From: a virus
Direction: 5' to 3' (one strand)
IMG/VR virus record: IMGVR_UViG_3300012009_000128
Location: 1 to 43,575 of that record
DNA: 43,575 bases
The first letter of the stretch is position 1. The number at the start of each line of letters is the position of its first letter. The translations under genes and the position numbers were made by a program. Positions 1 through 43,575 of the stretch are shown here, piece by piece. The notes under the pieces were generated by a model. It was not told where the DNA came from, ran no database searches, and saw nothing but the letters and a program-made list of their open reading frames with translations.

Positions 1-59
1 CGAAATTGGAGCGCGATTGGATGCGCTCGATACCAAAGCAAAACAGGAGAGAACCTACG

Positions 60-518
60 ATGTTGGATTTAGTGAATCAAGTGATCGACCGTCTGGTCAT
101 CTGGCTGGAAGCGGTCGGACAGGCCGGGGAACCGATGCTGGTGATCCTGGTTAACGTGGTCGTGGTGGCCGTGATGCTGGTCGTGGCATGGAGCCGCTTC
201 GAAGCGATGCGCCGCAGCCAGCAGTGGCTTGCGCTGACGCCGGACGAAAAGCGCCGCAAAATTTGGGACATTCTCCAGGAGGCCTGGGAAGTTGGCGAGT
301 GGCTGTACTCGCATGTTCAGCCTGAAGAAGCGTCTCAGAAGCTGAAAACGTCTGAGGCCAAGAAAGAGGCAGCCGTCGAATATGCGAAGCGGGAGTTGCA
401 AGCATTGGGCGCTGATTATGCCGCTATCAAGACGATTCCCACGCGCATCGAACGAGTTGCTATGCAGCGCAAGGGCGATTACCAACGGTATACGGGTATG
501 CCCTGGGCTTTGGGGTAA
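60..518 (+). CDS. phage holin, LLH-type
   Basis: A 152-residue protein with one strongly hydrophobic segment near residues 27-44 (VILVNVVVVAVMLVVAW), followed by a charged helical tail with an AAVEYAKREL region. This is the layout of the LLH holin family: N-terminal membrane segment, then a cytosolic amphipathic tail with Lys/Ala/Glu-rich repeats ending in an isoleucine/arginine-rich helix. A holin forms the membrane lesion that releases or activates the endolysin. The start was placed at the ATG at 60 because AGGAGA lies just upstream; the frame is open further upstream, but only with a TTG start. The endolysin begins three bases after the stop, a normal lysis cassette. Holin is inferred from topology and position; another small membrane protein of the lysis module is possible. 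Confidence 0.75.
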   Translation: MLDLVNQVIDRLVIWLEAVGQAGEPMLVILVNVVVVAVMLVVAWSRFEAMRRSQQWLALTPDEKRRKIWDILQEAWEVGEWLYSHVQPEEASQKLKTSEAKKEAAVEYAKRELQALGADYAAIKTIPTRIERVAMQRKGDYQRYTGMPWALG

Positions 519-521
519 TTC

Positions 522-1979
522 GTGACCTGGAAAGAACGCACAGCAGGGCTGGCAGCATTGGTGGCGATGGTGGTCCTGTTGTTTGGGCTGTGGCCGGGGC
601 CGCCGCCGGTGGTCGTGTCCGATGCGCCGTCGGTGCGTGGCACCGCGACCGTGCGCGCGCCGGTGGTGGCGGATGGGGATGTAGTGCGGGTCATCGTGGC
701 GTATGCGGACGGCAGCACGGCAGTGTTCGTGCCCCTGGCAACGACACCACCCGCGACGGCCAGCCCGACACCGTCAGCTACCCTAAGCACGACGCTAGAG
801 CCGACTGTGCCACCGACCAACACGCCCCGGCCCACATTCACGCCGCTGCCCAGCAGCACACCGGCACCCAGCAGCACGCCCACGCCGGAGCGGACCACAC
901 TGCCGACGCTGCCACCCAGCACACCCCAGCCGCCGGATGAAGCGGTATGCTACGGCACGGTGGCAGTCGACACGACGCTGAACATCCGCCGGTCGCCGGT
1001 CGATGGCGCAATGGTGGCGATGCTGCGACCCGGTGAGCGCGTGCGCATCGCGCGGGTGGACTATCTGGACCACGACGAGTGGGTTTACTTGTATGCAGCA
1101 AATCAGCGTGAAGGGTGGAGCGCCGCCTACTGGCGCGGCCAGGAATTCATCCGCTACGACATCACGCAGGGCTGTCTGGACGTGCGCTTCCCGGAGCACG
1201 CGGTCGGATGGCACAGCGTGATTAACGGACCGGACCACAACGACATGCTGGCCTCATTCGATGTGCTGCAAGACAAGGGCTACCGTGTGGCGGTTAAGGC
1301 CGTCGATGATGCGCGCGTGGCTGGCTGGGCAGTCGAGCGCGGTGGGTTTGGGGTGTGGCGCACGATCCGAATCGGCGATTGTGCCGATACATCGCTCGAT
1401 CCGAAGGTGGCCGCGCAACTGCGGTTGATTGGGCAAGGGCCGTACATGCCCCCGCCGGAGGCGGGCATCTGGATTGAGCCGGATAACGAGTGTCCGCCGT
1501 ATTTCGAAGACCTGGTCTGGCTGGATGCCTACACAGCGGAACTCATCCGGCTATTCTCCGAGCGCGGGTACAAGGTCGTCTTCGGCACGCAGGGGCCGGG
1601 CTACTGGGAGCGTGCACAGGTGCTGGCCCTGGAGCGCACGTGGGCCACCGCGCGGCGCTATCACGCCTGCTTGGGCTACCACGCCTATGCCGTGCTGCCG
1701 GGGCAGCGGGTGGCCGACAGCAGCATCTGGCTGGGCTACCGGCACCGGCTGATTGCCAGTTGGCTGGCCGAGGCCGGTTATCCCGACATCCCGCTGTGCG
1801 CGACGGAAGTCGGCAGCGGGATGGGCTACCAGCCGTCGCTGCCGGGCGATTTCCGGGACTGGAATGTGGCTGTCCGGGGCGAGGCGAACCTCATGTTTTC
1901 GGCCTGGTGGACGGCGGGTGATTGGGCGAATGCGAGCGTTGATGGCCAGATGGCGAGCATGGCGCAGCTGATGCCGTAA
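522..1979 (+). CDS. signal-anchored endolysin: SH3b plus clan GH-A-like glycosidase domain
   Basis: A 485-residue protein with a GTG start right after the holin stop. Residues about 8-26 form a membrane anchor or signal segment. Residues about 75-140 are a Thr/Pro/Ser-rich linker. An SH3b-like wall-binding domain follows at about 145-210 (VDTTLNIRRSPVDG onward). The C-terminal 270 residues resemble a TIM-barrel glycosidase of clan GH-A type: a probable acid/base Glu in IEPDNE near 319-323, a probable nucleophile Glu in CATEVGSG near 428, and many aromatic residues between. It would cleave cell-wall glycan after export. The N-terminal anchor suggests an exported, holin-activated lysin rather than a purely cytosolic one. 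Gene position beside the holin supports lysis; the exact bond cut cannot be told from sequence. Confidence 0.75.
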   Translation: MTWKERTAGLAALVAMVVLLFGLWPGPPPVVVSDAPSVRGTATVRAPVVADGDVVRVIVAYADGSTAVFVPLATTPPATASPTPSATLSTTLEPTVPPTNTPRPTFTPLPSSTPAPSSTPTPERTTLPTLPPSTPQPPDEAVCYGTVAVDTTLNIRRSPVDGAMVAMLRPGERVRIARVDYLDHDEWVYLYAANQREGWSAAYWRGQEFIRYDITQGCLDVRFPEHAVGWHSVINGPDHNDMLASFDVLQDKGYRVAVKAVDDARVAGWAVERGGFGVWRTIRIGDCADTSLDPKVAAQLRLIGQGPYMPPPEAGIWIEPDNECPPYFEDLVWLDAYTAELIRLFSERGYKVVFGTQGPGYWERAQVLALERTWATARRYHACLGYHAYAVLPGQRVADSSIWLGYRHRLIASWLAEAGYPDIPLCATEVGSGMGYQPSLPGDFRDWNVAVRGEANLMFSAWWTAGDWANASVDGQMASMAQLMP

Positions 1980-2033
1980 GAGTCAAGTTTTATGTGTAAA
2001 TTATGACAAGCAGTATGAAAATCACGATTTAGG

Positions 2034-2063
2034 CAAACAAAAAACCCGCGCAATGGCGGGTTT
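2034..2063 (-). terminator. rho-independent terminator between convergent genes
   Basis: An 8-bp stem (AAACCCGC with GCGGGTTT, 6-nt loop) followed on the minus strand by a T-rich run. It ends the secreted SH3b-Excalibur gene and probably also stops lysis transcription from the other side. Confidence 0.8.
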
Positions 2064-2084
2064 GATGTTTATGCACACCCTTGA

Positions 2085-3233
2085 TCATCCGCAAAGGCTC
2101 TCACACGGCACGCCGTTGTTGTTTTGATCCAGCTTCGATGGATCGCCGGGGCACGCCAAGAAATAGTTCATTACCTCTGAGCACGTTGAAAAGTCGCTAC
2201 AGTTGTAGATGTCGCCGCCACAGTTCCAGGACGGCGTAGCGTCAGGCGCAGTGGTTGCCGCAGGTGGTGGACTATCTGGCTGGCCCCCTGATGGTGGTTG
2301 CGCGGGTTGCACGACCACTGGCGCTGGTTCAGAAGCGCTGGTGAGCCAGCTTGCCACCCATCCCGTAGTTCCAAAAGCTCTAAAGCCATACCATATCCTG
2401 CCGTCAGTATCTTCGTTTTCATCGAGGACCAGCAGTGAATCGCCGTACTCCAACTGGCCGATGATATCACAACCAGTACCGACGCATTCCCGAACATTCA
2501 GGACCTGAGCCGTCACATAGCGTGTCTGGGGTGGCCTGGTGGGTGCTGGCGTATTCGAGGGAATGGAGGTTCTTGTGGGGTGCGGCGTAGTCGTCGGGGT
2601 ACGTGTATTCGTCGGCGTGAGCGTAATGGTCGGTGTCGGCGTAACGGTCGCGGTGGGCGTCGGCGTGTAAGTGACGAATTCCGCTTCGCCGCGTTCGATT
2701 GCGTCGATCCCGAAGAGATAATAATCATCATCCTGAGCTTCGAGCCATAACGTCACCTGGGCCGAGCTATCGCTAGGATTGAATTCGAGCGTGATGAATG
2801 CGACATCTTCCGGCACATCGTAGATCAGGAGGCTGCGTTCGCTGTCCTGGGCGTCAATGGGCTGCCCGTTGGTATAACCGGGATAGTCGATGCCGTCATA
2901 GAACGCATCACGCACGGCGCGCATGTGGTCAATTTTGAGATCAGTATCATCAACACGGGCCGGGAAATCGTCGCCGTAGTATGTGAACTCATCCTGGCCG
3001 TGATTCCACAGCACAACCTCAAAAACCAGGAATAGTCCGTGCTCCGGTGTGTCGCCGTCGGCTTCGTCAATACTGCGGATGCTCAGGATATCCATTTGGT
3101 AATCGTCGATGGTGATCGACACGATGCCTGGATCATCAGATTGAGCAAAAAGGCGCGAAATTGGCGCATAACTACCGACTGCGAGCGCCAGCATCACAAA
3201 CGCCGGGATTAAACAACGGTAGCATCTCTGCAT
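2085..3233 (-). CDS. secreted SH3b and Excalibur-domain protein
   Basis: A 382-residue exported protein. The ATG at 3233 is preferred over in-frame starts further upstream because AGGGGGG precedes it and it gives a proper signal peptide (hydrophobic stretch ending near AQSDD). Residues about 30-190 are an acidic domain I do not recognise. A long Thr/Pro-rich linker follows (TPTPTATVTPTPTITLTP). Next comes an SH3b domain (VLNVRECVGTGCDIIGQL, ending GWVASWLTS), then a C-terminal Excalibur-like calcium-binding motif with six cysteines (DQNNNGVPCESLC). Such proteins bind the cell envelope. It has its own promoter and terminator and points away from the lysis genes, so it is likely a lysogenic-conversion gene expressed from the prophage, not a virion part. 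The role is inference; the domains are clear. Confidence 0.8.
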   Translation of the reverse strand: MQRCYRCLIPAFVMLALAVGSYAPISRLFAQSDDPGIVSITIDDYQMDILSIRSIDEADGDTPEHGLFLVFEVVLWNHGQDEFTYYGDDFPARVDDTDLKIDHMRAVRDAFYDGIDYPGYTNGQPIDAQDSERSLLIYDVPEDVAFITLEFNPSDSSAQVTLWLEAQDDDYYLFGIDAIERGEAEFVTYTPTPTATVTPTPTITLTPTNTRTPTTTPHPTRTSIPSNTPAPTRPPQTRYVTAQVLNVRECVGTGCDIIGQLEYGDSLLVLDENEDTDGRIWYGFRAFGTTGWVASWLTSASEPAPVVVQPAQPPSGGQPDSPPPAATTAPDATPSWNCGGDIYNCSDFSTCSEVMNYFLACPGDPSKLDQNNNGVPCESLCG

Positions 3234-3270
3234 GGCAATGCCCCCCTGATGATATATGATTCTTATATTC

Positions 3271-3300
3271 ATTATATATCCGTTCAATATGACAGGCTAA
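3271..3300 (-). promoter_or_regulatory. sigma70-type promoter for the SH3b-Excalibur gene
   Basis: On the minus strand a perfect TATAAT (3271-3276) has TTAGCC 18 bp upstream (3295-3300). The -35 box is weak but the spacing fits and transcription would start about 30 bp before the ATG at 3233. Confidence 0.5.
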
Positions 3301-3352
3301 TCAGTTGAGATAAGCAAACAAGCCGGCCAGGAGAATTCGACAACATCATAAA

Positions 3353-3381
3353 CAAAAAAACGCCCCGCACGACGGCGGGGC
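3353..3381 (-). terminator. rho-independent terminator
   Basis: Stem GCCCCGC/GCGGGGC with a 6-nt loop, followed on the minus strand by seven T. It lies just after the stop of the ribbon-helix-helix gene and ends the minus-strand unit that comes from about 4720. Confidence 0.85.
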
Positions 3382-3396
3382 ATTTTGTATAATCTG

Positions 3397-3600
3397 CTAC
3401 TTCTCATCATCCGACTCAGCCTCTTTATGCCAGGGACGGCCAGGTTTAGGATCATCAGGCCACTCGACATCCAACTCAGCGGCTAGAAGAGCTAAGGCCC
3501 GGCGGTAGAGCTGGCTTTTCTGCAAGCCGGTTTTTTCCATCATTTCATCGACGGCATCGGATTGTTCCTCAGTGATCATAAACGACTGCAAGACGCTCAT
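3397..3600 (-). CDS. ribbon-helix-helix (CopG/Arc-like) small protein
   Basis: A 67-residue protein. Residues 5-45 fit a ribbon-helix-helix: a short N-terminal strand (LQSFMITEEQ), helix A (SDAVDEMMEKTG), then a turn and helix B (QKSQLYRRALALLAAEL). The C-terminal 20 residues are charged and probably disordered. Ribbon-helix-helix dimers bind DNA with the N-terminal strand, usually as repressors or antitoxins; no toxin partner is obvious next to it. AAAGGTAA precedes the ATG. It is the last gene of the minus unit 4444-3397 and is followed by a strong terminator. The fold is a reasonable call; its target is unknown. Confidence 0.6.
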   Translation of the reverse strand: MSVLQSFMITEEQSDAVDEMMEKTGLQKSQLYRRALALLAAELDVEWPDDPKPGRPWHKEAESDDEK

Positions 3601-3653
3601 GGGTTTACCTTTCCACTCATATATACCAGGGTAAGGGGAACTACGTAGGCCAA

Positions 3654-3678
3654 GCGGCGGGGTACAAGACCCCGCCGC
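3654..3678 (-). other. intercistronic hairpin
   Basis: A 9-bp perfect stem (GCGGCGGGG/CCCCGCCGC) with a 7-nt loop between the stop of one minus gene (3687) and the start of the next (3600). No T-tract follows, so it is not a classical terminator. It belongs to a recurrent set in this genome. Confidence 0.7.
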
Positions 3679-3686
3679 AGGTTGGA

Positions 3687-3986
3687 CTAGAACACCAGCA
3701 GATCGTCATCTATGAAGATGCCGACGGCTGGGTGATTCAATTCAAGCGAGATTTTCAGGCCGATTCCCGACAGGATTGTGATATCCAGTTCGGTTATCGT
3801 ATCTGTAAAGCTCGTCAGCTTGAACGCCTCCACAGAGAAGTGTTCATAGTCCGAGGTTACAAGATGCGCCCGACCTTTCTCGATTCGAACATTTCCAAAC
3901 CGATCCCACAGCACACGCCGTGCGTAATCGATTTGTGCATCTGCGTCCAGAGGGCAGATGACGCCCAACTCATGTTGGCCAAACAT
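3687..3986 (-). CDS. conserved-looking small phage protein of unknown function
   Basis: A 99-residue acidic protein with predicted alternating strands (TELDITILSGIGLKISLEL) and no membrane segment. I do not recognise a family. The start at 3986 is decided by the ribosome binding site: GGAGG lies six bases upstream, whereas the longer frame starting with TTG at 3998 would have that site inside its own coding region. It lies between two other small minus genes, separated on each side by a strong hairpin, so it is probably co-transcribed with them from the promoter at 4757. Confidence 0.6.
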   Translation of the reverse strand: MFGQHELGVICPLDADAQIDYARRVLWDRFGNVRIEKGRAHLVTSDYEHFSVEAFKLTSFTDTITELDITILSGIGLKISLELNHPAVGIFIDDDLLVF

Positions 3987-4054
3987 AGTAGCCTCCAAAA
4001 AGAGGTGAGGCTCTTGAACGATGTAAGCCGATTTAGGTGGCAGATATTCAGAGT

Positions 4055-4079
4055 GAGGGGCAGGGCCAGCCTGCCCCTC
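4055..4079 (-). other. intercistronic hairpin
   Basis: A 10-bp perfect stem (GAGGGGCAGG/CCTGCCCCTC) with a 5-nt loop in the gap between two minus-strand genes (stop at 4088, next start at 3986). No U-tract. Confidence 0.7.
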
Positions 4080-4087
4080 GTGGCGGG

Positions 4088-4444
4088 TTAAATCAGGTAC
4101 AGTGTACCGTCTACAGAGACGGCAACCGCTTCCTGATTTAGCTTATTCCGAAGCGCAGCCGCAAGCTGGTGAACAGCCCGCAGCTGTGCTATACTCAGGG
4201 TGTCTGTGTGACTGTAGACCAAAGTCACAGTCTCGACAATCAACTGACCTTGATTGTCGACCCAGCTTCCCTGAGCGGGAATTGCTGTGGCACCGCCGAA
4301 CAAAACTGCTAGGGTCCGGAGAGCCGTCCGGACCCAGCGCTTGTGTTCGATTGTGTCTAGTTCCTGGTCCCCAAGAGTTCCGGGAACATAGACCTCTACG
4401 CGATGCTTCAACCCTTCACCGAATATCTGCCCAACGGCGGTCAT
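4088..4444 (-). CDS. conserved hypothetical protein (DUF3574-like pattern)
   Basis: A 118-residue soluble protein. The stretch FGGATAIPAQGSWV, followed by ETVTLVYSHTD, resembles a widespread set of small hypothetical proteins in which a glycine-rich turn is followed by a GxW strand and a VxLVYS strand; I recall this pattern from DUF3574-like proteins, but it was not searched. It carries the strongest ribosome binding site of the area (AAAGGAGGT), and its mRNA has a leader of about 280 nt from a near-consensus promoter, so it is likely the most highly made protein of this group. The role is unknown; high expression from a possible prophage-active promoter would fit an immunity or anti-restriction role, which is speculation. 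Confidence 0.65.
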   Translation of the reverse strand: MTAVGQIFGEGLKHRVEVYVPGTLGDQELDTIEHKRWVRTALRTLAVLFGGATAIPAQGSWVDNQGQLIVETVTLVYSHTDTLSIAQLRAVHQLAAALRNKLNQEAVAVSVDGTLYLI

Positions 4445-4476
4445 GAGAAACCTCCTTTAACTAAAGAAACGAGAAC

Positions 4477-4530
4477 CGAAGTCCGGAGCTGCCCTCCGGA
4501 CTTCGCCTTTAACTCCGAGATTTCTCGGAG
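4477..4530 (-). promoter_or_regulatory. two-hairpin mRNA leader
   Basis: In the 5' leader of the 4088-4444 gene lie two perfect hairpins. One has a 12-bp stem with a 5-nt loop (4477-4505, arm CGAAGTCCGGAG); the other spans 4513-4530 (arm CTCCGAGA). The first ends about 22 bases before the Shine-Dalgarno sequence. They could stabilise the mRNA or regulate it. The rest of the stretch 4531-4728 is the purine-rich leader transcript with no gene I can support. Confidence 0.6.
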
Positions 4531-4728
4531 CCAAAAGCGAGGGCAGATTTTCTTTTTTCTCTCCCGCTGGTTTGGGGCTTTCTGATGGTGCCTGTTCCGG
4601 GTTTCCAGCTACCCTCTTTCTATGTTGGCCCCGGTGGCTTATCGGAGTTTGCCTTCCCGGAGAGTTGTGTTTTATGGTGTCTCTGTGTTTTCTGTTTGGG
4701 GTGTCCCTCTCTCTAACTTTCTATCTAT

Positions 4729-4757
4729 ATTATATAACGTTATATGTTTTTAGTCAA
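4729..4757 (-). promoter_or_regulatory. near-consensus sigma70 promoter with palindrome
   Basis: Minus strand TTGACT (4752-4757), 17-bp spacer, TATAAT (4729-4734). A 14-bp palindrome ATATAACGTTATAT (4732-4745) overlaps the -10 box and could be an operator. It drives the unit 4444-3397. Confidence 0.85.
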
Positions 4758-4849
4758 TAGAGAAGTATATAAAAAGAATTAAGGTTTGATATAGATTTAG
4801 CATAATTATCTTTATGATTTGCTAGGAACTGCGCACATAGATTAGTAAA

Positions 4850-4877
4850 ATAAAAAATCCCCGCCAGCCGGCGGGGA
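4850..4877 (-). terminator. rho-independent terminator of the integrase unit
   Basis: Stem TCCCCGCC/GGCGGGGA with a 4-nt loop, followed on the minus strand by ATTTTTTATTTT. It ends the unit 6370-4909 just upstream of the promoter at 4757. The interval 4758-4849 between them shows nothing else. Confidence 0.85.
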
Positions 4878-4908
4878 AGGGTCATAAATTATCAGAGGTT
4901 ATGCCGTC

Positions 4909-5322
4909 CTATTGAGCATACTGGTTGTTGCTTTCTGGTATGATGCTCACATACCACACACGGCGATCTTCCATCTGTTCAATCGAATCAAACCCCAGAA
5001 TACCCTGATCTAGACGAGGGCCAAGCGTGGCGAGCTGGGCGTCTGTGAGCTGATTCGCCCGTTCAAGGCTGATCGTGCAGATCACAACCTGCGCGGTTAA
5101 CTCACGATTCAAAAGGTCTTTAATCGACCAGGTCGATCCCTTTTGACTGGTATGCTGACCAAAGTGATTGACTTCATATACTTCGGTCCCCAGTTCGATA
5201 TCGTCGATGGATATCCAGTCGCCGTCCGGGGTTAAGCGGACGCGATCACGTGTGACAGCGGGCACCAGTACGGCGGTGCGGCTGCCGTCCAGAATGGTTT
5301 GAACTCCAATGATGATCGGCAT
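4909..5322 (-). CDS. unknown soluble protein downstream of the integrase
   Basis: A 137-residue protein without signal or membrane segment. It has predicted strands at both ends (MPIIIGVQTIL and RRVWYVSIIP) around a helical part. I do not recognise it. It starts 13 bases after the integrase stop with a good GAGAGGAGA ribosome site, so the two are co-expressed and end at the same terminator. Its position suggests a helper of integration, excision or lysogeny, but it lacks the small basic winged-helix look of an excisionase, so that stays inference. Confidence 0.6.
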   Translation of the reverse strand: MPIIIGVQTILDGSRTAVLVPAVTRDRVRLTPDGDWISIDDIELGTEVYEVNHFGQHTSQKGSTWSIKDLLNRELTAQVVICTISLERANQLTDAQLATLGPRLDQGILGFDSIEQMEDRRVWYVSIIPESNNQYAQ

Positions 5323-5335
5323 GGGTTTCTCCTCT

Positions 5336-6370
5336 CTATGTCATGCCGTCGTTGGCAATTTCTGCATCTTCAATGTAGCGCCGGGGCATCGACAGACTCG
5401 ACCATCCACCGGCTTCTTGCAGGCGGATGACATCCACCTTATCCGCCCAGTATGTTGCCCAATAGTGACGGCAGTCATGTGGGCTAAGTTTATCCAGGCC
5501 GATCTTTGCGCCCAGATTGCGGACCCGGCGACGTATTGATCGCGTGCTCATTCCAGCATCGCTAAGTGTGCCGTCTTTGCGGCTACTGCGCAGCAGCGGC
5601 CCGACGGCCAGCGCATCTCCTGAATTGAACCAGGCTCGCAACGCGCGCATGGTATCGGCGCTCAGCTTATGCGTTTGGGTTTTGTCCACCTTCGGACGGT
5701 AAAAGCGCATCTCGCCGGCCTTCAGATCGAATTCCGCCACCTGGAGCCGGGTGACTTCACCAACACGTAGACCGTGATCCAGCAGCAGGCACATCAGCAG
5801 CGCATCGCGCCGACCCTGTGGAGTGTCAGGCTGGTGTTTCAGATCACGGGCCTGATCTGCACCGATATGCACCGGATCGGCCTTTTTGCGGCCCCGGCGG
5901 GTTTGTGAGCGCCGCTCATCAAGGTGGTTAGCCTCTTTACGGCTGTAGCCGCTCACTGATTTTATCAAGGCCAACTCCTGGGCATCGAGTATGCCGGCCT
6001 TGACCGCTAGCCCTGCGTAGGTTTTGATCGTAGAGAGTCGCACATTAATGCTGCCCACAGCATCGCCCTGCGTGACCATCCAGTTACGAAAGCCTTCGAC
6101 CAGGCCCCAGGTCACGCCCCGCCAGGCTGTCGGATCGTGTTGCAGCATATCAGCCTGTATGGTCAGGTATGCGTCGGAGGCATCGGCCAAGAAATCCGCG
6201 AACCGTGCCAGGTCTGCCGTCTGCCGGCGAATAGTGTTGTCAGCCTTGCGGCTGAGGTAGTCTTCGAAAACAGATGCACGCGCATGATGACTGGCGACCT
6301 GGCCAGCCAGTTCGAGCGCGCTGATTTGATCGTCATCATCCCGGAGTGGGACCAGTGAATCACGTGTCAT
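5336..6370 (-). CDS. int: tyrosine recombinase (phage integrase)
   Basis: A 344-residue member of the tyrosine recombinase family. The N-terminal half is a core-binding helical domain (YLSRKADNTIRRQTADLARF, then LSTIKTYAGLAVK). The catalytic domain shows the conserved set: Arg in LRVGEVTRL near residue 200, HDCRH near 297-301, GGW near 322-324 and the nucleophile Tyr in RRYIED near 332. All needed residues are present, so it should be active in site-specific integration and excision of the phage genome or in resolving multimers. It is transcribed away from the accessory genes and ends with the unknown gene at 4909. No attP core could be identified. XerC/D-like multimer resolution is the main alternative. 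Confidence 0.92.
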   Translation of the reverse strand: MTRDSLVPLRDDDDQISALELAGQVASHHARASVFEDYLSRKADNTIRRQTADLARFADFLADASDAYLTIQADMLQHDPTAWRGVTWGLVEGFRNWMVTQGDAVGSINVRLSTIKTYAGLAVKAGILDAQELALIKSVSGYSRKEANHLDERRSQTRRGRKKADPVHIGADQARDLKHQPDTPQGRRDALLMCLLLDHGLRVGEVTRLQVAEFDLKAGEMRFYRPKVDKTQTHKLSADTMRALRAWFNSGDALAVGPLLRSSRKDGTLSDAGMSTRSIRRRVRNLGAKIGLDKLSPHDCRHYWATYWADKVDVIRLQEAGGWSSLSMPRRYIEDAEIANDGMT

Positions 6371-6425
6371 TTCGTGTTCTCACCTTGCGCCGATTTCGTT
6401 CCATAATCGGACTCTATTTTACATT

Positions 6426-6447
6426 AAAAAGAGCGTCGAAGACGCTC
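6426..6447 (-). terminator. rho-independent terminator
   Basis: Stem GAGCGTC/GACGCTC with a GAA loop, followed on the minus strand by five T. It ends the membrane protein gene at 6498 and separates it from the integrase. Confidence 0.8.
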
Positions 6448-6497
6448 ATCAGGTTGAAATGGGAAAGCAGGTATAGCTTACTAGGAAGGGATGGATG

Positions 6498-6998
6498 CTA
6501 CAGCGCTAGCACAATAGCGGCCACCACAAGCATAGCGACTGTAACTCCCAAGCAGATGGTAGAACGACAAATGCAGACTGCCTTCGAGTTGATTTTCTCA
6601 TTATTGGCTGTAACCGCATCTACATATGAAGAAATCAACATAGCAAAGTATTGTTCATCATCATGGTCATTGAGTGCCCAGGAAGCTTTCTCCCAACTCA
6701 TCTCTATTGGAGATTCAAAAGTGATTGGCATTCTTGACCAAAGCGCCCAGTAAAAAGATAATATATAGGCAATCAGTGCTCCAACTAAAAAAATAAAATC
6801 ATACCATTTCAAATCTATACTGGCGCGATCAACAAAAAAACTTTGTAAATTGAGAGCAGCGAAAAATCCAAGTATAATAGAGCCTACACTAATATTCTGC
6901 CAAGCTTTTTGATCAAGTGACAGAAATGCTTGGTGCTGCTCTTCCAAGCGCTCCTCAGCAAGTTTAAGAAAGTTCTGTGCTCTAAATGTTTCTTCCAT
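6498..6998 (-). CDS. three-segment membrane protein of unknown function
   Basis: A 166-residue protein: an amphipathic N-terminal helical part (FLKLAEERLEEQHQAFLSL), a first membrane pair at about residues 38-57 and 66-87 (DFIFLVGALIAYILSFYWAL), a soluble helical middle, and a C-terminal membrane segment (TICLGVTVAMLVVAAIV). The start at 6998 follows GAGGT at short spacing. The longer open frame up to 7169 was refused because its extra residues are an Arg/Phe-rich shadow of a Pro/Lys-rich plus-strand frame. The topology is reminiscent of small membrane effectors next to nucleotide-signalling systems, but no partner enzyme is here. It could be a superinfection-exclusion protein; this is inference. 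Confidence 0.6.
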   Translation of the reverse strand: MEETFRAQNFLKLAEERLEEQHQAFLSLDQKAWQNISVGSIILGFFAALNLQSFFVDRASIDLKWYDFIFLVGALIAYILSFYWALWSRMPITFESPIEMSWEKASWALNDHDDEQYFAMLISSYVDAVTANNEKINSKAVCICRSTICLGVTVAMLVVAAIVLAL

Positions 6999-7022
6999 TA
7001 GAACCTCATGGAGGTGTTGTCG

Positions 7023-7184
7023 ATGCCCGAAGATCGAAAAAAACCGCAGCCTAAGCCGTCTACTCCCAAGCCGAAGCCGATACTTCCTGCCGAAAAGCCG
7101 CAAGGCTCGACTGGTGCAATCCAAAAGGATTACCCTAAAAAAGCACCTAAAACGGATAAAAAAGGTCATGACAAAACGCGATAA
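7023..7184 (+). CDS. 53-residue proline/lysine-rich peptide
   Basis: A short frame starting MPEDRKKPQPKPS and ending GHDKTR. GGAGGTG lies seven bases before the ATG, a strong ribosome site, and the composition (very rich in Pro, Lys and Gln) is unlike chance. It starts only 24 bases from the divergent membrane protein gene, so the promoter of one gene must lie inside the other. No known family; a disordered, basic peptide that might bind nucleic acid or another protein. A second, related frame overlaps its end. Confidence 0.5.
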   Translation: MPEDRKKPQPKPSTPKPKPILPAEKPQGSTGAIQKDYPKKAPKTDKKGHDKTR

Positions 7185-7320
7185 ATCAACAGCTAAATCT
7201 AGATCAAAACCGCCCTAAAAACCAATATTGCCCAAAATCAAGCCGCCAGGTTCTACTCAATCTGTGCGAAAAAGCAGCTCTGATTTAGAATGCCATGATG
7301 TAGAAGAGGGCAAAGGATAA
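7168..7320 (+). pseudogene. second Pro/Lys-rich frame, interrupted by an in-frame stop
   Basis: Starting at the ATG at 7168, overlapping the end of the preceding frame, the sequence reads MTKRDKSTAKSRSKPP, then a TAA at 7216-7218, and continues in the same frame as KPILPKIKPPGSTQSVRKSS to a stop at 7318. The second half matches the KPILPAEKPQGST stretch of the previous peptide, so this looks like a tandem duplicate disabled by a premature stop, or a gene needing stop readthrough. A sequencing error is also possible. Confidence 0.45.
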
Positions 7321-7332
7321 CAAGCAAATAAC

Positions 7333-7359
7333 AGAGCCGGACTTCCCCCCCCCGGCTCT
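7333..7359 (-). terminator. probable terminator after the methyltransferase gene
   Basis: Stem AGAGCCGG/CCGGCTCT around an 11-nt loop containing a cytosine run. On the minus strand GTTATTTGCTTG follows, moderately T-rich. It lies between convergent genes and may act in both directions. Confidence 0.55.
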
Positions 7360-7381
7360 ATGTTCCCATCAGCAATTCCGA

Positions 7382-9043
7382 TTAATCCTCGTCCGGGAAC
7401 ATTTCCAATGTGCGTGCTTCGTCTTCCTTTTTCACGCGCTGGGCCTGTTTGAACGTGCCATACGACGGCGGCATGTTGATCTGTTTCCAGCCCAGCAAAT
7501 CATCAATCGTCAATATCTGGATTCGCGGATAGTCTTTCTGCCAACCAGGAGATTGATAAAAGCCGGCGCTGGCAGCTTCTGTGATCATGTCCCGTGTAGG
7601 GTCCTGGAGCGTGATAAACACACCGATGGCAGCATCTTCACGATCCACTGTGCCCACCAGGTCCCGGATATCGCGGCTGCCAACTTTACCTGACTTCACC
7701 TGCACGATGATGTTCTTGGGCTTACCGGTTCCTTCGATGAAGGTGATCAGGCCGTCGATGCCGCGATCCTTGCCGCGTTTGCCGCGCTTACTGCCTGCGG
7801 TTCCACCGAGCGGGCGGGCTTGCACCAGTGAAAGCGCCCAGAACTGAAACTGGAACGGATCGTCTTGTGCCAGTTGATATGCGCCTTCCAGCGAAACCGG
7901 TTCGCCGATCACCTCATAATTCTCACCAGGGGTCAGATCAAACATATCCTGAAGACGGTATTTCATTAGGGCAACACTCAAATGTGTGATGTCGATACCG
8001 ACCCACTGCCGATCCAGCTTCTGGGCAGCAGCGATAGCTGTGCCGCACCCGCAGAACGGGTCGAGCACCACGTCGCCGGGGTTGCTACTGGCCTGGATGA
8101 TACGTTCCAGCAGTTCCAGGGGCTTTTGCGTTGGGTAGCCAAGTCGTTCGGATGAAAGATTATGCATAGGGCGAATATCCGCCCAGATATCCTGAAGCGG
8201 ATTTCCCGGTAAATCTTCAGGGTATACTTTGAGGCGTGGCATCCCACCTTCTTTTTTAGGCCAGTGTATTCTCCCTTGACTTTCTAGGTCATCCATATTT
8301 TCTTTGGTCTTTGCCCAACATCTGCTAGGTGGAGGGGTGATTCCGTGCCATTCATATAACTGTCCACTTGATGCTCGTTGCATTGAGGCGGTCAAGTCAC
8401 GTCGAGCGTAACGTCTTCCGTCTTCATCCACCTGGTCGAAGAAACGTTCAATGTATTCATCTTCGTAAGGCAAGTATTGTTGATTCCATGAGATGGTTTC
8501 TGTTTTTGTATAGAATAGAATCACATCATGAATAGCGCCGAATTTTTGAGAAACGTTGGCATGGGCAGATGTTCGTTTCCAGACGATCTCATTCCGGTGG
8601 TTTTCCGGCCCAAAGATCGCATCCAAAATTACTTTCAAATAGTGACTGGCAGTCGGATCACAGTGCAAGTATAGGCTGCCGGTCGGCTTCAACACCCGGT
8701 ACAGTTCCACCAGCCGTGCGGCCATCATTACCAGGTAAGCCATCATCTGATTGCGCCCAACCAACTCCACCATCGCATCCATCGCCGTTGAAACACGCGG
8801 CGATGCTTCTATCACCAGCCCATGTAGTGTTCCCTCTGCAATCGGCCCCCAATGCCAGGTGTCTTCAAACGCGGTAATCTGCGCTTCGCTTTCGATGCCG
8901 CTCTCGTCTTTGAACAACACATTGTAGCTGCGGCTGCTGTTGAATGGCGGATCAAGGTAGATCAGATCAACGCATTCATCGGGGAAATATTCGCGGTCAC
9001 GCAAAATATCCAAATTGTCGCCGTAAAAAAGGGTATTAATCAT
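7382..9043 (-). CDS. DNA (adenine-N6 or cytosine-N4) methyltransferase fused to an Mrr-like nuclease domain
   Basis: A 553-residue protein with the ATG at 9043 eight bases after GGAGAG. The first 400 residues are a beta-class amino-methyltransferase: catalytic motif [12 protein letters not shown] comes first (about residue 31), a target-recognition part follows, and the SAM-binding motif [14 protein letters not shown] comes late (about 325). Residues about 410-520 carry a restriction-endonuclease-like domain of Mrr type: GIDGLI gives the metal-binding Asp and IIVQVKSG the Gln/Lys of a PD-(D/E)xK variant, followed by GVFITL. It would methylate DNA, and the second domain may cut unmethylated or foreign DNA or only bind it. 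No separate restriction gene is adjacent, so self-protection or a one-protein system are both possible. Confidence 0.85.
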
Positions 9044-9080
9044 ATTCAATACTCTCCGCGCAAAATCGAAACAACACCCA

Positions 9081-9100
9081 ACTATAGCATAGCATAAAGC
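9081..9100 (-). promoter_or_regulatory. promoter-like repeat motif upstream of the methyltransferase
   Basis: The minus strand reads TTTATGCTATGCTATAGT, with TATGCT and TATAGT as -10 candidates. A close relative of this motif precedes two other minus genes (9341-9364, 11031-11044). No clear -35 box. Confidence 0.4.
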
Positions 9101-9174
9101 TGGGAATTGGATTCTTGCTTGATTTTCGATTCAGCTAGGTGAGTGTTCTCTGAAACATTATCTTGCTTTGAGGA

Positions 9175-9327
9175 TCACAGCATCCCAAGTGCATCCAAAA
9201 GTATCATCACCAGAGGAAGCCCCAGAAAGAACGCTAAGGCTGCACAAAACAGCCCTTGCGCCAGTATTCCGCCGTCATCATCATCGGGCTTGCGGCGGCG
9301 TGGTCGTTTCGGCCAGAATGTGAACAT
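9175..9327 (-). CDS. 50-residue single-span membrane peptide
   Basis: A small gene read on the minus strand: a basic start (MFTFWPKRPRRRKP), four Asp, then a hydrophobic segment of about 25 residues (LFCAALAFFLGLPLVMILL). The Arg-rich N-terminus predicts an inside orientation. AGGTAA lies close before the ATG. The frame ends 131 bases before the methyltransferase start, in the same direction. No family recognised. Small one-span proteins in phage accessory regions are often exclusion or toxin-like factors, but nothing here proves that. Confidence 0.55.
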   Translation of the reverse strand: MFTFWPKRPRRRKPDDDDGGILAQGLFCAALAFFLGLPLVMILLDALGML

Positions 9328-9340
9328 TGCTTACCTACCA

Positions 9341-9364
9341 CTATGCCTACCATGGCATAGAAAT
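9341..9364 (-). promoter_or_regulatory. promoter-like motif with inverted repeat
   Basis: CTATGCC and GGCATAG form a 7-bp inverted repeat just before the 50-residue membrane gene, and the stretch matches the TATGCYATGGTA motif found before two other minus genes. Could be promoter and operator combined. Confidence 0.4.
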
Positions 9365-9375
9365 AAAATCGGGAG

Positions 9376-10005
9376 TTATGACTTCCTGTAACAATAAACC
9401 CAGTAATCCTGATCATTCAGCTCGATTTTTGATAATCCTTCGACTTCAAAGAGGGGGCTAATATTTATTGGGGCGTTTCGTGGAGCTAACCCGACCTCAA
9501 AAAAACCTCCCGAACCTACGTCCTCAAATTCTACTCCTAGCCGACATTCTTTAGCGATCACTAAGCCGCCTGGTTTGACACACTTTGCCATTCGGGCTAT
9601 AGCATTTTGAACACTTTGGCGTCCTTCCTCCTTCTCCATTTGGTAAAGCACGTCTTGGCAGTATGCGAGGTCAAAGTAGTCGGCTTGAAGGCCAGGAATT
9701 TCAGTCGTCATATCGGCTACGATAAATTTTACCAAACGGCCAGCTGAACTATCCGGGACTTGTTGACGCAAAAATTTCCATCGCTCCTTGGGCTTATTCA
9801 GGTTTTCTTTTTTCTTCTCAATTACAGCAATCTCGGTTGCATCCAATGTCCAAAGCAAAGCAAATGGTTCATCACTGCCCCAACATCCGAAGTTTGCTAT
9901 TGTTTCCACCTCGCCAGCGAACAGATTTAACCATTCATAATGCTCCTCCATCCTTATAGTTCGTAAGCTGGAAAACCAGTCTCGATTTACAGGTTTCTTT
10001 TTCAT
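9376..10005 (-). CDS. class I SAM-dependent methyltransferase-like protein
   Basis: A 209-residue protein with the order of a Rossmann methyltransferase: a glycine-bearing first motif (TIANFGCWGSDEPFALLWTL, about residues 36-55), an acidic end of strand 2 (EIAVIE), strand 4 in FDLAYCQDVLYQM and motif VKPGGLVIAKE. The first motif is a variant (GCWGSD instead of GxGxG), so cofactor binding is likely but not certain. Substrate unknown. Its ATG overlaps the stop of the upstream gene as ATGA, so the two are translated together and probably work together. Confidence 0.7.
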   Translation of the reverse strand: MKKKPVNRDWFSSLRTIRMEEHYEWLNLFAGEVETIANFGCWGSDEPFALLWTLDATEIAVIEKKKENLNKPKERWKFLRQQVPDSSAGRLVKFIVADMTTEIPGLQADYFDLAYCQDVLYQMEKEEGRQSVQNAIARMAKCVKPGGLVIAKECRLGVEFEDVGSGGFFEVGLAPRNAPINISPLFEVEGLSKIELNDQDYWVYCYRKS

Positions 10006-10952
10006 CCTAGTCCTGTCACCTTCTTAATTAACTCATAAAGCATGTAAGTATAAGGAGCAGCTTTCACCGCAGCGGTCAATGCTTTTTGCCCTAATTCAAG
10101 TGTGCCGTCCAGGGTATCGCCAAAACTAATGATCGTCATGAGTCTTTGAATGACTGTGGGGCTTGGTTCTGGCTTTTCTAACTCTTGCTGAAGTTTCGCA
10201 GCGGTTTCAATATATGCTGCTTTTTGTTTCAAATCCAAGAGGTCACCGACGCTAGCTACAACACTATCCAGAGTTTCACTAATCGCCTGGCGGATTGCCT
10301 CAGGATCGTTGATCGATATGGTTTGATCGATTTGCGAATTGATGGCGCTAGCTATATTAGCTATATTCGTCGCATTAACTGGCCCTTGAAATATCGCGCC
10401 AATTTGTGGGGTTGGAGTTTGCAGGATTCTGAAATTGCGACGGATAGCTTGACGACCTTCTGGGGTAGCTCGGATTCCCCATCCGCTAGTTATACTCGCG
10501 CCTTCTGCGCCACGGGCTAGACCTTCATCCTCCAATTCCCTAAGCGCCTTAGCTAAGTCTTCCGATGTCAAATGGAGTGCCGCTTGGATATCGTGCGGAT
10601 GGACTTTATGGCGATCTTCACGTTCTAATGAATCAAATATAGGAGGAGGCTCAACCTTTTCCACATATTTGAGAACCCTCTCTGCTTCCAAACTGAGTGG
10701 CAAGCGGGCTTCCATCTTCCAACGTACAAAGTCTATTCCTTGAGGGGTAATATAGCGTTTCCCCCTGTCTCCCCCGCCGGAACCCGCCAAAAACTTCTGG
10801 TGAAGAAGATATGTTTCCGCTTGATCGAATTCGTCATCATCCAAGCCTGTCAGCGCCTCTAGTTCGCTACAAGTTATTCCCTTTCCAATGGTAATCCCCT
10901 TTTCATGCATTAGACGAAGTATGGTGAATGCGTTTTCATCAACCGTAGCCAT
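10002..10952 (-). CDS. two-winged-helix protein with a helical C-terminal domain
   Basis: A 316-residue protein. Residues about 5-75 and 110-175 each look like a winged helix (helices then a wing strand; for example TCSELEALTGL and LTSEDLAKALRELEDEGLA). A glycine/asparagine stretch follows (GAIFQGPVNATNIANI), a signature I associate with beta-rich linkers before C-terminal effector helices. The last 110 residues are helical with a mildly hydrophobic end (ALTAAVKAAPYTYMLYELI). It could sense DNA or a ligand and act through the coupled methyltransferase at 9376. No named family; DNA binding is inferred. GAGGAATA precedes the ATG. Confidence 0.6.
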   Translation of the reverse strand: MATVDENAFTILRLMHEKGITIGKGITCSELEALTGLDDDEFDQAETYLLHQKFLAGSGGGDRGKRYITPQGIDFVRWKMEARLPLSLEAERVLKYVEKVEPPPIFDSLEREDRHKVHPHDIQAALHLTSEDLAKALRELEDEGLARGAEGASITSGWGIRATPEGRQAIRRNFRILQTPTPQIGAIFQGPVNATNIANIASAINSQIDQTISINDPEAIRQAISETLDSVVASVGDLLDLKQKAAYIETAAKLQQELEKPEPSPTVIQRLMTIISFGDTLDGTLELGQKALTAAVKAAPYTYMLYELIKKVTGLG

Positions 10953-10978
10953 AGTTTATTCCTCAAGTACACAAGGCG

Positions 10979-11046
10979 ATGTTTCGAGAAACATGTTCGG
11001 ACCTTGTCACCTCGCGAAACAGACATCTTTACCATAGCATAAACCG
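10979..11046 (-). promoter_or_regulatory. operator-like palindrome and promoter-like motif
   Basis: The palindrome ATGTTTCGAGAAACAT (10979-10994) and the shared motif TTTATGCTATGGTA (minus strand, 11031-11044) lie within 100 bp upstream of the winged-helix gene. The gene may be self-regulated through its winged helices. Inference. Confidence 0.4.
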
Positions 11047-11105
11047 AAAGGCCGAATCAAAACAGAACCGAACTATCTTTCGCCGCCCGGTTCTGTTCGC
11101 TAAAG

Positions 11106-11420
11106 TCATGCTGAGCGTTTTTCTGATGGAGACCTCACCGGCTGGACCTGGGTAGAGCTTTCAATCACACAATTGAAGACGATCATACCATCGTCCGTTT
11201 CCCAGTAGACCTGGAGCCAGTAGGGGTTGTTTGTATCTAGAGGTTCCGTCGAACATTCGAACATAAACAGCAGATCATCGATGCGATATTGAGCTTCGAC
11301 TTTCGGCAGCTCGTCAGCGACAGATAGATCGTCACCAGACTGCGCCGAAGTTGGCACTGCTGCAATCACAGACATACCAAGCAGTATGCCCACGATCAGC
11401 AGTGATAGTGATTTGAGCAT
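11106..11420 (-). CDS. small secreted protein
   Basis: A 104-residue protein with a clear signal peptide (LSLLIVGILLGMSVIAAVPTSA then QSG as the likely cleavage site). The mature part is acidic with two cysteines (FMFECSTE and IVFNCVIE), perhaps joined by a disulfide, and aromatic strands (YWLQVYWETDDG). No family recognised. The leader resembles that of the integrase (both have AGGTGA followed by AACACGAA). Together with the SH3b, lectin and DUF4352-like proteins it adds to a set of exported accessory proteins, probably host-surface conversion factors. Confidence 0.6.
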   Translation of the reverse strand: MLKSLSLLIVGILLGMSVIAAVPTSAQSGDDLSVADELPKVEAQYRIDDLLFMFECSTEPLDTNNPYWLQVYWETDDGMIVFNCVIESSTQVQPVRSPSEKRSA

Positions 11421-11448
11421 TCAATTTCGTGTTTCACCTCTTGGCGAA

Positions 11449-11649
11449 CTAATTGCTGACAGATACTCCGAAGCGGTCGTAGTCCTCTGGTGCGTCTACC
11501 AGAAATTTACGATTCGCTTCCAGCAGGTTGTCGGAATTACGTTTTAGGACTTGGGGGTGGATAGTGCCGGTGTAGGCAACGGCCATCCGGACCAATATGC
11601 GCATTACTTCGTTGATACGTTTTTTGTTCAAGGCCTTTTTCCGCTTCAA
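11449..11649 (-). CDS. small basic protein, uncertain
   Basis: A 66-residue frame starting with TTG (11649); the first ATG lies 15 codons in. It is rich in Lys and Arg at the N-terminus (KRKKALNKKRINEVMRILVR). There is no good ribosome site. It could be a short gene, a remnant, or a chance frame. It lies between two better-supported minus genes and has no known relatives that I recognise. Confidence 0.35.
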   Translation of the reverse strand: MKRKKALNKKRINEVMRILVRMAVAYTGTIHPQVLKRNSDNLLEANRKFLVDAPEDYDRFGVSVSN

Positions 11650-11691
11650 TTGTCTGACTCAACTAGAAATTCCTTTTGTTCCTCAAATCAG

Positions 11692-12444
11692 CTAATCGCC
11701 AATTTTCTGCAGGCCATAACGCTGATAGTGGTTTCGCAGGTAAGTCTGTGCTAGTCTGATCCCCTCATCTAAAGCTGAAGAATGATCTTCTACAAACCCG
11801 AAATCTCCGTTAGCCAATCGTATAGGAACACGGATTTGCGAAGCTACTGAGGTTCTTGGAATATGATACATATCACCAACCACGCCCGTCAGCGGTCGCA
11901 TAATAGTAGCTACCGTTTTTATAAGTCGATTATCAAAGTCGACCGCAATTTGAGCTAACTGACCGTCTCGCTTAAATGAGGTAATAATTTTCCAGGTGTA
12001 TATAGTCGCTGCAAGTAAGTTGCCTAAGGTCATCTTTGAATAATACGACTGGATCAAAATCCCCTTCTTTTTTCCTGTAGGGTCTAACTCGTTAAAAGCC
12101 GTGTGCATAAAAGGTATAAACTTGGCTGAATAGAACTTATCCATTGATCGTGTATAGCAAGGAAGATGCTTTCCCAATTCTTGGCCATCTGTAGACTTAT
12201 CAACGGCTAGAACGAGAAGCATTGTTGGAAAGGATGAGTCGAAGATTTGTGCTACAGCGTAAGTAGTAAATCCAGACACAATGGAATCGCCTAGCTTAAC
12301 TTCTAAGCAGTAAACGGTATCTTTGTTTTTATTCAGTACAACGCTATACCCTGAATAGTTGGGAATACTATAGTATTCTGCCTGGAAACCCAGTTTGGAG
12401 ATTGAAGAAATCACATTCTGAAATACTGCAGACAGATTGCCCAT
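11692..12444 (-). CDS. unknown protein, possible PD-(D/E)xK-like N-terminus
   Basis: A 250-residue soluble protein; the ATG at 12444 follows a GGGGG stretch, and a GTG 15 bases upstream is the alternative. The region YSVVLNKNKDTVYCLEVKLGD has the hydrophobic-strand/E-x-K pattern of a restriction-type nuclease fold, but the preceding Asp is not clear, so the claim is weak. The rest is mixed helix and strand, ending in a basic helix. It lies just downstream of the XRE regulator in the same direction with a 61-base gap, so it is probably the gene that regulator controls. Confidence 0.55.
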   Translation of the reverse strand: MGNLSAVFQNVISSISKLGFQAEYYSIPNYSGYSVVLNKNKDTVYCLEVKLGDSIVSGFTTYAVAQIFDSSFPTMLLVLAVDKSTDGQELGKHLPCYTRSMDKFYSAKFIPFMHTAFNELDPTGKKKGILIQSYYSKMTLGNLLAATIYTWKIITSFKRDGQLAQIAVDFDNRLIKTVATIMRPLTGVVGDMYHIPRTSVASQIRVPIRLANGDFGFVEDHSSALDEGIRLAQTYLRNHYQRYGLQKIGD

Positions 12445-12505
12445 GCTAATAACCCCCACTCTTTAAAACCATTCCGATCCCAAGATATGATTTGAGTTAA
12501 AGTGA

Positions 12506-13435
12506 TCACCCTTCGTTATCTCTCTCATATTGGTCTAACATTCCACGTAGCTCATCATCGTCAAGCAAATCCCACAGCGTCAAAGGCGAACTCGGTTGGC
12601 TAGATGATTTAAGGCTATAGGGAGACTCAAAACCATAGGAAACAGGCAGAAATCTTACAATAGCAAACTGAGGAAAATGTGGAATATATTCCAGTCTTTG
12701 CTTTATCTCAATGGGTTCATGTAAATTGGGCGTGAGGTACCCTAAAAACGCTTTTATTGCCCCTTCAGTAAGAGCTATAGTATTCTCCACATTAATCGCA
12801 TTCCAAATTCCTTCAAATTCATTATAGTTCTTAGCAAACCGGCCCTTCAAACATTGAGGGTAGCTACTGTAAAATGGTTCGTGTCTTCTATGCAGATTAA
12901 ACGCCTTGAAAAGCTGAACCTGAAGCTCTCGAATTGCCGGTATATTATCGTTATCAACCGCCTTATTTATATCGATTTTGCTGTGAAATTGCATGTCCAA
13001 TAACGTAGGCTTCATTCGAAGAATAGCTCTGATATCGGGGAACTGCGGATCATCCAACACTACCCGCGCTGCTTCATTTAGTGCCCATATCGTAAAACGA
13101 TAGTCAACAATAATCGATGGAAAAGGATCGTAGCGAATATCTCCTTCAGAGTATAACGATAGATGCTCACGTATTTGCTGAAGCGTAGGCATTCTTGTCT
13201 TTGGCAAGTAGCCAGCAAGCCCCCTCCAGTATTTCTCTTCCACATACGAAATTCCCAGCACTTTCGCCAGAATACTCAAGTTTCTAGCACTAGGGATATA
13301 CTGATTAGTTTCCCACTTACTTATCAATGCATGATCTCCTAATCTTTCACCTTCTTTCCAGAAACCTTCAACGACATCCATTTGCGTGAATTCTTTAGCA
13401 AGCCTGATCTCTTGAATGAGTTCTCCTAATGACAT
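12506..13435 (-). CDS. XRE-family regulator with MmyB-like sensor domain
   Basis: A 309-residue regulator. Residues about 3-70 are a Cro/CI helix-turn-helix (LGELIQEIRLAKEFTQMDVV, then ISKWETNQYIPSARNLSILA). From about residue 105 the sequence SIIVDYRFTIWALNEAARVV matches the start of the ligand-binding domain seen in MmyB-like regulators, a PAS-like fold proposed to bind fatty-acid-like ligands. The C-terminal tail is acidic. The promoter just upstream has four copies of CAACTAGTTG around it, so it very likely represses itself. It is the first gene of a unit with 11692. The DNA-binding call is strong; the ligand is unknown. Confidence 0.8.
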   Translation of the reverse strand: MSLGELIQEIRLAKEFTQMDVVEGFWKEGERLGDHALISKWETNQYIPSARNLSILAKVLGISYVEEKYWRGLAGYLPKTRMPTLQQIREHLSLYSEGDIRYDPFPSIIVDYRFTIWALNEAARVVLDDPQFPDIRAILRMKPTLLDMQFHSKIDINKAVDNDNIPAIRELQVQLFKAFNLHRRHEPFYSSYPQCLKGRFAKNYNEFEGIWNAINVENTIALTEGAIKAFLGYLTPNLHEPIEIKQRLEYIPHFPQFAIVRFLPVSYGFESPYSLKSSSQPSSPLTLWDLLDDDELRGMLDQYERDNEG

Positions 13436-13462
13436 CAGAAAATCCTTTCTTTACTCTACTGA

Positions 13463-13541
13463 TAACTAGTTGCAAAACAACTATATGTATAACAACTAGT
13501 TATGTCAATAAAGTGCGCAACTAGTTGTTGACAACTAGTTG
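13463..13541 (-). promoter_or_regulatory. promoter with four CAACTAGTTG operators
   Basis: Minus strand TTGACA (13503-13508), 17-bp spacer, TATAGT (13480-13485). Palindromic 10-mers CAACTAGTTG or one-base variants occur at 13463-13472, 13493-13502 (inside the spacer), 13518-13527 and 13532-13541. An autoregulated promoter of the XRE gene. The remaining stretch to 13829 holds one hairpin and no gene I can support. Confidence 0.85.
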
Positions 13542-13622
13542 TTTGCGGCGTTCAAAAAGAACAATTTAGGACTTATTATGTTGATAGTGATCGATTGCGT
13601 TTAAGTGGGCCGCTGGGGAAGG

Positions 13623-13660
13623 AGTTGTGGCCTGGAGTGGAGATTAACCAGGCCACAACT
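13623..13660. other. hairpin in gene-free stretch
   Basis: A 13-bp perfect stem (AGTTGTGGCCTGG/CCAGGCCACAACT) with a 12-nt loop, followed by TTGATTACTT. Possibly a plus-strand terminator or regulatory site. The stretch 13661-13829 shows nothing else. Confidence 0.5.
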
Positions 13661-13829
13661 TTGATTACTTACTTGAGACAATAACTCAGATTGGAAGTGG
13701 CAACACATCGTAAAAATCATCGAATATATCTCAAGGCATCTTGATCACTGTCAGCCCAAACACTTGTGCGTCTTACGAGAATAAAGTATCAGCAATCTAT
13801 ATGTTATCTATGCGTAGAAAGGAAATACA

Positions 13830-14039
13830 ATGCCTATCGACCGCAGTAAAAAGCCAGGACGTCCTGACAAATACACTCCGAATGTGAAGGAGAATGAGCA
13901 AGTTGTAGCGGCAATGCGGAAAGCGGGAGTCCCGGTAACGCCGGAAAACAAAGATAAAGTTCACCGTGCGATTTCAGGCCAACGCCTCAATAATTTTCAA
14001 GAACTGGTCAAGGGAATCAAGATGCTGTTCGGCAAGTAA
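13830..14039 (+). CDS. small basic protein of unknown function
   Basis: A 69-residue Lys-rich protein (MPIDRSKKPGRPDKYTPNVK) ending LVKGIKMLFGK. The first 20 residues hold a GRP sequence as in AT-hook-like tails; the rest is probably one or two helices. AAAGGAAA precedes the ATG. It stands alone on the plus strand between the XRE operator region and the lectin gene. It might bind DNA, but no motif proves it. Confidence 0.55.
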   Translation: MPIDRSKKPGRPDKYTPNVKENEQVVAAMRKAGVPVTPENKDKVHRAISGQRLNNFQELVKGIKMLFGK

Positions 14040-14090
14040 CCTGTATTTTCTGAAAGGCACAAGGTTACACTGATACCTAATGTTGGCAAT

Positions 14091-14127
14091 ACGGTGAGGT
14101 GCGGGCTTCGTGTTCTCATCTCACCGT
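14091..14127 (+). terminator. possible terminator hairpin
   Basis: Stem ACGGTGAG/CTCACCGT (8 bp) with a 21-nt loop after the small basic gene, followed by AATAAAG. Weak because there is no T-run. Confidence 0.35.
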
Positions 14128-14205
14128 AATAAAGTCTGAACACAACATGAACATTTTTGGATGTTCCTTTTCCGGACAAGCGTGTACGCTAACAGGAGGA
14201 CTCAA

Positions 14206-14811
14206 ATGAAAAGTATACATCGCGTGCTAGGAATTCTCGTTATATTCTCTTTGGTGGCTTTAGGAGGAATGTCGACTACTCGCACATTCGCCAAAGAAAC
14301 ATCTCCCGACCGGCAGACCGATACAGTACCAACTGGAAGCTACCTCACCGGTAACTTTTGGGACGTATCTTTGCTTTCTTGGCACACAGTCATTGATCCC
14401 ACACCCACCAAGTGTGCCGATGAGAGTACTTGGTCTTTTCAAAACGGTGGTAACATTCATCAGTGGCAGTGCCATAACGGGTATAACCAGCGTTGGTTTT
14501 TGAAGGATATTGGGGACGGGGTCTATCTCATCGTCAACATGTATAGTGGAAAATGCATGGATGAGAGTACATGGTCCCGTACAGCGGGTGGCAATGTACA
14601 TCAATGGTCGTGCCACTGGGGAGCAAACCAGCGATGGCGATTGAAAGTTGTTGGACATACCGCCGAAGGTGGCCCTATTATCGAGATCATCAGTGTATAT
14701 AGTGGCTATTGTTTGGACGTAGCAGAAGTCTCGACTGCTAACGGAGCTAACATTTATCAATGGCCTTGCTGGGGAGGAGATAATCAAAAATGGGCCATAG
14801 GTTTCCATTGA
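14206..14811 (+). CDS. secreted ricin-type beta-trefoil lectin
   Basis: A 201-residue exported protein. The ATG at 14206 is chosen because AGGAGG lies just before it and it begins a proper signal peptide (VLGILVIFSLVALGGMSTT). The mature part is one ricin-type trefoil with three repeats, each ending in a QxW-type motif: HQWQCHNGYNQRW, HQWSCHWGANQRW and YQWPCWGGDNQKW, with Cys-Asp/Glu-Ser or Cys-Leu-Asp sugar-binding turns before them (KCADES, KCMDES, YCLDVA). It should bind galactose-like or other glycans outside the cell. No catalytic domain is attached. It is a stand-alone plus gene with its own terminator, so it looks like a prophage cargo gene that alters the host surface or ecology. Confidence 0.85.
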   Translation: MKSIHRVLGILVIFSLVALGGMSTTRTFAKETSPDRQTDTVPTGSYLTGNFWDVSLLSWHTVIDPTPTKCADESTWSFQNGGNIHQWQCHNGYNQRWFLKDIGDGVYLIVNMYSGKCMDESTWSRTAGGNVHQWSCHWGANQRWRLKVVGHTAEGGPIIEIISVYSGYCLDVAEVSTANGANIYQWPCWGGDNQKWAIGFH

Positions 14812-14820
14812 TAGTAACTC

Positions 14821-14846
14821 AGCCCATCGTTTGGGCTCGACTTTTT
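14821..14846 (+). terminator. rho-independent terminator after the lectin gene
   Basis: Stem AGCCCA/TGGGCT with a 5-nt loop, then CGACTTTTT. Confidence 0.75.
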
Positions 14847-14924
14847 AGTGGAAATATCGTCTGAGATTCGTACCTTCTAACATAATTAATCAGTTCGAAT
14901 CTCAATGTTTGACATAATGCGGCC

Positions 14925-14954
14925 CTTATAAAGCCCCGCAGTGTAGCGGGGCTT
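14925..14954 (-). terminator. rho-independent terminator of the long minus operon
   Basis: Stem AAGCCCCGC/GCGGGGCTT with a 6-nt loop; on the minus strand it runs into TTTATAAGGG. It ends the operon that starts near 26033. Confidence 0.75.
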
Positions 14955-14998
14955 CTGTCCCTCATAAAACCTCATAACCTCCTAGACATATGAATCAC

Positions 14999-15997
14999 TT
15001 ACGCCGCTATCCCAGCACGATGTTCCAAGCGCCGGCGAATTTTTGACCGGACGGCCTGGTCATCCCACAACACGACCTTCGGTTTGGCGATTAATGCCTC
15101 AACAGTCTGGGCTGCTCGCAGAAGAGTCTGGAGCGATTCTCTCATGCTGATTTCTTCTGCGACGGGCACAGGCTCCAGGAGCGGCAGCTGCACCGGAATC
15201 GGCTGTTCTGCCGGCTCCTCCTTGCCAAAGATAGCCTCCTCAAGCTGCTGACGGCTTGGGCCACCAACCATGCGAAAATCTGGCCACCAGACACCCCAGG
15301 GCGCATACAGGTACAGATTGAGCTGTGTACAGAGCACCATTAGGCGCATGATATCCTGACCGGTCAACCGCAGGCTGTAGTTGCTGGCAGCCAGCAGTAG
15401 AGAACCAGTGCCACAGCAAGGATCGTGTACGGTCTGACTACGCATATCCCCCTGCCCCGAAAACATCATCTGGGCCATTGCCTTACACAGATTCATAGAC
15501 GTGGCAAAGAAGCCAGCGCCTGAGAAGGGGTTGTAGCCCTGGTTCTCAGCGCCCTGGGCAAAGTGAGCCATGTAGTCAGCGGGGTGCTGGAGCAGCAGAC
15601 CGAGATTGAACTGCTCATACCACTGATCCAATACTTCAGCGGATAGCCGACGTAGATCGGGGATATCCAGCGGTGACTCATACTGCCGGAATTTGGGCAG
15701 GCCCAGACCATGTAGGACCCAGACCACCCAGGCTTCGAAGGCGTCGCTATGGCGAATACCGTGCCGTTCGGCAATGCGCAGCAGATCGCTGATGTGCTTT
15801 GTCACCTCATACGCCGGTTGGCCCAGAAAGTCGATCTGCGGGATCGGCTCATCCGGTAGCTGCGCATCCAGGAGGATGTTCGACCAGTATTCCCAGCGGC
15901 CCGTACCGATACCTGGCAACTGATCGAGCTTGACCAGGTATGGGAACAGCCAGTTCGGACGCATCTTGTGCAGATGCTTGGGCGCATACGCAGACAT
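14999..15997 (-). CDS. N6-adenine methylase-like protein lacking the catalytic motif
   Basis: A 332-residue protein. Residues about 155-235 match the core of N-6 DNA methylases of HsdM type: the entry helix GAGFFATSMNLCKAMAQMMF, the SAM-binding motif HDPCCGTGSLLLAA and GQDI. The catalytic (N/D)PP(Y/F) tetrapeptide, expected some 60 residues on, is absent; the chain reads LYAPWGVWWPDF and then becomes a linker. It probably binds SAM or DNA without methylating, or methylates with an unusual site. The last residues (IRRRLEHRAGIAA) nearly repeat the C-terminus of the neighbouring PolX-like protein. It follows that gene with an 8-base gap and is the last gene of the operon. Confidence 0.7.
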   Translation of the reverse strand: MSAYAPKHLHKMRPNWLFPYLVKLDQLPGIGTGRWEYWSNILLDAQLPDEPIPQIDFLGQPAYEVTKHISDLLRIAERHGIRHSDAFEAWVVWVLHGLGLPKFRQYESPLDIPDLRRLSAEVLDQWYEQFNLGLLLQHPADYMAHFAQGAENQGYNPFSGAGFFATSMNLCKAMAQMMFSGQGDMRSQTVHDPCCGTGSLLLAASNYSLRLTGQDIMRLMVLCTQLNLYLYAPWGVWWPDFRMVGGPSRQQLEEAIFGKEEPAEQPIPVQLPLLEPVPVAEEISMRESLQTLLRAAQTVEALIAKPKVVLWDDQAVRSKIRRRLEHRAGIAA

Positions 15998-16005
15998 GAT
16001 ATGCC

Positions 16006-17100
16006 CTATGCAACCAGCCCGGCCCGCTGTTCGAGGCGACGGCGGATGTATTCTCGCACAACAGTGTCAGCCACCACGTGGCGCTGAGGAGCTTTTGAAG
16101 CGATAAGTTGTTCCAGGTGGGCAATGAGCGTTTTACGCGGATCAGCTTTCTCTTGCTCGAGCTCCAGTAGGATGGCCAGTTCAGTATGGTCAAGGTTTTT
16201 GATCGTCCCCTTGACGTAGCTGATGCTGGCACACAGCATATTCGCCAGTTCAGCACGGAGTGTCAGGCGGTAACCAGGGCTGTCACTGCCTTTCGCGATC
16301 AGACCATCTGCGACCAGGGCGTCACGAGCCGGAATCAGAACGGTATTTCCGACGAAAAAGTCACCGGTTTCTTTGCGGGCTGCGCGCAGCAGGTCCACTG
16401 TCGTTTGAGGACCTTTCAGGCGAATTTGCCGCAGGATCTGCGTTTTGAGCCGCTCGATTTCCTCGGGGCTTGTCTGTCGGTCCTGGTGGGCCTGCGGTCT
16501 GCGCAAATTGACCGGTTTACGGTCTTGCGGATTGAGATAGGCCACCCCAGCCATCCGGAAGTAGTCTTCTTCCTCTGGCACCGGTACAACATCACCGGTC
16601 GCTTCGTGAATCAGTTTGCCGGCTTGTTGGCGATAGGGAGTGTGATTCTTGATCCTCGCCACCAGGGCCTGTGAAAAGTCAGCCGGCCCGGTGCGAATCG
16701 TGAAGATCGCCCCCCAGTTCTCAGGCGTGGCGATGAAGAGGTCGACCTGGGCAATGGTGCCCTTCTCGACCTGAAGCCAGAATTTCTTCATACGTTCGCC
16801 CCAGGCCGGACGTGCGCCTGATGGTGGTTCACGCCAGATTTTCTCCTCAGCGATCAGCTGATCGAGCACATCGTCTAGCCGGCTGCGCCGAGCACCAGCA
16901 TGTTGTTCCTGACCGAATAGGTCTAGCTGCCTGGTCTGGTATACCTTTGGAATGGCGACAATCTCGATGTCGCCAACGGTGGGCTTTTCACGGCGGATGC
17001 TGCCCGCGATCTCAATACGTTCGCAGGCAGGCTGTAGAACGTCGATCAATTTCTGGGCGACGATCTGAGCATCCGCCAGGGGGAGTGTCGTTTTGGACAT
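16006..17100 (-). CDS. PolX-type nucleotidyltransferase with winged-helix tail
   Basis: A 364-residue protein. Residues about 30-175 carry the DNA polymerase beta-like palm: GSIRREKPTVGDIEIVAI holds the Gly-Ser and the first two metal-binding acidic residues, and QVDLFIATPENWG the third. GPADFSQALVARI resembles the substrate-facing helix. It lacks the N-terminal helix-hairpin-helix domain and the PHP domain of full bacterial PolX, so it is a minimal gap-filling or terminal-transferase-type enzyme. Residues about 215-300 look like a winged helix (ILRQIRLKGPQTTVDLLRAA). It ends with IRRRLEQRAGLVA, shared with its neighbour. GGAGG before the ATG at 17100 fixes the start, which overlaps the stop of the upstream gene. 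Confidence 0.8.
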   Translation of the reverse strand: MSKTTLPLADAQIVAQKLIDVLQPACERIEIAGSIRREKPTVGDIEIVAIPKVYQTRQLDLFGQEQHAGARRSRLDDVLDQLIAEEKIWREPPSGARPAWGERMKKFWLQVEKGTIAQVDLFIATPENWGAIFTIRTGPADFSQALVARIKNHTPYRQQAGKLIHEATGDVVPVPEEEDYFRMAGVAYLNPQDRKPVNLRRPQAHQDRQTSPEEIERLKTQILRQIRLKGPQTTVDLLRAARKETGDFFVGNTVLIPARDALVADGLIAKGSDSPGYRLTLRAELANMLCASISYVKGTIKNLDHTELAILLELEQEKADPRKTLIAHLEQLIASKAPQRHVVADTVVREYIRRRLEQRAGLVA

Positions 17101-17657
17101 CACTCATCCTCCGGTAAATACACGTCCTCGTCTAGGTTGTCGATCAACGGCTGAAGTTCATCTCTGAACTCAATCAGCCGGTCCAACCCGATTACCACAT
17201 CGTCGGCCATCAGCGTCTCGTCGGGGTTTATGAGCACAGTGATCAGCTTCCAGGCCTGCGCCCGTGAACACCCCTGGTTCTCCGCAATCGTATCTGCCAG
17301 GTTGTCCATCCAGGCCAGCTTCCCGCGCATGGCCTCATCACGCTGCTCAATCGCCCGCCGCAGCATGGCGATCAACGCCGTGTGCTGAGCCACCAGTTCA
17401 TGCAGAAACTCTGCAATCTGGACGGCATCATCCTCATTGGCCCGGATGATATTGATGGCACGATTCTGGTGAAACGGAGACTCGATCTCCCCTTCGATGA
17501 GAAGTTCAAGCTGGTTTGTGCTGTCCAGGATGTGGCCGAGCAGCTGCACTACTTCCAGGCTGGCGTGCTCAGCATGGCGGCGCTGGTCGTACAACTCGAA
17601 GACGGAAAGTTCGCGAGCCTCACCTGTGTCTTGAATCTCATCAGGCAATGGTGACAT
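17100..17657 (-). CDS. helical protein of unknown function
   Basis: A 185-residue, acidic, almost all-helical protein (FLHELVAQHTALIAMLRRA) ending in an acidic tail (DEDVYLPEDE). I do not recognise a family. It is translationally linked on both sides: it overlaps the PolX-like gene by a few bases and the zinc-ribbon gene by 17. GGAGGG precedes its ATG. A structural or regulatory partner of the PolX/methylase-like pair is plausible from the tight linkage only. Confidence 0.6.
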   Translation of the reverse strand: MSPLPDEIQDTGEARELSVFELYDQRRHAEHASLEVVQLLGHILDSTNQLELLIEGEIESPFHQNRAINIIRANEDDAVQIAEFLHELVAQHTALIAMLRRAIEQRDEAMRGKLAWMDNLADTIAENQGCSRAQAWKLITVLINPDETLMADDVVIGLDRLIEFRDELQPLIDNLDEDVYLPEDE

Positions 17658-18261
17658 CAGTTTTCCCTCCTGACTTCAGGCCAGCAATGGCTTGCGCCAG
17701 GGGGCCGTTTTTTACTGCTTGATATGCGGCCTGGCCCACTGCCATGAGTTCAGCGTTGGCTGCCTGCTGCTGTGTAGGTTTTTCTGAAGTGGACGTGACG
17801 GCGACAAGAGTCGACTTATCAGGAGTCTTGTCAGACTTCTGCTGCCTTTTCTTCTTTTTTGCGCGCCGTCTCAACTCTTCTTTCCACGCCTTGTGGCCGC
17901 CATGCAAATCGACAGCATGGGCGCAGCGTCCACACTGGTAGTAGCCGTTGAATCGTCGCGTGGTTGATTCACCACAATCGTGACATTTGCCTTTCGGCTC
18001 TTCAGCTAACCAATGGCCAGCCGGTGGCTCTGGCGCATGTCGCCAGAAATCCATCCGGGTCTTGGTAGTGTTTTGGCGGAAATTGCGCTCGACACCCTCC
18101 AGGAACCGCGTGGCGCTTTTGTGACCGCGGCGTTTGAGAATGCTGATGGCCTCCCGACAGACCCGGGAGTTTTGCTGCGCGCGCCAGATCAGCGCACCGG
18201 TGGGCAGCAGTTCCAGATCAACCGCCCATTTTGGCGGGTTTCTTCTTTTTCGCTTTGCCAT
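17641..18261 (-). CDS. zinc-ribbon protein, basic
   Basis: A 206-residue protein with a very basic N-terminus (MAKRKRRNPPKW) and a four-cysteine zinc ribbon in the middle (CHDCGES ... YQCGRC). A Lys-rich stretch follows (RRRAKKKKRQQKSDKTPDK), and then a low-complexity tail. The ATG at 18261 is chosen for its AGGAGC ribosome site; the longer frame upstream has none. Likely a nucleic-acid-binding protein. It is preceded by a hairpin with five T (terminator-like), so it may be partly uncoupled from the upstream coiled-coil gene. No specific family known to me. Confidence 0.65.
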   Translation of the reverse strand: MAKRKRRNPPKWAVDLELLPTGALIWRAQQNSRVCREAISILKRRGHKSATRFLEGVERNFRQNTTKTRMDFWRHAPEPPAGHWLAEEPKGKCHDCGESTTRRFNGYYQCGRCAHAVDLHGGHKAWKEELRRRAKKKKRQQKSDKTPDKSTLVAVTSTSEKPTQQQAANAELMAVGQAAYQAVKNGPLAQAIAGLKSGGKTDVTIA

Positions 18262-18281
18262 ATATACTTGCTCCTGTAGTG

Positions 18282-18308
18282 GAAAAAGGGACGGTTGCAA
18301 CCGTCCCT
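18282..18308 (-). terminator. intercistronic terminator-like palindrome
   Basis: A perfect 22-nt palindrome with arm AGGGACGGTTG, followed on the minus strand by TTTTTCC. It lies between the coiled-coil gene and the zinc-ribbon gene and may be a partial terminator that lowers downstream expression. Confidence 0.65.
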
Positions 18309-18317
18309 CGCTCTGCT

Positions 18318-19721
18318 CTATGCAGCGGGCGCATTTGGGTCTTGGGAAAGGTCAGTGCGTTCGCTGCGCTGTTGACGGGTTATTTCCGGCGTCTCTTCAG
18401 CTGCATCGAAGAGATCAGGACCGGTTTGCTGCCGGCGCGCCTGGCGCACCAGGTCGGGCGCTGGCTCATCGGGGATGCCCAGATCGCGTGCAGACCGGCT
18501 GGCGATATTCGCTGTGACCAGATCGGCCTTGAGCGAGATTCCGACATCCTTCAGCAGGTCCCGGACGCGAGTCGTGTTGTCCTTGCTGGCGGCACCTTGT
18601 TCGACCATCTGCTCCAGGTCTTGGCAGACGCGATTCAGTTCGTCGTCATCAGTGAAGTTGAGCACCTGCACCTGGTCGACCAGGTTCTTGAGCCGCCCCA
18701 CATAACGGGGATGCAGCGACTCGTGCTGCGGGTCCTTCAGGTATTCCAGCCCGTCGCATACTGCCTCATACACCAGGGTATGCAGTTGGCCGGCCACCTC
18801 ATCGAGCGTCTTGCTGATGCGCTCCTCTTTGAGCCGCTTTTCGTGCTCGATGATCTCCTGGGTGATCCGCTTTTCGCGGTCCAGCCGCTCACGTTCGGCC
18901 TGAAGTTCCAGGCGTTCCTTTTCAGCCTTGGCTCGTGCTTCGGCCCAGACAGCTTGCTTCTCCGCCTGCACCTTCTCCCGGCTGATTTCTTCTAGCCGGC
19001 GCTCGACCTCGCGCTGCTGGACCTCGATCTCCTCCAGCTTGGCCGCCTTGATTGCCTCATCCGGCGCTTCGACAAACGCCGGAATGATCTGCAACGTGAA
19101 CGAGTCGCGGATTTGGTCTGCCGTCGGAATGCGAGCGACCATCTCGGCCAGAATTTCATCCAGCCATTCATCTGGCGGCTGGACTCCGGCATCTTTGGCC
19201 AAGCCCTGCTCGACGCGCCAGCGCACGATGGCGCTGGGCCGGTAGGATTCAACCACCTCATCGACGATGGCATCACGCCGCTCGGCGATATGTTGAGCCA
19301 GTTGGAACCACCGTTCCTTGAGGCTCTTCTCGTCCCAGGACGCATCCAGCGATTTCTTGCTGCCGTAGAGATAGCGGCGCAGGTCTGTCGCCGGCTTCTC
19401 TTCGATGTAGGCTTTGAACTCGTCATACTTGTCCTTCGGCATCAGGTAGCCGAAGAGCGTTTTAAAGCTCCAGCGCTTAAGCAGTGAACGCGCCATGTCT
19501 TCCAGCGTATCGAGTTCTTTCTGCAACTTCTTAGGCAGCAGGCTGCGTGTGCCAGCTGTGTAGGCCTGGAAGCTGCTGGCATCCAGGCCGTATTCGTTGA
19601 ATTCGCTGCGCGTCTTTGCGCGCCAGCGGGTTATGGTCAGGTTAACCAAGATCATCTCGTCGAGCACTTTCGACCATTCAGGCCGAATGCTCCGGATGAT
19701 GGTGTCTTGTTCATCGGTCAT
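18318..19721 (-). CDS. large coiled-coil protein, DUF3150-like N-terminus
   Basis: A 467-residue soluble protein. The N-terminal 140 residues (RAKTRSEFNEYGLDASSF, then SLLPKKLQKELDTLEDMARS and YLMPKDKYDEFKAYIEE) resemble DUF3150, a family found next to AAA ATPases in phage and bacterial clusters; recalled, not searched. Residues about 225-320 form a long charged coiled coil (EEIEVQQREVERRLEEISRE). The C-terminus is charged and likely disordered. It starts three bases after the AAA ATPase stop, a tight two-gene pair, so it is probably the ATPase partner or adaptor. GGAGG precedes the ATG. Confidence 0.7.
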   Translation of the reverse strand: MTDEQDTIIRSIRPEWSKVLDEMILVNLTITRWRAKTRSEFNEYGLDASSFQAYTAGTRSLLPKKLQKELDTLEDMARSLLKRWSFKTLFGYLMPKDKYDEFKAYIEEKPATDLRRYLYGSKKSLDASWDEKSLKERWFQLAQHIAERRDAIVDEVVESYRPSAIVRWRVEQGLAKDAGVQPPDEWLDEILAEMVARIPTADQIRDSFTLQIIPAFVEAPDEAIKAAKLEEIEVQQREVERRLEEISREKVQAEKQAVWAEARAKAEKERLELQAERERLDREKRITQEIIEHEKRLKEERISKTLDEVAGQLHTLVYEAVCDGLEYLKDPQHESLHPRYVGRLKNLVDQVQVLNFTDDDELNRVCQDLEQMVEQGAASKDNTTRVRDLLKDVGISLKADLVTANIASRSARDLGIPDEPAPDLVRQARRQQTGPDLFDAAEETPEITRQQRSERTDLSQDPNAPAA

Positions 19722-19724
19722 GGG

Positions 19725-21518
19725 TTAGTCCTCCAAAAGAAGATCACGCGCCTGGCGTCCGCCTTGAGGCGCAGCAGCTTCCTGTTTGTCTTCAGCGTCC
19801 TGGGCTTCGGCCAGTTCGCGGTAACGCGGCGGCAGCAGGTCCAGGTCATTGACGGCAGCCAGCGCGCCGCTGACCATCCGCTGGCGATCTTTCTGGACGA
19901 TTCGGACCGCCTTCAAAGCGTGATCCAGGTCGTCACCGGTAATCGCCTCGTGGTCATTCTTGCGCGCTACAGATGCCGCTTTGAGCACCACGCGCTCGAT
20001 GTCAGCGCCGGTGTAGCCATCCGTAGCATCGGCGGCAGCGGTCAGATCAACGTTGTCAGCCAGCTTGACGCGATTCTTTTTCGCCATGATTTGGAACATG
20101 GACTGGCGATCTGCCCCAGTTTCCGGAGGCAGCACCGCGACAATCGCATCGAAGCGACCGGAGCGCAGCATTGCTGCGTCGAGCAGGTCTGGACGGTTGG
20201 TGGCCGCCAGCCAGACGACCTTGCCGCGGTTGGCGGTGTCGGCCATAAAGTTGAGCAGCCGGCCAAAGATGTTGCGGTTGACGCTTGAGCCGTCGAACCC
20301 TTCCGACCGGCGAAACGCCTGGTCGATTTCGTCGACGAACACGATGCACGGCGTGAGTGAGCGAATACCGGCCAGCGCTTTTTCAAGATTCTTCTCTGAC
20401 TCGCCGACGATGCCCCCGAGGATGTTTGCCATCCGGAAGTTGACGAAGTTCACGCCGGCTTCAGCTGCGACTTTGGTCGCCATGTAGGTCTTGCCGGTCC
20501 CAGGCGGCCCAGCCAGCAAAATGCCCATGGGGACACTGCCGGCATCGCCGTCTTTCATCGGCTGGATAACCTCATCTCGGAGGTAGCCAACCAAGTAATC
20601 CAGGCCCGCCACATCATCGAGGCTGCCGGTTGCTTCTTCGGTTTCCAAAATGCCCGAATACTGTGACTGCATGATTTCGCGCTTGCGATTCGACACCAGT
20701 TCTGGCGTGATCTCGGTCGCGTTGATGCGCGCCTGGACAATCACGTCCATGATATGGACTTTTTGCAGGCCCGCGGTGATCGCAGCGAAGCGTTCTGGAG
20801 TTAATTCATCTGCCAGGTTGGCATCCGGATTAGCGTCGAGCCGGTCCTTGATGAAGCTCAGACGGACTTCGTAGTCCGGAGCCTGAACCTCAACCGGGTA
20901 AACGGCTTCGGCCAGCAGCGGGTTGATGCCCTTGAGCGACGGCGTGATGAAGAAGATCAGCGGGGCGCTGCCCGACCCGCGCCAGACCGGATTACGCGCC
21001 CAGGTCAGCGCAAATTCGAGCAGGACGCGCTCTTGCGGCGGAATGTAGCCAGCGGCGCTGGCCCCAAACAAGTCATTGGCATAGGGGAACACAAGGGCTA
21101 CTTTGTAGGGCTGCTCGGTGTCCGGGTTGGTGCGCTCCGACAGCTTCAAGGCATCGTTGATGAGATTGAAGGCAGCCTGTGGATCGCGAGGGAACTGGAT
21201 ATCGTTTCCGCCCGCTTGTGATTGCTGCTGCTGGCCGAACTTCTGCAACTGCGGAGGGAGAGTTCCGTTGCCCCCTGCCCCATTCAGCAGGTCCGCCAGC
21301 TTCGTTTTCTGATCATCCAGCGGCAGGGTGATCCCCTGCGCCAGGTCGTATTTGATGACGAAGTCGAAACCGGCCTTGACCAGCACCTGCTCCAACCATG
21401 GCACCAGATCGATCTCGCCATCGGCGTAATCGTTGATCCCCTGGCCATGCAGTGTGAAGGCATGTCCGACCGTTTCTTTGAAAGCCTTGGCAATCTTGAG
21501 CCAAAACGTGGGTTGCAT
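19725..21518 (-). CDS. AAA+ ATPase, Ycf46-like
   Basis: A 597-residue ATPase. The last 280 residues hold a full AAA domain: Walker A GPPGTGKT near 335, Walker B PCIVFVDEID near 390, sensor 1 AATNRPD near 434 and the arginine finger in RSGRFD near 455. The first 300 residues contain a region like a degenerate second AAA domain (VALVFPYANDLFG, then SAPLIFFITPSLKG) without a P-loop, the layout of Ycf46-type ATPases. It should assemble as a ring and remodel protein or DNA-protein complexes. Its operon neighbours (coiled-coil partner, RecT-like protein) suggest a role in phage DNA metabolism. AAGGAGA precedes the ATG. Confidence 0.85.
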   Translation of the reverse strand: MQPTFWLKIAKAFKETVGHAFTLHGQGINDYADGEIDLVPWLEQVLVKAGFDFVIKYDLAQGITLPLDDQKTKLADLLNGAGGNGTLPPQLQKFGQQQQSQAGGNDIQFPRDPQAAFNLINDALKLSERTNPDTEQPYKVALVFPYANDLFGASAAGYIPPQERVLLEFALTWARNPVWRGSGSAPLIFFITPSLKGINPLLAEAVYPVEVQAPDYEVRLSFIKDRLDANPDANLADELTPERFAAITAGLQKVHIMDVIVQARINATEITPELVSNRKREIMQSQYSGILETEEATGSLDDVAGLDYLVGYLRDEVIQPMKDGDAGSVPMGILLAGPPGTGKTYMATKVAAEAGVNFVNFRMANILGGIVGESEKNLEKALAGIRSLTPCIVFVDEIDQAFRRSEGFDGSSVNRNIFGRLLNFMADTANRGKVVWLAATNRPDLLDAAMLRSGRFDAIVAVLPPETGADRQSMFQIMAKKNRVKLADNVDLTAAADATDGYTGADIERVVLKAASVARKNDHEAITGDDLDHALKAVRIVQKDRQRMVSGALAAVNDLDLLPPRYRELAEAQDAEDKQEAAAPQGGRQARDLLLED

Positions 21519-21548
21519 GGTATAATCTCCTTAGCTGATGAAATGCGT

Positions 21549-21590
21549 CGCGGGCATATCGCCGATCAAGGATTGATATGCCCGTCGGCG
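21549..21590 (-). other. leader with two competing hairpins
   Basis: Upstream of the ATPase gene, arms CGGGCATATC/GATATGCCCG can pair, and CGCCGA/TCGGCG can pair in an interleaved, mutually exclusive way. On the plus strand seven T follow, but no plus gene is present. Could be an attenuator of ATPase expression. Confidence 0.5.
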
Positions 21591-21595
21591 TTTTT

Positions 21596-22237
21596 TTAAT
21601 GTGTGTGCGAGGGGCCGCTTTCGGTCACGGCCTGGTTGACGAAAACGGTAGCCGTATACTGACCGGTTTGCTGCATCATCACCTCATGGTTGTGGGTCTC
21701 GACCTCACCCACCGGCTCGACCTGGGCACCATTGGCGCTCAGCGCTTTGGTCAGCGTTTCCAGGGCCGTCTTGCCGGTATCGAAGTCGCCGTCCTGAGTG
21801 ATAAGCTCCAGACGTCCAAGGCGATCTACCTCGACTTTGACCGTGATGCCGGCGTTGATCGTGAAGGCGATCCCGCCATTGGCATCCTGGCGCAGATTTT
21901 GCGGTGTCAGCCCCAGCGCCTGCACGGCCCCCAGAATTTGCACCTGGGCCAGCTGGCCGGCATATAGCTGCGTCTGCCAGTCAGCCGCGTCAAGCATCTT
22001 GCGATACCGACGAGCCCCTCGACTTTCGATATTGCGTCCAGAAAAACGCAAGCTGACAGAGACATTGCCCATTGCCAGCACCCACGTGCCCGCGGGAGTT
22101 TGCGACCAATGTCCGACCGGTACTCCTTGCTCGAGCAACCAGGCGGCCAACCGCTCCCGATTCTCTTTTTCCACAAAGTGTTCCTCGAGGTCGACGACAG
22201 TCTCCGCCGTCTGGACCGCGATTCCGTTACAAGGCAT
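21596..22237 (-). CDS. unknown protein linked to the AAA ATPase
   Basis: A 213-residue protein. The ATG at 22237 follows GGAGGG. The middle (FTINAGITVKVEVDRLGRLEL) looks like a small beta domain of the kind seen in DUF1257/DUF2997 proteins that travel with Ycf46-like ATPases; this likeness is by eye only. The C-terminus is His-rich (VETHNHEVMM, ESGPSHTH), possibly metal binding. Its place immediately upstream of the ATPase supports a shared role. No firm family. Confidence 0.6.
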   Translation of the reverse strand: MPCNGIAVQTAETVVDLEEHFVEKENRERLAAWLLEQGVPVGHWSQTPAGTWVLAMGNVSVSLRFSGRNIESRGARRYRKMLDAADWQTQLYAGQLAQVQILGAVQALGLTPQNLRQDANGGIAFTINAGITVKVEVDRLGRLELITQDGDFDTGKTALETLTKALSANGAQVEPVGEVETHNHEVMMQQTGQYTATVFVNQAVTESGPSHTH

Positions 22238-22258
22238 GGTATCCCTCCAGGGAATCAT

Positions 22259-22282
22259 TAGGGCGGCCCTGCGACCGCCCTA
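22259..22282 (-). other. intercistronic hairpin
   Basis: An 8-bp perfect stem (TAGGGCGG/CCGCCCTA) with an 8-nt loop between the RecT-like gene and the next start. No T-tract. Confidence 0.7.
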
Positions 22283-22296
22283 CTCGTGTGTTTGTG

Positions 22297-23535
22297 TTAG
22301 CTATCCTGCGCTTCCTGGTCAGCCTTGCGGCCCGCGCAGGTTGCGCAGAGTGTGGGATCGATGGGATTGTCGGGATCGGCGTCTTCGATGCCGCAGTTCG
22401 CACATTTCGGCGCACTTTTGGCGTCAGCCTTGTCCAGCTTCTTGTCCGCCGGCGTCTCCGGATTTTTCACCTCAGTTGCGGCGGGTTCTGCCGGCGTTTC
22501 CGACTGATCCTGCTCGTCATTGTCCGGCTTATCGCCCTTAGCCGTGAACTGGCCGTTAATCGGCTCATTCGGCTGGATGTAGCCCTCGTCGATCAACTCC
22601 TGCTCCAGTTCTTCGGGCGTCTGTTCATCGCTGCCGTCAGGCAGCGCGATCTGCCAGCCGTCACCGGTGGCTTCGACATCTAGGCCGCTGGCCTGGAGTG
22701 CAGCCTGTCGGCCCATCTCGGCAAACATCGTGTCAAGCGCCTGCCCCAGACGAACACCGGTACTTGTGATCTGCCGCAGCGCGTCCTTCAGGCTATTCTT
22801 GCGCGCTACCCAGTGACCATCACGGCCACGCGGCACATCGTTGTACGTCGTGTACGTTGAGCCGTCCTTCTTGTAGTGCGTTTCCGTTGGCGACCAGATA
22901 GCTTCACCGCGAATGGGATGATAGGGAATACCCGCGTCCTTGCAGGCTTTCGCCTTTTCGATCTCCCATATTTCGGTGACGTAGCCTATCTGGTCCTCGG
23001 TCAGGAGGCGCTTGGCGCGCTCTTCTTCAGTCATTTCGCGCGACTGGTGCGTGAAGTGAACCTGCTGGCGCGCCAGGTGCAACATGCCTTTGTAGCCGAT
23101 AACGACAGTCAGTTTGCCGCCCTTTTTCCAGGCGTACACGTGGTCGCTACCCGGCAGGGGGTCCAGACCGTGTGCGATGGCAATCTGCGACACCAGGGCA
23201 ACGCCCTGCTGGCCAATTTCATCTGCATTCGGCAGCAGATAGCCCAGGCGAGCCGTCAGCGCCTTGACCTCTTCGCTCTCGCCGTAGATAGCCAGGGCGC
23301 TTTCCTGCTGCTGCGCCTGCCGGCGCGCGTTATCCGTAGTCACGATGGTTGCCTCCAGTTCTCGAACCCGGTCTTCAAGCTGCTTGATTTTGGCCTCATA
23401 TTGCTGGCGCATCTTGATCGCCCATACGGGCCATTCGTGCGGTGGCTGGTGCGCTTTCGGCTTGGCTTTCGCTGCCGACGTGGTCCCAGCCCCGATACGG
23501 CGTTCGTCGCGTGATTTCGTTGCTGGCAAGGCCAC
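22297..23535 (-). CDS. RecT-like single-strand annealing protein with C-terminal zinc ribbon
   Basis: A 412-residue protein with a GTG start after GGAGG. The N-terminal 75 residues are basic and coiled-coil (QQYEAKIKQLEDRVRELEAT). Residues about 105-290 fit the RecT/Redbeta core: AIAHGLDPLPGSDHVYAW, then LTVVIGYKGMLHLARQ and the helix RKNSLKDALRQIT. The C-terminus is a long acidic linker ending in a four-cysteine zinc ribbon (CANCGIED ... CATCAG), an addition to the usual fold. It should coat and anneal single-stranded DNA during phage recombination; no matching exonuclease gene was found next to it. The gene at 23537 upstream is co-transcribed. Confidence 0.8.
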   Translation of the reverse strand: MALPATKSRDERRIGAGTTSAAKAKPKAHQPPHEWPVWAIKMRQQYEAKIKQLEDRVRELEATIVTTDNARRQAQQQESALAIYGESEEVKALTARLGYLLPNADEIGQQGVALVSQIAIAHGLDPLPGSDHVYAWKKGGKLTVVIGYKGMLHLARQQVHFTHQSREMTEEERAKRLLTEDQIGYVTEIWEIEKAKACKDAGIPYHPIRGEAIWSPTETHYKKDGSTYTTYNDVPRGRDGHWVARKNSLKDALRQITSTGVRLGQALDTMFAEMGRQAALQASGLDVEATGDGWQIALPDGSDEQTPEELEQELIDEGYIQPNEPINGQFTAKGDKPDNDEQDQSETPAEPAATEVKNPETPADKKLDKADAKSAPKCANCGIEDADPDNPIDPTLCATCAGRKADQEAQDS

Positions 23536-23536
23536 G

Positions 23537-24100
23537 TCACGCCTCCTGCTGGTCTACCCAGGCATCGAAATCAGCTTCCGTTCCACCGGGGAAAGGAGTT
23601 GTAGCTGCTTTCGGCTGTTCCTGGGGGATATACGCACTCAGGTCGCGGTCCACATTCGGCTTCGGTTCCTTCCGGACCGTCCCCGGTATGGTGCTCAGAA
23701 CCGGCACATTACGCAGCGCCTTGTTGTTGGCCACCTCTTTCAGAATTTTCCGGTAAGCCTTTTCATCCAAAATCAACAGCGCTGGCATGTTCGTGCGCGC
23801 CCAGGTGTCTGCCTCGGCCTTGTCAAAATCCATCACGTCGTACAGCTTGACCTCGATGCCGTCAACCGGTTTCTTGTTCTCCGGGTCAATGGCGTAGGTT
23901 TCGAGCGCCGCCTCACGGAAAGCCTCGTCAGCAGCTTTCACGTCTTCACGCAGCTGCTGCTCGCTTTCAATGAGCGCACGGTTGGCCTCTTCCCAGGCCG
24001 CCCGCGCCGCGTCCAACGCGGTCTTACGTTCCTCGTGCTTTTTACGAGCAAGTGCGAGCTCGGCCCGCAGTTGTTCGAGTTTTTCCGTTTCAGTTGACAT
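23537..24100 (-). CDS. coiled-coil protein upstream of the RecT-like gene
   Basis: A 187-residue protein: residues 1-65 are a strong coiled coil (EKLEQLRAELALARKKHEER); residues 75-130 form a small mixed domain (GIEVKLYDVMDFDKAEADTW, MPALLILDEKAYRKIL); the tail is proline-rich. No family recognised. Its stop lies one base before the GTG of the RecT-like gene, so both are made together, in the place where many phages encode a nuclease or accessory factor for annealing. It has no nuclease motif, so it is not simply an exonuclease. Confidence 0.6.
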   Translation of the reverse strand: MSTETEKLEQLRAELALARKKHEERKTALDAARAAWEEANRALIESEQQLREDVKAADEAFREAALETYAIDPENKKPVDGIEVKLYDVMDFDKAEADTWARTNMPALLILDEKAYRKILKEVANNKALRNVPVLSTIPGTVRKEPKPNVDRDLSAYIPQEQPKAATTPFPGGTEADFDAWVDQQEA

Positions 24101-24155
24101 AGTTCAATGGCCTCTCGTATACTCGTGGTAGGTTGATGATTGGACGTAATGGAAG

Positions 24156-24175
24156 GGGCGTGTTCGAGCACGCCC
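24156..24175 (-). other. intercistronic hairpin
   Basis: A 7-bp perfect stem (GGGCGTG/CACGCCC) with a 6-nt loop (TTCGAG on the plus strand) between two minus-strand genes. No T-tract. Confidence 0.65.
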
Positions 24176-24199
24176 TATCCGTTTCTAGGTCCGATTTTT

Positions 24200-24328
24200 C
24201 TACTTACGGCGGCGGTCGCTGCAACGACTGCCGTCGTTTGCTTTGCGGTCGGTCGGTTGGTAGATGTGGATGATGCGGTTACCGCACTTGATGACGATGC
24301 GGGACGGTGTCATCTTCAACTTAGCCAT
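24200..24328 (-). CDS. 42-residue basic peptide
   Basis: A short frame (MAKLKMTPSRIVIKCGNRII ending SDRRRK). It is basic with two cysteines. The ATG overlaps the stop of the upstream gene (ATGGCTAA), which supports translational coupling; the ribosome site is weak. No family known. It might bind nucleic acid. Confidence 0.5.
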   Translation of the reverse strand: MAKLKMTPSRIVIKCGNRIIHIYQPTDRKANDGSRCSDRRRK

Positions 24329-24617
24329 GGTGCCCGTTCCCGTTCCGGTGTCCAGCTGGCCGCGACCAGCGCAGTTCGTCGCCGCGCCGATAGACCAGGG
24401 ACCAGCCGTCGGCCCACATACGCACGAACTTCTCTCGCGTGAGGGTTGGCGTCCACTTGAACTCAACCTGCTGGCCACCAACATCGACCACCTCGATTTC
24501 CCCGCGCTGCACCGGCAGCGGGCGCTGCGCCTGCTCCATAACCAAATGGTCCAGGCACAAGCCGCACTCGACTGCGCGGGCATCACACCCGTGATAGCGA
24601 CATTTACGAGGCATCAT
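24321..24617 (-). CDS. small Cys/His-rich protein
   Basis: A 98-residue protein. Its start holds several Cys and His (RKCRYHGCDARAVECGLCLDH), a likely zinc-binding knuckle. The rest has a strand-rich part (IEVVDVGGQQVEFKWTPTLT) and a basic His-rich end. It overlaps the gene upstream by 14 bases and the peptide gene downstream by 8, which fits compact early phage genes. Function unknown; DNA or RNA binding is a guess. Confidence 0.6.
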   Translation of the reverse strand: MMPRKCRYHGCDARAVECGLCLDHLVMEQAQRPLPVQRGEIEVVDVGGQQVEFKWTPTLTREKFVRMWADGWSLVYRRGDELRWSRPAGHRNGNGHHG

Positions 24618-24933
24618 TTACCGCCTTGCTCGGCAGGCAACGGTCGATGACTTCTTCGACCAACCGCTGCTCGGCGTTGGCACGTTCCAGCCGCCGGATG
24701 CGCGCCTGTTCGCGGGTGATCACGTCGACATCGCGCACATCAACGATCTTGGTCCCGTGCGCACCAAAGTCGACTTTGTACAGGTAGTAGTTGACTTCTC
24801 CGACGATCTTCCCGATGGTGTCTTCGGGGATCGGATCCCCGAATGCCGCGCCGGGCTTGATACGCTGCGAGATATGCTGTAAAACCCTGTTGGTCGCTAC
24901 CCATGCGCCAACTTTAGGAAACAACTGTGCCAC
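24604..24933 (-). CDS. unknown early protein
   Basis: A 109-residue protein with a GTG start eight bases after AAGGAG. The middle has a strand pair (EVNYYLYKVDFGAHGTKIVD), and the end is a charged helix (EQARIRRLERANAEQRLVEE). I do not recognise it. It opens the three-gene overlapping cluster 24933-24200; the 70-base gap to 25004 holds no hairpin or gene. Confidence 0.55.
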   Translation of the reverse strand: MAQLFPKVGAWVATNRVLQHISQRIKPGAAFGDPIPEDTIGKIVGEVNYYLYKVDFGAHGTKIVDVRDVDVITREQARIRRLERANAEQRLVEEVIDRCLPSKAVNDAS

Positions 24934-25003
24934 GTGAAACGCTCCTTTCTCGTTTAAGCGAAACGATATCTGAGCACATACTATCGAGCGAGAAAAATGA
25001 AAA

Positions 25004-25309
25004 CTATGCCGCCGGGTCGTAGCCCAGGGCCTCGACCAGCGCCTGGAAGGCGTCGCCGTCGCGGTCGTCGGCGTCGGCCAGATAGCGGGCGGCCAGTTCT
25101 GCCGCTTCGACCAGGCGCTGGTGGCGCTGCACGAACATCCGCAGCTGCTTTGTAGCCAACTCGGCCTCCCCAGCCAGGCCGTCGAGAAGCTCCTGCTGCT
25201 CGAACATCCGGCGCTTGATTTCGACCTGATCGCGCTTCATGGCGTTGACCAGCGCGTCATGATGATCGGGAATGCCGGACTCGTAGGGCATTGGTGTATC
25301 GGGCATCAT
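25004..25309 (-). CDS. helical early protein
   Basis: A 101-residue mostly helical protein (KRDQVEIKRRMFEQQELLDG, AAELAARYLADADDR). No known family. Its ATG overlaps the stop of the upstream gene as ATGA, so the two are translated together. Probably a small accessory factor of early phage growth. Confidence 0.55.
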   Translation of the reverse strand: MMPDTPMPYESGIPDHHDALVNAMKRDQVEIKRRMFEQQELLDGLAGEAELATKQLRMFVQRHQRLVEAAELAARYLADADDRDGDAFQALVEALGYDPAA

Positions 25310-25623
25310 TTACTCCAGTTCTCGCCGCGCTGCACGTACAACGTGGGCGTGCCTTCGTGGTCAACGCCGGTCGTCAGCCTGGCCACATCCTCTCCGCGCC
25401 GTTTGAAGTACCGGGCAAGAGCCGAACAGGCTGAGCCAGCCGCGCGCCGCGTCCCGAAGGGGATGGCGAGCGCTGCGCTGCCGTTCGTTTGCTCTAAGCG
25501 GAGGGATACATCCAGGTATAGCTGCCAGTACTTTCCCGGGCTGTTGCCGTGGCGTTCGGGCGGCACCTCGTGCGCCCGAACCTCTCGTATTTGACCCCAG
25601 GGGGCCTTGCCGTTAGCCGGCAT
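25306..25623 (-). CDS. first protein of the early operon, unknown
   Basis: A 105-residue basic protein with a predicted strand-rich start (KYWQLYLDVSLRLEQ) and a short helix (GSACSALARYFKRRGEDVA) before a final strand (PTLYVQRG). AAGGAGT precedes the ATG. It is the first protein gene after a leader of about 410 nt that begins at the promoter near 26068 and contains the tmRNA-like element. Being first in the early operon, it could be a host-takeover or anti-defence protein; nothing in the sequence proves that. Confidence 0.55.
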   Translation of the reverse strand: MPANGKAPWGQIREVRAHEVPPERHGNSPGKYWQLYLDVSLRLEQTNGSAALAIPFGTRRAAGSACSALARYFKRRGEDVARLTTGVDHEGTPTLYVQRGENWSK

Positions 25624-25657
25624 ACACTACTCCTTTCTGTTCGACTGGAAGAGCATC

Positions 25658-25683
25658 GAGGGGCCTGGGCATTCAGGCCCCTC
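25658..25683 (-). other. leader hairpin before the first early gene
   Basis: A 10-bp perfect stem (GAGGGGCCTG/CAGGCCCCTC) with a 6-nt loop, 35 bases before the first ATG. No U-tract. Confidence 0.7.
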
Positions 25684-25726
25684 AAGCGTGGGTGGTAGGT
25701 TTTTGGTTGCATCAACCATCAACCAG

Positions 25727-25808
25727 TGGACCAGGGCGGACTCGAACCGCCGTCCAGAGCGTATTGGCGCGTGATAGTCGCCACGCCCCGTCGAAACCTG
25801 TCTGGCCC
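25727..25808 (-). ncRNA. miniature tmRNA-like tRNA domain (82 nt)
   Basis: The minus strand begins GGGCCAG (25808-25802) and ends CTGGTCC plus A (25734-25727), a 7-bp acceptor stem with a G3:U70 pair and A73, the alanine identity set of tmRNA and tRNA-Ala. GGTTTCGACGGGG (25798-25786) matches the conserved D-loop-like start of tmRNA. GGAC then a T-arm (GGCGG, TTCGAGT, CCGCC) matches its 3' end. Only 30 nt separate the halves, with a 5-bp hairpin (GCGTG/CACGC), so there is no tag-coding or pseudoknot domain. CCA is not encoded (ACTGG follows). It lies in the untranslated leader of the early operon and could be released by RNase P and Z. It may be a deletion relic, an integration-site remnant, or a decoy for SmpB, AlaRS or the ribosome. 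Confidence 0.65.
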
Positions 25809-25827
25809 ATAAATCTCCGTGCCCTCA

Positions 25828-25855
25828 AGCCCCGATGGATAACGGCGTCGGGGCT
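25828..25855 (-). other. hairpin upstream of the tmRNA-like element
   Basis: An 8-bp stem (AGCCCCGA/TCGGGGCT) with a 12-nt loop in the early-operon leader. It may help fold or process the leader. The rest of 25856-26039 holds no gene I can support. Confidence 0.5.
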
Positions 25856-26039
25856 ATCCTCTTCAGTAGCACACGCCGTCCGGCTCGCGCCGGAAGTTGT
25901 ATTCGGTTGTGAAGGTGCTGTGACCCTGGGGAGAAACAAAAAGCGCCACCCCCGGTGAGCGTATCACCGGCTATGGCGTCTTATGGCATCTGCGTTCCCC
26001 AATAGGGCCTCCAGTTGATTTAAATGACTTACACTCTGA

Positions 26040-26068
26040 ATTATATAACTTCTTATATAAACCATCAA
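26040..26068 (-). promoter_or_regulatory. promoter of the long minus early operon
   Basis: Minus strand TTGATG (26063-26068), 17-bp spacer, TATAAT (26040-26045). It fires away from the XRE promoter at 26120, giving a divergent control region. Confidence 0.75.
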
Positions 26069-26119
26069 GCATTTATTGTTAAAAATTTGTAAAAATTATC
26101 GGGTAAGTCGAATTTCTAT

Positions 26120-26149
26120 TTGACTTCCTTTATAAAGGACACCTATAAT
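26120..26149 (+). promoter_or_regulatory. XRE promoter with palindromic operator
   Basis: TTGACT (26120-26125), 18-bp spacer, TATAAT (26144-26149). The spacer holds the perfect palindrome TCCTTTATAAAGGA (26126-26139), a likely binding site for the regulator encoded just downstream. Confidence 0.8.
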
Positions 26150-26173
26150 GGAGTCGAGTAAGGAGAAAATGCT

Positions 26174-26449
26174 ATGAGAATAATGAATCGCTTGGCCGAA
26201 TTGATGGCGGAGCATTCGCGTAAACGAGGGCGGCGCTTGACTCAGGCCGAACTGAGCAAAGAGACAGGGATTTCCCAGGCGACGATCAGCTCGTATGTGA
26301 CCAACAGCGTGACCCGCTATGATTCGGACACAGTCTCGCGATTCCTTCAGTTCTTCGATGTGGGAATTGATGAATTCTTCGTAGTTGAGGAAGCCCCGCA
26401 GGAAGATGAACAGGGGCAGACAGCGGGGTTGCTTAAGGCTAGTGCTTAA
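26174..26449 (+). CDS. XRE-family repressor, CI/Cro-like
   Basis: A 91-residue helix-turn-helix protein. Residues about 6-70 are the Cro/CI fold (RLTQAELSKETGISQATISS, then SDTVSRFLQFFDVGIDEFF). The C-terminal 20 residues are acidic and probably disordered; there is no self-cleavage domain, so it is not a LexA-type CI. AAGGAGA precedes the ATG. It sits beside the divergent promoters with a palindrome in its own -35/-10 spacer, the classical place for the lysogeny switch. It likely represses itself, the early operon, or both. Confidence 0.8.
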   Translation: MRIMNRLAELMAEHSRKRGRRLTQAELSKETGISQATISSYVTNSVTRYDSDTVSRFLQFFDVGIDEFFVVEEAPQEDEQGQTAGLLKASA

Positions 26450-26641
26450 ACAACCCCCGACGGCTGGCGGTACGAGCGCCAGTCGCCGAGTTAATGATAT
26501 ATGAAAGCTTGCGATTGCGTAAGCTTCGGATATCACGTACCTTACCAATTGCATACCGCTAACAAACGGATTCGCATCTTTGCGGCACTTCATGTTATGA
26601 TGACTAAGTAGTCCATCAGGATAGCAACAGGGGATTATGAC

Positions 26642-27310
26642 ATGAAGCGTGTAGGCTTGGTGGTGATTGTTCTCTTGCTGGTCGCAGGGCTGGCCTGGCC
26701 GGTCCTGGCCCAGGATGGCGGCGACGATGATCTTCAGTGTGAAGATAGCGACATCGCCGCAGCGATTGATGATGCAATTGCGCAGCTCGAAGGAGCGAAA
26801 GCCCTGGACAGCAGCGCCGCGTTGGACGAGATCGCGCGAGTGCGAGCTGACTTGAATGCGTTGGATACCTCGTGCCGAGCCATAGCCGTCGAAGGGACGC
26901 ATACAAACCCAATTCCGCTGGGAACGTGGTACGAGGTGAATACCGGGAAATTCCGCATTGTTGGTGTTCTTGATCCTTATGAGCCTAAGTCCGATTCTAC
27001 TCGGGAACTTCCGGAAGGTCACCGTTACGTTGCCATTCAAATGGAGTATATTTGTGATCCCCCCGATCCCAATGACAGTTGCGTAGGGTGGGACATAAAT
27101 GTTGATAGTATTGTGGCGGCAGATGGTTCTGTGCAGGACGGAGACACTTATTTCTACGAAGCTCCAGACTTTGAAGAGACAGAGGCATTCGGGGGAAGTA
27201 TTCTCGAAGGCAATCTCTATGTCGAGCTTCCGATAGAAGTCGAGATCGCACAGATTCGCATTGGCGGCGAGGCTTTGGACTACGATGAGGTATACGTAAG
27301 TCTGGAGTAG
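26642..27310 (+). CDS. secreted DUF4352-like protein
   Basis: A 222-residue exported protein with a clean signal peptide (LVVIVLLLVAGLAWPVLAQD). A short helical part follows (AAIDDAIAQLEGAKALDSS). Residues about 95-220 resemble the immunoglobulin-like DUF4352 fold: GTWYEVNTGKFRIVGVLD, HRYVAIQMEYICDP, then GGSILEGNLYVELP as the typical G-rich strand turn and the final VEIAQIRIGGE. Such domains occur in secreted lipoproteins and phage conversion proteins. There is no lipobox. It sits beside the immunity repressor, which fits expression from the prophage. AGGGGAT precedes the ATG. Function beyond export is unknown. Confidence 0.7.
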   Translation: MKRVGLVVIVLLLVAGLAWPVLAQDGGDDDLQCEDSDIAAAIDDAIAQLEGAKALDSSAALDEIARVRADLNALDTSCRAIAVEGTHTNPIPLGTWYEVNTGKFRIVGVLDPYEPKSDSTRELPEGHRYVAIQMEYICDPPDPNDSCVGWDINVDSIVAADGSVQDGDTYFYEAPDFEETEAFGGSILEGNLYVELPIEVEIAQIRIGGEALDYDEVYVSLE

Positions 27311-27315
27311 CATCA

Positions 27316-27444
27316 ACAAAAAACACACACCTGGATCGCCAAGCGCGCCAAACGAGAGTCAGACGCGCAGACTGACAAAGTGTGTGTGAAGGGGAGTTCC
27401 CCGGACCCAGGTTCGGCACCGCGGGCCCGGAGAACCGTGAATAC
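27316..27444 (-). ncRNA. candidate small RNA 1 (minus strand)
   Basis: On the minus strand an extended -10 element TGCTACAAT (27459-27451) is followed by about 130 nt that can fold into several stems. It ends with arms ACACACAC and GTGTGTGT followed by six T, a plausible terminator. It runs tail to tail toward the secreted gene at 26642. No coding frame. Folding and expression were not tested. Confidence 0.5.
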
Positions 27445-27638
27445 AGCCACATTGTAGCACATTTCAATGTGCACACAAATAGTTGTTTCACACCTATTCC
27501 CCCACCCCGCACACTCAATTGAATAGGCGTTGTTTGATGTGTTTTGACGCTGAATTTGTTAGCGGTTTGAGAAGCGTTTAAAGCAGATTCGAGCAGATCA
27601 AAATGGCTGTTCGAGCCTTTTCTAACAAACCATTTTGG

Positions 27639-27647
27639 TGGTATAGT
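27639..27647 (+). promoter_or_regulatory. extended -10 promoter of the replication unit
   Basis: TGGTATAGT, an extended -10 element with no good -35 box. Similar elements stand before parA and before the packaging region. Confidence 0.45.
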
Positions 27648-27709
27648 TATAAAAGATTGCAGAACTAACGTTCTAATGTTCAGTTTGAGGAGTATACGTT
27701 GAATCCATT

Positions 27710-27862
27710 ATGGATGTCAAACAAATGGTAGTATACCTAGCCCTGATCATCTTGATCGGGTACCTGATCAAACGTAACGACCAGCGCTGGCTGGCGACTA
27801 AGCCTTCCAGCGAGCCAACACTGTTTCCGGGCATAGGCTCGGGGCCAGGAAAATCTGGGTAA
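27710..27862 (+). CDS. 50-residue single-span membrane peptide
   Basis: A short frame starting MDVKQMVVYLALIILIGYLI, a membrane segment, then a basic-to-neutral tail ending GPGKSG. GAGGAG lies 16 bases before the ATG, rather far; a TTG ten bases after that site opens an overlapping 10-codon frame that could couple to it. No family known. It lies at the head of the replication unit and may be a membrane-acting peptide or a leader peptide. Confidence 0.45.
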   Translation: MDVKQMVVYLALIILIGYLIKRNDQRWLATKPSSEPTLFPGIGSGPGKSG

Positions 27863-27985
27863 GGTGATCACTACACGAACATACCAGCGGTTATCCGCTG
27901 TTATGCCAGCGGGCGGGGCCATCCCCCTGCCCCAGGGGTCATAAATGCGCAGCCGGCCAATAACCGGCGCGGCCCCACAAGTGAA

Positions 27986-28103
27986 TAAAAAGCGAACGAC
28001 CGGGGGCAAGCCGGTCGCGAGCGCTTTCAGTCTATCGGGTTTTTCAGATGTTTCCCGGTGGAGATGATCGTGTACTGCCTCTCGGCAGTCACAACCACTC
28101 GAC
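27986..28103 (-). ncRNA. candidate antisense RNA over the replication leader
   Basis: On the minus strand TGCTACACT (28118-28110), an extended -10, is followed by a run of hairpins (ACTGCC/GGCAGT; CGACCGG/CCGGTCG). The last is closed by AAAGCG/CGCTTT and followed by five T, a terminator at 27985-28027. The RNA is complementary to the plus-strand leader of the nuclease/initiator genes. This resembles countertranscribed RNAs that limit plasmid copy number; inference only. Confidence 0.5.
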
Positions 28104-28129
28104 GTTTTTAGTGTAGCAGAGGTTGAACT

Positions 28130-28864
28130 ATGGCGCAAGTAGAAAATCATATGGCTCCCAGCGAAAAGCATCTTGAAGATTATCTCTGGGCATACCCCGA
28201 AGCTCTGGGAAGGATGGAAGTGTACTCTGATCTCCATCAAGATTCTATCTTCAAGTTCAAATGGCAACAGCTCCCTGTCGCCTCCGGGATTGTTGATTTA
28301 GTTGGCACTGAGTGGGACCAATCACTGGCAATTGTCGAACTGAAGCGCAGGCTAATTGACACAAAGGCTTTTGCCCAGATCATGAGATACCTTCATGACT
28401 TCCAGCAAATTCTATATCACGTTATTCGCCAATATTGTATGCAAGACAAGCCTTATCAGGAATATGTCGCTAGACACCCACTGGTGCACGGAACCTGGGA
28501 AACACAACTACTCCGGGGGGTTTTGATTGGCAGAGAATGCACAGATAAAAATCTGCTAACGGCCTGCGAGGCAGCCCGAATCGATGTGTATTCCTATAAG
28601 TACCAAGATGGCCATTACCAATTCACGCAGAAGGTGGAAGGGAAACGTACCAGCACTCAAATATATGGGGCAAATGTAGAGGCATCTTCTCAGGTAAATG
28701 ATCTTCTACAGGAGTTGGTAGCAAACGATCTTTGTATCGAAGAAGAAATCAAACTTCGAGAACGCATCAATCAATATAACAAAGTGGCTGCTAAACTGGG
28801 CAGAGAATATCGATTTAAGCAAGCAATTGTGCCGACAGGTGATGATCATGACATCATTTTCTGA
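28130..28864 (+). CDS. NucS-like PD-(D/E)xK endonuclease
   Basis: A 244-residue protein. Residues about 12-80 carry a restriction-type nuclease core: LEDYLWAYPEALG as the acidic entry helix, IVDLVGTEWDQ with the metal-binding Asp, and LAIVELKR with the Glu/Lys pair. This is the order in NucS/DUF91 nucleases. The C-terminal half is helical and charged (EEEIKLRERINQYNKVAAKL). It should cut branched or mismatched DNA, or process ends in replication. Its end overlaps the start of the replication initiator, so the two are made together. The catalytic residues look complete. The start at 28130 has no ideal ribosome site. Confidence 0.75.
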   Translation: MAQVENHMAPSEKHLEDYLWAYPEALGRMEVYSDLHQDSIFKFKWQQLPVASGIVDLVGTEWDQSLAIVELKRRLIDTKAFAQIMRYLHDFQQILYHVIRQYCMQDKPYQEYVARHPLVHGTWETQLLRGVLIGRECTDKNLLTACEAARIDVYSYKYQDGHYQFTQKVEGKRTSTQIYGANVEASSQVNDLLQELVANDLCIEEEIKLRERINQYNKVAAKLGREYRFKQAIVPTGDDHDIIF

Positions 28865-30329
28865 CTTCTTATCCTGGGAAGCACGGACCCGCGACACGCT
28901 CGATGTCAAGAAAATCTATGTTGATATGGCTGGCGGGGATGTCCTGGCCGGGATTGCACTCTCGGAAATCATTTTCTGGCACCTTCCCAACAAGAAGGGA
29001 AACAGCAAGATGCGCGTTCAGCGTGAAGGCTACTCCTGGCTTGCGGTTCCTCGGTGGGAATGGTGGGAACGTACCCGCATCACGCCCCGCCAATCAGACC
29101 GTGTATTAAAAATTCTCCGCGACCAGGGGCTTATCATCACTGAGCGCTGGAAATGGAACAATGCCCCGACTGTCCACATCCGCATCAATGAGAAAAAGTT
29201 TCTCGAGATGTGGACAAAAATGGTTAAAGAGCCGCCGGCCAACCCGTTTTTACCAGATGGTGAAATAGGGGTAAATAACGAAACGGTGAAAACCAGGTCT
29301 TTACCAGATGGTGAAATAGACTTCACCGAATCGTTAAATCTTAAAACAGAGACTACAGAATCAGAGACTACAACAGAGACTACTGATTCTTCTGACACGC
29401 CTGACGGCGGTCAGAATACGCCTCCCCCTGCCCCATCGCCAGAGGCACAGCGCACAACGGTTGTGGATATTCACAAGGTCAACGGTCAACGACCAGAGTT
29501 CGATGTTTACATCGGACGTGCAAATGGTCGCGCCGGGTTCAAGAAATCCATCTGGGCGAACCCATATCGAGTCAAAGACAATCCCGATCCCGCTGATCAA
29601 ACTCAAGTCGCAACCGCAGAAGAGGCTGTTGAGCACTTCCGAGAATATCTGCACACACAGCCGGAACTGCTGCGACAGATTCCTGACTTGGCCGGACAGC
29701 GGTTAGGCTGCTGGTGCTCTGGGCCGTGTCATGGCGACGTGCTGGCCGACCTGGCAAATCAACACACTGCCGGCAATCTGGACCTGGACCAATTGGTCCA
29801 GCAAGCTAAGCAGAATCAGCAGGCTAGGCCGAAAAGCCGGCGGGATCAGCTCTACGACATGATCGCCGAAATCTGGTTCGAGGAAGCTCCAGGGACGGCA
29901 GCGTTTGCCGCGCTAGGCGGTCGCATCGGGCCACATGTATCCTGGGCGCTGGGCAATCAGATCACGGTGACACGTGACATCGAGGGCGAGAAAACGAAAG
30001 TCACTGTGCCAGGTTGTTCGTATGAGCTTACCCCGCTGCTCTTGCAGGCGGCGAAAGAAGTCTGGCGCAAAGAGAATCCAGATGCCCATCGCCCGCTGGA
30101 TGTATTGAAGTTTATCAAGCATATCGACGGCTTCTACCACAGCCGGTTTAAGGACCGGGCCAAAGCCGGCCAGCAGGCCAAGCGCAAGCCGGCCACAATC
30201 GACGAACGGATGAAGATGGCTCAGATTGTACGGTACCTGAGTGACAATGGCCGTCAGGATGAAGCGATTCGCGTGACGATAGACGATGTTCGGAAAGGAA
30301 CATACGATGACCTCCCCATCTCAGCCTAA
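28848..30329 (+). CDS. replication initiator with an embedded DUF4326 domain
   Basis: A 493-residue protein; the ATG at 28848 is six bases after AGGTGA and overlaps the nuclease gene by 17 bases. Residues about 1-125 are a winged-helix DNA-binding part typical of phage initiators (WEWWERTRITPRQSDRVLKI, LRDQGLIITERW). After a linker, residues about 208-305 are a DUF4326 domain: DVYIGRANGRAGFKKSIWAN, EEAVEHFREYL and LGCWCSGPCHGDVLADL. The C-terminal 170 residues are helical and basic. It should bind the origin and bring in the DnaB helicase encoded next. DUF4326 is usually a separate small phage protein; finding it here is unusual. A partition-site palindrome lies inside the gene. Confidence 0.8.
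   Translation: MTSFSDFLSWEARTRDTLDVKKIYVDMAGGDVLAGIALSEIIFWHLPNKKGNSKMRVQREGYSWLAVPRWEWWERTRITPRQSDRVLKILRDQGLIITERWKWNNAPTVHIRINEKKFLEMWTKMVKEPPANPFLPDGEIGVNNETVKTRSLPDGEIDFTESLNLKTETTESETTTETTDSSDTPDGGQNTPPPAPSPEAQRTTVVDIHKVNGQRPEFDVYIGRANGRAGFKKSIWANPYRVKDNPDPADQTQVATAEEAVEHFREYLHTQPELLRQIPDLAGQRLGCWCSGPCHGDVLADLANQHTAGNLDLDQLVQQAKQNQQARPKSRRDQLYDMIAEIWFEEAPGTAAFAALGGRIGPHVSWALGNQITVTRDIEGEKTKVTVPGCSYELTPLLLQAAKEVWRKENPDAHRPLDVLKFIKHIDGFYHSRFKDRAKAGQQAKRKPATIDERMKMAQIVRYLSDNGRQDEAIRVTIDDVRKGTYDDLPISA
29784..29801. other. parS-like palindrome 1 (inside the initiator gene)
   Basis: The perfect 18-bp palindrome CTGGACCAATTGGTCCAG. Its 16-bp core recurs at 31765-31780 (one base different) and 33625-33640, all close to parA and parB. 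Confidence 0.7.
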
Positions 30330-31758
30330 AAAACAAGAACAGACAGTGCCACACAGCGTCGAGTCAGAAGAGGCCTTGTTGGGAGCGGTTCTGATTGACC
30401 CCGATATCCTACCAGAGCTGCTCGACTTGCTTACCACCGACGATTTTTTCATCGTTCGCAATGCCTGGGTATGGGAAGCAATGCAGGCGCTGCACGAACG
30501 CGAAACGAAAATCGACTATCTCACAGTAGTGGAAGAATTGCGTAGCAAGGGAAAACTGGAAGAACTCGGTGGCCCGGCCTACATCACATACCTGATCAAC
30601 CACACTCCGCCCGCCTTGTATGCCGAGGTGTACGCGCAGATTGTCAAACGGGCGGCCTATCGCCGTGATGTGATCAAAGCTGGTTCGGATATTGTGACGC
30701 AGGCGTTCAATGCGCCCGATCTGCATGTTCTCGAAGATCAGGTCAATGAGATCGCGATGGGCTTGCAAGACAGCTTGCCCCAGAAGCAAGCCTACCTGGC
30801 CGGCAAAGACGCTCTGGCTTTCTATGCCGAGGTGATGAAGCAACGCACAGCTGAAGACGCGGTTGATACGTTAACGCTCCCTTGGGAAGTGTTTACTCAA
30901 ATTGCGCCTGGTATCAAGGCTGGCAAGCTAATCCTGGTGGGTGGATTTTCTGGTGAGGGCAAGACCATGATTCTGGAAGGAATCGCAGATTGGTGGGCGA
31001 TGTTGGGGCACAAAGTGTTTTTCATCTCAACTGAGTTGACCCGCGAAGACATGCTCGACCGTATGGTCTGCCGGCACACCGGGATTCCGTATGACGAGTT
31101 GGTTGCGAAATCAGCAGACTCGCAGCGGATCATCCGGGAATTCGCCCGTAAAGTCAAAAGCTGGCTGCCTAACTTGGATATTTGGGAAACGAATGGCGCG
31201 AATGCGAAAGCGATCTACCGCCAGATTCAGCGGGCCTACGAGAAGGGGCACCGGCGATTCTTCATCGACTATTTGAGTGAGGCCGTCGGGTTTGATACCA
31301 CGAGCAGCCGCGACTTGAAAGACGCTATTGACAACTTCTTCCGTTGGCTGCACAACTTTGGCAAGAAGACCGGGTCTACCTTCGTGATCGCTACGCAGCA
31401 GACCCAGAAGGATCACGGGCCGGTTGCATATGGTTCGAGTGTGCCAAATCAGAAGGCAGCCCTGCATATTCGCCTGGATACCGAAAAGGCCGCCGACTCT
31501 CGCATCTACACGGTAGACAATCGCCTGGTGCCGGTTCGAGAAGGCGATTACTCGCCGATAATGAAGATCGTCACCGAGAAGAATAACTTCGGGCCGAAGA
31601 AGGACCTCTATCTCTTCAAGGATGGCGCGCGGTTTCGCTATCTAGACGAATCCGAAGTGAGTTGGACTCCGGCCTACACGGATACAGAACTGGAAGAGGC
31701 GGCTGAAAAATATGAGCAGCCAAGCCCAATCTATCTGGATGGATTTGAAAATGACTGA
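30307..31758 (+). CDS. dnaB: replicative DNA helicase
   Basis: A 483-residue DnaB-type helicase. The N-terminal domain starts at SVESEEALLGAVLIDPDILP. The RecA-like domain shows Walker A GGFSGEGKTM near 210-220, a following helix, Walker B RRFFIDYLS near 320, and ATQQTQ near 364. The P-loop GFSGEGKT is a variant of the usual form. It unwinds DNA at the phage replication fork. The ATG at 30307 is chosen for its AAAGGAA site. It overlaps the initiator by 23 bases, and a partition palindrome lies just after its stop. No loader gene is separate, so the initiator may do the loading. Confidence 0.93.
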   Translation: MTSPSQPKKQEQTVPHSVESEEALLGAVLIDPDILPELLDLLTTDDFFIVRNAWVWEAMQALHERETKIDYLTVVEELRSKGKLEELGGPAYITYLINHTPPALYAEVYAQIVKRAAYRRDVIKAGSDIVTQAFNAPDLHVLEDQVNEIAMGLQDSLPQKQAYLAGKDALAFYAEVMKQRTAEDAVDTLTLPWEVFTQIAPGIKAGKLILVGGFSGEGKTMILEGIADWWAMLGHKVFFISTELTREDMLDRMVCRHTGIPYDELVAKSADSQRIIREFARKVKSWLPNLDIWETNGANAKAIYRQIQRAYEKGHRRFFIDYLSEAVGFDTTSSRDLKDAIDNFFRWLHNFGKKTGSTFVIATQQTQKDHGPVAYGSSVPNQKAALHIRLDTEKAADSRIYTVDNRLVPVREGDYSPIMKIVTEKNNFGPKKDLYLFKDGARFRYLDESEVSWTPAYTDTELEEAAEKYEQPSPIYLDGFEND

Positions 31759-31759
31759 C

Positions 31760-31785
31760 CATACTGGACCATTTGGTCCAGTATG
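31760..31785. other. parS-like palindrome 2 (before parA)
   Basis: Twelve-base arms CATACTGGACCA/TGGTCCAGTATG with a 2-base centre. It lies just upstream of the parA promoter and could serve both partition and autoregulation. Confidence 0.75.
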
Positions 31786-31808
31786 CTTCGCATAGCCACT
31801 AGCGACAA

Positions 31809-31817
31809 TGGTATACT
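31809..31817 (+). promoter_or_regulatory. extended -10 promoter of parAB
   Basis: TGGTATACT, an extended -10 element, about 25 bp after the partition palindrome and about 100 bp before the ParA start. No clear -35 box. Confidence 0.55.
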
Positions 31818-31921
31818 CTGACCACTGTCGATGGGCCGTCTGCGGGCGGTAAAAAAACAACCCTACGGGCTGCCGCAGCAGCGCCGTTACGCCATATTAT
31901 CAAGGCGGAAAGGAACGTGTC

Positions 31922-32716
31922 ATGAGTGCAATTAGCTTAGTGGTTGGGGCGCATAAGGGCGGCGTCGGAAAAACAACCACAGCGTACAACGTGGCCTGTG
32001 CCCTGGCTTATCGCGGCCACAAAGTGTTGAGTGTGGATTTGGACTCGCAGGGAAATCTGACGTTTGTGCTGCGGGTCAAACGCTATCCGGGAGTGGTGGA
32101 TGCGCTGCGTCACGATTACGACCTTAGCGATGTAGCGCGCACCATCGATCCCAGTCTGTACAGCGACGAAAGCAACCCCCAGGGCTTGCTGGTCGTGTTG
32201 GGCAGCAATACCAGTCTGTCACTGCCGGAGATGATCGATTTCGTAAAAGGCGATCCATTTTTGCTGGGAGCCTACCTGGAGCCGTATCGTGACTATTTCG
32301 ACTACATCGTGATCGACACCCCGCCCACGCATTCACCGTATCACTCGCTGGCCTATCGCGCGGCTGATTACGTGCTGATTCCGACCGAAATGACCGGTGT
32401 CAGCCTGATGTCGATGTCCGAGGTGATGGCGGCTGTACGTGAAGTCCAGCTTCAGCACCAGATCGAAGTAGTGGGCGTGCTGCCCAATAAGGTCAGCCGC
32501 AACAAGGATGATCTGGGCGTATTGGATCAGCAGCGCGGAAAGCTGGGCGAGCTGCTTTGGCCCGAGATTTATGAAAGCGCCGTCTGGGCAAAAGCGTTCA
32601 ATCGCCGCCGGCCATTGTATCTCTACGTGGATCGCTCGATGCACCGTGCAGCTCGTCGTGCGGTCAAGGAGATGTGGGAGGTTGTGGATCGCGTGGAGGC
32701 ACTGAACAATGGTTGA
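31922..32716 (+). CDS. parA: ParA-type partition ATPase
   Basis: A 264-residue P-loop ATPase of the ParA/MinD family. Deviant Walker A KGGVGKTT stands near residues 11-18, followed by LSVDLDSQGNLT (motif A') and YIVIDTPPT (Walker B, near 127). It has no N-terminal helix-turn-helix, so it is a short, type Ib-like ParA, and repression of the operon would fall to ParB. It binds DNA non-specifically with ATP and moves ParB-bound sites. AAAGGAA precedes the ATG, and its end overlaps parB by 8 bases. Such a pair in a phage indicates an extrachromosomal prophage state. Confidence 0.93.
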   Translation: MSAISLVVGAHKGGVGKTTTAYNVACALAYRGHKVLSVDLDSQGNLTFVLRVKRYPGVVDALRHDYDLSDVARTIDPSLYSDESNPQGLLVVLGSNTSLSLPEMIDFVKGDPFLLGAYLEPYRDYFDYIVIDTPPTHSPYHSLAYRAADYVLIPTEMTGVSLMSMSEVMAAVREVQLQHQIEVVGVLPNKVSRNKDDLGVLDQQRGKLGELLWPEIYESAVWAKAFNRRRPLYLYVDRSMHRAARRAVKEMWEVVDRVEALNNG

Positions 32717-33851
32717 CGAGTGGATGGACGATTGGAACCAAAACAACAACGCTGACCAAGCCAAACCCTCTGCTTTCGAGCAGGATTACGGCCTCGATGG
32801 TATGCGTCGAATCGAGTCCCAACGTGAACGGCTGATCACCATCCCGCTCGAGCAAATATCGCCCGATCTGCGCCAGCCCCGGCGGTCGCTGCCACATGAA
32901 CTGCGTGAAGCCTGGTTTAATGACCCTGCTGCCGGAGGTGAGATTGTCGCCGACTGGCATAAGCGGGCTATAAAGGAAGCTGAGGCATTGGGGCGTGCAA
33001 CGTTCGATCCTGTCGCCTTTCTGACGGACGAGATCGAGCTCCAGGAATCCCCATTGCCAGGGCCCATCGAGGAGCGGTTTATCAAGCTGCTGTCGGACGC
33101 CCGCACTGCCATTCCAAAGGGCCGAATCGACAATCCCGTCGTGGTGATGCGGGATGGCGAATTCTGGCTGCTCGAATCGGGTGAACGCCGCACGTTGATG
33201 CACTGGGCCTTGACGCAATGGGTGGATGCTGAGACGTTTTCGGAGATTCCGGCGCGCAAAACGGACGCGCTGTCTGCACTGGCGCAGGCCGCTGAGAACT
33301 CCGCTCGTCAGGACCTGAACGCCATCGAGCAGGCCCGCCAACTTGCCCTGGTGCTGCTGTACTTCTATCCGGAAATGGAAACACGACAGTATCACGAATC
33401 AGAATCCGATCTGGACTACTATCGGCAGGCGGTCGATCTGCGCACACCGCGAGGTGAATCAGGCACAGTGATGGCTGCCACCGGCTTAAGCAGCAATCGC
33501 CAGATCAGCCGCTACCGTGCGTTGCTAGGGCTTCCCGAGCGCGTTTGGGACCTGGCCGATGAGTTGAATTGGTCCGAAGGCAAGATTCGCACGTTAGTGG
33601 ACCAGGCGGGCGGGATGGAGATAGTGGACCAATTGGTCCACTATGCAGAAATTGAAGCTGGCCTGAAAGAGCCTGACAAAGCAGAACCAGCTTTCGAAGA
33701 GCAGGCAGCGCGCATGGCAGAGTCTTCAGTGAAAACTCTGCGGCGTGTCGTCAACATGAAACCAGAATTTAAAGAGGCGCTGACGCCAGAAGAGCGCCAA
33801 TCGATTCTGGCACTTGCTCAAGCGATTCTCGAACGGTTTAGTGAGGAATAG
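32709..33851 (+). CDS. parB: ParB-type partition protein
   Basis: A 380-residue protein with the ParB order: N-terminal nuclease-like domain (LITIPLEQISPDLRQPRRS), the GERR-type motif in FWLLESGERRTLMHWAL, and the helical segment ENSARQDLNAIEQARQLALV. A helix-turn-helix follows around VMAATGLSSNRQISRYRALL. The chain has a charged C-terminal dimer region. An insert of about 60 residues (near 85-145) widens the first domain compared with typical ParB. It should bind the TGGACCAATTGGTCCA sites; one site lies inside its own gene. It overlaps parA by 8 bases. Confidence 0.88.
   Translation: MVDEWMDDWNQNNNADQAKPSAFEQDYGLDGMRRIESQRERLITIPLEQISPDLRQPRRSLPHELREAWFNDPAAGGEIVADWHKRAIKEAEALGRATFDPVAFLTDEIELQESPLPGPIEERFIKLLSDARTAIPKGRIDNPVVVMRDGEFWLLESGERRTLMHWALTQWVDAETFSEIPARKTDALSALAQAAENSARQDLNAIEQARQLALVLLYFYPEMETRQYHESESDLDYYRQAVDLRTPRGESGTVMAATGLSSNRQISRYRALLGLPERVWDLADELNWSEGKIRTLVDQAGGMEIVDQLVHYAEIEAGLKEPDKAEPAFEEQAARMAESSVKTLRRVVNMKPEFKEALTPEERQSILALAQAILERFSEE
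33621..33644. other. parS-like palindrome 3 (inside parB)
   Basis: A perfect 24-bp palindrome with arm ATAGTGGACCAA. It contains the same 16-bp core as sites 1 and 2. Confidence 0.75.
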
Positions 33852-33876
33852 GAGAGTAGGGTAGGGGGATGATGGA

Positions 33877-34170
33877 ATGGGAACCATCTATCCGGCGTCA
33901 ACAGTGACGCCCTTTGACTGGGATGTTCGAAAGTCCAAAGTAATCGACGAGCTCTCGCCGGTAGCATACGCAATTCTGACTTTGCCATTGATGCCGGCAG
34001 AGCTTCAGGCTCAACCGTATCCGCTCGAATGGTGGGCGGAACGGACTGGCTACTCCACCAAGAGCGTGATCCACAAGGGATTTCGTGAATTGGTCAGCGT
34101 GGGGCTGGCCGAAGCGATTCCCTGGAAATCTCGGGTGCGGTACGTCCGTCCCCATGAAGCTATCGCATAG
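33877..34170 (+). CDS. winged-helix protein
   Basis: A 97-residue protein: helix ELSPVAYAILTLPL, then ERTGYSTKSVIHKGFRELVS as the recognition helix region, and a wing strand (PWKSRVRYVRP). This is a plain winged-helix fold with no other domain. It begins just after parB and ends before the non-coding region. It could control the late region or bind DNA at the origin or packaging site. The start at 33877 has only a weak ribosome site (GGGGG run). Confidence 0.6.
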   Translation: MGTIYPASTVTPFDWDVRKSKVIDELSPVAYAILTLPLMPAELQAQPYPLEWWAERTGYSTKSVIHKGFRELVSVGLAEAIPWKSRVRYVRPHEAIA

Positions 34171-34236
34171 TGGCAAGTATGTTCTTTTATGAAGAGAACA
34201 GATGAGCAAAAAAGAGAACAACTTGGCGAAAAAATA

Positions 34237-34245
34237 TGGTATGAT
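34237..34245 (+). promoter_or_regulatory. extended -10 promoter before the packaging region
   Basis: TGGTATGAT, the same class as the elements at 27639 and 31809. Transcription would start near 34252 and run through the structured region. Confidence 0.5.
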
Positions 34246-34354
34246 GTAAGTGTGTGTGGAGGTGGAGTTTTTAGTTTTTGTTTTGAGTTGGCGGGGCGTC
34301 CTGCTTCATCAACACCCCTTGATGACTGTTCCGCGCAAAATAGGATGCCCCTTA

Positions 34355-34414
34355 TGCGCCAGGCGCACCAGGAGTCAGGTGGGGCCAGGCTGGGTTCGAC
34401 TCCCGGCAGGCGCA
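34355..34414 (+). other. tRNA T-arm-like module A
   Basis: GGGTTCGACTCCCGGC (34392-34407) forms a T-arm with an authentic TTCGACT loop, followed by AGGCGCAC as a tRNA-like 3' end; TGCGCC precedes it. D and anticodon arms are missing, so it is not a normal tRNA. A near copy occurs at 39190-39205. Confidence 0.5.
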
Positions 34415-34428
34415 CATACCCTTAAAAT

Positions 34429-34541
34429 GGCGAGGCCTGTGTATAGGGTCTAGCTCCTCCCGCAGGCCTCGCCGAGATTTACCCTCCGGGCTGATCACCC
34501 ATGAGGGCCACAACTGAACCGCAGATTCTCTGTAAATCTGC
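34429..34541 (+). other. hairpin pair in the non-coding leader
   Basis: Stem GGCGAGGCCTG/CAGGCCTCGCC (34429-34473, 11 bp, 23-nt loop) and stem GCAGATT/AATCTGC (34521-34541). Part of a candidate structured RNA upstream of the terminase genes. Confidence 0.55.
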
Positions 34542-34552
34542 GCCCGACACCT

Positions 34553-34587
34553 GACGGCAGAGCGTGAGGCTACTGCCGTTTTTGTTT
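34553..34587 (+). terminator. rho-independent terminator
   Basis: Stem ACGGCAG/CTGCCGT with a 12-nt loop and TTTTTGTTT. It would end a non-coding transcript of about 335 nt starting near 34252. Confidence 0.75.
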
Positions 34588-34719
34588 GTCTACTGACGGC
34601 GGCGCATTCAAGCTGAATCGCCGTGAGCAGTCAAACTCGCCGACGGCACCCCACACCCGACAGAGAGACGGTGCGACAGCGGCGCAAAGGACTGGTGTAA
34701 TGCAAACAGGTAGTCCCAA
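34588..34719 (+). other. hairpin region just before terS
   Basis: ACGGCG/CGCCGT encloses ATTCA/TGAAT (34596-34624), and further GC-rich short repeats follow. No coding frame. Candidate for terminase recognition (cos or pac) because it touches terS. Confidence 0.45.
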
Positions 34720-35250
34720 ATGGTCTTGAGGAAACAGTGGCAAAAATTCGCTGATGAATACCTAAAATGCTGGGATCAGACTGAAGCAGCTATTCTGGCA
34801 GGATATTCTGAGCGAAGCGCCTATAACCAAGGCCATCGCCTGATGAAAAAGGATGAGATTCAGGCGTATATTGCTGAGCGACTTGAAGAGCTCAAGCTTG
34901 GCGCAGATGAAGTATTGCTCCGATTGGGGGAGCAGGCGCGTGCTGATTACGCGCGCTACTTGACGCTGCGCAATGGAGTGCCTGTTTTCGATTTTGCTGC
35001 CTGTAAGCGGGATGGCAAGTTGCACTTGATCAAAAAAATCAAGTACAAGGACGGTCTTCCAGCAGAGATCGAATTTTATGACGCCCAGACGGCACTTATC
35101 AAACTCGGTCAGCATCACAATCTGTTTGATGACGATCAAAACGTCAAACTACAGGTAGAAGTTCAGCCCATTAGCTTCATTCGAGTAGGAAAACGACAGC
35201 CCCAGGAGGGGGATGGCGAGTCCAGCAGCGGTAGCACCGCCTCCGACTAG
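34720..35250 (+). CDS. terS: terminase small subunit
   Basis: A 176-residue protein. The N-terminal 60 residues are a helix-turn-helix of the Terminase_2 type: FADEYLKCWDQTEAAILAGY, SERSAYNQGHRLMKKDEI. A helical oligomer part follows (ERLEELKLGADEVLLRLGEQ), then a strand-rich part and a disordered Ser-rich end. It recognises the packaging site and recruits the large subunit, whose gene overlaps its 3' end by 38 bases. The ATG at 34720 follows CAGGTAGT. It opens the late structural run. Confidence 0.85.
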   Translation: MVLRKQWQKFADEYLKCWDQTEAAILAGYSERSAYNQGHRLMKKDEIQAYIAERLEELKLGADEVLLRLGEQARADYARYLTLRNGVPVFDFAACKRDGKLHLIKKIKYKDGLPAEIEFYDAQTALIKLGQHHNLFDDDQNVKLQVEVQPISFIRVGKRQPQEGDGESSSGSTASD

Positions 35251-36646
35251 CGCGAGACAGCGCGAATTCAAACTCTATCGACCCATCGAACACGATGGGC
35301 AGCGTGGCGTTGAACTGAAGCTACACGCGGGGCAGATCGCCGCCTGGGATGCGACGGAACGTATCGTCGCCGTCATCTCAGGGACTCAGGGCGGCAAGAC
35401 CAGCTTCGGCCCCTGGTGGCTCCTGCGAGAAGTCCAGCAAAAAGGGCCAGGAGATTACCTGGCCGTCACTGCTACATTTGACCTCTTCAAGCTCAAGATG
35501 CTCCCCGCCTTACAGGAAGTCTTTATCGACCTATTCGATATTGCCCGCTACTGGTCAGGCGACGGCGTTCTGGAGCTCTGTGAGCACGAGTGGGATGAGG
35601 ACGCCGGCACATGGGCCCCAGTACGGGATGAGCAAGGAAGGCCCGTTTTTGGAGCAGAGCGTGCATCTGATGTAAACGCGATGTGGGGCCGCATTGTCAT
35701 GCGCTCAGCGTCGGCTACCGGGGGCCTGGAGGCCGCGACGGCTAAGGCCGCCTGGCTGGATGAGGCCGGGCAGGACCAGTTTACACTTCAAGCGTACAAT
35801 GCGATCCGTCGTCGTCTGAGCATCTTCCAGGGTCGCATTCTCATCACCACAACGCCCTACAACCTGGGCTGGCTCAAGCAGCGCATTTACGACCCCTGGC
35901 GAGCTGGGGCAGATCACATCAAGGTGATCAATTTCCCGTCTACACAAAACCCTGCCTTCCCCGTTGACGAATTCGAACAGCGCAAAGACGAGATGGAAGA
36001 GTGGGAATTCAACATGTTCTATCTCGGCCTGTTCGAGCGGCCTGCCGGCCTGATCTACGCCTCCTTCATTGACGAATTCCGCGAAAAGGGCGGGCACAAG
36101 GTCAAGCCTTTCCCGATCCCCCGCGAATGGCCGCGCTATGGCGGGATCGATCCTGGAGGAGCCAATCACGCCAAGGTGTGGGTGGCTGAGGATCCCCAGT
36201 CAGGCAACTTGTTTGCCTACCGGGAGAGCCTGACCGGCGGCAAGAGCACTGAAGCTCATGCTGGCGAGATACGCAGCTATCCCGATCACCAGCGCATCGT
36301 GCTGTGGTACGTAGGTGCGCCGTCTGAAACCCAGCAGCGCATGGACTATCAGGCTGAGGAAATTTTCGCCTGGCAGCCGCCCATAGCAGACGTTGAGGCG
36401 GGGATTAGCCGAGTCAATCAGCAGTGGCGTACCCACCGGTTGTTCGTTTTCGACACCTGTGAAGGCCTCATCGATCAACTGGGATCGTACCGGCGGAAGC
36501 TCGATGACCAGGGCCAGGTCATGGACGAAATTCAGGACAAGCGCAAATATCACCTGTTGGACGCACTCCGCTATGTGATCGTCGGGATCACGGATGAGCC
36601 AGAAGCCGAAGCGAGCACGATTGAGATGCAGAGGGCAGGGACCTAA
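35213..36646 (+). CDS. terL: terminase large subunit
   Basis: A 477-residue packaging motor. ATPase part: Walker A SGTQGGKTSFG near 56-66, Walker B AAWLDEAGQ near 182-190, and the coupling motif LITTTPYNLGW. Nuclease part (RNase H-like): YGGIDPGGANH near 309, with acidic residues FDTCEGLIDQL near 423 and YHLLDALRYV near 447. All elements are present, so it should drive DNA packaging and cut the concatemer. AGGAGGGGG gives a strong start. The portal gene begins at its stop (TAATG). Confidence 0.95.
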   Translation: MASPAAVAPPPTSARQREFKLYRPIEHDGQRGVELKLHAGQIAAWDATERIVAVISGTQGGKTSFGPWWLLREVQQKGPGDYLAVTATFDLFKLKMLPALQEVFIDLFDIARYWSGDGVLELCEHEWDEDAGTWAPVRDEQGRPVFGAERASDVNAMWGRIVMRSASATGGLEAATAKAAWLDEAGQDQFTLQAYNAIRRRLSIFQGRILITTTPYNLGWLKQRIYDPWRAGADHIKVINFPSTQNPAFPVDEFEQRKDEMEEWEFNMFYLGLFERPAGLIYASFIDEFREKGGHKVKPFPIPREWPRYGGIDPGGANHAKVWVAEDPQSGNLFAYRESLTGGKSTEAHAGEIRSYPDHQRIVLWYVGAPSETQQRMDYQAEEIFAWQPPIADVEAGISRVNQQWRTHRLFVFDTCEGLIDQLGSYRRKLDDQGQVMDEIQDKRKYHLLDALRYVIVGITDEPEAEASTIEMQRAGT

Positions 36647-38220
36647 TGAGACGTGCCGTCGTAGGTATGCAGCGCCCATACCATGTGTATCGGGCAGAAT
36701 GGATATCCCCACTGGCTGCACCGTCGTTTTCGATGACGGACACCGACTGGGACACGTGGGACGCGAGGTTGTTTCGATACCATCTCTATGACCTCTATAC
36801 CACCAACCAGATTTTCACCGATCTGGAGAAGTTCCGACTGGCCCATCTCAAGCGCCTGGGCCTGTACAAGTTCACCAGGAGCATCTACAACCCGGTTGCC
36901 CGACTGATCAACATTACGGCGGCCAAATGCTACGGTGGAAATCTGGACTGGGACACGCTGGAAAGCGGCGCGATTCCCCTTCAGAACTTGGACGAGAAAC
37001 TGCGCACAGCCATTCGCACTATCTGGCGCTGGTCGAACTGGGGCGAATTGAAGATGCCGGCAGTTCGGCAGCTAGCCCGATATGGTGATTCCATTCTGAA
37101 GGTCATTGACGAGCCGGGAAAAGAGCGAGTGCGGATCGAAGTATTGCATCCTGGTGTGATCAGGGATGCAGTTGTTGATGCCGTCGGGTATGTCAAGGAA
37201 GTCACGATTGAATACCTCAAGCCCGATCCTGAAAATGACAGCCGGCTGGTGACATACCGGGAGGTTATCACCAAGGATGCTTTCCGGACCTATAGGGTAG
37301 TGGGCAACAAAGAAGAGCTGTATGGCTGGCACACAGCTCCAGACGGCACCCCCATGCCAGAGTGGGAGAATATTTACGGCTTCGTCCCATTGGTGATTGC
37401 TCGCGCCAACAGCATCAACCGTTCCTGGGGCACCACAACCTATTTCAACACCCTGGACAAGATCGACGAACTGAATTCGCAGGCCAGCCTGATCCACGAT
37501 CAGATACGCAAATTAGTGGACGCTTTGATCTACTTCCCTGGGGTAGGCAAGATGTCCCAGGTATCTGCGCCAGCGCGGGAGGACAATGAAGACCCGCTCA
37601 GCAACTATTTCGAGCGTGAGACGCTGCGCGTACTGAAGGGGCCGCCTGGCAGCCGGGCTGACGTCGTGGCCGCGAACGTGGATTTCTCCGGGGCTATCAA
37701 GACCCTCGAAAACCTCATGGCTGAGATCGAGCACGATCTTCCGGAATTATCATTCGCCAAGCTGCGCGATTACCAACTACATAGTAGCCCTGCTGTGCGG
37801 ACGGCATTGGGCGATGCTGAAGATCGGCTCCTGGAATTCAACGGTAATGCCGATATGGCGCTGCTGCGGGCGCTGCAAATGGGAATCACCATGGGCGGCA
37901 TCCAGAATTACGACGGTTTCGAGTCGTTTGGTCCGGACGATTACGGCCGCGGCAACCTGGATTTCCAGATCGTGCCGCGAGACATCATTGCCGACACCTT
38001 ATCCAAGAATGAGCGGCTCAATCTCCTGTTGCAATCTGATGCACCAACCCGGTGGGTGTGGCGAGAATTGGATGTTGAAGAAGACGAGATTGTACGGGCA
38101 GAAGCCGATCAGTATGCCCAGGAGCGCGTGATTGCTGCGGATGTAGCACGCACGCTGGCTACTGGCATCGCTAGTGAAGAAGCCGAACAGGAGCAGGAGG
38201 CTGAACGTGCCGAAGCGTGA
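36646..38220 (+). CDS. portal protein
   Basis: A 524-residue protein of SPP1 gp6-like portal type: helical start (DARLFRYHLYDLYTTNQIF), the clip and wing (KVIDEPGKERVRIEVLHPGV, EYLKPDPENDSRLVTYREV), the long stem helices (TLDKIDELNSQASLIHDQIR) and a Glu-rich tail (ASEEAEQEQEAERAEA). It forms the ring through which DNA enters and to which the terminase docks. Position between TerL and the minor head protein supports this. The ATG overlaps the TerL stop; a second ATG eight codons in is possible. Confidence 0.88.
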   Translation: MRRAVVGMQRPYHVYRAEWISPLAAPSFSMTDTDWDTWDARLFRYHLYDLYTTNQIFTDLEKFRLAHLKRLGLYKFTRSIYNPVARLINITAAKCYGGNLDWDTLESGAIPLQNLDEKLRTAIRTIWRWSNWGELKMPAVRQLARYGDSILKVIDEPGKERVRIEVLHPGVIRDAVVDAVGYVKEVTIEYLKPDPENDSRLVTYREVITKDAFRTYRVVGNKEELYGWHTAPDGTPMPEWENIYGFVPLVIARANSINRSWGTTTYFNTLDKIDELNSQASLIHDQIRKLVDALIYFPGVGKMSQVSAPAREDNEDPLSNYFERETLRVLKGPPGSRADVVAANVDFSGAIKTLENLMAEIEHDLPELSFAKLRDYQLHSSPAVRTALGDAEDRLLEFNGNADMALLRALQMGITMGGIQNYDGFESFGPDDYGRGNLDFQIVPRDIIADTLSKNERLNLLLQSDAPTRWVWRELDVEEDEIVRAEADQYAQERVIAADVARTLATGIASEEAEQEQEAERAEA

Positions 38221-38524
38221 TCATATCCCGGCGCTTTCTGGCCGCCGTTTGCGCCAGGCCATACGAGCGATTGAGAAGCTGCCGCTCAACAAGCGGGCCA
38301 AACGCAGTTTGCAAGCGCAGCTGCTCGAAGCTGCTGATCCCAATCGCCACGAACCTGAACACGCCGCTGGACGGCAGCATGGTGCCAATATACGGGCGAC
38401 CGAAACCAGCATAGCAGCACTCAACCGGGCGTATGTGCGCAGGGTGTCCCAGGTCATCGATGCTGGCCCGGATAATGACGATGCCTGGATGGACGCGATT
38501 GAGGAAGGATTGCGCGGTGAATGA
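38207..38524 (+). CDS. small head-gene protein of unknown function
   Basis: A 105-residue basic helical protein with a GTG start at 38207, chosen because AGGAGG is seven bases before it; the longer frame from 38174 would lie inside the portal gene. It starts MPKRDHIPALSGRRLRQAIR and ends with an acidic helix. It overlaps the portal by 14 bases and the next gene as ATGA, so it is part of the head operon. Position suggests a head-assembly helper; no family known. Confidence 0.6.
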   Translation: MPKRDHIPALSGRRLRQAIRAIEKLPLNKRAKRSLQAQLLEAADPNRHEPEHAAGRQHGANIRATETSIAALNRAYVRRVSQVIDAGPDNDDAWMDAIEEGLRGE

Positions 38525-39144
38525 CGGATACACGCTTACTGCGCATTCTGCGGCTGCTTTACCACCAGGGCAGGGCGGAAGTCAGGCAAATCGAGGCGGA
38601 GTTGATCGAGGTCCGCAAGCGCGCCTGGGTGACGGCTATCGAGGCCGAAGCGCGCCGGTGGGGTTACAGCGGACCGGCAAATGCACCTCGGCTCGAAGAC
38701 CTGGAATCGATTCGCACGGAATCACGCGCCGATGCCCAGAGCATTGTGCAGACCTGGAACCGCGACGTAGATCGGCAGCTCGACAAGCTGTACGCGCGGA
38801 ATTATCGCGGCAACCGCTACTACTACCGCAAGCACATGGAGGACTGGGCGTCGGCCCGCGAGGTGTGGAAGAGCCGGCAGATCGCCAACCAGACCGAGAT
38901 GAGCACGGCGAATTATGCCCGCCGGCGATTCGAAGAAATGAACGGCCTGCGCGGCGGCCTGTCGGTGTTCGACGGCCCGCCGCCGGTGTGTGGCGAGTGC
39001 ACCGAGTTATACAACATGGGGCCGGTGGCGCAGAGCGTGGTGGACAAATATCCGTGCCCGCGCCACATCAACTGCACGCATTACTGGACCAAGCTCACCA
39101 GTTCAGTGAACGCGCCGGCAGTGGAGGATTTATGGGTAGGGTAA
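38521..39144 (+). CDS. minor head protein, Mu F / SPP1 gp7-like
   Basis: A 207-residue protein. Helical start, then the zinc-like signature of the phage Mu F family: PPPVCGECTELYNMG, DKYPCPRHINCTHYW, with Cys and His in the conserved order. In other phages this protein is packed into the procapsid near the portal and helps DNA ejection or head maturation. It starts at ATGA with the preceding gene and has the usual place after the portal. It is shorter than most F-like proteins (about half), as in SPP1-like compact variants. Confidence 0.8.
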   Translation: MTDTRLLRILRLLYHQGRAEVRQIEAELIEVRKRAWVTAIEAEARRWGYSGPANAPRLEDLESIRTESRADAQSIVQTWNRDVDRQLDKLYARNYRGNRYYYRKHMEDWASAREVWKSRQIANQTEMSTANYARRRFEEMNGLRGGLSVFDGPPPVCGECTELYNMGPVAQSVVDKYPCPRHINCTHYWTKLTSSVNAPAVEDLWVG

Positions 39145-39150
39145 CTGTTT

Positions 39151-39211
39151 ATGCACTCGATCAGGTGATGGCCTGGTATTCAGGCACCGGGTTCGACTCC
39201 CGGCGGGCGCA
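39151..39211 (+). other. tRNA T-arm-like module B
   Basis: GGGTTCGACTCCCGGC (39190-39205), identical to module A in 16 bases, followed by GGGCGCAC. A hairpin GCCTG/CAGGC precedes it. It lies between the minor head gene and the scaffold gene. No full tRNA can be folded. Confidence 0.45.
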
Positions 39212-39218
39212 CTCATCC

Positions 39219-39242
39219 ACGCGGGGGATGCAACACCCGCGT
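39219..39242 (+). other. intercistronic hairpin before the scaffold gene
   Basis: A 7-bp stem (ACGCGGG/CCCGCGT) with a 10-nt loop, about 20 bases before the scaffold start. No U-tract. Confidence 0.6.
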
Positions 39243-39262
39243 TAGTTAGAGGAGAAAACGTG

Positions 39263-40075
39263 ATGTTTCTTTCACTACTCTTTGCCGCGCGATCCTGGCT
39301 GTTCGATCAAGACGAACGTGGCGGCGGCAGCAATAATGACGATTCGACCGGGGACGCCTCCCCCGAACCCGCAGGCGAAATCGAATCGGATGTGCAGGAC
39401 CAGGATCAGGACGACGACCAGGTGCAGATGCACCGCGACCGGTTTAACCGACGGCTGCAACAAGAACGCCGTGCGGGAGTGCGCGAGCTGCTAACTGGAA
39501 TGGGGTTTGAGAATATCGATGACCCCAACAGTTTGCAGGCTGCGCAGCAGCAGTTGGGGGAGCTCATTCAGTACGCCCGCGACCAGCGGCAAGCCGAGCA
39601 ATCGGCGTCTGAGCGCCTGGAAGGCGATCTGGAGACAGAGCGCACCCAACACCAGCAAACTCGTGACGCACTGCAATCTGCCCAGGCGCAGCTGACTGCT
39701 TTTGTTCGGCGTGATGCGCTGCTATCACAGGCCAACGATGCGGTGGACCCGGAGGACGTTGTCATCTGGGCGCGCACGCATCGCCCTGACGATTATGAGG
39801 ACATCTTGGTGGATGACGAGCCGATCTTCACAGAGGACGGCGTGCTCAATAGCAAGGCCGTCGACCAGGATGCCGTCCAGCGCATCATCGAAGAGTGCCG
39901 GAAAGAAAAGAAACACTTCTGGGAAGCCAGCCAGAACCGGCGCAAGACCCCTGGTTCGCCGTCGAACAGCGATGCCCGCGACGCAGGTGAAGACCTGGCG
40001 CAGCAAAAGCAACTCGCAAAAGACATCGTGCGACGCACGATGGGCGGTGGAGGAATACGGAGGACTAACTCATGA
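39263..40075 (+). CDS. scaffolding protein
   Basis: A 270-residue protein with an acidic, Gly/Asn/Asp-rich start (SNNDDSTGDASPEPAGEIES), a long charged coiled coil (RDQRQAEQSASERLEGDLET) and a basic end (KDIVRRTMGGGGIRRTNS). Acidic helical middle plus basic capsid-binding tail just before the decoration and capsid genes is the usual scaffold pattern. GGAG with eight-base spacing supports the ATG at 39263; a GTG one codon earlier is also possible. It would shape the procapsid and leave before maturation. Confidence 0.8.
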   Translation: MFLSLLFAARSWLFDQDERGGGSNNDDSTGDASPEPAGEIESDVQDQDQDDDQVQMHRDRFNRRLQQERRAGVRELLTGMGFENIDDPNSLQAAQQQLGELIQYARDQRQAEQSASERLEGDLETERTQHQQTRDALQSAQAQLTAFVRRDALLSQANDAVDPEDVVIWARTHRPDDYEDILVDDEPIFTEDGVLNSKAVDQDAVQRIIEECRKEKKHFWEASQNRRKTPGSPSNSDARDAGEDLAQQKQLAKDIVRRTMGGGGIRRTNS

Positions 40076-40815
40076 CCGCTTTAAATGAAGTAGATCGTTG
40101 TCGCGTCATTGACGGACAACCAGAAGATAGCCATTCGTGGCCGGCTGGGGAAGCGATTGGGCCGGGTGTTCCATGCCGGTTTGATGCCTCGACCGGCAAA
40201 GCCATGATTGGCAACGCAACCAGCCCGACTGAGGCAGCGATTGCCGGCCTTAATATTGCGCCCAAGGTGACGCTCGTCAACGCGACCGCGCATCTGTATC
40301 GCAAGTGCCTGGTTGCGCTGTACGACAGCAGCGACGCCAACATCCTGGCCGGCCTCGACTACGGCGATCCAGTGTTCTTGAGTGCTACTGACGGGCGCTT
40401 TGACGACGCCGATCCTGGCGAAAACGAAACCGTCACGGCCACCCTGGATGGCAGCCCCACCGGCGGCACGTTTACGCTGACCTTCGGGGGCGAAACGACC
40501 GGGAATATTGCCTACGACGCGGCAGCCGCTACCGTTGAAGCCGAACTGGAAGCGCTGTCGTCTATTGGCGCGGGCAATATCCGTGTCACCGGCTCAGCTG
40601 GCGGCCCGTACACACTGGAATTCATCGGTGAACTTGCGAACACCAACGTAGGTGCCGTGACTGCCGACGGTTCCAGTCTGACCGGCGATGGCGATGAAGA
40701 CGTCACGATTGCCGTGACCAACGAAGGCGTCGAAAGCGTCCAACTGGGGCGCGTGATGCCGTTCTGGGATAGCAGCACGCCTACGAAGGTGCTGGCGTTT
40801 GAAGCTCCTCTGTAA
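40072..40815 (+). CDS. capsid decoration protein with an inserted beta-sandwich domain
   Basis: A 247-residue protein. The N-terminal 125 residues (PAGEAIGPGVPCRFDAS, YGDPVFLSATDGRFDDADP) and the last 28 residues (SVQLGRVMPFWDSSTPTKVL) together resemble a small head-decoration protein. Between them lies a domain of about 95 residues (GGTFTLTFGGETTG, AELEALSSIGAGNIRVTGS, GPYTLEFIGELANTNVGA), an Ig-like module common in phage surface proteins. So the decoration fold is split by an insert that would stick out from the capsid and could bind host or environment sugars. ATGA overlap with the scaffold gene; position before the capsid gene supports it. Confidence 0.75.
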   Translation: MTALNEVDRCRVIDGQPEDSHSWPAGEAIGPGVPCRFDASTGKAMIGNATSPTEAAIAGLNIAPKVTLVNATAHLYRKCLVALYDSSDANILAGLDYGDPVFLSATDGRFDDADPGENETVTATLDGSPTGGTFTLTFGGETTGNIAYDAAAATVEAELEALSSIGAGNIRVTGSAGGPYTLEFIGELANTNVGAVTADGSSLTGDGDEDVTIAVTNEGVESVQLGRVMPFWDSSTPTKVLAFEAPL

Positions 40816-40859
40816 GCCGTCAGGCTGACGAGTGAGCGAAATCTCAGGAGGATTTTTCA

Positions 40860-41933
40860 ATGGCTCTCACAGTAGCGCCCGGTTTCGTCGATCTGATGGA
40901 ATTGGCCGACCAGCGCGTGACCGAGGTCGGTGTCCAGACGGTCGAAGATGCCATTCAAATGAGCGTCAACCTCTATCTCGCGGAAAGCAATAAGATGCTT
41001 TCTGCGCTGGTGGAGCGCACGACCAAGTTCAAAGAAAAGATCGATGTGCCGGCTGCCACCGAATTGCAGCCACTGCATGGTGACCGTGATCGCCCACGGC
41101 CCGCCGGGCAACTCTACTCGTTCGACCAGGGTTACCCACTCTGGTCTGCCGGTCATGCGTGGGGCGGCGGGCGTATCACTCGCGCCAAAATGACAGTAGC
41201 TGAAGCCAATAAGTTCACGGTGCAAGCCCTGACCGCTGATTCGAATTGGCTGATCCGTCATGTCCTGCACGCCCTGTTCTACGACAACAGTTTCACGTAT
41301 GCCGATGAGGCACATGGCGATCTGACCGTTGTGCCGCTGGCGAACAGTGACACGCAGGAATACGTGCTGTACAACGGCACGACCGCAACCGACACGCACT
41401 ACCTGGCCCAAGCTGACGCTATCGACGATACGCACAACCCGTTCCCGGACATCAATGCCGAACTCACCGAGCATCCGGAAAACACTGGGGAGGTTGTCGT
41501 GTACATTCCGACAAACCTCAAAGCGACCGTCACGGCGCTGGGCGGGTTTGTTGACAATCAACATCCGGCGCTTATACCCGGCAGTGCAACCGATACCCTG
41601 GCCTACCTGCCAAACTTCCCAGTTGGCGAGAAGGTCCTAGGCATCGTCGATGACTGCTGGATCGTGGAATGGCGACGGTTGCCGTCGAGTTACATGGTTG
41701 CCACGATGGTTGGCGGTGACCCGTTCCTGGCAATGCGCCAGGAACCCGAGGCCGAACTGCAAGGCCTGATCCTGGAGAAGTACAGCGATGGCGGCGTGAA
41801 CCTGGAAAACGGTTTCATCCGCATGGCTGGGTTCTCGCCGCAGCGCCGCACCGGTGCCGTCGTGTACCGGGTTGGCGACGCAGCTTATGTGCCGCCGTCC
41901 GGCTACGACGTGGCCAAGACGCTGCCGAGTTAA
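40860..41933 (+). CDS. major capsid protein
   Basis: A 357-residue protein after a strong AGGAGG site. A helical N-terminus (DLMELADQRVTEVGVQTVED) and E-loop-like segment are followed by a P-domain-like helix region and the final strands (GDAAYVPPSGYDVAKTLPS). By position (after scaffold and decoration) and size it is the HK97-fold capsid protein. It has no long prohead-protease delta domain, and no protease gene is seen, so it probably uses the separate scaffold. The strong ribosome site fits high expression. Confidence 0.88.
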   Translation: MALTVAPGFVDLMELADQRVTEVGVQTVEDAIQMSVNLYLAESNKMLSALVERTTKFKEKIDVPAATELQPLHGDRDRPRPAGQLYSFDQGYPLWSAGHAWGGGRITRAKMTVAEANKFTVQALTADSNWLIRHVLHALFYDNSFTYADEAHGDLTVVPLANSDTQEYVLYNGTTATDTHYLAQADAIDDTHNPFPDINAELTEHPENTGEVVVYIPTNLKATVTALGGFVDNQHPALIPGSATDTLAYLPNFPVGEKVLGIVDDCWIVEWRRLPSSYMVATMVGGDPFLAMRQEPEAELQGLILEKYSDGGVNLENGFIRMAGFSPQRRTGAVVYRVGDAAYVPPSGYDVAKTLPS

Positions 41934-41952
41934 GTAGCGGCTGACTGATGGA

Positions 41953-41977
41953 GTGGGGAGGAGAACTTCCTCCCCAC
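41953..41977 (+). other. hairpin after the capsid gene
   Basis: A 10-bp perfect stem (GTGGGGAGGA/TCCTCCCCAC) with a 5-nt loop. There is no T-tract, so it may slow or process the mRNA, letting the capsid gene be expressed above its downstream neighbours. Confidence 0.7.
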
Positions 41978-41995
41978 ATAACGGAAGGCAAGACT

Positions 41996-42403
41996 ATGGC
42001 AACCAAGAGTGCAATCGCCAAGATGAAGCTGGAAGCGATCAATCGCATTGCCCAGTCTATGGAAACCATTGGTGCTGATCTGACTGTTCCGGCATTGGAC
42101 CTGGCGACCATCCGGCATCGTGATCCGGCCTACCAGGAAGCCAAGCGGCTCGAAGCTCTGGCGGATTGGTCAGAAGAAGTTCAGGTCGCCATTGTGGGCA
42201 TTCAACCCGAAGTAACTGGCGATCCGGCTGCCGCACAGCGATTGGATAGCCTGTATCGCATACTGGCAGATGACCTCCCGTATCGCACCAAAGCAGAGAT
42301 GGTGGCATTTGCCGAGCGCTATGGCGCAGACGTCGATGAATCGCTGCGTAAAGACGAACTGGCAGAACAGATCGCTGCCCAGCTGACGGGCAAAGGCAGC
42401 TAG
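41996..42403 (+). CDS. small structural protein after the capsid gene
   Basis: A 135-residue helical protein. The ATG at 41996 follows GGAAGG; the longer frame from 41948 would begin inside the hairpin. Residues 20-90 are helical, and the C-terminal part (ERYGADVDESLRKDELAEQI) resembles a short SAP-like helix pair or Rho-N-like end. In this place phages often encode a head-tail connector or capsid-associated protein. No clear family. Confidence 0.6.
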   Translation: MATKSAIAKMKLEAINRIAQSMETIGADLTVPALDLATIRHRDPAYQEAKRLEALADWSEEVQVAIVGIQPEVTGDPAAAQRLDSLYRILADDLPYRTKAEMVAFAERYGADVDESLRKDELAEQIAAQLTGKGS

Positions 42404-42406
42404 CTA

Positions 42407-42832
42407 ATGCCCAACTACACCGACGGCACCGAGGTCTACGAACTGCTGCTCGACTTCGATGTAGGCCCCCCAACACGATTGTCTACCAGCGAGGTGGATA
42501 CCCTGGTCGAGGGCTTTGAAGCCGAAGTGGACGGCATCTTGCTCGGACAGGGCTACACGGTCCCGGCTACCGGTACCCGTGATAAGGCCATGATCCGGGA
42601 GAAGGTGCGGATGAAATCAGCAGCGCGGGTGTACGACCTGCTCTATAGCAAAGACCGCTCTCCAGATTGGGTGCGCAACGCGCATATCGACTGGTCCGAC
42701 TGGCTCAATATGCTGCGGCAGGGCCAGCTGCGTTTGGTCGATCAGGCCCCAACGGCTGCTGAAGCCAATGAGGTTGTGGTGGACTGGATGCGCGTGCTGC
42801 CGGAGTTGCCAGACGAAGAGGATTACACCTGA
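42407..42832 (+). CDS. head-tail connector protein (gp6/DUF1320-like)
   Basis: A 141-residue mostly helical protein: TSEVDTLVEGFEAEVDGILL, then KVRMKSAARVYDLLY and an acidic tail. This layout is that of small head-completion adaptors. It starts three bases after the preceding stop, and its stop overlaps the next ATG (TGATG). It should bind the portal and form the first connector ring. Family assignment rests on size, helical pattern and position. Confidence 0.65.
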   Translation: MPNYTDGTEVYELLLDFDVGPPTRLSTSEVDTLVEGFEAEVDGILLGQGYTVPATGTRDKAMIREKVRMKSAARVYDLLYSKDRSPDWVRNAHIDWSDWLNMLRQGQLRLVDQAPTAAEANEVVVDWMRVLPELPDEEDYT

Positions 42833-43305
42833 TGGGAATCACCGTCGTCACGAAGGCAATCAAGCGCAAGAGCAAACTGTGGGATGATCGCGCCTTCCGG
42901 AAAGACATCCAGAAGGTCAATCGCGACACGTCCCGCTCGATGCTGCGTGACTACAAGCGGCTGGTGGCGCTGTGGAACCATCCAGTGATCTTCCAACAAC
43001 TGACCGAGAGCACCCGCGAAGACATCATCGTGATTGTGGGCACTGAAGATTCGATCTTCGGGTATCTGGACGAAGGCACGAGTGTGCGACGAGCACTGAT
43101 GTCTGAAGACTTCAGCCCCAAGACGCGCCCCGGATCGCTGCGCTCACGGCCAGGGCAGGGCGGTGTAGTGTTCATCAGCAAGGACCTGGCCCTGCCGGGC
43201 ATCGAGGCCCGCGATTTCACGGGCCAGATGAAGAAGAAATACGAGAAGAAGTACAAGAGAGGGCTTGAGGCCGCCATGCGGCGGGCACGGGCCAGGAGAA
43301 ACTAA
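42832..43305 (+). CDS. neck protein, HK97 gp10-like
   Basis: A 157-residue basic protein. The region IVGTEDSIFGYLDEGTSVRR and the later LPGIEARDFTGQMKKKYE match the pattern of the HK97 gp10 tail-completion family: a deeply conserved DEGT turn, then a PGI.AR.F element and a C-terminal helix. It would join the head connector to the tail. Its start overlaps the previous gene, and its place is as expected. Confidence 0.75.
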   Translation: MGITVVTKAIKRKSKLWDDRAFRKDIQKVNRDTSRSMLRDYKRLVALWNHPVIFQQLTESTREDIIVIVGTEDSIFGYLDEGTSVRRALMSEDFSPKTRPGSLRSRPGQGGVVFISKDLALPGIEARDFTGQMKKKYEKKYKRGLEAAMRRARARRN

Positions 43306-43307
43306 CT

Positions 43308-43575
43308 ATGGCTGACGACAAGACCAAGCCTAACGACGATGCACCGGTTACGCTGCCTAAGAAAGCACCATCGAAGCCAGCAGCCCAATCACCGCTGGAA
43401 AAGGCAGTAGGGGCGTTTGTCAATGGCTTTCATGTCAAGGACATCGAGCGCGACCTCGTGCGCGAGTTGAAGGCGGTAGGGATTACCAGCCTGGATGACC
43501 TGCAAGGCCACCGGCTGAAAGCCATCCGCCGCGCGCTCGACCAGACGCTGCGGGCCAGCGCCCACCGGCTGCTGG
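43308..43575 (+). CDS. partial gene at the right edge
   Basis: A frame of 89 codons that stays open to the end of the window. It starts MADDKTKPNDDAPVTLPKKA, a Lys/Pro-rich stretch. A helical part follows (LVRELKAVGITSLDDLQGHR), which has the look of a short helix-hairpin or Rho-N-like module. AGGAGA precedes the ATG by 9 bases. It belongs to the head-tail run, but the rest is missing, so no function is given. Confidence 0.6.
   Translation, partial: MADDKTKPNDDAPVTLPKKAPSKPAAQSPLEKAVGAFVNGFHVKDIERDLVRELKAVGITSLDDLQGHRLKAIRRALDQTLRASAHRLL

Follow-up and report, generated by a model that had tools for sequence, protein, structure and literature searches.

Almost all bacteria have a system for ribosome rescue, and the locus described here raises the question of what a phage might gain from an RNA that resembles the tRNA-like end of tmRNA and brings no message of its own. 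The DNA is IMG/VR record IMGVR_UViG_3300012009_000128, and its whole stretch of 43,575 nucleotides is referred to as the window in the following. This 43.6-kb virus contig encodes an integrase, a DNA methyltransferase, a terminase, a portal protein and a major head protein, and the phage looks temperate. An earlier note had placed a miniature tmRNA-like RNA on the minus strand at 25727-25808; these coordinates and all listed parts proved exact, with seven of seven acceptor pairs and five of five T-stem pairs in place. The parts are:

25727-25808, minus strand: mini-tmRNA that has nothing but the tRNA-like domain, its mature 5' end lying at 25808 and A73 at 25727 (RF00023 and relatives)
25802-25808, minus strand: 5' strand of the acceptor stem, GGGCCAG, with the G3 of G3:U70 at 25806; 7/7 pairs with 25734-25728
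25790-25795, minus strand: TTCGAC, conserved, the D-loop region without a D stem (sequence and RF00023 match)
25756-25789, minus strand: 34-nt P2 helix with apical hairpin, replacing the mRNA-like domain and pseudoknots (minimum-free-energy fold; P2 covariation in relatives)
25735-25755, minus strand: GGAC and T arm GGCGG/TTCGAGT/CCGCC (sequence, pairing)
25728-25734, minus strand: 3' strand of the acceptor stem, CTGGTCC, with U70 at 25730 (pairing check)

Read from 25808 to 25727, the order on the minus strand is GGGCCAG, ACAGGT, TTCGAC, 34 nt, GGAC, the T arm, CTGGTCC and A73; the segment between TTCGAC and GGAC is, hence, 34 nt long rather than the 30 nt that had been given for the joint of the two halves. 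Pair 3:70 is G:U, and both alanine identity elements claimed before, G3:U70 and A73, are present. CCA is not encoded in the window, where CTG follows A73; the RNA measures 82 nt to A73 and 85 nt with the three CCA positions counted.

In a comparison of the window with all 4227 Rfam families, RF00023 (tmRNA) was the sole match above cut-off, covering 25808-25724 with 53.5 bits against the curated cut-off of 47 and an E value of 2e-18 computed over the window and all of these families. The alignment spans model positions 1 to 374, of which about 300 are deleted, so that the four pseudoknots PK1-PK4 are absent from the window RNA, as is a tag frame with its resume codon, there being only the 34-nt linker. 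The proposal of a tmRNA tRNA-like domain devoid of tag domain and pseudoknots is, thus, borne out by the covariance model that had been suggested as a check; ARAGORN, suggested alongside it, called neither a tRNA nor a tmRNA at this RNA. All features expected of the tRNA-like domain of tmRNA are found, namely the 7-bp acceptor stem, G3:U70, A73, TTCGAC, GGAC and the T arm. Assignment to tRNA (RF00005) is contradicted by the lack of an anticodon arm, of a D stem and of an ARAGORN tRNA call, and assignment to the permuted or mitochondrial tmRNAs (RF01849-51, RF02544) by the 5' half preceding the 3' half in the window.

The predicted fold of the 82 nt consists of the acceptor stem, a single long arm and the T arm. 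A z value of only -2.0 makes folding energy by itself a weak argument, so that the weight falls on the covariance model and on relatives. The P2 helix of the window RNA pairs at 8/8 positions, in line with the class, in which a P2 of 7-8 bp directly follows TTCGAC. The apical part, GCGACTATCACGCGCC, departs from the class motif AAARCC...hairpin...GGA, which is not required of class members because it occurs in most of them, not all. The window holds at 25808-25727 (minus strand) a complete tmRNA tRNA-like domain in which tag frame and pseudoknots are replaced by one 34-nt hairpin.

To find such relatives, a first pattern was used that specified nothing beyond TTCGAC, GGAC after a short gap, and the T loop; it gave 63 stretches in IMG/VR, while a second pattern gave at least 120 matches there; a pattern specific to the window sequence had 0 matches. 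Requiring a paired acceptor stem and a paired T stem left at least 136 loci with at least 109 distinct sequences, a few of which are isolate or genome loci; these are minimum figures, taken from contigs that are in part redundant, and the search motifs bias what is visible. Since the search itself prescribed TTCGAC, GGAC and the T loop, these are no evidence of conservation, whereas the acceptor stem was left free, so that counts for G3:U70 and A73 are unforced. Of the 109 distinct sequences among the matches listed, 108 have G:U at 3:70 and all 109 have A73, and 92 of the 109 have a length of 80-85 nt with the CCA positions counted (mode 82). RF00023 scores above cut-off in 29 of 31 sampled records, and none of these 31 has a full-length tmRNA match. 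Taken together, mini-tmRNAs form, as judged from their sequences, a large phage class with at least 109 distinct members in many phages.

A chance match or an assembly artefact was considered in view of the window being an IMG/VR contig for which no close relative was found. The first pattern was run through 85,000 bacterial and archaeal genomes (257 Gb) and yielded 35 stretches, only 3 of which are real, with fully paired stems, G3:U70 and A73; the other 32 fail in the stems, in G3:U70 or in A73. One of the three stands on the same contig as a viral locus (L085 and L031) and one has the same sequence as a viral locus (L104 and L061), the third being L075. That only 3 of 35 matches in 257 Gb combine paired stems with G3:U70 and A73 excludes chance, and the same figure serves both as a negative control and as evidence that the class belongs to phages. 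Together with the E value of the window match and with the same architecture in the complete genomes of five isolated Streptomyces phages, this refutes the artefact reading for the class and leaves it practically no probability.

A further search for longer linkers (43-73 nt) gave five matches, one of which (L065) was dismissed as chance, and the other four (L066-L069) appear real at 98-126 nt. Three of these (L066, L068, L069) are 116-126 nt long, and 98 nt is the length of L067, L140 and L153; overall, the longer tRNA-like-domain RNAs have linkers of 43-74 nt. Some of them could represent a transition from the full tmRNA to the short form, whereas others may just have a longer P2. A few of the mini-tmRNAs are miscalled by ARAGORN. 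Its tmRNA calls at L117 2976-3318, L153 11236-11879 and L175 5905-6228 were judged false, as they lack a proper 5' domain or a known tag; such full or permuted calls are annotation artefacts in which the 3' half of a mini-tmRNA is combined with a spurious 5' half.

Covariation was examined on anchored sequences, because a MAFFT alignment misaligned the acceptor stem, and P2 was counted from the base after TTCGAC and the base before GGAC moving inward, in 48 listed sequences less than 75% identical. In the first seven pairs of P2, 86% of cells are paired in register, compared to 38-43% when the strands are slid by one or two bases; sequences sharing kinship, these counts are not independent events. 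The first pair is seen as G-C, A-T, T-A and C-G in this set, and direct compensation is evident between neighbouring sequences, for example between ATCCGTG/CACGGAT (L119) and ATCCATG/CATGGAT (L157). The part above P2 is, in most members, AAARCC followed by a small hairpin and GGA. The relatives of conserved length with compensatory changes that had been proposed as a check are, thus, found in other phages, the length being nearly constant. Acceptor pairs 4-6, like P2, vary freely, whereas 3:70 is G:U in 48 of the 48 listed sequences. This near-invariance beside freely varying pairs argues that charging is under selection, and the picture accordingly shifts, on sequence grounds, away from a passive sponge for SmpB and towards a competitor that is active and charged. 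A short tag frame (in-frame GCN...stop) occurs in 22 of 103 listed linkers versus 27 when shuffled and is, thus, not above chance.

The same constancy bears on the idea, also raised by the earlier note, that the RNA is a deleted ssrA relic or the attachment-site fragment of an integrating phage. It is true that ssrA serves phages as an integration site and that they carry its 3' end along (PMC11915505), and the window encodes an integrase. Yet, the integrase lies about 19 kb from the RNA, which argues against an attP fragment, both halves are present together with a paired linker, the loci fall into at least 35 contexts with no neighbour protein in common, and length, G3:U70 and A73 are held across the 109 listed distinct sequences where a relic would decay. 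The relic explanation is, hence, largely refuted and very improbable.

The surroundings of the RNA in the window comprise:

5336-6370, minus strand: integrase (phrog_216, E 1.6e-23), about 19 kb from the mini-tmRNA
25306-25623, minus strand: first ORF of the leftward operon, 105 aa, without family match
25658-25683, minus strand: 10-bp hairpin GAGGGGCCTG/CAGGCCCCTC in the interval from mini-tmRNA to first gene (sequence, fold)
25828-25855, minus strand: hairpin AGCCCCGA...TCGGGGCT immediately upstream of the mini-tmRNA (sequence, fold)
25941-25981, minus strand: strong leader hairpin followed by CTTTTTG, terminator-like, between promoter-like site and mini-tmRNA (sequence, fold)
26040-26068, minus strand: promoter-like site TTGATG-17-TATAAT, about 230 nt upstream of the mini-tmRNA (10/12 consensus, consensus match only)
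26120-26149, plus strand: divergent promoter-like site TTGACT-18-TATAAT (11/12 consensus, consensus match only)

The RNA, thus, sits between a divergent promoter-like pair and the first leftward ORF (25623), in a strongly hairpinned leader; RecT-like and AAA proteins are encoded to its left and a DnaB-like helicase to its right. Of the description as the untranslated leader of an early operon, the leader position finds support in the promoter-like site at 26068-26040 (minus strand) ahead of the ORF, and "early" is a label suggested by the promoter and ORF layout. The terminator-like hairpin implies that expression of the mini-tmRNA may depend on read-through or antitermination. Queries with the RecT-like, DnaB-like and AAA proteins found no relatives of the window phage among viral contigs, its portal protein had no relative among the phages searched, and all matches of its terminase and AAA protein were less than 60% identical. 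Elsewhere in the window, a weak mascRNA-like (tRNA-like) match at 39153-39210 (plus strand; 30 bits, below the cut-off of 42.5) is probably due to chance.

Across the class, the contexts comprise tRNA arrays, replication operons and capsid operons. At 19 of the 109 loci among the matches listed, two or more tRNA genes lie within 500 bp, and at 80 there is none within 1 kb; other recurrent neighbours are the major capsid protein, prohead protease and portal, or YqaJ exonuclease, DnaB-like helicase and endonuclease VII. In eight cases (L116, L133, L134, L148, L009, L028, L038, L143) the mini-tmRNA directly precedes the major capsid gene, which is an unexpected location for an RNA directed against the host. 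Inside tRNA arrays, mini-tmRNAs are carried by five isolated Streptomyces phages with complete genomes, none of them annotated as tmRNA:

LuckySocke: L105 2501-2581
Shaeky: L106 2501-2582
GiJojo: L111 2501-2581, the gene overlain by the annotated hypothetical protein gp44
pSt2308: L112 2501-2581
BRock: L107 2491-2571

Phage tRNA-like genes often answer host tRNA attack, and the RNA could have another target: it could be an AlaRS/EF-Tu sink, could distract host nucleases that cleave tRNA or tmRNA, or could act in cis on processing or attenuation of the operon leader. The structured leader of the window, with the RNA following the terminator-like hairpin, is in keeping with such a reading. However, the neighbourhoods include capsid and portal genes as well as helicase genes and tRNA arrays and are too varied for a cis element; a trans-acting RNA that was gained or moved many times fits them better. 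Moreover, the core that has been kept, with TTCGAC and GGAC but without an anticodon arm, belongs to tmRNA rather than to tRNA, and a target of this kind is distinctly unlikely.

No SmpB gene was found in 28 sampled records or in the window, and the window record is also without a full-length tmRNA and without a tag frame. Any action of the RNA would, therefore, depend on the SmpB, AlaRS and EF-Tu of the host; as many records are fragments, the absence of SmpB and of full-length tmRNA is only suggestive. In Tunturiibacter phage Tunturi_4 (L109 1118-1465 and 1501-1532), an annotated RF-1 domain peptide chain release factor gene adjoins an RNA that, from its sequence, appears to be a permuted tmRNA, so that this phage unusually combines two ribosome-rescue elements. 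An ArfB-like factor next to the mini-tmRNA, an idea prompted by this phage, was rejected as a regular partner, no RF-1 domain occurring in any other of 33 records. A mini-tmRNA-bearing phage contig (L023) further contains a Pistol ribozyme match at 13302-13377 (minus strand; 69.6 bits, cut-off 34.5).

In the best explanation, to which we give slightly better than even credence, the gene encodes a "CDS-less" tmRNA of the tRNA-like domain (TLD) only, belonging to a large phage class and acting as an alanine-charged competitor that damps host trans-translation. The RNA would be made as part of the leader transcript of the leftward and probably early operon, would be excised by RNase P and 3' processing, and would then be acted on by the host CCA-adding enzyme, AlaRS, SmpB and EF-Tu in the same way as host tmRNA. 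The Ala-mini-tmRNA.SmpB.EF-Tu complex would compete with host tmRNA for SmpB and stalled ribosomes; offering no resume codon, it would let tagging and normal recycling fail, and host trans-translation would be damped during infection. It is expression, charging and this role that we infer for the window phage. A TLD alone suffices for ribosome entry, as an Ala-TLD.SmpB.EF-Tu complex has been crystallised on a stalled ribosome (described in PMC3968760), and in vitro SmpB and a TLD fragment together allow polyalanine to be made without a template (Shimizu and Ueda 2006, cited in PMC3929946). From both results it follows that a phage TLD should compete for SmpB and stalled ribosomes and, when charged, should accept a nascent chain that has nowhere to go. 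Counting against the competitor are the statement of Hudson et al. 2014 (PMC4131195) that inhibition does not require a chargeable molecule, the capsid-operon and tRNA-array contexts, which are not obviously early, the apical hairpin of the window RNA, which is off the common AAAGCC...GGA motif, and the lack of a close relative of the window phage in the searches.

The polyalanine result is also compatible with an active, tagless rescue, in which the charged mini-tmRNA, entering stalled ribosomes with SmpB, would take the nascent chain onto alanine and eject the broken mRNA, the chain ending by drop-off, hydrolysis or repeated alanine addition; this would help the phage and involve no block of the host. 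The strict G3:U70 and A73 imply that charging matters, mitochondrial tmRNAs that lack a tag frame have been kept alongside SmpB (PMC11915505), and the 19 of 109 listed loci among tRNA genes are as expected of translation helpers. On the other hand, there is no known normal release step in the absence of a stop codon, and the effect reported in E. coli for the TLD-only form of mycobacteriophage DS6A is inhibition of endogenous tmRNA (Mao 2009, RNA Biol 6:355, as repeated in PMC11915505). Such rescue is, hence, unlikely, if worth keeping in mind. More doubtful than either this or another target is a phage-specific RNA family of alanine-charged, template-less ribosome ligands that would use host SmpB, enter stalled ribosomes, possibly repeatedly, and add one or more non-templated alanines, so that tagging by tmRNA would give way to release without a tag or to tailing with alanine; such a ligand agrees better than a simple SmpB sponge with the strict G3:U70 of nearly all members.

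The decoy, by competition with host tmRNA, is judged the most likely role and has already been proposed in the literature for the DS6A RNA, a molecule similar to which is reported to inhibit tmRNA strongly whether chargeable or not, perhaps via SmpB titration (Mao et al. 2009, cited in PMC4131195). The class is probably used to jam the host rescue system. One phage, DS6A, was previously known to have an RNA of this rescue-inhibiting type, and the present evidence suggests a common phage strategy that annotation has missed: ARAGORN finds almost none of these RNAs, and the tmRNA database lists just nine unpermuted tag-less forms ("Standard, no CDS") among 97,179 entries (Nawrocki et al. 2025, PMC11915505). 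With several members in cultured phages of Streptomyces, a harmless laboratory host, shut-off of trans-translation by phages and the need for alanine charging become directly testable.

The earlier note knew of no phage RNA of this kind; however, Hudson et al. 2014 list DS6A as "TLD only" (PMC4131195; also in PMC11915505). By description, the window RNA appears to be a CDS-less phage tmRNA of the DS6A type (tmID 11587), which is likewise phage-encoded, with little beyond the tRNA-like domain and without a tag frame. Compared by description only, the difference is that DS6A was reported as a single case, whereas the present class has about 109 distinct sequences (a lower bound) in many phages. 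A literature search, with most subscription journals outside its reach, found no description of a wide phage family of such RNAs. Jakobid mitochondrial tmRNAs without an mRNA-like region (RF02544) are also reduced to the tRNA-like part, but they are organellar, usually have permuted genes and co-occur with a mitochondrion-targeted SmpB (PMC11915505), and the family matched by the window is RF00023 instead. The approximately 65-bp Mallomonadaceae plastid tmRNAs, too, have the tRNA-like part only and are organellar, not phage. Full-length phage tmRNAs (Bxz1, Wildcat, Phabba, phage G; permuted in Melnitz) share the phage origin and the same tRNA-like domain, while theirs comes with tag frame and pseudoknots, the annotated Phabba tmRNA having 397 nt. 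Similar in build are engineered TLD fragments (Bessho 2007, 2CZJ; Neubauer 2012, 4ABR), in which the 5' and 3' parts of tmRNA are joined by a short loop and which are described as binding SmpB and, when charged, entering stalled ribosomes with EF-Tu; these are laboratory constructs, whereas the phage RNAs are natural and have a longer, covarying P2. With DS6A, the kind of RNA was already known; the size, the sequence constraint and the spread of the class appear new.
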